Positions 1 through 64,000 of a stretch of DNA of 64,000 bases are shown in pieces. Numbering within the stretch: the stretch's first letter is position 1; the number at the start of each line of letters is the position of its first letter. The stretch is from contig JAMAHW010000047.1 in assembly GCA_023627715.1 (NCBI GenBank), positions 186,001-250,000 on the forward strand, written 5' to 3'. The stretch comes from Periconia sp. R9002. Its lineage: Eukaryota; Ascomycota; Dothideomycetes; Pleosporales; Periconiaceae. Position numbers and translations under genes: made by a program. The notes below the pieces were generated by a model. The model saw only the letters and a program-made list of their open reading frames with translations. It was not told the DNA's origin and searched no databases.

Positions 1-2764
<2,764 letters not shown>

Positions 2765-4126
2765 TTTTTCAGAGTCTTGATTGCTTATGTTCGTGGTCGC
2801 TGAAAGAAGTGGGATCGTGTACTTTTAGGTACAAATAGACGTCGAGCTGACAGGGAGTTCGCTGCTGACTAGCTGCTCCTCATCAGCGTTTCATTTGGAG
2901 ACGAGACGATTGCATTAGGCAGTCCATCCGTTTGCGCGCCGGTCTTGTTAACATACATAGTACAATGTTTCTCGTTTGACGTGGGGCAGCTGGTGGCCAG
3001 TTGCCCAGCACCCAAGTTTACAGTCCACAGGTACCTCGGGCTAATGTTGATGCGGCGGGGATCCCTGAAGTATACTCGGCCACAGAGCCCAATGAGGAAA
3101 TGCACAAGAATGATGCTCCACAAAATTCCCCCGCTGTAGCTTTCATCCCACCTTTGCCTCTACGATGTGTGCTTGGAGTCCGGCCCTTGACGGCCCGAAT
3201 TCATGACTTGTCGATTGCATTGCGCTCTAAATGGGGTGGCGTCTTGAAGAAATACACTGGAATTCAACGGCAAATTAACAATAGATCATAGAGTTTCTGG
3301 ACAACATGATTGAAGATTTACTCGTACAAGATAATTCAGGAATCAATAAGTACAGCCGGTACAGTATCCTGGTCTACAACCGATCTGGTATAATCGCGAC
3401 GATCCCTCTCCGTAGCTATCTCGGCGAATCTCTACTTCAAGCCAACCTTTCTAAATGTTGACTTGGCTCAGCAGCTCCAGTCACGCACGCTCAAAATATC
3501 TTACCAAACTAGCAGAGGACTAGTAGAATACCTAGAGTCCAAGTTCTATAGTTGCGTAAGCTTATCCGCAACGAGGAACCCATCCGCACTGAGTGATTGA
3601 TGCTGATGTTCCTCTTCATGGCCGCACGTTGCATGCATTTTTTAAGTGAAACGGAGAGTGGATGCCGCGGTGGAGGAAGAGCGCTTACAGTCGTCTGATC
3701 CAACTCTGTACGTTGTGGTTGAAAAGGCTGGAGATCGGCAGGAATACTGATGGCGGAGAGAGCATTGTTTGTTGGCTAGTGATGCAACGCAGACTTAACC
3801 ATGTTAATGTTTTCCAAAGTTTAGAGTTCTGTAACAAACAGGAGAGGGGCCAGTAAATGTATTAGTGGACAGTTGTGAAACAAGTCTTAAGAATTACTCG
3901 CGGTAATCAAAGCGTGAAGAAAGTAAAGGGATCAATCTTTACGTGATTTTCTCGCCCAGATGATCGAATCAATATTTGTTGGATCTGATTGGCTATGCAC
4001 CGTCCCCGTTGATTGGCCTGCGGGTATTCGCTTATCGATAACAGACTAGGGTGCCAGGCATACACGTTATAATATTAGAGTTTGCATCATCGAACCTCAT
4101 GAGCTTATTCTAAGTACACGTTCAAA
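2765..4126. other. Intergenic region between divergent beta-galactosidase and F-box genes
   Basis: Shared promoter region of 1.36 kb for two divergently transcribed genes. Short open frames (for example 3001-3291 on plus) have no recognisable domain, and I could not join them to a plausible gene. No repeat was noticed. Confidence 0.6.
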
Positions 4127-5129
4127 ATGCCACGCCATGCGCTTGCTCACCTGTCTGAAGACGATGAGCCGCTCGAAGATAAGACAGCGGCCCTTCAACT
4201 TCGCTCCAAGCGCACCGATCGCCAGCAAAAAAAGCAAACCAAACGGGACCTCAAGCGTGATACCATCGTCAATCTTACCAAACTCCCTACTGAGCTCCTT
4301 CTAGAATGCTTGCAGCTGCTTCCGCCTGGGGATGTCCTCAATTTTTCAACAGTGAACCGTCGCTTCCGTAGGCTGGTTGCCCTCAATGCGAACGTTATTG
4401 GCGATACCATCATTCGAGAACGTTACCCAATTTTAGCCCAGTGCTTCCCTCTACCGAAACTTCTCACCCAAGTTGACGAAAGAGCAAGGGAGTTTCTGAC
4501 AGATGAAAAAAAGCAGCGGAATTTGGGAATTCACCACAAGCCATATCAGCATGTTCGACCCTTGGACCCGTACCTGGTGTGTAGTTGTATTACCTGTTTC
4601 ATGCTGTGGAACAATCTGTGTTTAGCCCTGGATTTTGCACACTGGCAGGACAACCTGGACACGGGGAATCCGTTGCCTATCATACCACGGGGTCACTCGC
4701 CAGAATGGAACGAAGAGCTGGTTCAGAGAAACGTGAGGATCGTGCGCACCGCTTTGTATAATTCCCTTTGGCATGCTCGTATATTGGAACTTCATTTGAC
4801 TAGTACAATCCGGGCAATCAGGCGACACGCGGAAAATAAAGGCAACAAAAGGAAACACGTTGAGATGACAGAGGATGAAGCTAAAATGGGTACGGATGCG
4901 TTTCTTGCGAAGCCGGGGCCGTCAAGCCTCGAGTTTCCATTCAACAGGGATGAATATTACATGCTGTATGTGGTCATTTCGGACTTGGGATTGCGTCTGC
5001 TAACACCCGCCTAGTGAAGCCTATCTGCCAAACCGATGGTGGATTAGGTCTCAGAGTAGATGGGTTTATACGATAGTTGGCAAACACGAACAGGACGTAG
5101 AATATGTCGTAGCAAGTGCGAGACGATAG
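4127..5129 (+). CDS. F-box protein
   Basis: Probable substrate adaptor of an SCF ubiquitin ligase. The F-box is at about residues 50-95 (LPTELLLECLQLLPPGDVLNFS, then VNRRFRRLV), preceded by a basic stretch (RSKRTDRQQKKQTKRDLKR). The rest is a Trp-rich alpha-helical substrate-side region without leucine-rich or WD repeats. Exons are 4127-4965 and 5015-5129, giving 317 aa. The 49-nt intron has a GTATGT donor, a CTAAC branch point and a CTAG acceptor. Splicing replaces an early stop with the C-terminal segment EAYLPNRWWIRSQSRWVYTI, which is proline/tryptophan-rich like the tails of related fungal F-box proteins. The F-box call is firm; the target is unknown. Confidence 0.85.
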
Positions 5130-5720
5130 TTCATACACGAATCGCGCGGCTAGAAACTTAACCAGGAGAAATAGTGGTATGCAGTTTTGGGAACCTACCT
5201 GGCTGAAACTGGGGACCATGATCACAATCTCCCGATACACGCCTATTTCCGGCTATTTCCGGCCAAGTATCAACAATAGGGCGTCAATTGGAAACCTCAT
5301 CTCAACGATGGCTGTCCACATGTCGTCGTCATTGATTATCCGTATATACGAATGATAGGTTATTTACACTTTATTTAATACTGAGAATGTTTTTGGGGGA
5401 TAACGCACCATTGCAATGAAATTCGCAAACCCCTTCCCCTCCTACAAGCTGTATCCACTAACGTCGGTTGGTCGGCATAACTTCTCAAAGATCTTCGCGC
5501 GCCCGATAACTAACCTAATGACTCCTACTCGATACCGTTTCCGAATCCGATAGCATCCCGACTTATCTTAGATGACTCAAGCCCAATTGACTTTAAAACT
5601 GCTCTATGGTTGTTCGCTCCAACGTTCTTTCCTTCCCCTCATAACTCCCCTCCAGCGACTGACCTTGCACCTCGAATCCTAGTCCAGCAAATAGCCGACG
5701 ATTTTCGGCAACTTGCCGAA
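5130..5720. other. Intergenic, 5' region of the MFS carrier gene
   Basis: About 0.6 kb separating two plus-strand genes. The frame of the downstream gene stays open upstream of 5721 but contains no ATG, so it is treated as 5' leader. Confidence 0.5.
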
Positions 5721-7167
5721 ATGGAAAAGAACGACATCGAAAAGACAGCACCTGATGTGTCGCCAACAAGCCTGGCCAACCCAGCCAGACGAAGTGTCTC
5801 ACTTACGAGAACAAAATCCAGAACCTCTGCCGCCCTCGACAGAGTAACTTCACATTTCACGACCTGCTCCATACGAGATCCTGGCCCACCTCCAGACGGT
5901 GGCAAGCAAGCATGGATTCAAGTTATTTGCGCATGGATAGCCATTATGAACACGTGGGGATTCGTCAATTCTTTTGGCGCTTTTCAAACCTATTATTCAG
6001 AAATCCTGCCTGAGTCGGATTCAACCATATCTTGGATTGGCTCGACGCAAGCGTGCCTTATGTTCCTCATAGGAGGGTTTTCCGGCCGTGCTCTGGATGC
6101 TGGCTATTTCCGACCCACCATCATCGTTGGCATAGTAATGCACCTAGTTGGACTCTTCACAATGAGCCTTGCGGGGAATTACTGGCAGCTCCTACTTACG
6201 CAAGGGTTGTGCACAGGTATCGGGGGCGGCATTTTCTTCGTGCCCATCGTAGGCTTGGTGTCTACTTATTTTGCTAAGAGACGTGGGTTCGCGCTCGGTC
6301 TGGTTACGACGGGCAACTCAGTCGGTGGTCTTATATACCCCATCGTTGTTCGCCAGCTGCTTGGGAAAGTAGGTTTTGGATGGACCGTTCGCGTGTTGGG
6401 CTTCATCAATGTTGCTACCCTCGCGATTGTCATTGCGTTTATGAAACCTCGCCTTCCCCCGCGGAAGAGCGGACCGTTGTGGGATGTGGATGCGTTCCGA
6501 GATGTTCCATACATGTTACATGTACTTGGGATCTGCTTCATCATGCCGCCAGTATACCTTGTGTTCTACTATGTAAGCAATATCATTCACTCTTCACTTA
6601 CCCCAAAACTGCATGTCGTCCAGTTCCAGCAAACCATCTAGCTAAACATCAACACAGGTAGCATCCTATGCGCGCGATGAACTCGGCATGGCATACGCCG
6701 ATTCCCTCAACCTGGTCCTCGTGCTCAATGGCATCGGCATCCCGGCGCGCACAATTCCCGCCTACCTCTCCGATAAATACTTCGGCGTCCTCAACACGTA
6801 TGCCGTCTTCGTCTTCCTAACCACTGTGGTTCTCTGGTGCTGGCTCGCCGTTTTCTCCCTCCCCACCTACTACGCTTTCATCACACTGTTCGGCATCTTC
6901 GCGGCCGCGTTCCAGAGCTTGTTTCCTACGACTATCGCTGCGCTGAGCTCTGATATCTCGAAGACGGGGACGAGACTGGGCATGGCGTTTACTGCGGTGG
7001 GGCTGAGCGCGCTTACGGGTGGCCCGCTTGGTGGTGCGATTTTGCGGGCGAGTGGTGGGTATACGGCGCCTATTTGTTGGGCGGCGTCGAGTTGTGCTAC
7101 GGCTTTTGTGCTTTGTACGTCGGCGAGGGTGATGAAGCATGGATGGAGTTGGAAGGTGAAGTGTTGA
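5721..7167 (+). CDS. MFS transporter, monocarboxylate porter-like
   Basis: Plasma-membrane major facilitator of the MCT/MCP-like fungal group. Exons are 5721-6572 and 6658-7167, 453 aa. The cytosolic N-terminus ends in PPPDGGKQAWIQV; the PDGG-Gly/Trp motif at the first helix is the hallmark of this group. About twelve membrane segments follow, with the RRGFALGLVTTGNSVGG signature after helix 4. The 85-nt intron (GTAAGC...CACAG, branch GCTAAAC) falls inside a helix, and splicing gives VFYYVASYARDELGMAYAD, which is typical of the family. The start is the ATG of MEKNDIEKT, the first in frame. The substrate cannot be told from sequence; members carry monocarboxylates, and some sit in secondary-metabolite clusters, but no cluster genes are seen here. 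Confidence 0.87.
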
Positions 7168-7732
7168 TGTGTTGTGGTGGTTGGGTGGGTCAAGGCGTGG
7201 TGGTAGTCAAACGAAAACGACGAAGGAAGACTGTATGGAAAAAAAGTGATTTTACGCGCCGAAAACTCTGCATTTAAAGTCTTGTGTTTGTGCATTTGAA
7301 AGAAGAAAGACACGCTGTATCTTTGTGGCATGGGATAGATGTACATGAAAAAAACGTTGTTTCTGTCGACGGGCAAGGACAGGCAAAAAGTTGCGTTGCG
7401 TGTACAGAAGTAATGACACTACAAAAAACACATTGCCAAAAAAGTTTATCAAATCGACCAACACCACATCTACACCATACCATACCACGATTGCGTCTAT
7501 CTCCTATGTTCTCTCCTCCCTCAAACACCCTTCCTCCTTGGGAAAAAACAAATAAAAAACAAAATAGAAAAAATCACAAAAACTAAGCGATCAATTGGCC
7601 TAGAAACTCTACCCCAGAGGGTTGGTTTTTTAAGCTTTTTCAGAAATAAATCCTTCCTTTTCCGGTTCCGATAAACTAATTTCCTCATAATAAGTTCCCC
7701 CAAGTCGTGGCCCGCTTAAAAATTTGTCGTAA

Positions 7733-7753
7733 TCCCGGGTTTCGAACCCGGGA
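7733..7753. repeat. Perfect 9-bp inverted repeat, tRNA T-arm-like
   Basis: Arms TCCCGGGTT and AACCCGGGA are separated by TCG. Read on the minus strand it looks like a T-stem-loop (GGTTCGAAACC, a B-box match), but no matching acceptor or anticodon arm lies upstream, so it is not called a tRNA. Confidence 0.6.
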
Positions 7754-8792
7754 ACTTTATGGTCGAGGTTGGTGTTGTTGTTTTGCCGCCGGACTATGTC
7801 GTTTCGATTCGGTACCTGTGGGTTAGTATGGGGGAAATTCTGGATTGCCGTGGTTATATAGTGCTACGATAAAGTGGTATGGGGATAGTTGCAATCTTGG
7901 GTGGAGGGGTGTGCTTGGACCTGTGTCGTGGCAGTGAGCGTTGCGAGGTGTCAGTGCGTGTGGCGTTGTTGCCTGGTGGTTCGATTTCTGGTGTTGTGGT
8001 TTGTCTATTGTGCTGGTGGTGGGTGAGTGAGTGAGAGGGTATGACGTCGTGGGCTGGGACGGCCAGCGCCTTTGGTATAACTTCAACGACTCTTGCCTCT
8101 GACGGATTCCTGAGGAATATTCCACGCACTTGGATACTTTATTTGTATCCAACGTTGATTTTGAAATGTCGATTGCTGTAGCAGTGTTATTTTCTGGCTC
8201 AGTGAGCCAATACCAGGAACTCTGCGTTTGATATCGGTATTTCGTCTGCCTCTCTCATTTCCAGAAACGACACCAGCAAAGACTGTTTTAACCAAAGTCC
8301 TTCTCAGAAAACGGTAACATCAATTTCTGGTCTTAGGTGACCTCCTTGTGTACCGAGACCAGCAACTGGATGATGACGTGCTTCTGCTGCGTACGTGCCA
8401 AAAGAGAGTGATTTAGATACTGATCGTGGTAGCTTTCCAGCATTCTCCATCTCCCTCACACAATTTTCAGCAATTCAGCGAATACTATCCGCCCCGAAAA
8501 GTTCCACAGCCGCACACGAACGTGTGATTGTGCTGCAATTCCAGGTAGTTCAATTGTTACAGACCTTCACCTTAATTACCACAGCTGCAATTAACTGGGT
8601 ATATAATGCCCAGAGGATTTTTTTTGGAAAGGTCGGATCATCTCTTAGATCAATGATGTCCAAGCGTGACTAATTACGGGCTTTGGCTGTGCTTAGAGCA
8701 TGGTGTTATGCTCACTTTCTATTTTAAAATACTGTTATACTATTGAAGACATACATAGCCCCTCAAAGTCATTCCATAAGATGAAACAATGA

Positions 8793-8869
8793 ATCATCGC
8801 AGAGTATTGCTACCCTGGGTATCGACGCAGGCAAAAAAAAAAAAAAAAAAAAAAAACGCTAGGTAACGT
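8793..8869 (+). repeat. Dispersed repeat R1, copy A (with internal poly-A expansion)
   Basis: Core GAGTATTGCTACCCTGGGTA, then TCGACGCAGGC, an A24 tract, and CGCTAGGTAACGT. It aligns colinearly with copy B at 21541-21602 (GAGTATTGCTATCCTCGGTA, TCGACACAGG, CACTAGGTACCGT). The poly-A is an expansion of the short GGGGAAA segment of copy B. Confidence 0.7.
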
Positions 8870-9339
8870 CCTCGGCCACGACGGACACATAAGCACTTTC
8901 CATATGTAAGCTGTTGAAAGTCGATCCAAAGTTTAATTTGCCAACCGTCAATGCTAGGATGTCTCAAACCCCATAATGTATCATACAATGTCTACCAGGA
9001 TGGTGGACGTGGCCGGTCGTTACAAGGTATCACATGATTTGGTTTTTTTAGTTTAGGCTGGCGGGATTCCTCGCTGATAAGCTTTAACTCCGGGCCCATC
9101 AATCTTCCAGAAATTCCCTCAGATTGCTATACGAACCATCCAGTAAAATCTATCCAAATTGCTATACTGGCTATCCACGTGAATGTCCTTCCGCCTTTTG
9201 AAAACACTCCTCCTTGTCCCTTTCCCTGCTTCTTACCCATCACAAACCGAAACTATTCCAATAACGCACACCGACCATCCTGACGCCGCTCTTCATAAGA
9301 TTGCTTACGTTCCATTATCGCCCCCTTGAGTGAATAAAT

Positions 9340-9356
9340 ATGTGTATTTAAAAGGG
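9340..9356 (+). promoter_or_regulatory. TATA-like core promoter of the NmrA-like gene
   Basis: An AT-rich GTATTTAAAAGG stretch about 75-85 nt before the start codon at 9428, in a suitable place for a core promoter. Assigned by position and composition only. Confidence 0.35.
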
Positions 9357-9427
9357 TGGATTCCGCTCCTTTGCTTCAAGTCTTTTCATCAACAGCCCCA
9401 GAAAGCTACCGAGCAAATACTCAGATC

Positions 9428-10363
9428 ATGTCTAAAATTCTCGCCATCTTCGGCGCCACCGGCCAACAGGGACGTTCAGTTGTGGATTATGTTTTGAACG
9501 ACTCTGAACTCTCCCACCAATACCAAATCCGTGCCATCACTCGAGATGTTACTTCAGAGAAAGCGAAACAATTGAAAGACAAAGTCGAAGTGGTTCATGG
9601 CGACATATCCAACCGATCATCCCTCGAGACAGCGTTGACCGGTGTGCATACGGTATTTATCATGACAGCGCCAATGCTCAGTCCCGACGTCGAGTACAAC
9701 ACTGTGAAAACCATCGCCGATGTCGCCCTTGAGAAGGATGCGAAACATATCATTTTCAGCACTCTACCGTCTGTTCAGGAACTTTCTGGTGGCAAGTACA
9801 CGAAAGTCGCCCTCTTTGATATCAAGGCAAAGGCCGAGCAGTACATTCGGGGACTTCCTATCCAAAGTTCGTTCTGCGCGCTCGGATCGTTCATGCAGAA
9901 TTTTCAGGATCCGTACTCTTTCTTAATTCCGCGGAAAGAAGAGGATGGCACATGGGTTGTGGCCCTTCCCGTCTCCCCGAGCATTCAATGGCCTTTGGTG
10001 AATGCTGTCGGAGATACGGGAAAGTTTGTCGGCGCGATTCTGGCTGACCCTGCCAAATTTGAAGGCAAGACGTTGTGCAGTGCTACGAAGTTGTACAGCT
10101 TAAGCGAAATGATCTCCATCATGTCGAAGGCTACCGGAAAGGACATAACATACAAGCGTATTTCAGTTGAGGAGTTCAAGCAGAGAATGATGTTTCCAGA
10201 TGAGCCGTTTGGGATGTTTATGGACCTGCTCAATTTCCTGGATGAAACTGGTTACTTTGGACCTGATAACGACAAGTTGGTTGCTTGGGCTGCGAACAAT
10301 GCTCGCGGCAAACTAACCACTTTTGAAGAGTACCTGGAAGCTCATCCTCTTCGACTCGAGTGA
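9428..10363 (+). CDS. NmrA-like family NAD(P)-binding protein
   Basis: Atypical short-chain dehydrogenase of the NmrA/HSCARG type. These proteins bind NAD(P) through a Rossmann fold and often act as redox sensors or as isoflavone-reductase-like enzymes. Single exon, 311 aa, the normal length. The nucleotide-binding loop GATGQQG is at residues 9-15 right after the first beta strand. VHGDISNRSSLETALTGVHTVFI is the classical second half of the fold. The active-site Tyr/Lys pair of classical SDRs is not evident, as usual for NmrA relatives. The start is the ATG of MSKILAIF; upstream in-frame sequence lacks an ATG. The partner or substrate is unknown. Confidence 0.88.
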   Translation: MSKILAIFGATGQQGRSVVDYVLNDSELSHQYQIRAITRDVTSEKAKQLKDKVEVVHGDISNRSSLETALTGVHTVFIMTAPMLSPDVEYNTVKTIADVALEKDAKHIIFSTLPSVQELSGGKYTKVALFDIKAKAEQYIRGLPIQSSFCALGSFMQNFQDPYSFLIPRKEEDGTWVVALPVSPSIQWPLVNAVGDTGKFVGAILADPAKFEGKTLCSATKLYSLSEMISIMSKATGKDITYKRISVEEFKQRMMFPDEPFGMFMDLLNFLDETGYFGPDNDKLVAWAANNARGKLTTFEEYLEAHPLRLE

Positions 10364-11178
10364 GTGAGGCAGGTCAGGGCATACAAACAAGCGGTAAAAC
10401 CGACTGCTTATATAAATGAATTGCACTGTATCTATGTCGTAGGTATTAACTCACATTCTTTCAAACATAAGTTTATTGTCTAGTGACTTAATAAGATCTG
10501 AAACAAATGATTAAGCTCATTTGCCACCTTACATTTCGATCAGCAATAGACTCTCAGCCACTGTACCCACCAGGAAATGACATTCGTCACAGGCGTGTAC
10601 CAAATCACGTTTTCTCCAGTCGCATCCTCAATAAATTCCAACAATTAGCGTAGTTGTGAATTCTTCTGTATTAGGAACCAAAGATATAGCCACATGCTCG
10701 CATTCTGAAAACATATATGTTGAGGACATGGCATGGTAGGATAGCCAACAAACACAGTGATTGTTTCACCAACTGCTTGTTGACAGGGTAAAGGGAATTA
10801 ACAGAAAGGTACACTTGTACACAGTAAAGAACGACAGTTTCTGTCTTTGTGATGGCATTTCGGTCATCCGTGGCGTTGTGAAGGGCGTGGATGTGTCCAT
10901 GTCCCATCACTTCCGAACATTTGAACATCTGCAATTCTCATATGAATGCACTTCATTCCATTGCGCAAATTCCTTCTTTTCCTATCATGATGACGATTGT
11001 TGGGTAGAAGCTATACCTTGTGTTTAATATGCGCCATAATAAGAACACAACCATGCAGTAGACTGAGCAAAAAGGCAGGCCTTCTAATCTATATCTTACG
11101 AAGATAAAACATCGACATATAATTAATCTCCAGTTGAGAGACATATATCTTACTTGAAGCTCTTCCGTCCTCACAAAG
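10364..11178. other. Intergenic, 0.8 kb
   Basis: AT-rich region with no ORF that looks coding. It serves as 3' region of the NmrA-like gene and promoter of the kinase gene. Confidence 0.5.
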
Positions 11179-12387
11179 ATGAAGCTATTTAATCGTCACC
11201 GACCTGGCTGTTTCGGCGACTCTGATAACGAGTCCAATTTATATGGGGTGACGATGTTCCTCTTCGGCGAAAACGTGCCGGGCGGCCACTTTAAAGTCGG
11301 CAGACACCAAATCCCGAGTATTTACGACAAGAGGCAGGTGCCACGTCTTTTTGATAATATGCATATATCCAGGTTTGGTCATGATATCGGTCACCGACGG
11401 CAGCATCGACACCACCATCAACCTTGGTCATATCACGCCCACTTTAACAGAAAAGCTCCATCTGTAGGTCGCCACGTATTTGAATGTCAAGATATCATTT
11501 GCAAGAAGAACATACGTGTCAAGCAAAAGAAGATTCTCAGGGACGTAGTTGGCGGCTCCAATCAAGCTATTGTTCTGTGCGAAGAAGTAGGTACGCGCCG
11601 CAAACTCATCCAGAAACAGTTTCTCCCACACGACCTTCCCCACGTCTTTTGTTCAGAAACGAAGACTATGAAAACGCTTAGACACTGTAAATATACCGTC
11701 AAAATGGTCGCAAATACAGATGATACCCACCGTCGACCACCGGAGGCATGGGTTCTGCTAGAATACTGCAATCTAGGCACCCTTGCGGACCTCTTGCAAG
11801 CCCACGTCATCAACCGTCGGCCTTTTCCCGAATCCTTCGTCCTGCGTGTCTTGTTTTGCCTCGTAGAGGCCATATCGTATATGCAGAACGGCGACGTCAA
11901 GCCGGGGCACACGGATCAGAGCCGGGGATGGATCCTGCACGGGGACATCCATCCCGGTAATGTGTTTCTCAAAACGGCCGTGCAGGCCAGCGATAAATTT
12001 GATGTTCTCCTCGGCGACTTCGGGTCCTCGCGTCACTTTGGCACCTGTCAGGATGAGCGTCGCGTAGGCCGAGATGCGGCACAGCACCCGTACTACGTCG
12101 TGCCGGACGCAACGTGGAATCGACGTGCAGACTTGTTTCAAATAGGTCTTGTCATGGTGGCCTTGTGTCGACTTACGCTGAAGCCGATGAAAGAGGCTAA
12201 ACGTGGCGGGTTGGTATGTGGAAGGTGGTATTCGTTGGAGTTGAATGAGTTGGTCGGCGAGTGTTTGCGATTTAATCCTCTGAACCGAATTCGTGTGGCT
12301 GAGCTACGGGAGATGTTACATAGTCGGAGGATGAGTGGAAGCGCGTCGTTTAGCTCGGGATTGTTGTTGTTCAAGGAGCCGTCGTAG
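11179..12387 (+). CDS. Divergent protein kinase domain protein
   Basis: Single exon, 402 aa. A His/Arg-rich N-terminal extension (residues 1-110, with RRQHRHHHQ) precedes a protein-kinase fold. Visible landmarks: hinge LLEYCNLGTLADLL near residue 195, catalytic loop HGDIHPGNVFL from residue 254 (Gly replaces the usual Arg of HRD, while the catalytic Asp and the Asn are kept), and DFG at about residue 280 (LLGDFGSSRHF). The glycine-rich loop is degraded and the ATP-anchoring Lys can only be guessed in RKLIQKQF. The kinase is probably active or weakly active because the key Asp, Asn and DFG are kept. Stand-alone kinases like this are often lineage-specific in ascomycetes, so no pathway is assigned. 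Confidence 0.75.
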   Translation: MKLFNRHRPGCFGDSDNESNLYGVTMFLFGENVPGGHFKVGRHQIPSIYDKRQVPRLFDNMHISRFGHDIGHRRQHRHHHQPWSYHAHFNRKAPSVGRHVFECQDIICKKNIRVKQKKILRDVVGGSNQAIVLCEEVGTRRKLIQKQFLPHDLPHVFCSETKTMKTLRHCKYTVKMVANTDDTHRRPPEAWVLLEYCNLGTLADLLQAHVINRRPFPESFVLRVLFCLVEAISYMQNGDVKPGHTDQSRGWILHGDIHPGNVFLKTAVQASDKFDVLLGDFGSSRHFGTCQDERRVGRDAAQHPYYVVPDATWNRRADLFQIGLVMVALCRLTLKPMKEAKRGGLVCGRWYSLELNELVGECLRFNPLNRIRVAELREMLHSRRMSGSASFSSGLLLFKEPS

Positions 12388-12826
12388 TATGGTTTGTGAT
12401 GTTTTCCCCTGCCATGGTAATTGCACTCAAGATCTTGCTACTGCAATAATTTTGTTGAATTGGATCTATTTCAAGACCGAGTAGAGTCATAGTACGTTTT
12501 ATGTGATTTTGGTGTAACTAGGTGGGTACGGGTACCTACATTGATGAACTTAGTTAACCTCGCCTCTAGCTTTTGCCCAATTTTAGCCTCCCTCCGTTAG
12601 CAATTCAGTTGACAGTGCCGCTCTCATCTTCCCTTTCACCATCACTCTATTTGCACTGTCACGCCCAGGCACTGGGGAATTTGCTTTTCTTAGTATTGCT
12701 TTTTCGACCCGACTAGCGCGATTTCAAATCTAACATCCGCGACACAACAACACACGCCACACCGTACGCAAGAAGTGGGAACACAAATTTCATTGACAAG
12801 ATCGGGCCGACAAAAAGAGCTAGAAC
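12388..12826. other. Intergenic, 0.4 kb
   Basis: Promoter region of the next gene; nothing else seen. Confidence 0.5.
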
Positions 12827-13681
12827 ATGGCAAAGTACAAGAAAAAAGGCGCACCGAGAACAAAGACATGCATTGAAAGGGTTCTCAAGCGAAAACCTGA
12901 ATCGGAGCTGGAAGACGCTGGAGAGTGCTCCGCGAGTCACCCAAACAAACGAGCAAAGCATGCCGCCACACCTTGCACGCCGACAAGCCAAAAGGAGAAG
13001 TCAGCCACAAAGAGACGAGCAGTCGCCAAACCAGTCTCTCCAAATATCCCATCCATTCAGCTTGACTCTGAACTTCTGTCCCGGCAACAGCTACATCCGG
13101 ATGGCACAAACAATCAGTCTGTCCAACAAGAAGCTCCTGCATCACAACAACCGCAGCCTATCCATGCTACAGTAACATCTTTCAACCATCCTCCTCATTA
13201 TTCACAACCATCTCCAAATAGCAGCCTCGCGATAAGACTCATGCGCCAGCCCAGCCCGCCGCTTGAAGCAATCATCATGCCGACATCACCTCCCCATATC
13301 CGCAATGCGAATGCTCTGGTTACTTTTCTTAATTCCAGGGGTACAAAAATACAATCACATATTGACCAATATACCAATGAGCTCGACGCAACTCGTCGGG
13401 TGCTTTTGTCATCTAAAAGGCGTGTATCGGAATCGGCAGTCCATAGAGCTGCAGAACGCGTGGTTTGGTTGGAGGAAGCAGCGACGTCGAGCTTGATGCA
13501 TTGGATCGAGATATTCACTTTGGAATGTGTGTTGAGAGACTGTGTGGATGAGGATAGCACAGAGGAGGTCAAGGTACAGATTGAGAAAACTCGGAAGGAA
13601 ATCAGAGAATTGGTAGGTCAGCATGAACAGAAGATGGAAATGCTGGCGAAGAATCTTTCGCAGGATACCCCAGGGAAGTGA
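12827..13681 (+). CDS. Hypothetical protein with basic N-terminus and C-terminal coiled coil
   Basis: Single exon, 284 aa, not assigned to a family. The N-terminal 70 residues are rich in Lys/Arg/Pro with nuclear-localisation-like patches (AKYKKKGAPRTK, KRKPESE, NKRAKH, KRRAVAKP). A Gln/Pro/Ser-rich middle follows. From about residue 160 to the end it is predicted helical and charged, with heptad-like spacing (VKVQIEKTRKEIRELVGQ, then HEQKMEMLAKNL). This suggests a nuclear, coiled-coil-mediated oligomer, but that is inference. The open frame is long, has a good ATG (ACATGGC) and is flanked by stops, so a real gene is likely though not certain. Confidence 0.55.
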   Translation: MAKYKKKGAPRTKTCIERVLKRKPESELEDAGECSASHPNKRAKHAATPCTPTSQKEKSATKRRAVAKPVSPNIPSIQLDSELLSRQQLHPDGTNNQSVQQEAPASQQPQPIHATVTSFNHPPHYSQPSPNSSLAIRLMRQPSPPLEAIIMPTSPPHIRNANALVTFLNSRGTKIQSHIDQYTNELDATRRVLLSSKRRVSESAVHRAAERVVWLEEAATSSLMHWIEIFTLECVLRDCVDEDSTEEVKVQIEKTRKEIRELVGQHEQKMEMLAKNLSQDTPGK

Positions 13682-13983
13682 TGGGCGCTCTTCACGATAT
13701 TGGATATGTGTGCGGACATGGATTGAACGGCGCGTGCCGTGACGTCGAAAAGAAGATTCCACGTGATCACGCGCCTTTGCACCTTCCCAGTGCGCTCGCT
13801 CTTTCCACGCTCTACGAGCACGGCTTGGCGTCAACGCATTTTTCTTCGGTAAGGAAGAACATTGAATGATAATTATCATCTCTCAAACCGACGCATGTGT
13901 TCGTTCTCAAGATTTTCTGCGCTGTTACCCTTCACCAGTCGTTATTCGGACTCTAACTCTGTTTCTCCTTCCTTTCTATAACC
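13682..13983. other. Short intergenic region
   Basis: 300 nt between two plus-strand genes; nothing distinctive. Confidence 0.5.
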
Positions 13984-14636
13984 ATGCATGTCGTGGTCTA
14001 CAATCCGGAGGCCTTGGAGGCCATGAAGGTTGTTGTTGAAGTCATCACCGCGTACAAGAGAGCCCACGCCACCTTGATGCAGTTTGAGTCCTTTTGTGGA
14101 GCATTCATGGCGATTGGAACATTTCAGGTGAATATCATGACGAAAGTTCGACGCATCGACAACGCCATAGAGACAATTCAATGCTGTGGAGTGGGTGCCT
14201 TTGCCAATCACGGCATGACGCACTGGCTGCAATGGGAATATTGGAAGTTCAGACAAGGTCTGAAGCAACGCTGGTATGTTGAACTCCGGGTACAGTGTCG
14301 TTTGTTGTCGAGATACCACGTGGTGTGGCGTATTGAGACACCGATAATGTACTGTAACCAGCCTAGTTACATTTCAACTAACTTTGTACCCGATATAGGA
14401 CTCCCAAGGATCTCAAGCTGTATGCCTCCACTCACTTGCAGTCGTTCACGGAGCGCTTCTTGATCGAGAATGCCAAGGTCTACGAGGCGATGCGGTCAGT
14501 GGACAAGAAGGCTACGGATTTTCTTCAAGAGAACGGACTCATCCCTCGCGCGGGAGACAGCCTCGAGCAGATTGAGGTCAAGTTGGGCGCTTGGAACGAA
14601 TTGCCCAAGTGCGCATACGGCTGTACGGGCTGCTGA
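13984..14636 (+). CDS. Orphan protein gene whose intron is an introner-like repeat
   Basis: Exons 13984-14273 and 14399-14636, 175 aa, no recognised family. The predicted protein is soluble and mostly helical, with a Cys-rich tail (PKCAYGCTGC). The upstream exon has an in-frame ATG (ACCATGCA); the downstream exon continues in the same frame as TPKDLKLYASTHLQSFTERF and beyond to a TGA at 14634. The unspliced reading would turn into a Cys/Arg/Ser-rich non-protein-like tail. The 125-nt intron matches two other places in the window on the opposite strand, so the gene appears to have gained its only intron by insertion of a mobile intron-like element. Function unknown. Confidence 0.6.
14274..14398 (+). 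mobile_element. Introner-like element, copy 1 (exactly a spliceable intron)
   Basis: GTATGT donor at 14274, CTAAC branch point at 14378-14382 and TAG acceptor at 14396-14398. Internal structure: complementary CGGGTACA (14287-14294) and TGTACCCG (14385-14392) near the ends; a central palindrome ACCACGTGGT (14315-14324); a hairpin TGTAAC (14353-14358) / GTTACA (14366-14371) with a 7-nt loop. The same order of motifs recurs on the minus strand at 35731-35856 and 56210-56337. Repetition, exact coincidence with splice borders and foldback structure are the defining traits of fungal introner-like elements. Confidence 0.8.
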
Positions 14637-17005
14637 AGAACTGATGAGCTGATGGAAATCAATGGTGCGTCACAAATGACCAAATTCCCCAAAGCGAACC
14701 ATCATGCGACATCCGACTGCGTAAATCCATCGGACGAACGCACTGCGGAGCAATACGCCTTAACCTTGGAGGAAGGATGGAAGCATTCTATGAAATACGA
14801 AATAGGCGTGCGGCGCCGATAACACCAACGATATATGAGGTTATGGGTGACACGGCATATTGCACATAATATTCGGGGAATTCTTGCTGCAGGGAGTGGG
14901 GTGATATGATCAAATCCGTTACAGCTTTCAAGGCACCAGCCTCTGATCATCTGTTAGCGTGTCATATAATATGGAAACCTTTGTTGTGCTTAAGTATCCT
15001 TTGCCGGTGCGTATGAGAACATAGTGATACAATTTGGACTAACATTTGCCTTTGTCGTTCCATACTCCAAGACCAAGCACTTACGGTCCAGGCAAGGTCC
15101 AGGCTGCAGTCGTTGGTGTAACGTGTTCTATATGCGAGCTAATATACGTGTTAGCGGCTTCCGAAATATAACTAATGATCTTCAAGGGAACCCTTCCCGC
15201 CGCTATTCTTAGAGAACCGGGGTCAACTCTGCAATATTCAACACTCTTCGACCAGTAGAAAGGCTTCCCCTGGCTATTGGCAAGTGGACTTTTTCCCAGT
15301 CCAATCATGCCGTCCTTTTGTGATATTTACCCTCGGGGATGGGAATAATACACCACGGCGGAAGGATTGGCTTACGACCATTCACATGCTAAGTGGCAGA
15401 AAGTAAAGTACCTGCTGCTCCAAGGTTGCGCGTGTAATAAATTGATCGTGTGCGTGCCTGGCACGCATATACACCAACGCTTGGGGAGTGTACTCGAGAT
15501 TTTGGCGAAAATTTGCGATACTAGGTGCTCAGCTGAACGCATTCTCGCAATCATCACGACCATGACTCCATGACTCTTGAGCTCGCTCTCCAGCTCACTT
15601 GAGCCTCATACACGTATGTGTGGCTCATTTGATTTATTGACATCTGGAGATGGATGGTACCTAGGCAATAGGTGGTGTGGGGAGAAACGGACTAACCGCA
15701 ACGGGCAAGCGTGACTGCGCTGTAGTTACGGGTAGCAACACGTCACTCAATGTTTGCTCCCGCCAGCCACATCCGCCGCCATGCGAACGGACAACACATG
15801 CGACATTGACAACAAACACGTCGAAAAGGTGTGTGAAGTCTCAACACCCCGCCCCCGATGGTTCCAGGATGAATACATGTCATTGTCTAGCAAGACTTGT
15901 TCTTTTTGCCCGAGACCTGCCGAAAAACCCGCTTAGGCAGTGGTCCCACGCCTACTAAAAGTCGACCGCGCACGCTACTGATACCCAAATCGTGAACCCA
16001 TGGCCAAAGCACCTGCTTGCTCGAGGATTTGAAACGTCTGTAAGACGGGAGCTTATAATCTAAAGCATACTGAATCAGGTCCTGGGAACGGGCAGATCCG
16101 CGCTCGCAATTCACTGCGTGTCGACACGCCGAATCACCCACATAGCAACCCCTAGACCTGGCGCCCAGGAGTATCATTGGGCACTTTCATGCAACTAAGA
16201 CGGCTGGATATCCAGCTGCTGCAGGAGTGTCAGTCAGGCAGCCTTGCAGCCCAATTATGCTACAAGGCCTCTGGCATGACGCACTCAGACAAGCCCCCCT
16301 AGGCACTGGTTCAACAGCGGGACGGCGCGTGCGAGGCCATGCTGTGCAGAACGGGTGATAATCAGACTGCGGGTCCCCTGGGCAAATTAGAGCGAGACAC
16401 ACCATGATTGCATCGGCAATTACTAGCCCTACAAAACATTTTTTCGCAAGTCCTGTGCCAACTCATCGACCATCCCGGATCCGGCTGCAGACCATCCCGA
16501 AGCCCCTCCGGGCTGAGGGGCAATTGGATTGCAGGACCCACTGCTCTGGCCCCGGGGAGTCTCAGCGAACATGTCATATATCTTCTCGCTCGGCGCTGTA
16601 GGTTGTGCCTCGCCATACTGGCGCTCTACCCCCTGGCACGTCCTTCATTTTGCTTGCATGAAACCAATCAAAAACTGCAGAATTCGCGAAAGAGTGTGTC
16701 TGTCATTGTGAAAAGCCAACTTTAACCACGCATACTAATTGCAACCCCTCTTCCAGCACTCTGGTTCCAGCACAGTAGTCGGCAGAGGGGATTGCACCCA
16801 TGCATACTTACACATGCGGTCCCTAGGCCAGTATATACTTAGGGCCATGGAGCTTGACTCGCATGCCGTTCTACCTCCCCCACCGAGGACAAAAAGAGTG
16901 AGCGAAAAACTTTGTTTTGGCTACGTCGCTAGGGTTTCCTAGCAACATATCTTTGTCTGAACACATACTTTACCAGGTTCACTTCGCCCATCACGATAAA
17001 GAGTC
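14637..17005. other. Intergenic, 2.4 kb, no supportable gene
   Basis: Several short open frames (for example a 51-codon ATG frame from 15781 and one near 16408-16725) have low protein-likeness and no domain. No transposon termini or transposase motifs were recognised. Confidence 0.5.
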
Positions 17006-17455
17006 ATGGCGTCTACCAAGGAAGGGTCTTACATCCAGAAACTCCAGAGTGCGCTTCTGTACATCTCTCTCACGTTCTCCTGACTGACCAAAGCTGCTCG
17101 TCAGGCTACTGCGCTACCAACCAGATAGCACAGCCACAGTTCCAAGACTACTCCGACCCAAGAGGTGCGCCAAAAACAATCCACACTTTCTTAGGCAACA
17201 GGCTGGTTTTGCTTGTTGGCTTTGTCTACTTGATCTAATCCGTATGTGACAGGAATTCGAACAGCTTGGTCGAGCGCGGTCGTTGTCCAAGGGCGCGAAT
17301 TCCGAGCCAGCCTTTGGCGAGACTACCGCTACCTCGAGCACTCACGAGAAGAGGCTGCGGAGATTGCCTGGAAGACACTTACAGGCGTACCCGTTACATC
17401 GTCGTCGCCGGCATCACCGTACACATACAGCCGTGGATACACTACTGCGCGATAA
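17006..17455 (+). CDS. Small double-stranded RNA-binding-domain protein
   Basis: Three short exons, 17006-17048, 17105-17164 and 17253-17455, encode 101 aa. Introns have GTGCGC donors, branch points (CTGAC, CTAAT) and CAG acceptors. The product is essentially one dsRBD (residues about 8-85): helix 1 YIQKLQSYCATN, strand 1 PQFQDYS, strands 2-3 TAWSSAVVVQGREFRASL, and C-terminal helix SREEAAEIAWKTL, in the canonical alpha-beta-beta-beta-alpha order. The usual KKxAK of helix 2 is replaced by SREEAAE, so affinity may be reduced or altered. The tail is Ser/Thr/Tyr/Pro-rich. No catalytic domain is attached. A role as RNA-binding accessory factor is plausible but unproven. Confidence 0.68.
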
Positions 17456-18185
17456 TCGAGTTTTGGCTTCGCACCCATCGCCCAGCCTCCTCCTGCAAAT
17501 ACAACACGGGGTCAACAGTCTAGACTACGTTTAGATTCTTACTTGCCCTTTGTCCGATTCCAACTACATCCATGCGGGAGATTGATATTATGGAGCGCCA
17601 CTAAGCGGTGTTGCGATGCTCGGTCTTTTCCTTTACCCGTATCTCGACGATGTATCCGTGTCGCCCGCCCGTTTCCACCTCTCCGTTCCAAATTTTCGAC
17701 TGTGTTATCATCCCTTAATGACTTTTCAATTGTGCCGCCCATTGGAGCATTGTTCGGCGGTATGGGTGTAGGCCCCAGTTCTCATCTTCGTTCCTGGATC
17801 TCCTTCCTTTGCAACTTGTTTCCTGGGTGTGGTTCTCTCTATTACATGTCAAATAGCTGTGGCATCCAGTCGTGAGCGCTGTGTCACCTTGGGAGGGAGT
17901 AGTATGCAATTCTTCAAAATTTACTCAGTATTGTTTCCCCCGAAAACGTCACCAGCATCAGTGCGGTTCTCTAACCCATGCAAGTAGGACATGGTACAAC
18001 CCAGGTTGTTAGAGGTTCTACATATCATCAATGTCGCTGGAGGCGGGTCAAACACCCGAGACGAGAGTCACCACTCATTAGATCGCAGAAACACTAACAC
18101 GATATACTACAACGATCCAATGCTAGCGAATACTCAATGTTCAAAGTCAAGTAGGCCGGTCATATTTAAGAAGCCATCAAACATA
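17456..18185. other. Intergenic, 0.7 kb
   Basis: Region between the 3' ends of convergent genes; no coding gene is supported. Confidence 0.5.
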
Positions 18186-18855
18186 TCAAACAAGGCAAAA
18201 CATCCCAGATGCCAACCCAAGCACGATCATACCCAAGCCTACAGCACCCGACACTTCCGTCCTAGCGCCCACCGAATTATCTCTCACAGCGCTCTGCATC
18301 GCTTGCCCGTGGCTCGTCGAGGCGGTAGTCATCGCTGGTTTCGTCGCTGAGACAGTGATTTGCGCGATGAGAGCCGTGGCTGACGGCGCGTAGGACGTGC
18401 TGGGGAATTTACACGCCGACATAATGTTATCCATATCTACGCCATGTTACGTTAATCCTTGTTGGTCCTTACCTCACACATATAATTCGCGCATCGTGAC
18501 GGTAGAGCAAGCAAGCGCACTTACCGTCCGTGGTGGTATCATTCGCGTTCTGCTTCATGCAACCCGCGCAGAGTGCCGCAATGGCAGCGACGTTGAAACT
18601 CTTGTTCGTGCAGATGCATTGGGCTTCGATGGGCTCGTCGGATTCTGGCTCAACGCCACTCTCCTTCTTGTTGTTGTTTTTGTCTTCGAGTTTGCCTGGG
18701 TCCACGTCGCACGTGTTTGTCAGTTGGACGATTGGCTCGCAGATGGTTTTGCAGGCGCCTGGGACGTCGGTTGGTTTTAGTTCTTCAGCAAGGGATGGGG
18801 AGATTAGGAGGCTGGTTTGGAGGAGAATGAGGGAGAGAGCTGTGGTGTGATGCAT
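18186..18855 (-). CDS. Secreted cysteine-rich protein with predicted GPI anchor
   Basis: Exons 18855-18525 and 18436-18186 (minus), 193 aa; the 88-nt intron has a GTAAGT donor and TAG acceptor. A signal peptide covers residues 1-23 (HHTTALSLILLQTSLLISPS). The body has a regular cysteine pattern: CKTICEPIVQLTNTCDVD, then QCICTNKSFNVAAIAALCAGC, then IMSACKF after the splice. A Ser/Thr/Ala-rich stalk follows, ending in the hydrophobic tail GAVGLGMIVLGLASGMFCLV, which fits a GPI attachment signal. This arrangement recurs in uncharacterised ascomycete cell-wall proteins; it resembles CFEM proteins in layout but lacks the eight-Cys CFEM spacing. Likely located at the cell surface. Confidence 0.8.
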
Positions 18856-19614
18856 GGTTGGGATCGTTTGGAAGGGTGTAATGGGGTTTCTTAATGGGAG
18901 GAACGTGGGAAAGGTTTCTACATGATCCTATAAGTACACGCCCTTGTTCTTCCGCCTCGTCGTTTACTTGACCTTGACGCGTTTGGCTTCATGGGAAGCA
19001 AGACAAACATGCTACAAGTGGCGTGAAAAATCCCTTTCAGTAGCCTTTACTATGTGAGGTTCCGAGCATTCAAACAATTTGTGGTTTTACTATACATATA
19101 CCTCCCTCGATCGTGAAACACAATCATTTCTCACCGTTTCTTTGCCTGCGATTCTTCTAGTTGTGCCGAAAAGCAATAGTATTTTTGGTGGTGTTGGTCG
19201 TGGAAGGAGAGGAGAAAGGCCTGCTTGGCACTGAAACAGATGTGCGGCTGCGACGTGTATAGGTGAAGTTTGAACGATTTGTTCCCGTCCAGCAATACTG
19301 ATAATACTATTCGATGCGAGAGGTTGCTTGGGAGCGGGATCCGGGGTCGGTTAAGCAAGGGGCTATTTGTGTCACAAGCTGCCCCCCGTCAATTCCCTGC
19401 ATCTGCTACTTGGGTTACGGTAGTCGGGACTCTGGGGCTAACCGTCTAGTTAGCTAGGGCGGGGGTGGCAGCGAAACAAACTTCAAGCGTTAGAACCACT
19501 CAACTATGTACATGACTGGTCATACATACAAAAGAAACATACAAAACTGGCCCTGTCGGGCATCAATCTTCTCTTCTCTGAGTATCCTGCAGTTTTTCTG
19601 ATTTTGGAGTGGCT
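18856..19614. other. Divergent promoter region
   Basis: 0.76 kb between the minus-strand cysteine-rich gene and the plus-strand exchanger gene. A small minus open frame (19131-19358) has no supporting features. Confidence 0.5.
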
Positions 19615-20898
19615 ATGGCTAATGCTGACGCTGTCGCGTACAACATCGCCGCCTTCATTGCCACTCTCTTCCTCTTGGAATTCGGCGCGGATAAATTCAT
19701 CGACCACACTGCCATTGTCGCTCATCGCACTGGAATCCCCGAAACCATCATTGGCCTAGTTACTGCTGGGGGAGAGTGGGAAGAGGTACATACATAAACG
19801 CTCGTGGCTTCGTTTTTCAGCTATGAAGCGATCAATCTCACGAGTCGTTCCCGCCTATCTACCTTTGCATTCACTAACCATCCGTGATGTCATACATCAT
19901 AGCTCGCCGTCGTCGTCGCATCCCTCGCACGCAACCGCGCATCTCTAGCCATCGGCAACATCGTCGGATCCGCCATCTCGAATATCCTAGGCGCCTTTTC
20001 CCTCGGTCTCTTGTTCCATGATCAGGACACGCCAATCCAGTTCGACCGAAGCTCGCGCATATACTCGCTCATCTTGCTCGTGCTAACCACTTTCGTAACG
20101 CCCATCACGTATTTTGCGTCGAGGACGACATGGTTGGTTTGCGGGTCTCTTTTGATTGCGTTTTTTGCTATCTATCTTGGGTCTGTGGGGTGGGCAATTA
20201 CTAAAGGGGCTTTGACTGCTCCCGAGGACTCTGACGATAGTAGTGATGATGAGAGTAGTAGCGACGATGAGAGCAGCGCGGAGGAGAGAACGCCTCTCAT
20301 TGCGGATAGGACGCTGGATCACGCTGGTAGAAATCATCAAAGATCAAATGGATCCGTTCCCGTCGATGACAGCGAACAAAATACCACTCCAATATCATCT
20401 GAACCGACTCCCCGGAAACGCCACACCCTGCGTTATCACGTATCCCACCTCATCCTCGGTTTCCTCGCCATCTGTCTCGCAGGCTACGTCCTCTCCCACG
20501 CCGCCACCACCATAACTGACGAATTCGGCATCTCGGATGTCCTTTTCGGCGTCGTCGTCCTCGCAATCGCGACTACCCTCCCCGAAAAATTCGTCGCTGT
20601 GATGAGTGGACATCGAGGCCGTGTTGGTATCCTCGTCGCGAACACAGCCGGTAGCAACATTTTCCTGCTCTCTCTGTGCTCTGGGATCGTCATGCTGGAT
20701 ACCTCGGGGGAGTTTGAACGCGGTAATGTAAAGATTGCGGAATTGGGTGTGTTGTGGGGTTCTGCGCTTGCGTTTACGGCTACGGTATGGTTGGGTGGGA
20801 GGTTTTGCCGATGGATTGGGTTTGCGATGTTGGTTGCTTATGTTGCGTTTGTGGTGGTGGAGGTTACGGTGATTCATCGTGTGAGTGATGGGAAATAG
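19615..20898 (+). CDS. Sodium/calcium exchanger (CaCA superfamily)
   Basis: Exons 19615-19785 and 19903-20898, 388 aa; 117-nt intron with GTACAT donor and CATAG acceptor. The two alpha repeats that form the ion path are visible. Repeat 1 is split by the intron: GEWEE joins LAVVVASLARN, then GNIVGSAISNILGAFS. Repeat 2 is ATTLPEKFVAVMSGHRGR followed by NTAGSNIFLLSLCSG. In both, acidic residues (GEWEE, PEKF) and the G(S/N)xxxSN(I/L) turn are kept, as in YrbG-type K+-independent exchangers. The loop between halves (residues about 125-200) is hydrophilic, with a DSDDSSDDESSSDDESS acidic run likely to bind Ca2+ or be phosphorylated. Probably a vacuolar or other endomembrane antiporter. Confidence 0.88.
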
Positions 20899-21895
20899 GT
20901 AGTCTGGGGTTTGTTCGCTCCGTTCATGGTGCTTACCATCCAAACGGACAGAATTTAAGTAGATGCCGAATCGAAGCGACAAAAATGTAACACTGTACGA
21001 AATCACAACGATGAACCGTGCGCGATCCCCTCCCTCCGTTCTCTCAACGCAGGACACAATTTTCAAAACTCACAGATGGTCGTCGTCATGTTAGCCCAAA
21101 CGGAGCAGGGACCCTGGCGAGGGAGATCAAGGTATACATACAGAGCAACTGCACAACGGGTGGCAGCACATGCCTGGGAAGATTGCAACGAGCCACCTCT
21201 CCGAGATGGTTCAAGCAGAAAACTCAAGCCCGCGAGGTCAATGTCGGTATTGTTTTTGTTTGCGGTGGGTGGATGGATGGATGGGGTGATTTGTTGACGA
21301 TTTAGTGAAAGGGGTTAGCCATTTTAACTATTTCTAGATTTATGAGTGTGGTCCTGAAGGGAAACGATTTAGAGAGAAGATTGATAGTGAGTAAGGTATT
21401 TTTAGGTTGGGTGGGTACAGTAAGAGAAAGGTGGAGGCGCCTAATGCCTCACCCCTGGGAAGTGTTTATGGCATTCTTTCTTTTATTTATCAGGTTCGGT
21501 CAGGATGATAAAAAAGAATGGGAATGAAATACATTTTTTCGATCATCCCCGAGTATTGCTATCCTCGGTATCGACACAGGTAGGGGAAACACTAGGTACC
21601 GTAAAAGAATAGGAATAATTTCTCCTGCGCACCTCATTCGAAACCTAAAATATTCGTGTCTGATAAAAGATGTATCGTATTGATCGAATTATGATTTTAA
21701 GCAAACAGTTTTTTAAAGATAGTAGCAAACACAAAACCCCAGGTATACAACACTGATCCTAAAGACTCCCGCTCGGCGGGGGTGCAATCCAAATCCGAAT
21801 ATAACTCTCAAAACCAGCACCATTAAAACCAAGCCAAAGCTCTCATGCAAAGACATACTCTAATTACCAACTCTTTCCTAATTCGCTACGCGCAC
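20899..21895. other. Convergent intergenic region with dispersed repeat
   Basis: 1 kb between convergent 3' ends. It holds dispersed repeat R1 copy B (21541-21602) and no supportable gene. Confidence 0.55.
21541..21602 (+). repeat. Dispersed repeat R1, copy B
   Basis: ATCATCCCCGAGTATTGCTA, then TCCTCGGTATCGACACAGGT and a short GGGGAAA before CACTAGGTACCGT. Colinear with copy A at 8793-8869. It contains complementary CCGAG/CTCGG arms. Confidence 0.7.
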
Positions 21896-22539
21896 TTAGG
21901 CCAAGACGTTCCTGGCCTGGATGGCCTTGAGAGCGTTGGCGTTGGGCTGCGCATCTCCGAATCCACAGCCACCGTCGCGCTCCTGCGCAACAGCGGGACC
22001 AGCGCATTTTCCAGACTTGAAGCCGCAGCAAGCGGATGCGCAGTCTGCGTCCGATGTGCAAGCGCCGGTGATGAACTGGGTCCCAGGGGCCTTTGCGGCG
22101 GCTCCGCCAGCAGCGTTTCCGCTGTTGGCATTTCCGGTTCCGCTCGCAGCATTTCCAGCTGCGGCGGCCGATGCCGATGGAGCTGCTGCTCCAGCACCAG
22201 TACCGGTTCCGGCGGCATTAGCATTGGCGTTGCCATTTCCAGCGGCGGCACCTCCGGTGATAGCGACCGCCGCGGCATTGTTTGGTTGAGGGTCGCCGAA
22301 ACCGCATCCGCCATCGCGTTCCTGAGCGACGACAGGGCCGGCGCACTTTCCAGATTTGAAGCCGCAGCAAGCGGATGCGCAATCAGCGTCCGATGTGCAT
22401 GCCCCAGTGATGAATTGTTTGCCTTGGGCGGCAACGTGGAGAGAAACTGTTCAGGTGTGAGTCAGGGTTGTTTTCGTAGTAAAGTATCGGTGGTAGACTT
22501 ACGGCTAAGAAGAGCCACGATCTTGAAGATGGGAGCCAT
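21896..22539 (-). CDS. Secreted protein with two tandem BAS2-like cysteine domains
   Basis: Exons 22539-22503 and 22446-21896 (minus), 195 aa. The first exon encodes only 12 residues of the signal peptide (about 1-20, rich in Leu/Ile/Val/Ala); the 56-nt intron has GTAAGT and CAG. The mature protein holds two nearly identical cysteine modules of about 45 residues (about 22-66 and 136-180). Each has QFITGACTSDADCASACCGF then KSGKCAGP, VAQERDGGCGFGD and QPN, with six cysteines. A 65-residue Gly/Ala/Asn-rich linker joins them. The module matches Biotrophy-Associated Secreted protein 2 and homologues, which are normally a single module, so this gene shows an internal duplication. Whether it is an effector here is inference. 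Confidence 0.85.
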
Positions 22540-24529
22540 TTTATATGAGTTGAGAAAGTTGAAGGGAATGGATTGGTGGTATTTGTATAAAAGTGGTAAA
22601 GGTAATAGTAAAGTGTAAGGACCGGCCGACTTCTCCTGGAAGATGTGCGAAGAAAAGATGAATGAGAATGGAAGACTGATTGATACCTGAGGTTGGAAGC
22701 TGTTGATGCTGAAGAAGACGTCGAAGCTACGGCGCTTCTTATACAAACAGCTCTGCTATGGATGACATGCAGATGATCCAGGGTCCTCAGAAACTGACAC
22801 TCCGGACTCGACCCAAAACTAAACGCCCGGTACGACTCGCACGTCGATCAACACCATACCGATCCTTGCGGTTTCTATGGAGCCGCGTGGTATACTAAGC
22901 GGCTAAAGATGGAAGTACGCACGAGAAAATGTTCTCGCCGGGGACTCAGTTTCCAATCAGGGACAAGAGGTGGTTGCTTCGCCTCCCGCTGCATAGACAC
23001 AAAGTTTGAATGGACTCAACATTGAACATTATGCGTTTGAGAGTCCACTGGAGGACACATTCATGCGCGGTGGGATGAGGGGAGAGTGATCGTTGACGGG
23101 TGGATCGTGTGGGGCAAACGTTTACGCGCCGTAGCGCTAGTCCTCTTACAGCGCCTGTGCCACATTCACCCCTCACCAGCCACATATGCCTCATGCCCAC
23201 TAAGCTTGCCGCTGACCCCTGGACTCAGGAACAATCCCCCTTCTGTATAGCCATCAGCCTCCGCGTGGTTTGAGGAATCTTCGCAGCTGCGTAATCGTTC
23301 CGTAGTCCTACTGGATTCAGTCGTATGTGGCCTGTGGCGCCCAGGTATGCTGCAACTAAGCCGGTTTCAGCCCCTAGTTTGCTGCTCGCAGTGTAAGATC
23401 GCTGTATCAACCCGACATATATGGCCACGAGCGCCTCCTCTTTTTATGCACCACCACTGTTTCTTCATGCCTCAGTCCGTGTTTGAACTAATTCCTGTTC
23501 TCTTTTTGCTCATGATGCGCCTTTGCGAGCTTACTGGCTTCGGTGTTACCTGCTGAATGTAGGGTAGGGTTACATGCGTTGATACTGACAAACATCAGAT
23601 CAAATCCTCCATGAGAGTTTCTGTCGGATGTGTCTTCTCCGTCCGAAGCGCTGTTTTTCAAAATGCTGCGGTTTATATCAGGCTGTTGATAGGTGTGTGT
23701 ACTTGGAAAAAGTCACAGATTGTCTTGGACTGAAGCGTTGGACAGTGTAACGTTGTAAGCAGAGCAAGACATTAACTAAAAAGTTTCGAAATTATGGCAA
23801 TTACGAGAATCGATTTGAAGAGCGCTGTCAGATTTATCAGTAGCTTTATTTGTGTACTAGTTGAATAGGCAACAGTCTTGAGTGAAAGGGCACAATGATT
23901 GTTCTAACGGTTCACGGTCGATTCGATATTCTCAAAGACACCTTGGCAGCTACAATCAGGACAATTCACAAGGTTCACGTCCTTCATCTTGTTACAGTTT
24001 GGACATCCAGTCCTTGAAGCAATCCGAATCGGGATGACTAAACGCTAGTCCTGCCTTAGCATAGTCGCAAGACTTACAAACTCCGTTCAACCTCCGAGCA
24101 CCCGGAGCTTCCTCAACAGCACCAGCCGCCGACCTAAGGAACTTCCAGCACCACCGTTTGCATATTTTCGCGTCAGCGCCATCAGATAGCCAGGTGATCC
24201 TAATACACGAAACTAATAAGTCTCACTTTACCATGTAAGTAGGCCGAGCCAGGACGTCGAGAAATAGTTAGAGATTATCCGCATGAAAGTTTTTCAATTT
24301 CCTTTCAAAAGCGAAGCTAGGAACGATTGATGAAGAATCTCGAAACACTTTTACATATATGTGGAACCAGTATCACGCATTAAGAGGTAGTATCGATGAT
24401 GCCCGATTGGTTTAGCTCATCTTTTCTTGTCCTGGTTTACACATTCTGGAGGCCACACAAACAGAGCTAGGCTTGTTACTTCATGATATTGAGCTCGATA
24501 TTAGCTCCATACAATTTCTCGTCAAATGT
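22540..24529. other. Intergenic, 2 kb, with possible zinc-ribbon remnant
   Basis: No convincing gene. On the minus strand near 24230-23900 two Cys pairs (CPNC, CPDC, spaced 12 residues) and, in another frame, CKSC can be read, but no start, splice pattern or family could be settled. The remainder is noncoding promoter-like sequence of the BAS2-like gene. Confidence 0.45.
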
Positions 24530-25747
24530 TTACTGTTCCTCACTCCTTGCCAACGCCTCCCTTCTCGACGTACTCTGCGGGTCAAAGTACGGCCGCTCTC
24601 CAAGCGAGACAGCCCTTTGCCCCGTCCGCGCCCCCAACCCCTCATAATCAAACGTTGCGGAATGATATACACTCCGGTTGTCCCAGATGGCTAGATCATT
24701 GACATTCTGCCAGCGGTGCCTAACTTGCAAATCATGGTTCTCGACAATCAACTGTACGAACCACGCAAGAGCAGTCTTCGATTCCTCCTCCGTCAGCTCG
24801 TTGATCTTGGAGACATGGTGTCCTACTGCGAAGACGGACTTCCAGCCCGTGACAGGATTCGTGCGGATAACAGGGTGCGTTGCAACGAGCTCTTCACCGA
24901 CGTTTTCGGGCGCACCGCGGGGCTTAGAGTAGATCTCGAAATTGTTGAGTTTGGCGGTCTCGTTGAAGCCCGGTTGCGCATAGGTGGCGGTTAGCTTGTC
25001 AAAGAACTCCTGATAAGGCTTTGAGAGGCGGTCGTAGACCTCGTAGCCGGATGCCCAGAGAGTGTCTGACAGACGACGATTAGTACAAGGATCATGTGAT
25101 TTCAGGCACGTGATCGGAGGTTAGAAAGGGATGAATGTAGACGTACCACCGCCAGCCTTGGGAAGTTCGGTCAATCGCAGCAGTGCATAGTCGCTGGGGA
25201 TTGGCTCGAAAGTGATATCCGAGTGCCATAGGCCCTTTGCACTCTGTTTCTTGTTCAACTCGAAGAAGCGGTTCTTGTACAGCTTCTTCGTTTGCTCTGA
25301 GCTGATGACGCTGATCTCATTATCTCCACCACCAAGCGTACGGCCCGAGTTGATCACGGGATGGATATGGAGTTTGGAGGTTTCAGGCTTCCCTGAAAGC
25401 TCTCCCAAACGCTGGGCAAGTTCCTTTTGCAAATCGTTGTCGAGCTCGTCCTGCTTGCGGAAGAAAACGACGCCACGTTGGGAGACTGTATATATGGTCA
25501 ATGCGAAACTTGAAAAATGTCCAAGGGGTAACTCACTTGTGATTGCGAGGTCGCGGATGAGTTCATCAGAATTAGGAGCACGAAGCCATTCCTTGAGATT
25601 CGCCTCAGGAAATTCACGACCAATGACAGGAGTCACGTCAAATGACTTGTACTGGTCCAGCACTCCCTTCAACTTAAGAGGCTCCCTATGCACTGGTGCC
25701 TGCTTCTCCTGCACTTGTCCGACGGCGGTGATAGTCTCGGTAGCCAT
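24530..25747 (-). CDS. TauD/Jlp1-type Fe(II)/2-oxoglutarate sulfonate dioxygenase
   Basis: Oxygenolytic cleavage of taurine or alkanesulfonates to aldehyde plus sulfite, coupled to 2-oxoglutarate decarboxylation; used for sulfur supply. Exons 25747-25537, 25485-25147 and 25065-24530 (minus), 361 aa, the usual fungal length. The introns (51 and 81 nt) have GTGAGT/GTACGT donors and CAG acceptors. The iron triad is WHSD (His158, Asp160) and YHSATFDYEG (His318); Arg334 in TGQRAVSLGERP is a good candidate for 2-oxoglutarate binding. The first splice gives AITISQRGVVFFR and the second GGDTLWASGYEVY, both typical of the family. The start is the ATG of MATETITAVGQ. It faces a Dal5-family permease gene across a 1.24-kb promoter. 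Confidence 0.92.
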
Positions 25748-26990
25748 GCTGAATAATTCAAGTCTCGTAGTCTCGTAAAGCCTCGTAAGTGTATGCGAAA
25801 AGATGCTTTGTTTTTTCACCGAAGCTGAAGTCGATTCTTATATCAATCTTTCGAACTTAGAGTCACGAGATGTCAGTAGTCGCACTGCACTCGTATTGCC
25901 ATAGCCTACTTATTGCACCATCACCGGGATGTTGCTCGTTAGAATGGCTTGTGAATCGCCACGCGAACCGTCTCCTAATGGCTGGGTACAGATTTTTGGA
26001 GCTAGAATTGTGGACTAACATCAGATATGCTGCAGTGCTATTGAGGGGTTGCGTATACGAAATGTGGGGGGTAGATGACGTGCTGCGAGATACCTTCCTC
26101 TATCCACGCGAACACCTAGACTGCGTACTTTGGTGGTGGCACTATTCGAGATAGATTCAAAAGATTGCTAATATATCCAGAAATTCTTTTTTAACTCGAT
26201 AACTATTAATCTCGAACTTGCGCGCTTGAAAAGTGTGGGGCGATATCCGTCCTCCTAAGCTACGGAAATAGCATCATTTTTGACTTCTAATGCATGTATA
26301 GATACAAAGTTACTGAAATGCCGATTGCAACGCTTCCGCTCAAACCAGCAGCTTATCTGCGCGGGATAAGATACCGGCAATGCCACCCAAGCCTTGTCAC
26401 TCACCATAGCTTGCACACAGTCTCGATCAAGCTTCAGGATTAAGACCGCAACAGCCAAAAAAGAGGCAACAACACGTATCTAAAATAAACACAAGCAAAA
26501 AATCAAGTTTGAGTTCTGGCCAAAAAGCCAACCATCCGTATCCAACGCCTCTTTAAAACCAATCGTAAGAAATGCTACCTTTCCAGTCGAGCGGATTCTG
26601 TTATCTACCACAACCACTCACACAGCATCCGCCACGCCGGATCTAGACTGACAATATTATCCTGCCTCAATGTCGCAATCGTTGTCTGCCGATCAATAAA
26701 ACTGCAGGTGTTGTGCCTCTCTTCCCCAAACGATCCCGAGGCTCCTGGGAAGCGGCACAACACACTTCCTATGGATCCTACAATCGTACGTTTGGCGTCC
26801 TTGGCCGGAGATACATGTCATTGCACACGTGAATTGCGTTTTCCCTGGCATGGCTTGGAGGCTTTACTCCCCCAGCCGTTCGACGATTCCAGACCATAGC
26901 GTCGGCATTATATAAATTTGAACTGCGTCCCCACCCCGGTGGATTGGATGCAACTAAGACACTGAGTTACACAACTTTTTGCTGTTTGAT
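25748..26990. promoter_or_regulatory. Shared divergent promoter of dioxygenase and permease genes
   Basis: 1.24 kb between two divergent start codons with no supportable gene inside. If the pair works in sulfonate use, sulfur-regulator (Cys3/MetR-type bZIP) sites would be expected here; none was identified by eye with confidence. Confidence 0.4.
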
Positions 26991-29118
26991 ATGGCGACCG
27001 TGTATACAAACGTTCCGCCGCAGGAATCTTCGGCTACTTCAACCCATGTGGTGATTGACTCGAACAAGGGCGTCCTCGAGAAGGATTCGACTAGTGTGGA
27101 GAGTGAAGACGTTGTACCGCCTTTGGGTGCGCCGCTCGCCGAGAAGCGGTTTTGGTTCCAGAGAGCAGCTGGCTATGATCCAGATGCTATCGCGACCCTG
27201 CCTAGTGTTTACGATGATCCGGACACGGCGAAACAATACCAACCTCGCTCCGACTGGTAAGCTCTCAATTTCGAGAATAGTAAGAGATTGTTCGTTGACA
27301 TCCGGGACAGGGAAAACCTCCACCGATTCAATCTTCTAGCGAGGTGGACCTGGGGCGAAGAAAACAAACTGATCCGGAAAATCGATTTCCGCATCTTGGT
27401 CTTTGCGTGCATCTGCTTCATGGCTTTGGAGCTCGACCGTGCAAACATCCAACAGGCCAACACCGACAATTTCCTGAAGAATTTGAAGCTCACGACGAAT
27501 GGTAGGGAGTATCTTTGTTTATGGTTTGGACAGGGCACTGACAATTTGTAGACTATAACCTCGGACAAACGGTCTTCAGAGCCTCCTTCCTGTGCGCTGA
27601 ACTGCCGTCTCAACTCGTCAGCAAATGGATTGGGCCTGATCGCTGGATTCCCATGCAGATGATGCTGTGGTCAATAGTCGCTGCGGTAAGTTTGTTCTTC
27701 TCTGGAAAATATGTACTTCCACTGACCTTGCATCCGCAACCCAGGCGCAATTCTGGCTCACTGGCCGGGAAAGCTTCCTCGTGTGCCGTGCCCTGCTTGG
27801 AATATTGCAAGGCGGTTTCATTCCAGACGTCATCCTATATCTCTCGTACTTTTACAAGCATCACGAGCTATCGCTTCGTCTTGGTTTCTTCTGGACCGCG
27901 ATGAGCATCGCGGATATCCTTGCTGGATTCCTGGCGTATGGCCTGCTGCACATGCGCGGTGTAGAGGGGCGGGCCGGATGGCGGTGGCTGTTCTTGATAG
28001 AGGTAAGCCTTACAAACGACAATGAAGACGAAGTGTGAGCTAAATATACAAAGGGTTTGCTTACATTTGCAATCGGCCTCCTCGCTGTCTTCTTAATGCC
28101 ACCTGGTCCCTGCCAGACAGCGAGTCCGCTGCGTGGTAAGAAAGGATGGTTCTCTGCTCGAGAAGAAGAGATCATGGTGAACCGGGTCATCCGCGATGAT
28201 CCTTCCAAGGGAAGCATGCATAACCGGCAGCCTGTTACGCCAAAGCTGCTGTGGAAGAGCTTGAAAGACTACGATCTTTGGTAATGAATTCGCGGTCATC
28301 TCCGAGAAGGATAGTTTCGCTAATGGATGTCCCGTAGGCCGATATATATTCTTGGACTCACGTTCCAAATCCCCATGAATCCTCCAAATCAATACTTGAC
28401 TCTGTCGCTTCGAGGCCTAGGCTTTGATACGTTCCAGTCGAACCTGTTGGCAATCCCGTGGACAGTGATTCACAGTAAGTTTGAGTCTTGGCTCGCTATT
28501 TCTAGGACATTACATTGACAACAACCAGTTGGATTAATGCTCGGTCTCACCTATTCTGCTGAGATCTTCAGTGAGCTCACACTCCACTCCATGTTGGGTC
28601 AGATCTGGGTGATACCATTCTTGATCTGGCTGGTTGTGGCCGATGTAGCTCACGCAAACAAGTGGGTAGTGTGGGCAGTCATCACGCTGCTCCTTAGTTA
28701 TCCAAGTGGTAAGCCCTTCTTTCCGGCACGATTCGTGTCTGTCTATAACTTTTTGTTTCTAACGCGGGACGCAGCGCATCCTATCCAAGTAGGTTGGAAC
28801 TCGCGCAATTCCAACACCGTTCGCTCCCGCACGGTCTCTGCGGCTTGCTACAACATGTTCGTGCAGGCTTCAAGTGTCATTTCCGCCAACATATACCGCA
28901 AAGACGATGCGCCCAATTACAAGCGCGGTAACCGGGCCTTGCTGGGAATTGCGGTTGGTAACATCGCATTGTATCTGCTTACCAAAGCATACTATGTCTG
29001 GCGCAACAAGAGTAGAGATGCCAAGTGGAATGCCATGTCGAAGGAGGAGCGGGTGGAGTATTTGGAAACTACGACGGATGAGGGTAACAAGAGGTTGGAT
29101 TTCCGATTTGCACATTAG
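26991..29118 (+). CDS. MFS permease, Dal5/ACS family, candidate sulfonate importer
   Basis: Eight exons: 26991-27256, 27311-27501, 27552-27685, 27745-28002, 28054-28280, 28338-28474, 28529-28708 and 28775-29118; 578 aa. All introns have GT/AG ends and preserve frame. Landmarks of the anion:cation symporter group: [20 protein letters not shown] at helix 1, [18 protein letters not shown], the [20 protein letters not shown] segment, [20 protein letters not shown] (helix 4-5) and a large cytosolic loop with [20 protein letters not shown]. These match the branch containing yeast Dal5, Seo1 and the sulfonate permease Soa1. Divergent placement next to a sulfonate dioxygenase supports a Soa1-like role, but allantoate, dipeptide or vitamin transport remains possible. 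Confidence 0.88.
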
Positions 29119-29791
29119 CCGGTGGGCCCCGGGGTTGTAACGCTTGAGATGTCGTATTGCCTTTTAGAGCTAAGTGAACGGTGGGGAAAGAGTGCGAAGT
29201 GACAGCTCAACATGACAATGATTATTAATGTCCAAATGAGAATCGATGATTCGAAGTTCGTGTACAAATGACGTGGTGTCTTGATGCAGAAATACCATTT
29301 TTTTTACCCCTGGCAAGGGGAAGTGATTGCAGGAACCGAATCCCGCTGCGGTACCAAAGTTACATATTGGATCTGCATGTCTAATTGCCTAAATAGCAGC
29401 ATCAGGATAGAATCAATTGTGTCTCGTAGGTAGCAATGATTTATATCAATACGAAGCTATACCACTACAACAGTTCCATGCTACCTTGCCTATCGAATGT
29501 CCGCGAAGATGGAAACCTCTCGACTACAAACCGAATACTCCCTCCACAGGACACGCAACTGGAGCCTCCACTTTCGGTAGCTATTCCATTAGTGTCGTAT
29601 TTGTGGATACAAGCAAAGGTGGGGTGTGTGGACCGGGGCGACATCGGGCTGTGGTGTTGCATCATGACGTGAAGCAATAAATATATTCCCCAACAGCAAC
29701 TGCACTATTCTTCCCTCTCCACAGGAACACTTCTTCTCTTGTTGTTATTATACCCCCCTTTCTTGTATAACAAAAGCCTTCACTCACCAGA
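29119..29791. other. Intergenic, 0.7 kb
   Basis: 3' region of the permease and promoter of the dehydrogenase gene; no coding gene supported. Confidence 0.5.
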
Positions 29792-31054
29792 ATGTCTTCA
29801 CCAAAAACGATCCGTTGGGGTATCTTAGCCACGGGCGGCATTGCACAAACTTTGTAAGGATACCCCGCTACCCCACGTTCGTTAGTGACCTCAATACTGA
29901 CGACAACACGCAGCACAAAGGATCTCCTCGTAGACCCGACAACACGCGGCGTCAAACACATCAAACACACCGTCGTCGCCGCCGCTTCATCCTCTTCGCA
30001 AGACCGCGCGCAACAGTTCCTCAAAGATGTAGGCGCTCCCTCGGACGCGAAAGCGTATGGCTCCTACGAGGAGTTCGTCAAGCAGTCTGACATCGACATC
30101 GTCTATATCGCAACACCACACTCGCATCATTACCAAAATGCCATGCTGTGCTTGGAAGCCGGCAAGAACGTGCTTTGCGAGAAAGCCTTCACCGTCAATG
30201 CCGCGCAGGCACGCGCACTGGCCGACAAGGCCAAGGAGAAGAACCTCTTCTTGATGGAAGCAGTCTGGACCCGCTACTTCCCCCTCTCCGTCTATGTCCG
30301 CGAGCAAATCACTTCTGGGCGCATCGGCCCCATTGCGCGCGTCTTCGCCGACAACAGCATGGCCACGAACCCCGAACAGAACTGGAGCGATGGCAAGCAC
30401 CGCATGGTCAACCCCGATCTTGCCGGCGGCGCCCTTCTGGATCTCGGCATCTACAGCTTAACCTGGGTCTTCCAGACCCTCTACCACACACAGCCCGAGA
30501 AGGACAGACAACCCCCCAAGGTTCTCGCCGCGCTCAAGAACTATGAAGCCACAGGCGCTGCCGACGAAACCTCAACAATCGTACTTAGCTTCCCACGCTC
30601 CAAGGAGGCCGGTGGTGAAGCCCACGCCATTGCGACAACCTCACTCCGCGTTGCGACCACCCCCGGCGGGAAAGACGACGTCCCAGGGATCCGCATCCAA
30701 GGCCCCGGCGGCGAAATCCAGGTCTTCCCTCCAGCCTTCCGTCCCACACGTACGCGCATCGTCCTCAAGGACGGCACAGTCGAGGAGAAAGACTGGCCGC
30801 AGCCGGGTCCCGGTAAGGGCAGCGGGTGGTACAGCGGCTTCGGCGGCTCGACTAACCCGGAGGGCGTAGGTCACGGCATGTTCTGGGAAGCGGACGAAGC
30901 TGCGACTGCACTTGTTGAAGGCAGGAAGGAGGGTAAGTATGAGAGTCTCGCGGAGAGTATTTTGATTATGGAGGTCATGGATGAGGTTAGGAAGCAAGGG
31001 AACTTGACATACCCGGAGAAGATTGAGACGACCAAGTACCCTACTGCGCTATGA
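29792..31054 (+). CDS. Gfo/Idh/MocA oxidoreductase, D-xylose/dihydrodiol dehydrogenase-like
   Basis: NADP-dependent dehydrogenase. The closest kind is fungal D-xylose 1-dehydrogenase and mammalian dimeric dihydrodiol dehydrogenase. Exons 29792-29853 and 29914-31054, 400 aa; the 60-nt intron (GTAAGG...GCAG) splits the nucleotide-binding motif. The joined sequence reads IRWGILATGGIAQTFTKDLL (Rossmann GxxxxGxxA). Further marks: IVYIATPHSHHY, GKNVLCEKAFTVNAAQA (the EKP-like catalytic-lysine motif) and GGALLDLGIYSLTW of the C-terminal domain. The loop at residues 245-275 is somewhat longer than in bacterial members. No signal peptide, so cytosolic. It lies downstream of the sulfonate pair but nothing links it to sulfur use; pentose oxidation is the simplest guess. 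Confidence 0.9.
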
Positions 31055-32697
31055 ATAGGTAGGCTAGTGTGTCAGCACCTCGATCTTCGGACGAGGATAG
31101 TTGCGTGAAATACGAATCAATTGCAGTGCAATGATAAATTGGCCGGCCAATCACTTTGCATTTTCTTACAGATATACCGATCCCAGTCCCGTAGATGTCA
31201 CCTGATACGAACTTTCTGCACTGTTCCATCGTCCTTATTCCCAAACTATCCCCGTTGTGGTGTTGACACCAAAATCCTCCCCCATCTCCAATTTAATATC
31301 AATCCCATCACCCCCCTTCCCCCAGAAAAAGAACCGCCCTCCGTGCCAAATCCAGTCTTCACACCCCCTCCCCTCTCCCTTCTCATCATACGTCACAAAC
31401 AAACAAGAAAAAACAAGCTTCCCAACTTCCCAAAAACCACACCCATCGTGATTAACTTTTCATCTAAACCACCATCTATCCCAAATGAAAAGTTAATCTA
31501 TGTTCCCCAACCGAGCGTTCGCGTGGTCGTTCTCGACCCGGTTGGACGCGGCAACTTCGGACGGGTACGCACGGACTTTTTCTGCTTTTGGGTATGTACC
31601 CCGGTACACCCGTTCTTGAAAACAGTTGGACTGGGATGAGAGTTGGTGTGTTTGTGAGTATGGGGAGTGGATGGGGAGTGGTTGGTGTTTACTCGAATAG
31701 ACTTTGCTTCTTTGCTTTGCGATGGAGCATTGGTCTAGGAGGTAAAAATTAGGACCGGACTGCGCGGACGCGCCGCGGGAAAATAGAAGTGTGCGCGTGT
31801 TGGGTAGGATCAAAGATATCAATCGGATCCCAAATTAGGTCGAGTGACAGTCAGGAAGGAGGGATTTTAATCTATCGCTTTCTCAGAGTCTAGCTACTTT
31901 CTTCCGAAAACGGGTGGGAAAGCACACTTGCAGTGCATTGCACCTTTTTTGATTGAGGAATGAGCAGTTTCTTTGACTTTCTTCCTCCTTTCAAAACGTG
32001 TAAGCGGGACGTACAGTCTTTGTTTTGCACGTTCAACCGCAATTTTTAGGAACTTATACCGACGCAAAACTCTCAAGATTATAGAAATCCAGCGTCATTG
32101 GGTATATCAAGCCCCGTGCAAAACCCCAATTTTCTCATCTGCACCTTAAAGGCACGTAATCACATTCTCCCGCAACGGAACCTGGCCATCTCAATCCCGG
32201 GTCATCTCCCCCTCGTGGGGAGCACCGGTAATATAATTTACCCCAGGTTGAACCAGGATTCGTTGGGTAACACATGGTATGGGGTGCGTAAGCGAACCCC
32301 CTGTCCATCTTTGCGCAACAAAGCTTGACTTTTCCACCTTTAATCTATATCTGCCTGTTTATGCAAAGGAACAACGGTGTGGTCTGGGGTTTCCTTTGCG
32401 TGTACCTCGTTCGAGGATTCTGTTTTTGGGAGCCGGGATTTCCCAAGAAGGGAAGGTTTGAGAGGGGAGATGGGTGATCAGCTGGTCTGGATTGGGTTGG
32501 AGAGGGAGGGAGGGTATGGCGATGGCGGGATGTATAAAGGGAGGGAGATGGGACGAGGTGCATTTGCACAGCCGCGGACTTGAACTTTAGTTTTTTCTGT
32601 TATTCTTGGTTTAGGGGAGTCGCTGAGACTTTCCTCTTCGTCGTATCTAAGCACTTCTTCCCGAGGATAGGATATTGTTTCCACTTGTGATAATATT
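31055..32697. other. Intergenic, 1.6 kb, upstream of LPMO gene
   Basis: No supportable gene. Contains pyrimidine-rich sequence (31260-31440) and a perfect 14-bp inverted repeat (31450-31498). It ends in the LPMO promoter and leader. Confidence 0.55.
31450..31498. repeat. Perfect 14-bp inverted repeat
   Basis: GATTAACTTTTCAT at 31450-31463 and its exact reverse complement ATGAAAAGTTAATC at 31485-31498, with a 21-nt loop. Confidence 0.75.
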
Positions 32698-33817
32698 ATG
32701 AAGACCTTCACGACTCTCGCTGGCGTAACTGCCTTCGCGTCTACAGTAGCTGCCCACGCAACATGGCAACAACTTTGGATCAACGGAAAAGACCAGATAA
32801 GTCTTGACACTCTCCCGTAAACAATTCATACTGACCAAACCCACGGCTCTGTCTGCGTCCGCGCACCACCTAGCAACAACCCCATTACAAACGTCGCCAG
32901 CAACGACATTAGATGTAGGATCAACCCTTACCATCGACCAACCTCGATCTCCTTCCTTGATCGACCGGACTAACGCCGTAAAAATAGGTAACGCCAGCCC
33001 AGCCCCAGCGCAAGGGAAATGCACCGTCGCAGCAGGTGACGTGGTGACGATTGAAATGCACCAGCACGCAAGCCGGGGCTGCACAGAGGAAGCCATCGGC
33101 GGCGACCACAACGGCCCCGTCCTCGCATACCTAAGCAAAGTATCCGACTCTTCAACCGCCGACGCATCAACGCCCTTCTTCAAGATCTTCGAGGACACGT
33201 GGGCGAAGAAGGCCGGCGGGACCGATGGCAAAGAGGATTACTGGGGCACCAAGGACCTCAACACGCGGTGCGGACTGATGGATTTCAAGATCCCGAGTGA
33301 CATCGCACCCGGGGACTACCTACTAAGGGCTGAAGCGATCGCACTTCATTCTGCTGCCTCGGCAGGAGGCGCGCAGTTCTACATGTCCTGCTACCAACTC
33401 ACCATTACAGGCGGCGGGTCTTCAACACCCGCGGGCGTGACCTTCCCAGGCGCGTACAAAGCCTCGGACCCGGGCATCCAAATCAACATCTACCAAAACC
33501 TCAACAGCTACCCCGCGCCCGGTCCGTCGGTCATCTCTGGTGGAACCGAAGCTGTGGCGGGAAAGCCCGGGTCCATCGCTCCGCCTGCGAATGGAGGGAG
33601 CCCAACTACGGCGGCCCCGACGAGTGCTCCGTCTACGACGCTTAGGACGTCGACGTCGCCGCCGGCTCCTACGTCTTCGTCTGGGAATGGTGGCGGTGGG
33701 GGTTGTGCGGCGGCGAAGTTCGCGCAGTGTGGTGGGAATGGGTTCGCTGGGTGTACGAGCTGTGCTAGTGGGTCGAGCTGTACGAAGCAGAGCGAGTGGT
33801 ATTCGCAGTGCTTGTAG
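32698..33817 (+). CDS. AA9 lytic polysaccharide monooxygenase with CBM1, containing an AT-AC intron
   Basis: Secreted copper enzyme that oxidatively cleaves cellulose. Exons 32698-32796, 32845-32914 and 32988-33817, 332 aa. A signal peptide (residues 1-19) ends exactly before His20 (HATWQQLW), the N-terminal copper-brace histidine. The second His is in EEAIGGDHNGPV and the axial Tyr in AQFYMSCYQL. The disulfide segment GSVCVRAPPSNNPITNVASN and the core DYWGTKDLNTRCG are present. A Ser/Thr/Pro linker leads to a C-terminal CBM1 (CGGNGFAGCTSCASGSSC, ending in YSQCL). Intron 2 is ordinary (GTAGGA...ATAG). Intron 1 has no possible GT/AG solution that keeps GSVCVR; it runs from ATAAGT to CCCAC. Confidence 0.9.
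32797..32844 (+). other. Non-canonical AT-AC intron in the LPMO gene
   Basis: 48 nt, beginning ATAAGT and ending CCCAC, phase 0, with CTGAC branch sequence 13 nt before the end. Exon flanks are GACCAG and GGCTCT, joining WINGKDQ to GSVCVRAPP. No AG dinucleotide lies between the branch sequence and the required exon start. The donor fits the U2-type AT-AC consensus (AT-AAGT), not the U12 ATATCC. Confidence 0.78.
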
Positions 33818-34701
33818 ATGTATGGATTTTGTATGGTTGGGATGAATGTTAGTTTCTCGTCAAATAACTTTTTAAAGAAGATTGGTGACTTTTTCTTGAG
33901 GTGCGACCGCGCGTGGAGGGATGTTTTGACACTGCTTCATGTTCTGGTTGGCATTTCATTAATGGAGAAATAATTAGTCAGTTAAAACGGATAAAGCAAC
34001 TTTATCTCTCTCTCTCTCTGGTATTGTTCTTTTCTAGCAGTCTATCTGGCTTCAAAAGTAACATGCACTTGTAAAAGTCTTCAAGGCAAAACTCACTTTC
34101 CAAAGGCGTCAAAAACGAGATAGATGACCAAGTTTCTCCAAGAAGTAAGTGCGCAAAAAGTGTGCAGTGCGGTGTAGATGTAGATGCTTGCGATTGAAAG
34201 CCTTCGTATGAACAAGGATGAACGTTATTAAGGTAAACGCCAATTGATTGTTCCAGGGGTAGTGCAGAGAGCATGGGGTTCAAATGCTTGCAAGTACGGC
34301 TCAAATTTGCTAATTCGGTCTGATTACTTCACATGGCTGATTTCATGGCCCTGGGAAAGCGTCGGGGACGGTTTCTGACTTCGTCCCCAGCAATTCTGAC
34401 ATGCGTGTCAGACCGCACCCACCCGTTCGGCACGACATCAGTCCGCCAAGTCAGAATCCTCTCTACAACAAACCACACATGTAACGAAATCGCCCTTACT
34501 TAACTTACGAAATGCATCCGTTCATTCCAACAAAAAAATGTTATACGAAGTGACCTATCGACTCTCCCCACCCCGGACGAAAAATCGCAATCCACAGACC
34601 AAAAAAACACTATAAAGGCAACCACGAAAACCACCACAATGATGTAGAAACCATCGCTCAACCCGCTATAGAACCAACCAGCCAGCAAAAGAAAACCAAC
34701 C
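33818..34701. other. Intergenic, 0.9 kb
   Basis: Contains a short (CT)n tract near 34003-34018; no gene supported. Confidence 0.5.
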
Positions 34702-35563
34702 ATGTCCCAAACCAACGTCCTCATCTCAGGCGCCAACCGCGGAATCGGTCTCGGTCTCCTACAACGCTTCCTCCAACTCCCCAACCATACCGTCATCGCC
34801 GCCAACCGCGATCCCACATCTTCCACCTCGCAAGCTCTCAACGACCTCCCCAAGGCCGAAGGCAGCCGCCTTATCATCGTCAAGATCGACGCGACAGCCG
34901 AGCACGACGCTCTCACCGCCGTCACCGAACTCCAAGAGAAACACGGGCTCCAGCACCTCGACATCGTGATCCCCAACGCCGCAATCTGCACCGTCGTGCC
35001 CGCGGTCGCGGACGTCAAAATCGCGGATCTGCAAGCCCATCTAGACACGAACGTGTATGGGTTCGTGAGGCTTTTCCAGGCTACGAGGGAGTTGTTGAAG
35101 AAGTCGACGAAGGCGCCTATGCTGATTCCCATTGGGTCAACGGCGGGATGTTTCACGTACTTCACTCCCTCCTCTTTTCCCACTCCCTCCTCTTTTCCCA
35201 CTCCCTCCTCTTTTCCCACTCCCTCTTCCTCCAACCTTTCCGTATCAAACACCAACTAACATCACCCCCCACAGCAACCAACCCCCGGTCCCAAACGCCG
35301 CCTACGGCCCCTCCAAAGCCGCACTCCACTGGCTCGCGCTCCGCGCGTCCACCGAAGAACCATGGCTCAACGTCTTCATCATGGTCCCTGGGTTGGTCGC
35401 GACGGACATGGGGACTGCCGGGGCCGATCGGTTCGGGTTTCACGAGTATTTGGAGTCAACGGATACGTGTTGCGATAACATGATGAAGATTATCGGGGAG
35501 ACTTCGCGAGAGAAGCATGCGGGGAAGTTGGTGTTTACGGGTGGGAATATTTTGGAGTGGTGA
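34702..35563 (+). CDS. Short-chain dehydrogenase/reductase, NorA-like ketoreductase
   Basis: NAD(P)H-dependent oxidoreductase of the group named after norsolorinic acid ketoreductase and CsgA-like proteins. Exons 34702-35156 and 35275-35563, 247 aa. Motifs: cofactor loop LISGANRGIGLGLL (residues 7-20), NAA in IVIPNAAI, catalytic Ser146 in IGSTAG, and Tyr162/Lys166 in YGPSK. The intron (GTACTT...CACAG, with CTAAC branch) lies between the catalytic Ser and Tyr and contains a minisatellite. Because the repeat unit is 18 nt and lacks stops, unspliced RNA reads on for a while (TPSSFPTPSS repeats) before a stop, but that product lacks the catalytic Tyr. No polyketide cluster is nearby, so the substrate is open. 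Confidence 0.88.
35163..35226 (+). repeat. 18-bp minisatellite inside SDR intron
   Basis: Three perfect copies of CACTCCCTCCTCTTTTCC (35163-35180, 35181-35198, 35199-35216) plus a partial fourth. Strongly pyrimidine-rich, located between donor and branch point. Confidence 0.9.
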
Positions 35564-35662
35564 GGGGGCTTAGGGTTGGGTTTTGGTTGTGCGATGCTCG
35601 TTGATACAGTGTGGGGCATCATGGAGAGATTTTGAGAGGTTTTGTGTGAGGGTGTATGGGAA

Positions 35663-35731
35663 GGTGCCCTGCACCGAGGCAGGAGCCGGACATGTACATA
35701 TAGGCAGATAGCTGACCACTACACCAATACC
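35663..35731 (-). pseudogene. Degenerate tRNA-like sequence (valine-type D-arm)
   Basis: Minus strand begins GGTATTGGTGTAGTGGTCAG, closely like the 5' half of fungal tRNA-Val, followed by ATCTGCCT. The T-arm region (GTCCGGCTCCTGCCTCGG) is only loosely tRNA-like and the acceptor ends do not pair. Possibly a tRNA relic or tRNA-derived short element. Confidence 0.3.
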
Positions 35732-35856
35732 TATATCGCAGGGACGTAGTTATTTAGATGTAACTAGGGTGGTTACAGCACATGATCAGTGTCTCAATAC
35801 ACCACGCCACGTGGTGTCTCGATAACAAACGAATCTGTACCTGGAATTCAACATAC
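35731..35856 (-). mobile_element. Introner-like element, copy 2 (intergenic)
   Basis: On the minus strand it starts GTATGTTGAATTCCAGGTAC and ends TGCGATATAG, so donor- and acceptor-like borders are kept. It shares with copy 1 the CCACGTGG core, the TGTAAC/GTTACA hairpin and the CGATATAG end, but the terminal complementary arms are weakened (GTCCC in place of GTACCC). No coding exon is recognised on either side. Confidence 0.72.
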
Positions 35857-36120
35857 ACATATACCCATACATAAGCCCCTCACATTTCGTCAACACCTGC
35901 TGTAACTTTTACGAAAAAGGATTGTGTGGTTGTACTTCCTCTATTCAGTATTGGGTTTCTATCCATACATAAAACAAAGAAACCTATTCTGCGAATAGGA
36001 ATAAAGCAAACCGGCTGACCACATTCTTGTGGCCAGTCTCCCAAATGACAAGCCCGTTTCCAACGAAACCAGGGAAGACAACACCACTTCCTACCAATAC
36101 ATGAGGCAACAAAGCCTGAA

Positions 36121-37194
36121 TCAAGAACCGCTCCTTTCGTCATAATAGCACGCGACGAAAGGCATCTGGCCTTCTTCATTTTCGCCTCCTCTTTCCCGCT
36201 CCTCAGGATCGAGTTGAGCATTAGTGTACACCTCCAGCCTGTGTCTATCCAGCGAGCTACCGTCCAAGTCTCCGGGGGACTCGCTATCCAAGTCTCCAGA
36301 TGTCTCACCATTCTTGTCTCCAGAAGAGTCGCCACTCTTGTCTTCTGAAGCCTCGCCGTTCGAGGGTCCAGAGGGCCCGCGGTTCGAGCCTCCAGGGATT
36401 CCTCCATTCAAGCCTCCAGAGGGTCCGCCGTTTGATCTAGAAGGTCCGCCATTCGAGAGTCCAGAGGGTCCGACATTTGAGGGACCAGAGGGGTAACCAT
36501 TCGAGGGTCTAGAGGGTCCGCTACTCGAGGGTCCAGGGGGGTAACCATTTGAGCCTCCAGAGCCACTGGCATAATCACCCCTTGTACCTTGTACCCTCCC
36601 AGACAAAGCCGCAGGAGTTCTCGTATAATGATGCATTATTGCAAGCGACAGCACACCATGTTCGTACCAGTCCCCACATACGATTATCATACGAGCGTCC
36701 AGAACATACTTCGTGGCGTATAGCTGCAGCATATTGTAGTGATAGCGACACCACCGATCATGCCAGATGGCATTCTTGCATTGTCGGTCTAGAAGGCTCC
36801 CATTCGGGCGATCTTGAAGTCGAACTTGGCATTGCGGCCCCTGGTGAAAAGGAAGGTATGCGGGGGTGGTTGGATATGATTGCGTGGGGTTGAGAGGAGC
36901 ATTAGATGGACCCGGTTCACTGCCGCTGGAAGGAGAGAGGGGGCTCAAGCTGCGATGTGGACTGCGGATTGTGGGAGTCTGATCGGTGGGGTTTGCCTGG
37001 TGTGGCGGAGGCAATGCACCGCTTAGGGTGCGGTATGCTTGTTCCCTTTGACTGCGAACTATGGGATTCATTTCAATTTCTTCGCCTTGGTTTGTTGCAG
37101 ACACAGCACCGCTCAGGCCGCGGTTTGCTTGCTCCCGTTGAGTACGGGCTGTGAAAGTGCGCAGGATGGTCGGCCTGCTGGAGCAGGAACCCAT
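36121..37194 (-). CDS. Hypothetical Gly/Pro/Ser-repeat protein with lipidation-like N-terminus
   Basis: Single exon, 357 aa, no known family. The N-terminus MGSCSSRP has the Gly2/Cys4 arrangement of N-myristoylated and palmitoylated proteins. Two imperfect repeats of REQA(N/Y)RxLSGA occur at about residues 20-60. A conserved-looking central region (about 118-175) contains Cys/His residues (CQVRLQDRPNGSLLDRQCK, WHDRWCRYHYNMLQLYATKY). From about 205 to 300 there are degenerate GPSxxSNGG repeats, followed by an acidic region. Possibly a membrane-tethered scaffold; this is inference. The central region resembles a compact domain and would be the part to search. Confidence 0.6.
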   Translation of the reverse strand: MGSCSSRPTILRTFTARTQREQANRGLSGAVSATNQGEEIEMNPIVRSQREQAYRTLSGALPPPHQANPTDQTPTIRSPHRSLSPLSPSSGSEPGPSNAPLNPTQSYPTTPAYLPFHQGPQCQVRLQDRPNGSLLDRQCKNAIWHDRWCRYHYNMLQLYATKYVLDARMIIVCGDWYEHGVLSLAIMHHYTRTPAALSGRVQGTRGDYASGSGGSNGYPPGPSSSGPSRPSNGYPSGPSNVGPSGLSNGGPSRSNGGPSGGLNGGIPGGSNRGPSGPSNGEASEDKSGDSSGDKNGETSGDLDSESPGDLDGSSLDRHRLEVYTNAQLDPEERERGGENEEGQMPFVACYYDERSGS

Positions 37195-37442
37195 TGTCGC
37201 TAGAGTGTGTTCGTGAACGAGTGGTCAGGTTGGAATATTGATAGAAGCAATGGGTTGATGTTATGAAGGGATGCTTTGCATGCGAATAAACGATGTTCGT
37301 GGTGAGTGGAGCGAAGGTGATACGACTCCTGTTGCTGTGTATTTGCGCAGTCTTTCCACACTTCCATCGTACCTTCTAATCTTTGCCATGCCACTCTTTC
37401 ATGCCCACACATCGCGCCTACCTATTTACATACCAAGCACCA

Positions 37443-38438
37443 TCAACCTCGCAACCTCAGCGATCTCAACTCATCATAATCCCGCATGCTTCCCTCTACT
37501 AAAAAATATAGCCTTTCACCAAGCTCTACCCCAAACTCTTCCTTCCACCCCTCACTTTCCCTGCGCAAATCAAAGTCCATTCCCCCGCCCAACTTCGCCT
37601 TGTCAACTCCCGTGCTCCCCATGATACTCGCCGTCGCAATATCCTGACTCGCCGCTGCCTTCCATGTAAACAGCACCTTCTCCTCATCCAAACCTACCGC
37701 CGTCGCATACTTCTTTACCATAGTCTCGTCCGCTAGGTCCGCCGCGTCTATAACAATCGGGTAATTTACATCTCCAATAGCGCTATCTTTATTGAATTCA
37801 GGGTGCGAAGTGTAGAAACGGTATAGGGACAGCGTCCAGTGATACGTACATTCCCATCTATGCGCGTTCTCCTCCCCGAGGACTGCTTCCAGAGGTTGGT
37901 TCTTGAGCGCCATGCGGAGATTACTTGGAAATGTGAGACATGGGTGGCGGATGAGAAAGGTAGGCTTGACGTAGCGCAGTAGAAAGTCATCGGGTAGACA
38001 GGTTACATTGTGTGCGGTTTTTCCTGCCTGTTGGGCTCCCCACGCTACTTCGAAGGATGGAAGTCGAGTCGTATCAGTGTGACCGAAGAAATGAGCTTCG
38101 CATGCGGGGTCCACGAGAAAGTTTATGTGTTCCTTGATGTAGGTTCCTTTGCCTGACTTTTCACCTTGAATGACGAGGCTTATCCAGTCCTCGAAGCCTG
38201 TTTGCAGGGCGTCTTTTAACGCTTGCTTGTCATCGCCTATCCAATCATCTGGGTTTTTCCCGAACAATCCTCTCTTGAATCTAGTTAAACATGCGGGGAG
38301 GAAGAGATACCCATCTTCTCCATTGGTTGGGCGGGTGATGGAGGATTGGGCAGGGAGATTGAGAAGGCGGGTTAGCAAATGGGAAGCTGTGCGGGGAAGG
38401 GTAAACAGAATGTTATGGGGTATTTGTTTTTGTTCCAT
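37443..38438 (-). CDS. P-loop sulfotransferase-like protein
   Basis: Single exon, 331 aa. Resembles the fungal group of P-loop NTPase proteins related to sulfotransferases. The N-terminus IPHNILFTLPRTASHLLTRLLN has the 5'-PSB-like loop (LPRTASHLL in place of the usual PRSGTT). YVKPTFLIRHPCLTFPSNLR corresponds to the 3'-phosphate-binding RDP region (RHP here). A WKEEFG near the C-terminus resembles the family's last helix. No signal peptide or membrane segment. The donor (PAPS) and acceptor are unproven, and proteins of this group are often secondary-metabolism or orphan enzymes. The start is the ATG of MEQKQIPHN; upstream in-frame sequence lacks an ATG. Confidence 0.72.
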   Translation of the reverse strand: MEQKQIPHNILFTLPRTASHLLTRLLNLPAQSSITRPTNGEDGYLFLPACLTRFKRGLFGKNPDDWIGDDKQALKDALQTGFEDWISLVIQGEKSGKGTYIKEHINFLVDPACEAHFFGHTDTTRLPSFEVAWGAQQAGKTAHNVTCLPDDFLLRYVKPTFLIRHPCLTFPSNLRMALKNQPLEAVLGEENAHRWECTYHWTLSLYRFYTSHPEFNKDSAIGDVNYPIVIDAADLADETMVKKYATAVGLDEEKVLFTWKAAASQDIATASIMGSTGVDKAKLGGGMDFDLRRESEGWKEEFGVELGERLYFLVEGSMRDYDELRSLRLRG

Positions 38439-41400
38439 CTTTCCAAAGGTTAAATATTGAGGAAATGCTTCGATGATGAAACAGTCATCATGGCGATATC
38501 CAATGCGCAGACTCTCCCATTGGATTACCAAATCCAGGCCCCAACCCAGTTTACCTTTACCCCGCGATTAACCAGTCTCATCTCTCAAAGATGGTGCAAT
38601 TCAAAGACAAAATCACCAAACTTTATCTACATGCATGTGTCTCTCAAACTTTATCGGATCAACATCTCCCTGCATTTGAAAGTAAAAACATGAATGCAAC
38701 TGCCAAGCTGTCAAATTCCTAGCACGATCTCCTAGTCCTTGGTTCCGGAACCAGAAGCCTTGTGGACAGCACGAGCGCAACCACACCCATTCCCAAGTTT
38801 CCCTTCCTCCCAAACAAGTGGTACTTTTTCGCCTCACTTCTCAAAACGTCTCCATCGAACACATCATCACTCCCGCTCAAGTGGGCCACGATCGGGCCGT
38901 CTTACTCTTCGGCTGATCTCTGGCCCCGCCCATCACTTGGGATCGCGCCCGCGGATATACCGCACCCTTCTTCCTTGCCTGACCCGCGTCCCACCTCTCT
39001 CCACAGTACGTTCCCTTTTTTGGAGGGTACCCCGACACTTAGCAATGTCCCATGCTTTAGCCTACTTAAGCTTTCTCGCGATGTGGTGGATTGGGTTCAA
39101 TAAGACCTGCATAAGTTCTGAGTTCGTCACGGACCTCCCCCTCATAATGCACATCTTTGTTGGGGGTCGCGGGTGGGGACACGAGATAAGTCATCACTGA
39201 CTCGCGTGTGCGCGTAAGGGGTCAATGCGATTCGCAACCCCTGGACCCATTGGGCTCGCATCGATCTCGGGGCGGCGCTACGTTAGATGGGGTTTAACGA
39301 GGGAACAATCCATACTGGTTTAGGTGCGTGCTGGGTCATTTTTGCTCCCACAATAGAAGTAGATTGCAGATATCAAGGGAAGAAAGACAATGCTAGCTCA
39401 ACGCTCGTCTAGGTGCTTGATTCTGTTACCGTGTACGTGTTTCTCGTTATGTTGCATGATCGAGTACCGAACGTGCGGACAGGCTAACAAATACCACAAT
39501 CAAACAATGATGTCTTCTTTCCCTCCCTATCGGAACTTTCAGAGTCCTGCAGGAGAACAGTCTTCAAACCTTGCTTGATTCCACATGCAAGTGAGACCTG
39601 TGGTGACTCGCACATAGCACCAAGCAAGCAATCACTCCTTCCATTTCATTCCTTCGGGCGTGCGTGCTTGTGCGCGAGGCGTATCATCGACACGCCCATT
39701 GACGCCTGCTTTTCCAAACTTTAAAAAAAGATATCAGAATCAAGCTTTTCAAAGTCGGAATTTCCACCAATCACAGCGGTTTGCGGACATAAATGATGAC
39801 CTCTACACTTGCATTTACGTGACCCTTGCTGAGGTTGCTGGCATGGGATGCCAATTGGCGACTTGGTGCGCACAGGCTGGGTTTCGCGGGGACTTGAGGA
39901 GGGGGGGAACCTGCGTCGTGTGTTGGCTTATCGAGGAGGTGCTTCCACCAGAGCATTGTACATACTGTGCTGTGCTCAAACAGGTAGCACGCCTCGAGGA
40001 CTCACGATAAGACAATAGTCTCAAATGAAAACACCGGACTGCACACAAATCCGAACTGCGCGTGGGACACAAAACAATGCACCTCGAATCATTCAATCAA
40101 CGACATGTGGGTCCCCGCGACACAATACCAAACAATAGTCTACTACATAGGTTGTACACAGTATACGCGTACAGCATTGAGCAGGAGGTCGGTAAGCAGG
40201 TAGATCTAGATCGATTACTCAGTCCCTCTCCCAACGCCTCCAAAGGAACGAAGGATTCATAATAAGGAAATAAAATGGTCGTGCATGCGTCCCTGTCGGT
40301 ACTGAAAATCATTGAAGGAATCAAGTACCGAATCATGCATTGATACATTCATATGAAAAGGCCTCAAGCGGTCCCTGAGAACGACCGCAGTGTCCAAGAC
40401 GACAAGGTGGTACGAACGAAGTACCTAATAACATACAAACCTCGGTCGTGAACAACACACAAAACCAACCCACGAACCGCGAAAAGCAAACCGGCTAAGA
40501 GATCCCATCCAATCCCATTCCAGGTCTTCACTCATTCCATCATTCCCCCCAATCAAGTAAAAGAACGAAATATCGTAATCCTTCCAACATTTCCCTCTAA
40601 CAAGGAAAAAAAAAAGGATCCCCATCCCTCCCCTCCGATCCCCATCCATCTTCACAAAATCCCCTTAACCCACCCATCCCTCACCTCCCCAACCTTTCAT
40701 CAAACCAATCCAATCATCTTAAAGCACTTTAAACCAACCCCACCTTAGTTAGTCCATTCCCTCTACAACGGCGCTAAACCAAAACCCACCCCCACCCCCC
40801 GAAAAAAGATCCCCATCCCCCCAAACCTCGCGCCAAAAAAGGGAACCCACCTCACCTCACCTATTCCTTAAATAGAAACTCTCCTCCGAGAAACCAATTT
40901 TTTCCGTCTTTTCCCCACAGTTTTCTTTTTTTCGGTTTGAGTAATCCTTCTAACGCACGCGCGAGTCCTGCGAGGGGGGTTTTGTTTTTGCTGACGGAGA
41001 GACGTACGGTGGTGAAGGGGGTAAGTCCGACCGTATTAGACCTGTACGGACGGAAAGCGGAGGTAGGCCCTGGGAAGAGAGATGTTGCTAATTTTATCAC
41101 AAGTGGTTCGCTACGTAGGTAGATAGACCCGCGATGGTGATTTCGTGGTAGGGGAGGGGAGGGTTCTCTGCTTATTCTAGCATGAAGAAGACGTGATAGG
41201 TACGTAGCTTAGAAAATAGATTCCCGTTTTTGTTTTAGTGGGTTTATAGCGAAGCATATCTCTAGACTTGAAAAGAAAAGCATTTACTACCTGATGTAGA
41301 AGAGGAGAGACCCCTGGGGGGATAATGTAAAATGACTTGAAGCCGAGGAGGTTTTATTTTTTCTGAAAAGATGGTAAGAGTTGATAGATTATTGTATTGA

Positions 41401-41950
41401 TTCCTAATACAAACCGTACGTCTATGTATTCTAAACACCACAAAAATCACCTCCATTCCCAAATCCCCACCCCAAGAAAAACCATCTCCATCCATTGCAC
41501 CAATATCATACCCCTCCCTAATCTTACCTCACCCCCTAACTAATTAGCCAACACAATTCCCTCCTCCTCCTCCCCTCCTGCGTCCCCTTTACCCTACCTT
41601 ACCAACCCCACCAACCCTCACATCCCATCTATCCCATCCATCCATCCCCCTACCCTCCCCTCTTCTCCCTACGTACCATATAAGTGAAGCAGCCATACAC
41701 ATCCATCCATCCATCCCACTACCCTTACCCTCATCCATTGATACGCAAACAAAGATCTACAGGCAAGGAAAGCAGCAAATGAGGCGTTTCGGACCGATTC
41801 CATTCGAATTCCTCGCATCCCACTAACTGTACATTGATCGCACTGCCCCGTTCCCGTTCCGCAGCTGCCCGTTCCGCCGTTGCCGTGCCGTGTTTTGTGG
41901 TGGGAATCGGACCGAAAGGTTCGCCTCACTTGGAGGATGGATTTTTTTTT

Positions 41951-41965
41951 TGTGTGTGTGTGTGT
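41951..41965 (+). repeat. (GT)n microsatellite
   Basis: TGTGTGTGTGTGTGT following a T-run. Confidence 0.85.
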
Positions 41966-42392
41966 AGATCTTTACACATGCGTAGAGGAGCGTGTTGTTG
42001 TGTAGTTAGGGGGTTTGGTTGGTGAGGTGTGTGTGGGTGGGTGGGTGGGTACACCCGTACCTACGTTTTAACACGTCAATCAATTGTTGTTTGTATGGAT
42101 CTTCCCAGCACGCATGCACGTGCACACGCCGGCCGGGCTTGACGTTTGTAAAAAAGGAAATACCGAAGTACTCACGTCTATATGCCTCAAGCTGTATGTC
42201 TGGTGATATCTGCATCGACCTTCGAAACATCAACGCATGGAAAGATGATGCGTGTGTGTGATAAGACCTATCAATGTAGGCAGCATGATGTGTATACGAT
42301 ACACGACATCAATTCATGCAAGCCCAATCTTTCATGCAAGATACCCGAATACCGATACACGATCGAGCTACACCACCCACGCCACATACCTG

Positions 42393-42420
42393 CTGTGTGT
42401 GCGTGTGTGTGTGTGTGTGT
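42393..42420 (+). repeat. (GT)n microsatellite, one interruption
   Basis: Alternating GT with a single GC interruption, followed by tandem TACG units (42428-42442). Confidence 0.85.
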
Positions 42421-42483
42421 ATCAACCACGTACGTACGTACATATGGTAAGCGTGCGCAGGAGGGAGTTACGATAAGAGCGAC

Positions 42484-42540
42484 GAAAAAGAAAAAGAAAA
42501 AGAAAAAGAAAAAGAAAAAGAAAAAGAAAAAGAAAAAGAA
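42484..42540 (+). repeat. (AAAAAG)n hexamer array
   Basis: About nine perfect tandem copies of GAAAAA; nearly pure purine on the plus strand. Confidence 0.92.
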
Positions 42541-43853
42541 AGGAAAGGACACGAGGGGGGTTGTGTATACAAACATTATTCAGGATCGCTACGTACCTAG
42601 ATACCTACGTATGTACGTAGATGTACAGCAGAATCTACTCGCCTACCTACCTAGGTAATAGATTAATTCCACGAGAGAAACCCCAAAACCGCAAACAAAA
42701 CATATCAATCTACATACCTACATACCCTATGCTCCCCATCACAACAACAAAAACAAAACAAAAAAGCAATGTGCAGTGTGTAAGTACATGTATACACGCT
42801 AACACCGATTCATACCTACCTGCATCAATGCATGTATACATACATACAAAAAGTACATACGTACCTACATGTATCCAACCAGAGCACACCACAATCTACA
42901 TTGCGCATCTGGAGCACCACACCCCACCATATATCATCACGCCTTAACAAAAAAAACAAAAAATGAAGGACACATGCATACAAAGCAAAAAAGCAAAAAA
43001 AACAGATCGATCGTGTATGTGCATACACATGCAAGATAGCCGGACCACCTTGATCTCTCCGCCCACCTGGTCAAGCGCCAACAGGGGGAACCAATCAGGC
43101 ATTGATTAAGCCCACTCCGTCTTCAGGTTTCGATCGAAACAGTCTTTCTCTTTTCGGCGAACATGGGGTAAAGAAAGAAAGGTGCAGCACTTACTTGGCT
43201 GGGGACGGGGACGCGAGGCCCTGATGACTAGCAGGGTACAAAAGTCACCTACCTAGATCCAGGTCCAAAAGGGAATGGTGTGGGTGCGGTTAGGATTCGG
43301 GGTTAAGGTTCGGGGGGTGATTAGGGTTCGGATTCGGATTTCGGGGGGGGCTTAACCCTGAGGACGCATGTTGCAGGGTCCCGCCACATGTTTATATTGT
43401 GCTAGGCATACTATAATGCTGTCATGCGTGCTATGTACGGTGCCGTGATGCGCCAACGGGAAAAGAACATTGTGACGAAAAGAGCGAGTGGGTAGTATGC
43501 GCGAGTCAGGGTATATGTGCAGCTAGGCTACAGAGCAATCGGGGGGGATTGAAATTGTACAGGAGGGGTAACAGCCATCAATGCAGAATAGATAACGGGA
43601 GACGATGGATGGGAGAATGCAGTGCCCAATCATGGCTCAGCCACACAGTGGGCTTTTGTACATGCAGCGCGAACACGTATAATCAACAATAATAACACGG
43701 TAGAAGGGGAGAAGGTGGGAGGAAAGCGACATGAATTGGGGTATAAATGACTCGCTTCGTGAAGACCATAAACAAACTCCTGGGCTAGAATGCGCGGAAA
43801 GAAAAAAAACGCTTTTACGACAACAGCAACAGAGAAAATGACGAAAATGAGGC

Positions 43854-45564
43854 TCATGGTTCCGGCGTCTTCGGCGAGGCAGAACCAGCTTGGTCCGTCG
43901 TGTCACGATTGGCGAGGCGTGATCGAGGGCGAGCCCACATGTTGCTCGTATCGTCGGACGGAGCATCGTAGTGGGGACGAACACCAGGTATCTTTAAAAG
44001 CACAGCGACATTCTCGTCCAATTCGGCAACTCCGCCACTAGTCATGTCAGCAAATGAAGTCGATCATGTAAACCGTCTCGACTTACGAATCCGTTTCGAT
44101 TTTGTACAGCGGACCCTTGGATGGCTGTCCGGGGGTGGAACTTGGCTCGGGAGGGGGAGTGAGCTGCGTAGCGTTGGACGAGTCGACCGAAAGCCTCCGT
44201 AGTTTGGCATGGACGAGGGCGTCATCCAGGGGAACTTCTGCCTTGCGCTTGGAGTTCTTTGCATTTTCGGCCGAGGCCCGCAGAGAAGCAATGCAAGGCA
44301 TGACGACATTCCCGTCCACGCGCTCAAGAACATGCTCGTTTCTCCATTGCAGGTACTGCTCCTTCTGAGCCTTGAGCTGCTGTTGCAAGTTGTCTACTAC
44401 TGAATTGGCAAAAGCGATCATGCCGTCAGGAGTGGGGTTGTGTGTCCGAGTGGTGGGTTGGGTGAAGGACCAAATGGCGTGGCAAGACAAGCACCGTTCC
44501 TGGTCGGCGCCATCCAGGTCAGCCTGCGTGATTTCAGCGGGAGGCTGTAAGGAAGCGGTTGTCCCTTGGTTCTGCATGCCAGAAGCGGGGTGTTGCTGTA
44601 CTGGACCGGATGGCGGAGGCATATTGGCGCGATGCATCACCATCATGTTGCTGGGCTTTGGACGGAGGATAGAATCAAGGTTTCTGGGGTGGACAGGTTT
44701 TGGATCGGACGAAGCACGACTTCGGCGGGGAGAAGCGTCCAGGGTCGAGATCTTTATGCCGGGTGGAGGTGAAGTCTTGCGACGTTGGGAGGAAGTGGAA
44801 GGTGGCGAAACATGTTCCGGAGACGGAGCAGGAGACAGCAGTCGAGGGGGGTAGGAACGGTGATCATGGGCTAGGACGGGAGTGTCTTGGTGGCGATATG
44901 TAGCAGCAGGAGCAGGAGCATGCAGCTGCGCGGGTGCGGGTTGAGCAACGAAGTCGCGCTCGGGAACAGCCGAATCCTGGCGGGCTGTGATTGGCCTGTC
45001 CTCAGGGGCGTTTGGGTCCGCATACGGATGGCTGCTAGTGCGCGATTGGGCCGGGGAGTGGTAATTCCGCGGAAACTCGAGCGATTGCGGCGTGAAGGGA
45101 AGGGCGGGAGATTGGTTTGGGGTTTGGTGATGATTGCGTTGGGAAACATGTTGGTGCGGGTGTTGTTGAGTGTGAGAGTGTTGAGGAGCCAGTTGTGTTG
45201 GAAGGGGCTGTCCGTTCTGGGGCGGGGAAGGCGCTAAGCGGGGACTGGCGATGATGGTCAGGGAAAGGGTTCACCAAGCACTGACGGACGAACATCAAAC
45301 TTACCTGGTGCTCTTCTTCCACAACGGGTCGGCGCCATAACCCGAGTGCTGCAGGCTCGGATCAGGTAGCAGAGGCGGCGAGGAACGGTTTTGGGATTCG
45401 ACGTGGGCTGGTGCTGGTCTTGACTGGTTGCCCGCCCAGGCGGTAGGGTCGAAAGGTGGCAGATGTGTAGCGTGGCGGTGGTGAAACGGGCTGGGCGAGG
45501 TGGAAGACGATGTTGAAGAAATCAACTCGCTGAGGGAAGGCAGCCGGAGCTGATGGTCGCTCAT
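43854..45564 (-). CDS. Low-complexity three-exon protein with coiled-coil segment, unknown function
   Basis: Exons 45564-45305, 45244-44087 and 44037-43854 (minus), 533 aa. Introns of 60 and 49 nt have GTAAGT donors, CTGAC branch points and CAG/TAG acceptors. The start is the ATG of MSDHQLRLPSLSELISSTSS. The N-terminal two thirds is disordered (Pro/Gln/His/Ser-rich). At about residues 330-400 comes a more ordered part: ERCLSCHAIWSFTQP with a single CxxC, and SVVDNLQQQLKAQKEQYLQW likely coiled coil, then KRKAEVPLDDALVHAKLRRL with basic nuclear-signal-like residues. The last exon is acidic then Arg-rich. This organisation suggests a nuclear regulatory protein, but no DNA-binding domain is recognised. 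Confidence 0.65.
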
Positions 45565-48500
45565 GGTGGGTGGGAGGGGGAGAGAGAGACGGTCAAGTGT
45601 GGTAGACGGAGGCTGGTGATGGGAGATGCTGGGGCTGCAGAGGGAATACGTAGATGGATTGTTTGTGGCTGTTAGGCTGGCGGGGGAGGTGGCAAGATGC
45701 GGGTGATGCCCATAGCAGGCCACGCAGCAGAGAGTGCGGTGGTGGTGAAGAGGACAGAGAGGATGGAAGGATCGAGAGGGAGAGGATGAGATGGGATCGA
45801 GGGAGAGGATATTCAGAAGAGAAGAAGAGGAGTGAGTGAGTGAGTAGGAGAGAGGCACAGCACAACACAAGCAAGCAAGCAAGCAAGCACAGCACGAGAC
45901 ACTATGGAGGTTGGACTCGGCACTGAAGTGACAGGGCGCGAGTGGTACAGTACAGAGGCAGACAGACAGACAGACAGCGTGCGTGCCTGTTAGACGGCGT
46001 ACTAAGAGCAAGACGGTTCCTAGAGCTGGGATTTTGCGGGACTGGCCATGGAAGTGGATGCGGGCAATGGCATCCTTGTACCGCGGAAGGCCGTGATTCG
46101 AGCGGGTGGGCAACCTGGAAAGCCGGTATGCAGGCAGAGGCAGGCGGGCAAGCGGGCAGACAGGCAAGGCAGGCTGGCAAATGCAGGCCGCGCGATCACT
46201 GATGATATGGGCCATGGGCCACGAGCATGGGTTTTTAGCAGTGCATACACTTAGCCTACCTAGCATGTGTACAGTAGGTAGGGGGCATGGGTTTGGTTTG
46301 GGCATGGGCCACGCATCACTCGCCGCGCCGTCGATGGGATGGATCCTGACGGTACCCACTTGGTCTGACTGACTTGTTGTCTTGTGTCTTGTTGTCTTGT
46401 CTTGTGCAGTGCACCACCTCCCCCCTTCAAAGTTCAAACGCGAATCCGAGAGCACGGTCGGTCGGTCGGGCTGCGTGAATCAAACGCTACTTTACTAGTA
46501 CACTACGGGGAGAAGGGGGAACCTTTGGCACGGACCCTTTCGCTCCAAATTAACCCTTTGGGTATAGCCCCCTCCCTCATCGCAATCGCCCCTCTGCCCC
46601 TCCTCCTCCTCCTTCTACCACTAACTACTACCACCACTACTACCACGACCATTGTATCTACATACATACTCCTCCCTTCTTGTCGCCCCTCTGCTCGGTT
46701 CGGCTCTGCTCTGCTCTGCTTCATTCATGTGGCCAGTCGATCGCAATGCCCCCAGTGTTGCTTTGCGCTGATGCGCGGTAGCACGCCATCTTTCACGCAT
46801 GCGCCGGTACTCTGCTGCTGCTGCATCTCCAGCCGCATTACCTTCACAGCGCCTACATATACATACGTACGGCATCGTCACTGCTGGCCTGGCCCGACAG
46901 CACGCCTCTTTTCTTTTTACTGTCCCTCCATCGGCTTTCCCGCCCCCGAGTCCATTTCATCCATTGTCCCGTCTCTACAACTAACAACTACCTAACTATT
47001 AGGTAGACCGACGCTGCAGTAGTGAGTCGAGTCGGCGCCTGCATTTCCATGCTGGAGCCAATCACAGATGGCGTGGCGGTACCCGCACTTGTGGCTTGTT
47101 CCCGCTCAAAGCGGTTCGGCCGCTTCTTCCCCTCCCCTCCCCTCGTCTCATCTCGTCTCGTCTCAGGGCTCCACCTGATGATGGATTCAACACCATCACT
47201 GCACTTGCTTAGATCTCTTCATAAGTGCAAGGTACAAGTTACCTGACCGAACTGGCATCCCGCAGCTTGCTCCCGTCGCCCACTCAGCTTGGCTACTGTA
47301 TTGTACTAATGCTCCCGTACCGTCATCCACTCTGCTCTACCTAGGTACTCCGTCTTCTACTCCGTGAACTCAACCCCTGAACGGTGTTGGTGATCCGCTT
47401 TCCGTGGCCGCCGTCATCTTCTCCTTTCCATTTTTTTCTTGTCTTGCCAGGCCCAATCCCTGGCGCACAAACAACCTCCAAAGGCCATGTGCTTGTACAG
47501 TGGTTCGATACCATGGGAAAATACCTAGTGCCTGGGTGGGTTCTCGTCGAGCGTACGGTACGCACCGTATCCGGCCTGCCGTTGAAACTCCCGCATGGCG
47601 GCACTTTGACCCTGCGCTACGGCTTCGCCGGGAACAAACAATGGATAGTCAGTCATGCACAAGTGAAAACCAACGCTACGCACTCTACTAGCCAGCCCCC
47701 AAGTCGAATACCCTGAATACCCAAGGCAGTGGCATCGACTGCAGTACGTACTGTTTGGCCGTTTACATGGTGATCCAAACCCGCCCCAGGATTCCCACTT
47801 GTGGCATTTGTGGCGCCCGCGCTCCCCTGCCGCGCGGATTGACGTGAACTTTGCTGAAGCGAAACCCGGAACCCCCGGCTGCCCCATGCTCTTTTGGCCG
47901 TGCGCGCCTCAGTCGTAATCAACTCACCGATGATGGCTAAACTCCAGGCGAACCTCCATTCCGCTTCGGGCATCTTGACCAGGGCTGCTACTCTTCACCG
48001 TCTTCAGTGCCCCGTACATTGCATTCACCTGCATTACCTGTACTTGTACACGGCCTGCAGTACCACAGCTTCCGCTGCCTCTGTTGGCTGGCGAGCGCGT
48101 ACATGTGCGGAGTGAACGGCATCCATGCATGCGCGCCAAGGCCTCTCCCCGGTGCCTGCGGGGTCGAGGCGACGGCATCACGTCCGCCCCGACATGGGTG
48201 TTCCCTTTCCCTTTCCCAATCCATACCACGCTGCCGTATCGGTACGGTATATTGGACATGCTCGTCCGAATCGAGCACAAACACCCATTTCCTGTCATCG
48301 CCTCTTAACCATACACACCCTATACGGCCTACCCCTCGGACGGACTGGACCTCCGACCGTGGGAGAGGACCCCTCGCGGCGCACACGGCTTGCCGTCCTT
48401 GTGACGATTAGAGCGATATCCTGCTTCGCTTCGCACACCTTTCACCGTTCGACGTCTGACCGCTCGCCGCAGCTGCTCTTCCCGCCTCACCGATGCCCCT

Positions 48501-51500
48501 TCTACCCGTCATTCAAAAGGTCTTGGTCCTATCGTTTCCAAATCTTATGCATGAAAGCGGTGCCAAAATCCTCGATACAATTTCAAAGCTACTCGTCACG
48601 TAAACCACCTTCAAACCTGCCAATCGCGTAAACGTGTATGGACTATCTTAAGGGCTAAGCATCCTATGCTTTGCCGTATTTGCACTGCATCTCCCGGACC
48701 GCGACAACCCGGTTCTTGTCGCAATTACCAAGCTAAAATGTATAAAATCACGCCTAGCCTGGCCAACGTATCGAAGTGAATCGCCAACAGCACTTGCGCT
48801 GCCGGGCCCGGTTGCCATGTACATCGGGAGTGCTTACTTTCATTCTAGTGGCTTCGGTATCTACATTGATCTGCGTTTCGTATTGAACTTACTGCATCTT
48901 GCATCCATATGTCACGCAGCTACGCCATTGATGCTCTGAAGTGTCTCGCGGATTGGATGGGTCAGTAGAGCGAATAGACGGGAATAAAGGACCTAGCCTC
49001 TTCGTTCAAAGCGGATCATTGTGTCAGCATTGTGAACGTGAGATAGTGGCACCACTTCGTCCACGGGTGCATCTCAGCGTCCTTTCTCACGTGGGGAGGT
49101 TCCACATACAGCTATCCAATATCACAGTCGCCTTCCCTTGTTATGCCAGCAGACACGGGCGCCGTTCCCACCTTCGACGATGAAAGAACATTGTTACCGT
49201 CGCCCCAGACTCATTGCATCAGTAGCCTATCTTCCGACAGGCTGCAAGGCAACTGCGATCAAGGACGGAATCAGTCTTTGCTGTCGTGCCCTCGGTCTCC
49301 TGAGCCGCAGAGTAGTCAAAACACTATATCAATATTGGGAGTTCTATATTTTATTACCTTCCCTCCCTATCCTCCTTTCCCTCGCCACATACATGCAACT
49401 GGCCAATCATAGACGACTACCGCCCCACTCCTTTGCATTCTAACAATTGTCTGATTGACTCAGATGAATGGTTGGCCGTGGACGGAAGAATGGTGTTGAA
49501 AACCATATAATAACCATTGACCCCTTCCTTCTTCATTACGTGTTCCGCTATTTGCCTCCTGTGCACACGTTTCTGCGAATTTGTACTGACATTAATACCG
49601 CGAGCAATCATAAGATGTGCATATTTTGATGCGTGCTGCCAAGATAATGAAGTGAGTGTTATGATGCATACATACTTCTGAAAAGCCTTCAGAGGGAGGG
49701 GTGCAAGAAAATGTTCGAGAAGACCGATTCAGACTAACAATTTAAGGTGATATGCGTGCATATCTCGTACCGGTCCCGGATAAGAAGAAGTAGAAGGTAT
49801 TATCAAGAGTTTCAAGCAATGTTAAATGCAGCACTTGAGCCCAACTGCCACCCCTCGTGCTGACATAATGGGCGAGCTAAGTCAGCAATGCCTTCGATAT
49901 GTTACACAGCCCCGCCTCTCGGCCTATGTAACTTCTGCTGCATGCGCCTATTTCCCTGCCCTGCTCGTCGTGGCGTATGCGAATCCATGTTCATGTGCAC
50001 TTGGGTACTTACACCGCGCAAAGCACGTACAGTTTGCAGCAACCTTTCATCTCCTTGACATCATCGCACACGTACCACGCAGCACAAAGCAAAAACGTAG
50101 TGCCTGCGTCTTCTTGGGGATTGGGTCGGTGAGGAGGAGGAAGATTGTGTACTACATGACATCAACGACTCGAGAACACATGGCATACGCGTCAACGTGA
50201 TGATGGGATGGGGGAGGCGGTTGAGTATGTTAGACTGACAGAAGTGATGGAACCCCCTCCCCCTCTTTGTCTTACAGAAAAGTTGACCAATGTTCAGTAG
50301 AGGACTTCTTGTATACCAACATGGCGTTTGTATAACAAGAACTAAGTGTACACACTTGATCACTCCCGGTTTCAGCAGGCAACACCATCACCTCGTCGAT
50401 AACATGATGTCAAGGACATCATTGAAAACGCATCCACTCCCTATACGCAGTTGGGGTCAGTCGTACGAACCTGGGTAGTCTACCGATTGGAACGCCTATC
50501 AGTACACAGCATATGTACAGTGCGTCGCTCCATGCATGTGGAGACGGCATACATATGCGGTAACCAAACGCTCGCGCGCGGAGAAGCCTACTTTCATTGT
50601 GTTGTTGCTTGCTCGCTCGTTCGTTCGCTGCAGCTGATTTGAGTGTGTGAATCACAGCGTGTTTCGTTTTCCTCCTTTGGCTACAGGAGCATGGGTGAGT
50701 AACTAATGTGTGATGCCCACGACTGTCGGTTGCGTCTACTTTTGTCATCGGTATCGGGCTCGGGGGGGGGGGGTTGAGTGCGCGGGTAGGTGGGTGAGGT
50801 GATATCGTCCATGCTGTGAGGGACGCATCCAGCTTTGCGAACACGTTTCGGCGATTAAATGGGTGGTTCAAGATGAAGTGGGAAGATGCAGGGGAGTTGC
50901 TTTCGGTCTCAGAGGGGAGATTCGGGCCAGACTGACGGCAAACCGGCAAAAGAAAAGAAACGCAACTACAGCCATGATGACACGGTGAGCGCATATCCAC
51001 CCGTTTCATTTTCTCCTCCTTTATAGCAACAGCATACAGATGGTTAATGCACCACCCACCCAACATCATTCTATCTAGACTACAGTCACTCACAGTGTCA
51101 CCATATCACATAAACCAGACTATGGCAAACAACATTGAACCTACTTGCGCTCTCCTCCGAGCCGACCCGTCGCCGGCTACGTCCCGAAATAGCCGCGGCA
51201 TCCAACGAAGCTGCCGCTCCCCTTGTGACAATCATTCCAATCCGCGGGCGGCGGAGAACAACTGGGTCTGCATTGGAAAGCAAGGATGATAACACCATAT
51301 ATCCCGTCCTCTTCGAGCGGGACATAGCCCTTCATTCCTTCCCGCGATCCGTTCGCTAATGCGCTGGACTGAATGGCAAGTTGGGCTGGTAGAGTATATT
51401 TATGTCGACCTAATTACTACATTTCAATTCGCTGCTCACCCGTAAATTGTCAGCAAACAGCAAAAGGCGTCGCTAGCCTATTTGAACCGCCCCGCTCTAC

Positions 51501-51554
51501 AATGGCGATCGCCTTACCGCTCCCAGTAATACAGCCGTCATGTTTTCTTACTAG

Positions 51555-51645
51555 CGCACTCGCTAGTGTAGGTGGCTTTGTGTACTAATTACTACATTTC
51601 TTACCCAGACTACTTGAATTCTACGCGGGGTGGAAATTGATACGA
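51555..51645 (+). repeat. Diverged local duplicate, copy 1
   Basis: Shares GCGCACTC, TTTGT, CTAATT, GACTAC, TGAA, CGCGGG and TGGAAATTG-TACGAGAA in the same order with 51790-51880. Single-base indels disrupt any shared reading frame. Confidence 0.5.
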
Positions 51646-51789
51646 GAAAGGGAATTGGGCGGGGTGGTAGAGCGCGTGGGTGGGAGGAGGTGCAAGGTAT
51701 GCTACTGACTAACAGTGTGAACGACATATTACAGAATACGCCTCGACTCCCTATGCGCAGTCTTTACAATCTTCTTACAGCGCACGTGC

Positions 51790-51880
51790 GCACTCTCTTG
51801 TATAAGTAGGTTTGTCTCCTAATTCTAATGCTCTTTCGTCGGACTACATGAAAACGGCGCGGGCCTGGAAATTGGTACGA
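51790..51880 (+). repeat. Diverged local duplicate, copy 2
   Basis: Colinear counterpart of 51555-51645, about 235 nt downstream. Confidence 0.5.
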
Positions 51881-53835
51881 GAACCTGCGTTTCCCCCGAG
51901 TTGGTATTATCTGGCTCTGGACCATCGTATTTTCTCGGATGCAAACAACCGCTGCGAGGTCGGCAAGGTCTGGCGTCGAGTAGCTGACGGTGAATGCTGT
52001 TTCATTATTGGGGCAGTGTGTGAACTGAACGTTCTCCTTTAGGGATTTTGTGCGGCGCCCCTAGACATATAATTGTTTTTTGCCTTATTATCCCGCAAGT
52101 GCCAGTGCTACGCCGGCTTGGCACATACCTATTGTCACTCAAACACCGGTGACATTCCCATCAAGATGAGCTAGCTTTCACGATCGATCTGATTGATCCG
52201 ATGAAGGTTATCCATGATAGTCCCAGGCATATCTGATAACGGTCTGGTCAATCACGTCCCTTTCCCTCACTCAAATACTCACCATCAATGCTTGCTACAC
52301 AAGCTGCGTCGTACTCGCAGGGCTTCCTTGATGCACAACGTGGCAGCCGTGCTGAGGTGGGAAAAACGAGGAGTAGGCCCATTCGATGGCCCCCAGGTCT
52401 CCTTTCCATATGTTCCCCCTCCTTTCTGCAAGCCATTCCCACCTCTCACGGCATTTTTGACACCACCGTCTCATCTCACGCCTTTCCTCGTTCGAAGGCA
52501 CTCGCATACGGTGCCACCATTGGCATTTCTCCGCCCACGTGTATAGTCCTCCCTTTGCATATCACTGCTTACCTCGGCAGCGCCCGCGTTTTATTTAGCA
52601 AAAGCGGTCGCCTCGTTGGGGCGGAGTTCGCTTCCTTATACGCGCACTAGCCCGTATCCGGAGTGGGTTGCGTAGGGCTATCGCTGCTCTGGAGTATCTT
52701 TCTGATACACATATACCATTTGGAATTGAAAAGGCAGATACCCTTGTTCATTTGCGCGAGTGTAAGTGGTTGGATGCTTTCATCTCGTGCGTGACATGCA
52801 GGGCCATGTTGTCAGAATGATTGGCGTCCGCTTGCCCCCGTCCGGCCACCGCAGCCCGATGACGCTTGGTTCCCTTCGTTGATTTACGAAAGTAGACATT
52901 AGCATCTAGCGGTATCTTACGGGCAGGACGCTGTGGGGCGGTTAGTCCTCCGCAATCGTGGAAAAAGGTATGGTTTTGGCTCTGGAGTTCTTGTATAGCG
53001 AGTGTTACTACGGAGCGGACTATCCACTATGAAGGCTAACGAGCAGTTCATTAGCAAGTACTTGTTTCTTCGTTCCTTCGGACAGCAATTGTCCCTGTGG
53101 CGCTCAACGACAGTCCCACCCCATCGCAGATTGCGAACATGAAATGTCGCGATGGACCCCAGCCTTACAATTATTAACCATGCGCTCCTGTCACGGTCCC
53201 CGCTGACGGGCGGTGGTTCGGACTGCATCTCGGCACGCATCCCTCCTCTTTTCTCACGAATCCAATATTTTCTTTTTTGCAAATTGCTGATCCCCTGAAA
53301 TGCATAGATAAGCAAACCAACCGGTTCGTTGCTGTCCCGCCCGCTTTTAAGCATCGTGGTCCCAAGGTTTTCGATAACCGTTTTTGCGCAACGTTAGGCC
53401 CTCCACTGCCTTATGCCTCTCCCATGACATCGCCTCCTTTAGAATTGCGTATTCGCCAACGGCCTGCAGATCAGGTGCAGATCCAGGACGACGTTCCTAG
53501 AGAACAAAAAGCTTAGTGTCTAATTCGAATTCAACAACGACGCAAAGGAAGACGACAGAAACGGTGCAGAGAAGAAAGGAACACAAAGATCCAAAGACCA
53601 TTACACCAAATCTTAACTGCACCAAATGCAGTAAAAGACCCACAACACAATTCACGACGGCCAAAAAACAGTGACCGGCAGAACCACGAAAGATTCACAC
53701 GACGGGAAAATTCTCAGCCAGACACGTACGTCTCAGGAAGACGTGCTCGCTTCTTTTCAAAAAAGCAACTCCTTTTTACGAACGATTCAACGAAGAAAAA
53801 AGAACGACTTTCTATTCCGCAACGCCGTTTACATC

Positions 53836-55813
53836 ATGCCTCCTCCCACGCCCGAGCAGAGGGCGTACATGGAAGCGCACATCAACGACGACCGCAGGTC
53901 ATACGCCATAGGCATGCACACTGGCTTCCTCATCTTAGGCGTTATATCTGTTATCTTGCGATTTGTGTCGCGCACCAAAATTGGAGCAAGGCTGGGTAAA
54001 GACGACTGGCTTATCCTAGCTGCTTTGGTATGTTCACAACTCTCTTCTCTCTCTTTCTCCCTTCTTCTCTTTCTACCAAGACTGTGACTCGGGGAATTTG
54101 ACGGACATTGTCTCCGGACGTTTTGCGTAGAAACGGTTTAGTGTACGTTCCTTTGGCGGCGAGCCGCATACAAGGCAGGGGGTTAAAGCCCGTAGGCGGA
54201 TCGGGATCTGGAGCGCCGAACGTCACTAACCGCAACCACTCTTTATCCCTTCCTCTTTAAAAATCATGCACGCTCTTTAGGGACATTTGCTAACTACGGT
54301 TTAGGTGGCCCTGGCCGGACATGCGATTCCGTGTATGATCATCACCAGATTCGGTGTTGGCAGACACTTTATACTAATTACTGATCCACAGGGTATCGCT
54401 CTGGTGAGTACCACCCCCACGATCTTCCCGCCGACCATCGAGAAAAGTCGCATAGGATGCCTGCTAATCAGGATTTCGGAACAGGCCAATCTCGTCAGCG
54501 CTACCTGCTACAGCTTCACCCTCATGTTCACCAAGCTGTCTATCCTAGCCCTATACCATCGCATCTTCAGCCTCACCAGCGGGTGGGTGCCGACGTTATG
54601 GATCATCGCCGGCTTCGTCATTGCGCTGGGCTTAACGCAGCCGTTCGTCTACGTTTTCCAATGTATACCCATCAGCGCTGCGTGGCAGGAAAATCTAGCA
54701 AACGTCAGGTGCATTAATTTCGGTCTCGGTAGGTCTTTGAGTTCCTCCAGCGAGGATTCGACCCACCGTGTTTCCACACACGTATTAACATCAAACAGCC
54801 ATCATCCTCCTCGGAGTGATCCACATCATTACGGACTGGGTCCTTCTGTTCCTTCCCATCCCCGTCGTTTTAGGTCTCCAACTCAGCAACCGCGTCAAGG
54901 CGAGTATATGCTCGCTGTTCCTCGTCGGTGCCGTGGTGTGCATTATCTCCATCATCCGCCTGCAACGAGCGCACGAAGTCGGCGGGTCTACGGATCCAAC
55001 ATGTACGTGCTACCCTCCACACCCCCAAACACCTCAACTAACCCACCTCTCCACAGGGCACTACGTCCCCATCCAGGCCCTCACTACCGTCGAAGGCGCA
55101 ATCGGTACGTCCCTCCCTCCCTCCCCCCAATCAACAAACTAACCCAACATCCCCCAGGCATCCTCGCCGCCTGCATGCCAACATGGCGCCCCCTCTTCCG
55201 CTTTCTAGGCCAAGGTGTGACCGCCTATTTCTCATCCGGGTCGCGCCACGGCGCAAGCTCCGGCTACCACCGCTCGGGCGGCAGCTCCCACAAACACGCC
55301 CACCAAGCACACCACAAAGACCCCAACAGCAAACTCCCCCACTCGTCCATCTCCTCCAACCCATCTTCCACCTCCAAAACCCCCGCCGCAACCACCACCA
55401 CCCCCACCGCCGGCGCCCACCTCGACCCCGACTCCGCCGCCGCCATCCCGAGTAAACGCGTCAGCTGGATGGGCGCCGGTCGCCAGAAACGCAGCGAGAG
55501 CAACACGAGCGGCGACTCGGTCGAGCGTATGTTGCAGGGGCGGCTCCACGACAACAACGACGACGACGTCGAGTTGGGCGAGTTGAGTCCCGCGACGTCG
55601 GCGACTGCGGGGGGCGTGTACAATGGCGATGCTACGAGGAGGCGCAGGAGTAGTAGTATCGAGCTGGAGCACGTGGACGGAGGGTTTAGTATGGGGACTG
55701 CGAGGAGGGTCGAGGTCGTTAGTGGGAATTGGGGAGGTGGTGGGGGGGTTGCGGGTGTAGGCGGAGGAGGAGGAGGGGTTAGGAGGCCTGAGGGGGTGGT
55801 TGTTCGGCGGTAG
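53836..55813 (+). CDS. Rhodopsin-domain (PTH11-like) seven-helix membrane protein
   Basis: Six exons: 53836-54027, 54305-54403, 54485-54728, 54799-55002, 55057-55104 and 55158-55813; 480 aa. Family features: RRSYAIGMHTGFLILGVISV (helix 1), RFVSRTKIGARLGKDDWLIL before helix 2, GVGRH, MFTKLSILALYHRIF (helix 4), a Cys in QCIPISAAW, CINFGLAIILL (helix 6), HIITDWVLLFLPIPVVLGLQ and VEGAIGILAACMPTWRPLF, the typical end of the seventh helix. A long cytosolic tail (His/Ser/Thr-rich, then Gly-rich) follows. Related proteins act in surface sensing, but most are uncharacterised. The 81-nt intron at 54404-54484 is a multiple of three and stop-free; removing it gives normal family spacing. Intron 1 (277 nt) is unusually long. 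Confidence 0.85.
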
Positions 55814-56455
55814 GAATGGCTTCGTTTTCCCTTCTTGTTCTTGATTTCTGGAGTGTTCCAGTTGATTGATGGGCGTTTTTATGTTATATACCCTCTCTCT
55901 CTCTCGTTCTCTTTTTTGCGCATGTTTTACCTATTTCTTCTTTCAGAGGGGAGAGAGTGTGGATGGATGAGTGGATGGATATAAATGATTGGAATATAGA
56001 ATAATGAAATGTATAGAAGAGTATCCTTATCATCTCCCCTTCCCTTCTCCCCGCCTTTTTGACTGCTTGCTGTCTTGGGGATGTTTGCTCTCTTCGCCAT
56101 CACTTTTTTCCTTTGTTGTTGTTGTTTTTTCAGGGGGGTGGGCTGGGTGAGAATTGATATGTACGCGTCGCACTGACTTATGTAACTTACTTTACCTACG
56201 CTGACATACCTATATCGCGGGTACAAAATTAGTTAAATGTAACTAGGGTGGTTACAGTACATTGTCATTGTCATTGATACGCCACACCACGTGGTGTCTC
56301 GGCAACAAAATGACTCTGTACCTAGAGTTCAACATAGCGATGGTGTATAGAGGTGATGAATAGGGAAAAGGAAGGAAAGAAGGAAGGATACATCTATCCA
56401 TCACCCCCTCCCAGTCCACCCTCCTCCTCCTCTTCCTCCTCCTCCTCCAGAAACA
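55814..56455. other. Convergent intergenic region with introner-like copy 3
   Basis: 0.64 kb between convergent 3' ends; contains a (CT)n tract near 55891-55913 and the element at 56210-56337. Confidence 0.6.
56210..56337 (-). mobile_element. Introner-like element, copy 3 (donor mutated)
   Basis: Minus strand reads CTATGTTGAACTCTAGGTAC at the start and CCCGCGATATAG at the end. The first base of the donor-like border is C instead of G. It keeps GGTACA/TGTACC complementary ends, the CACCACGTGGTG palindrome and the TGTAAC/GTTACA hairpin. No exons are recognised at either side. Confidence 0.75.
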
Positions 56456-58463
56456 TCAATACACGTAGAAAACAGACGTCTCATCATCCAACGCCTTCAT
56501 CTTCTTATTCCTACGCAGCAAGACGATCTTGGCGACCCAAGCAAGGAACGCGGTAGCCATCGAGAAGCCCGCGGAGGACCCGAGCGCGATGGCGTACCGG
56601 GGAGCATCGGACGAGGGCCAGAGGTACGGCGTCCAAATGAAACTAACGCGTCAAAGCGTTAGCTACCTTCAAGAGGGAAGAGAGGAAAAGAGAGATGAAA
56701 AAAGGTGGAAATGCGTACGATGCGTTCATGACGGTCGTCACGATACCGATTGCGACGGCTTTTTTCTCCTTGGTTTGACCGCATGTCGAGCCCGTCCAGC
56801 CTGGGTTGGGAGGTTAGGAAGATCGTTGGTCAGGAAAGGGAGGGTTAAAGGAGGTTAAGTGTTTACCTAGGATCAAACTGTTGACGGCGTACGTGCCGAT
56901 GGTGAAAATAACCATACATACATATCGGCCTGCTACATTCATGGTAAGACACGCCGCGATGAAACCCACGGACGCCACTGACCACGTTTTCATCAGGTTT
57001 TAGACAAATCGAATGAAGATGGGGGGTTTACTTACCCGTTTTACTAGCAGTGATATGCCACGTCCTCTCATTGAACTTCCCAGAGCTCCACGACACAGCA
57101 ATCGTCGACGCACCAGCAATCAAGTACGGCGGACACGTCAACACGAGCGTGATCGTATCGTCAAATCCGAGCGTCTCCACAACAGTAGGGAAGAAGTTTT
57201 TGAACCCGTTGGCGGCGAGATGCATGTGCGCCATGACGGCGAAGATCCACACCATGGGGTCGGACGCGGCTTGTTTGAATCCGCGCCACGTGCTCGTCTC
57301 GCCCTGGTTGTCGACCGTGTCATTCTCCATGCGCTGCGTGGCGAGGAGCTGCTCGTCTGGGGTCAGCCATTTGGTGTTGTGCGGGAAGTCGGGGAGCAGG
57401 AAGAAGCCGACGACGGCGATGACGAAGGTCACGGCGCCTTGGAGAATGAAGAGCCAGCGCCAGCCTTCCAGGCCGGCTGCGTTGTCGAGTCCGTGGAAGA
57501 TACCAGCGGCGATTAGCCCCGCGAAGGCTGTCGCGAGGACATTGCCTGTGTAAAGGATGGCGATGCGTGTGGCGATTTCCTTGCGGGTGTAGAAGATGCT
57601 GAGGAGGTAGACGGCACCCGGGTAATAGGGGGCTTCTGTTAGACCGAGGAAGAAGCGGGTTAGGAGGAGGCCGGTGAAGTTTTTGGAGACGGCTGTGAGG
57701 GCACTAACGACAGCCCATAGCATCATTGCGATGCCCATGTATCGGCTGTGTTGGTCAGTTATACTTCGTTCCCAGATGAATTATGTTGGTAAGTGGGTAA
57801 TACCTAGGTCGTGTTCGAGTCCTAAATCCAGCGTTAGTATGTTCCAGCGTCAAAGAGGTTATCAACTCACAATAGCATGTTCGAAGGAATCTGTCCAAGC
57901 AGATACCCTACAAACAAGATCGACACGCAAGTTTGATCTCAATCAAGTAAGCAAAACCCCCAAGCAAAGAGCCCAACCACCACGCGCAAAGTGTCAAAAT
58001 CACAGAATACAGCCTGTGATGCCATTGATACTCCAAGTTTCCACGGCAAGAATACGTACATCTACACAATCACCAACGTCAGCGAAACCCCATAACAAAA
58101 AAATCCAGAATCACTTCCTACTTACTGTGTATCAGAAAGATTCAAATCTTCCTGAATATCATTGATCCTCGCCAGCGCGATAGCATTGCGATCGAGATAG
58201 TTCAACCAATACATGGACCAAAGCATAGGCATGATCCAGCGGTCGAGTTTCTTGACCAGGGCGATCTCCGCGGGATCGGTTTTCTACACCGACACTGTTA
58301 ACGAGAGACGACAAGGGCTGTATTGATAGCGGCATGGACAAACCTCATGAGCGCCGGAGTAATCCTGCTTCTCGGCGAGCGGGCCTGGCTTCAGGAGCTC
58401 GGAGTCGCGCGTCTGCTGTGGTGAGAGCATGAGAACTTCTTGTTTTGTGTCTTGGGTAGTCAT
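56456..58463 (-). CDS. MFS transporter, anion:cation symporter (ACS) family, with 2-nt microexon
   Basis: Nine exons on the minus strand: 58463-58344, 58283-58126, 58061-58060, 57937-57871, 57821-57804, 57745-57036, 56977-56867, 56800-56719 and 56642-56456; 484 aa. ACS-family marks: LVKKLDRWIMPMLWSMYWLN, YLDRNAIALARI, LSDTQYQTCVSILFVGYLLG, PSNMLL, RFFLGLTEAPYYPGAVYLLS and WRWLFILQGAVT. About twelve membrane helices. Exon 3 has only two nucleotides (AT) and completes Gln and starts the conserved Tyr of DTQYQ; exon 5 has 18 nt (TRTRPS). All introns have GT and AG ends. The substrate is unknown; relatives carry nicotinate, tartrate, pantothenate or biotin precursors. Confidence 0.87.
58060..58061 (-). 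other. Predicted 2-nt microexon
   Basis: Minus-strand AT between GTGTAG and GTACGT. Flanking introns are 58062-58125 (64 nt, CTGAC branch) and 57938-58059 (122 nt, CTTAC branch). With it, CA+AT+AT-CAA-ACT-TGC encodes QYQTC; without it the frame is lost. Confidence 0.7.
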
Positions 58464-59264
58464 TTTGGGCAGAACGAGGATACAATAGTGGATAGATGAT
58501 AAACTCCTTAATCAAGACGTAACACATATACGAAAGACTTGACTATTCGAACCACTCAACGCAGAAGCGGTCTGCAAGTCCACATACAAGATTGCAGACA
58601 GACGGGCGGCCCTTTATACCGTCGATACTCCACATTTCATCCCCATGGGGAAGCCCCGACCCTTTCCTTTTCCCCAGCCAGTCCAAAGCTAACTCCACAA
58701 AGTCCACACTCCGCGTGCGCGCTCTACCTGCTCCAACGTTCCGTTCCACTTTCGCCATTGCCCCCGCAGCGGCGCTTCTCAAACTTCCAAGAGGCCGGAT
58801 GCAGTCGTGGGCGTTGCCTCCAAGACGCTCAGCTCGTGTCCAAGACATGCAAGCCGTGTCGCTTCCCCAGAGTTTCAGCCCGCTATCTTCCGATTTTCAA
58901 GAGTTTCGAGGGTTTGGTTGGGAGAGTGATCAGAGAATCCCAAGCCCATACCCGACTTCTCCCTTCTTGACTTCCCGTCGCTGAGATATTTTTTTTTCTC
59001 TTCGAAAACCAAACTCGTAAAGACTTCAGACCAAAAGCTGGGCTTGGAGTAGCTTTTCCTTGGGGCTAAGGATCTAGAAGTTGGCACCTATAGACTTCGC
59101 CCTTCTATCTAGTTGCGTCTCTTCTGAACACAGGATCAATGTCACCCCAAGTGCTACGTACAATACGTACCTATTCTACAATAAATAATCAAACAAAGCA
59201 TTGACCTAACTCGCAAGAGCAAACGTTTCGTTTGATCCGCTCGGGAAACAAAAGATACACACAG

Positions 59265-59301
59265 ATACACACACACACACACACACACACAGACACACAC
59301 A
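59265..59301 (+). repeat. (CA)n microsatellite with GA interruptions
   Basis: Imperfect alternating AC tract of about 37 nt. Confidence 0.85.
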
Positions 59302-59754
59302 GCCCATCCCGCGCGAAACCAAACTCCCCATCCGTGTACCCGCCATCACTCAAGACCCTAACCAAGCCCCTCCTCCTCCGCTTGGCGGAGGAAATGGAAA
59401 AAAAAATCACCAAACAACAACATTCATTCCAAGCACTCTCCCCCGCGCGGCCCCAAGCCCGCCTCCCAAGCACCTAAATCTAGACGTCGTGCTCTTTCCC
59501 TTGCTTCGCCAAGCCCGCCCGCGCCTCACTCACCCCGCCATCCAAGCTCACAAAGCACCGGCTCTGACAAAGTCGCGGGGTAGTCCTATATAAGTCTCTA
59601 GACGTCTAAACTAAGATAACTACCGGGGTATAGTTAACTACTTGGTAGCTAGCACTGAGTCTAGCAGAATCTTGGTCTTGGTCGCACCGACGTAGACCCG
59701 TCCGTCCGTACAGGTATGTACATAGCTTAAAGTATCTATGTATGTACCTAGGTA

Positions 59755-59780
59755 ATACCCAGGGTAGCGATACTCTGTGA
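59755..59780 (-). repeat. Dispersed repeat R1, copy C (partial)
   Basis: Minus strand CAGAGTATCGCTACCCTGGG then TAT matches copy A (CAGAGTATTGCTACCCTGGG) with one mismatch; the rest of the element is not recognisable. Confidence 0.5.
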
Positions 59781-60212
59781 GGGTCAAATTCAATTTCATG
59801 TACCTAGGTAAATGGGTAGTTGTTAAAGTTGCTAGTAAAGATTGTGCGAGAGATGCGGGATTGATGCTACATATGCAGTACGTAGAAGGTCAGTTTTTCT
59901 ATACAAGGGATTGGTGTCTGGTAATTAAAACGATCACCTTTTTTGTCTCTCTTTTTTTTTATTTGGTAGTGATATTATTTTGTTGTTTACGTTACATCAA
60001 TCGTAATGCTATATGTTTTTTTTTTCTAAGCAAGGTAGGCTGTTTACCAAGCGTTCCAATTCGTCTTTGAAGAAGACACTTTAAGACACTTTAATAAGGG
60101 ATGAAATAGTAGAGATAACTTTGTCCACGTTTTTACAATATTTTTCAGGTTGTGTATAGTACACGTTACATTATCTGCACGTCGAATAGGTGTGTAGGGA
60201 TGTATTTTTTTT

Positions 60213-60229
60213 GGGGGGGGGGGGGGGGG
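60213..60229 (+). repeat. Poly-G run
   Basis: Seventeen consecutive G after a T-run; the length may be affected by sequencing slippage. Confidence 0.7.
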
Positions 60230-61030
60230 ATTGTTTGGTTAGCGTGTGTGTGTGTTTGTTGGGTGTTGTTCGGGAGCGGATGTGTTGTTGCTAGCGGGAA
60301 GAGTTGGGTTGGGAATTATAGGCCTAGGTGGCATGTATTACAAAATTATGATTGGGATGAAGCGTCGATCTTTATTCTTGTACAGTTCCGTCGTTTGAAC
60401 GTATTTGTCCTACCGTAGTAGCTGGGTTATTGTGGATAAGTACCTATGTTTAAGGTGGATAGGATATATATCTTGCCGCATATAAAATCTCTCTGCGTCT
60501 TTGCCGACCTTAATATCAATTGTCATTGGGTGTTACTCTAATTGTTCGGCTTGCAGTTGCATTTCAGGATTATCTGGAGAAAAGATTTGGAGCATTTTGA
60601 TGTAATTTGTCTTTGCTAGTTTAGTCAATCATGAACACACCACCACGCAATTTTACCTAGCATGACAGATCAACACACAGTTTCGTGAATGAACAGAAAA
60701 ATTATTTCGCATTCACTTGTCTGTTTCCAAGTTCGCTGCAACTTGTGCAAGCTGACGGATGATGTCATCAAACGGCCGGCCCACTTCTCCCCGTTTCAAA
60801 TCTGTAACCCCGCCGATCAGCTGCGCTCTCGATGAGGAGCTTTACTCGAGCTTCACAACTCTCCCAACCTAAAAGATTTTCTAAAATCTGTGGACATACA
60901 CTTCAAACAACATTCGCTTGATCTCTTTGAGTTTATCAGGAATCGCGCGGTGCTGGACACAAGCAAGGCGCCAAGCACGAGGAATAAGCAGAGAGAGAGA
61001 GCACTTGAGTAGAGGCGGAAAGCTCCTAAA

Positions 61031-62270
61031 ATGCCACCACACGAAGGCCTTGTACACCTAAAGGAGTATGATTGGAGGGATTCAAACGTAGAGCTCGTCA
61101 ACAGCGAACTTGACCACAAGGTCAAACATCAATCGGCAGCCACCGAGCCAGCGTGGAACAATGGTGTCATTGGCAAACAGCCGGGTCTCTACATCTGGCG
61201 CATCGAGGACTTCGCGGTTGTTCCATGGCCCAAGGAAAAGTACGGTAGCTTCCACGAGGGAGATTCGTACATTGTGCTGAAGACCGAAGCCGTCAAGCGT
61301 CAAAATGACGCAGAAGAAGACAAGCTCGTCCACGACATCTACTTCTGGCTCGGGGCGCACACCTCGCAAGACGAAGCGGGAACCGCGGCGTATAAAACCG
61401 TCGAACTCGATGAGTTCCTTCATGGCGCTGCGACCCAGCACCGGGAGCTCCAGAGCTCGCCCTCCGACGCCTTCGCCGCACTGTTCCCTCGCCTGAAGAT
61501 TTTGCGTGGTGGAGTCGCGTCTGGCTTCACGCACGTCGACGCCAATGAGGAGGCCGCGCATGTCGATTCGTTGCTTCGCATCTTCAAGCATCCTCGTGCG
61601 GCTGCGGGTCGGGACGGTGTGCTGATCCATGAGGTTGAGCCGACATGGAAAAGTCTCGACGAGGACGACGTGTTTGTTTTGGATAAAGGGGATAAGGTAA
61701 CATACTACACATCCATTAATTTACACGGTCAATCACGGTACTTACTACTCGCAGATTTTCGTGTGGCAGGGTAAGAACTGTTCGCCAATGGAGAAGATGA
61801 AGGCAGCCACGGTCGTCAACGACCTGACTCTGGCCAAACACGTCGACGTCGAGGTGCTGAGCCAGTCAGAATCGCGATCAAGAGTCGTTGTTGACTACCT
61901 CGGTGGTAGTGATGTAGACGTCTTGACCACAACTTTCAAAGCGCCACGCCCAGTATCTGTTAGCACAGAGCGAGACGTGAAGAAGCTGTTCCGTCTCAGC
62001 GACGCGGAGGGTGACCTGTCGTTTGATCTAGTGAAGGAAGGTAACGCGGTTGGAGAGGGTGATCTGGATTCGAAAGATGTGTTCATTCTCGATGCCGGTA
62101 AAGAGCTTTTCGTGTGGGAAGGCAATGAAGCTTCCAGGGCTGAGAGGAAGATGTGGTTAAAGGTTCTCCAGCGTTATGTCGCGCGGCAGGCGGACGCAGC
62201 AGGCTTGGCAGTTTCGAAGGTGGCTCAGGGTAACGAAGGAAAGGCTTTTTGGATGGCGATTGAAGCATAG
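61031..62270 (+). CDS. Gelsolin-repeat actin-binding protein (severin/fragmin-like)
   Basis: Exons 61031-61696 and 61755-62270, 393 aa; 58-nt intron (GTAACA...GCAG). Three gelsolin-type repeats are readable. Repeat 1 (about 50-170): GLYIWRIEDFAVVPWPKEKY, GSFHEGDSYIVLKTE, HDIYFWLGAHTSQDEAGTAA, with Asp/Glu positions for type-II Ca2+ binding. Repeat 2: SLDEDDVFVLDKGDK joined by splicing to IFVWQGKNCSPMEKMKAATV. Repeat 3: DSKDVFILDAGKELFVWEGN then ASRAERKMWLKVLQRY. The length fits the three-repeat fungal and protist severins, which cut or cap actin filaments in a calcium-dependent way. No villin headpiece. The start ATG (AAAATGCC) gives MPPHEGLVHLKEYDW, usual for the family. Confidence 0.9.
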
Positions 62271-64000
62271 TCTTCCTATAGCGAGCATACAATCTGTACA
62301 ACGTGGGTCATTTTGGTCGTACGAATCGGTCTTTTGTTGACCGTACGCATACTTCTCCCTATTCTCCGGCTTACTTCCCGTGAGCTTAGTAGATCTCCGA
62401 GTTTCATTCGGAGATCCAATCTCCTTATCCGTTTCTCCCTTTCAGGCGATCACTACCTATCCTCTGCTTCTCGTAGCAGCGATTTTTGACCTCTCATGGC
62501 CTCGGGCCCGAAGCGCCCAAATGAGACATACATTTTGCAAAAGCACGATGGAAGAGTCGAGACTGCGCGGGTTAGACCAGAACAAGATAAGCGTGAGGTG
62601 CAGGTTTCACCTGTGAGCGCTTCGAAGATGGCGCTTGGAGCCTGATCTCTTACTCCAGTGATGCTGTGTCTTTGTATGTACAGCGCCTAACCATTGTTCG
62701 TATTCTGACAGAGGGGCGCCGCTTTGGCGCAGAAAACATGTCCCACCATTCTTCCTTTTCGGCGTATTCCCAAGGATTGATAGAAGTTATTTGTTGTGTC
62801 TAAGCGATCTCACTGCTAATTCGTACAGAGAAGGTGAGTGGTGCAAAGCGCAGCTCTACAAGGAGAAACATGACCAACGCCGAGAAAACGATAGGACGGA
62901 TAAAGCTCCTGCCGAATACGTGCTTGACGGGACGGCGGGACGGGCATATCGATGATGTGGGGAAATGGTGATGACTGTGTTGTTGGTTCATCAACGAAAT
63001 AGGTATATAGGTCTTAACAGTACTAAGTGGGACGCTATAGACGGAAGGTAGTGTGGAGGTCGCGAAAGGGGGCCAATTCCGCATGACGAGTTGGGAAAAT
63101 CGTGTATAGCGTAATAGCCAACATAGCTATAAAATTGCAAGATGGGCAAAAGATGGTCGCGCTGACCGATCGGTGGTTCCATAATCAACTGCCAAGCGTG
63201 AAAGCTCGGGATAATATTATGATTCTCCACGATGACGTCCCTGGGAGCAGTTATGGATCAAGTGGCATGATAATTGATTACCCAACTCTGTCTGTCCAAG
63301 AGCTACCTAACGTGCGAAAGGGGCCTACCCCAGTGTTAAACCGCACTTCGCCTAATCGAGGCCAAGCCCGCAAGGACTCGAGCCAGATGGCGCTGATGCT
63401 GTAGACGAAAACCGGTCGATTTAAGCTTTGGGATCTAAAAGTTGGTATGGAGAGTTTCGAGTCGAGCGTTTCTCGAGCATAGTCAACATAGACGAGAGTT
63501 GTTTTGCTCTCGCTAACAAAAACAACTGTCCACTCTGTGGTCATAGCATTGAGAAGAGATCCAAAATTAGAACCCCCTAAGCCGTGTCAGGTATCCGTGA
63601 GTGCATCGACCCAACACCGCAAGCGCGCTGTGCGTGCCGCAGAGAAAGGAGATTATGGGGAGATGTGTTAAAACAACATGATGCGGAGAGAGGCCTCGAA
63701 ACGTGATAGTGATTGTAGGAAGATCTTAGAGTAGGGTTTTCAGGATGCACGGAGGAATAGTGGATTAGAGCGTGGGGGCTGTATGCTGTAGTGTGCTGTA
63801 GCGTGTTGAGCCCTGGTCGCACCATATTCCCGTTACAATTGCGCGGTTTTTTAGGTTGTACGGCCGCTACGGGTCCTACGGCCGGTCAGACCGACTCGGA
63901 TGCGCGACTAGGTAGTAGAGCAACAAGTCTACGACCGTACGTACGTACATCCACTATGCCAGAATACGAAGTGATTGCGAACGAATGGTGTTAAACGAGC
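62271..64000. other. Right-end region, 1.7 kb, no supportable gene
   Basis: Small open frames only; a minus frame 63084-62800 has one hydrophobic stretch but no signal of being a gene. A short TACG repeat lies near 63937-63950. Confidence 0.5.

Follow-up and report, generated by a model that had tools for sequence, protein, structure and literature searches.

A probable MITE-like introner family in Periconia sp. R9002 whose putative 5' splice site draws on a 3-bp target-site duplication

How new introns originate is an old question, and it is raised in compact form by a short two-exon gene of Periconia sp. R9002, whose only intron recurs elsewhere as a repeat. This locus was analysed within a 64-kb stretch of DNA, which we refer to as the window. 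An earlier note, made from the letters alone, had read the intron as an introner-like element with two further copies in the window, and had taken three copies in 64 kb as a sign of a very numerous family that might still be active. The three copies were borne out, with their positions and motifs (Table 1). When the window was scanned with the family consensus at a score of at least 50 (the maximum over 300 shuffled stretches was 32), exactly three copies scored 198-206.5, and there was no fourth. The genome-wide search suggested in the note gave more than 200 matching places in the 42.9-Mb assembly (267 contigs): 207 for a pattern of the 3' end of the element and 164 for one of its 5' end, with up to 3 mismatches allowed and none found with either reversed pattern. 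A shorter 5' pattern gave 139 places, and 5 in its reversed control. While the family is numerous, the 207 places correspond to only about 0.3 copies per 64 kb; holding roughly tenfold that mean, the window is a local concentration of the element and no typical sample.

Joining the two exons of the host gene gives a protein of 175 aa that ends in TGA, and the unspliced frame leaves the homologous sequence at the junction and runs into an early stop. The gene, previously regarded as an orphan, is not strictly so: in a search of about 5.8 billion proteins, with 16 candidates scored, the sole match at E ≤ 0.001 was DM02DRAFT_651155 of Periconia macrospinosa, which is 82% identical to the spliced host protein over 100% of its length. 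Its residues across the junction are identical without a gap, and the alignment thereby supports both predicted splice borders of copy 1; the borders GTATGT and TAG, with a CTAAC between them, were confirmed by reading. The first base of exon 2 occupies the place of the terminal G of the element and is followed by ACT, so that copy 1 itself shows no target-site duplication. Matches to copy 1 elsewhere in the genome reach 92% identity, and its 3' subterminal box lies two bases closer to the end than in the consensus. Copy 3 has the 5' border CTATGT, without GT, and therefore cannot be a GT intron.

Table 1. Positions, in the window, of the three element copies, their parts and the host gene of copy 1
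Feature	Position	Strand	Basis or remark
Host gene, exon 1 (ATG at 13984)	13984..14273	+	joined frame, protein homologue
Copy 1, intron GTATGT...TAG	14274..14398	+	gap-free protein alignment over the junction GLKQR/WTPKD
Copy 1, composition	G 14274, TAT 14275-14277, element body 14278-14398	+	
Copy 1, 5' subterminal box GGTACAGTGT	14289..14298	+	read from sequence
Copy 1, branch-point-like CTAAC	14378..14382	+	read from sequence
Copy 1, 3' subterminal box ACTTTGTACC	14381..14390	+	inverted partner of the 5' box
Host gene, exon 2	14399..14636	+	first base G 14399, then ACT
Copy 2 (locus L009), 123-bp element	35730..35852	-	overlaps no ORF of at least 120 aa
Copy 2, upstream target-site duplication TAT	35853..35855	-	the L068 repeat, homologous to this one, has a single TAT
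Copy 2, downstream target-site duplication TAT	35727..35729	-	
Copy 3, element 2 bases longer than consensus	56209..56333	-	overlaps no ORF of at least 120 aa
Copy 3, upstream target-site duplication TAT	56334..56336	-	preceded by C
Copy 3, downstream target-site duplication TAT	56206..56208	-	

For the family as a whole, 166 matches in 150 loci were reduced to 146 non-redundant copies, 123 of them full-length; the 23 partial copies were excluded from the duplication, coding and branch-point counts. Loci L151-L160 entered only a 128-copy comparison, the inspection of L152 and L154, and reading by hand. Two subfamilies were distinguished, A, to which the window type belongs, and B, with differences chiefly in the second half of the element. 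The nearest-neighbour identity between copies has a median of 91.8% and a maximum of 99.2%, and the most similar pairs are separated by a single difference in 122 bases, which suggests that the family is established and includes a few young pairs. The repeat had been described as 125 nt long. It is indeed a dispersed family, but the repeat proper measures 123 bp, GTTGAAC...ATATAGG, and the TAT in front of it represents the duplicated target or takes the position of that target. Between ATATAG and the right trimer stands a single base, G in 107 of the 123 copies, whereas the base before the left trimer is diverse (G 75, A 20, T 16, C 12); the element therefore includes the terminal G, and the duplication is 3 bp long. 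Within the last 40 nt, 108 of the 123 full copies have CTAAC, CTGAC or CTAAT, in 98 of them at one fixed distance.

A 10-nt box, GGTACARAGT, occurs in inverted orientation at 11 nt from either end of the 123-bp consensus; the outermost 11 bases themselves form no inverted repeat. The equal distance of the box from both ends has p = 0.002 in A and p = 0.00035 in B, two values that are not independent of each other. These subterminal boxes might serve as transposase sites; as RNA, they could also pair the ends of the intron, and all ten box pairs are possible, with G-U allowed, in 57 of the 123 copies. Of the earlier suggestion that complementary arms bring the splice sites together, the near-end arms hold for the family at large, but the predicted fold of copy 1 does not exceed its shuffles in stability (z = -0.33, compared with -1.20 for copy 2 and -2.53 for copy 3).

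To examine the duplication, the bases preceding GTTGAAC in each copy were compared with those following ATATAG, and the partners were shuffled 5000 times. The trimer before GTTGAAC equals the trimer after ATATAG plus G in 62 of the 123 copies, against 29.0 in the shuffles (maximum 43). The same was seen in subfamily A (43 of 88 against 31.7, maximum 41), in subfamily B (19 of 35 against 10.0, maximum 17) and in the 74 copies classed here as non-coding, that is, having no spliced frame of 35 codons both ways (38 against 15.2, maximum 27), with a weaker excess in the coding copies (18 of 33 against 12.7, p = 0.0034). Position by position, the matches within the trimer numbered 94, 94 and 83 of 123, against 80.7, 54.3 and 69.5 expected, and no excess over the shuffles was found in the 123 copies at positions outside it. 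The first trimer position taken alone is at chance in subfamily B (27 against 25.8) and among coding copies (25 against 25.3), and in both sets nearly every left first base is T. A four-base duplication was considered and rejected: the base before the left trimer matches its counterpart in 68 of 123 copies against 67.5 expected, and in the non-coding copies the extra base is diverse on the left and mostly G on the right.

Two filled sites give a direct view of the duplication. Copy 2 (L009, with TAT) and the subfamily B copy L068 (with TGT) occupy nearly the same position, with an offset of a few bases, in one dispersed repeat, which has 17 matches in the genome, two of them the flanks of copy 2 itself. 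L009 reads ...ATATGTGTAT[element]GTATTGGTG... and L068 reads ...GGTATATGT[element]GTGTGTATTGGTG..., the bracket in each case being without the terminal G. There is one TGT in the unbroken left flank of L009 and there are two in L068; there is one TAT in the right flank of L068 and there are two in L009. The two loci thus serve as mutual empty sites. Considering that the left TGT of L068 is preceded by A and the right one by G, the G belongs to the element. In the score grid for this pair two best values are equal (3/3 and -1/-1), and the argument rests on the reading of the filled sites. For the host repeat of L104, 10 matches were located, two being its own. The repeats that span the junction, L121 for copy 2 and L090 and L123 for L104, are too diverged to fix the length of the duplication; for L104, the best-scoring drop is 5 against L090 and -1 against L123.

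For many of the copies examined, the introner reading was supported, since frame and protein evidence identifies them as exact introns of unrelated coding genes. For the orientation counts, a copy was called coding when its spliced frame was open for at least 60 codons both ways, with flanks of 240 nt (94 of the 123 copies). Among these 94 copies, 29 had an open spliced frame in the sense direction and 4 in the antisense direction; the classification is approximate, and part of the 29 sense frames is due to chance. Joins in the wrong frame gave 8.5 on average, and random sites gave 30.2 on one strand. As the random sites were taken inside these same loci, each longer than 2 kb, they provide a local control for gene bias: sense coding copies are about as common as random insertion nearby would give, and antisense copies are scarce. 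We used the length of the open frame because a hexamer coding score, which called only 9 copies coding, was too strict, the background itself being gene-dense. A G stands just before the duplication in 25 of 27 coding copies, compared with 26 of 51 non-coding copies (Fisher p = 1.6e-4); the coding set here is 27 of the 29, two copies open on both strands having been left out. The length is divisible by three in 20 of the 27 coding copies and not in 7, so that length alone seldom reveals splicing. An in-frame stop occurs inside the element in 17 of the 19 spliced frames of at least 50 codons found among the first 46 copies, and copy 1 is one of the two exceptions.

Ten spliced proteins were compared with Pfam, and in seven of them a domain spans the junction: a ketoacyl synthase (L003), a pyridine nucleotide oxidoreductase (L018), an aldehyde dehydrogenase (L134), a GH10 xylanase (L093), a GH92 protein (L101), a FAD-binding domain (L020) and an MFS transporter (L016). 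No Pfam domain lay over the junction of the other three, L094, L051 and L118. Homologues in the PDB were gap-free at the junction in six of the seven spliced proteins searched, namely the first four just listed, a nitroreductase (L024) and a plasma-membrane ATPase (L158), the last with 37 aligned residues, and the alignment of L094 stops short of the junction. Four coding copies (L031, L093, L100 and L106) have TAT or TAC on the left, followed on the right by ATAT or CTAT and not by GTAT, an arrangement that does not fit the model set out below.

Based on these observations, we consider it highly probable that the element is a non-autonomous introner resembling a DNA transposon of the MITE type, with a co-opted 5' splice site. 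The mobile unit would be the 123 bp from GTTGAAC through CTAAC to ATATAGG, with its inverted box near each end, and it would insert mostly at T-A-T (subfamily A) or T-G-T (subfamily B), duplicating these three bases. A sense copy landing in an exon at G-TAT would give G TAT [GTTGAAC...ATATAG G] TAT, in which the 5' splice site GTATGT would consist of the host G, the duplicated TAT and the GT of the element, whereas the branch point and the 3' AG would be supplied by the element. Splicing would then take out the host G, the TAT and the element, and leave the terminal G of the element and the second TAT, so that the mRNA would be unchanged. One splice site would thus be drawn from the duplication, the left TAT or TGT trimer apparently forming part of it. 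Since the host G is needed for this 5' splice site, a G before the left trimer is to be expected above all in coding copies. Insertion itself would probably be blind to orientation and region, and selection may be the reason why antisense copies and copies without the G are scarce in coding sequence.

A transposase would presumably act in trans. In a search limited to the Harbinger-type transposase family PF13359 and the surroundings of L152 and L154, no longer relative carrying a transposase was found: PF13359 had no match, and in the 1.6 kb beyond L152 and L154 the longest frames, of 197 and 109 aa, are not evidently those of a transposase. These two loci have only the first 18-20 bases of the element and then unrelated sequence; they may be truncated copies, chance matches or the ends of a different, longer element. 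MITEs in general are short, non-coding and present in many copies, with a duplication and inverted sequence near the ends. The Periconia family differs from them in that its ends act as putative splice sites, and no autonomous parent turned up in the limited search.

The proposed model would account for an mRNA that stays the same to the base, and it offers a countable filter, as exonic sense copies at G-TAT or G-TGT targets should survive best. It does not cover every copy. Nine of the 33 coding copies, copy 1 (GTAT/GACT) included, have trimers that match at no more than one position, and the simple duplication model does not account for these. By hand, we collected twelve copies that start with GTAT, GTAA or GTAC and end in AG, followed by G and a trimer that matches at no more than one position (L001, L012, L018, L020, L024, L053, L078, L079, L084, L094, L134 and L158); L065, with one match and no GT start, was left out. 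Frames are open for 60 codons both ways in eight of the twelve and for 41-44 in L012 and L053, and L078 and L158 were judged by reading. In the 128-copy comparison, L024 differs from L002, a non-coding copy with a duplication, at only 2 of 122 element bases, but its trimers, TAT on the left and CCG on the right, have no position in common, which makes three changes of the left trimer alone hard to credit. L078 and L084 have unrelated flanks and differ at 1 of 126 bases, and both have GTAA on the left beside GCAT on the right. Either selection rewrote these 5' splice sites or another route copied them along.

Two other readings of the whole family must be weighed before this choice. The earlier note had set its introner reading against an intergenic MITE with duplications unrelated to the splice borders, and what was found lies in part between the two, because the family is MITE-like and has duplications, but these appear to form part of the splice border. 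That the copies are nothing but such a MITE and the introns chance open frames is scarcely conceivable: while 74 of the 123 copies are non-coding by the 35-codon rule and frames of 60 codons also arise in wrong-frame joins (8.5 of 94), the 29 sense frames stand against 4 antisense ones and against that same 8.5, and conserved proteins continue through the junction, as in the 37 gap-free residues of the plasma-membrane ATPase. For the genes tested, the protein alignments refute it. A classical fungal introner-like element spreading as RNA by reverse splicing, with the flanking TAT a mere target preference, is very unlikely, even though RNA spread is the reading given for fungal introners in the accessible text of PMC9860276, 8 of the 9 mismatched coding copies are bounded by GT and AG, and L078 and L084 both begin with GTAA in unrelated surroundings although GCAT follows. 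Against it, 39 of the 74 non-coding copies have no G at the first position of the intron, the trimers differ among copies and tend to match within a copy (GTGC/GTGC, GTGG/GTGG, AACA/GACA, CACT/GACT), the mutual empty sites of L009 and L068 show single trimers, and sense coding copies are no more frequent than random sites in the same loci. RNA spread is hard to keep as the sole mechanism, given the trimer counts and L009/L068.

For the duplication-free copies, the better of the two explanations is that they arose in the same manner as the rest, at targets offering a weak 5' splice site or none at all, and that selection then changed the left trimer to give GTAT, GTAC or GTAA; we regard this as a serious possibility, if somewhat short of probable. 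Left trimers do change, since GTAA or GTAC is found at coding copies with TAT on the right (L011, L028 and L031), and, among subfamily B copies in coding frames with GTGT on the right, L066 and L134 have GTAT or GTAC on the left while L074 keeps GTGT. However, L012, L018, L024 and L079 would need three changes each, all ending exactly in GTAT, with L024 otherwise separated from its closest relative by just two differences in the element, and L078 and L084 would need the same two changes twice. The other explanation is that DNA transposition with duplication was followed by the copying of exact introns into genes, each with its own 5' splice site and without duplication. The twelve coding or apparently coding copies with a GTAT, GTAC or GTAA start and a non-matching trimer, the close kinship of L024 with L002 despite wholly different flanking trimers, and the GTAA common to L078 and L084 favour these two routes, and the same combination of left GTAT, GTAC or GTAA and mismatched right trimer occurs in the non-coding class (n = 74) in L078, L010, L019 and L144, the last three with shifted or altered 3' ends. 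We nevertheless consider the two routes rather doubtful: a G follows all twelve copies, as expected of the terminal G of the element and not of random exact insertion, and the downstream sequence of 8 of them starts with GT or GC, so that a weak 5' splice site was perhaps duplicated and later improved. It is with the same doubt that we raise a family changing its mode of spreading, from a DNA transposon making 3-bp duplications to perfect introns copied onward without them. If this were true, the DNA-type introners known from algae and the fungal ones without duplication would represent two phases of one life cycle. The presence of a duplication-free class within the same family makes the question of RNA or DNA testable in one genome.

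DNA-transposon introners with co-option of a splice site are said to have been described in Huff 2016, and a 2025 survey by authors of earlier work on DNA-type introners reportedly links introners to more types of transposon and may include comparable cases. In the accessible part of PMC9860276, ascomycete introner families have neither terminal inverted repeats nor target-site duplications, and DNA-type introners are reported elsewhere, one of them with a 5' splice site that comes from 4-bp duplications; the accessible part of PMC12403724 restates the absence of both features in fungal introners in 2025 and likewise reports that they have been read as RNA-borne. Introner-like elements of Dothideomycetes (Zymoseptoria, Fulvia and Dothistroma) are described in PMC4457414, and as far as its available sections go they resemble the Periconia family as similar short GT-AG introns in many unrelated genes; the available text of PMC11889510 mentions such elements just in passing. 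Whereas the fungal elements are reported as free of duplications and highly gene-biased (PMC9860276, accessible part), the Periconia family has a 3-bp duplication and, by the local control, no sense-coding excess, and its proposed mechanism differs from that of the fungal introner-like elements cited as background. The nearest likeness in mechanism is family 1 of Symbiodinium microadriaticum, in which, according to the same part of PMC9860276, the duplication gives the 5' splice site, the element gives the 3' splice site and the length of the mRNA is kept. Its duplication is 4 bp and not 3 bp, and unlike this family the Periconia one has an ascomycete host, a subterminal inverted box, termini that differ, and a first intron base that would be a host base outside the duplication, repaid by the terminal G. 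The sister stwintrons of Xylariales share with it an ascomycete host, repeated introns and a 10-nt near-terminal inverted repeat, but are nested double introns reported to integrate without target-site duplication (PMC12403724, available sections). Among the titles and abstract openings seen in the introner and intron-gain literature, most subscription papers being outside the coverage, none dealt with a fungal introner with target-site duplications. By the sequence evidence, the family is probably an introner and MITE-like, which would make it a DNA-transposon introner in an ascomycete; what appears to be new is that a fungal introner combines a 3-bp duplication with a host G and with a terminal G that pays it back. 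If splicing is confirmed, DNA transposition can make introns in ascomycetes too.

Several minor features were noted along the way. Two loci each have two copies near each other in what seems to be one gene, a mechanosensitive-channel-like gene by eye at L011 and the MFS transporter gene at L016; the second copy at L016 is diverged and shorter (109 nt including the border), with GTAC on both sides. L056 and L059 end in ATATATCTTA instead of ATATAGG, and are perhaps a separate lineage with a different 3' end. L026 starts with GCATGT and ends with ATATAG, its spliced frame runs over 88 + 52 codons, and it is a possible GC-AG intron. The dispersed repeat around copy 2 includes, by eye, a tRNA-like stretch, TGGTGTAGTGGTCAGC (window 35577-35730, minus strand), and no tRNA gene was called with bacterial settings in the window or at this host repeat. 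Lastly, a stretch of about 50 bp at 59755-59807 of the window is about 90% alike in the flanks of L002 and L027 and has relatives in L087 and L095, among the matches listed, and appears to be another small dispersed repeat.
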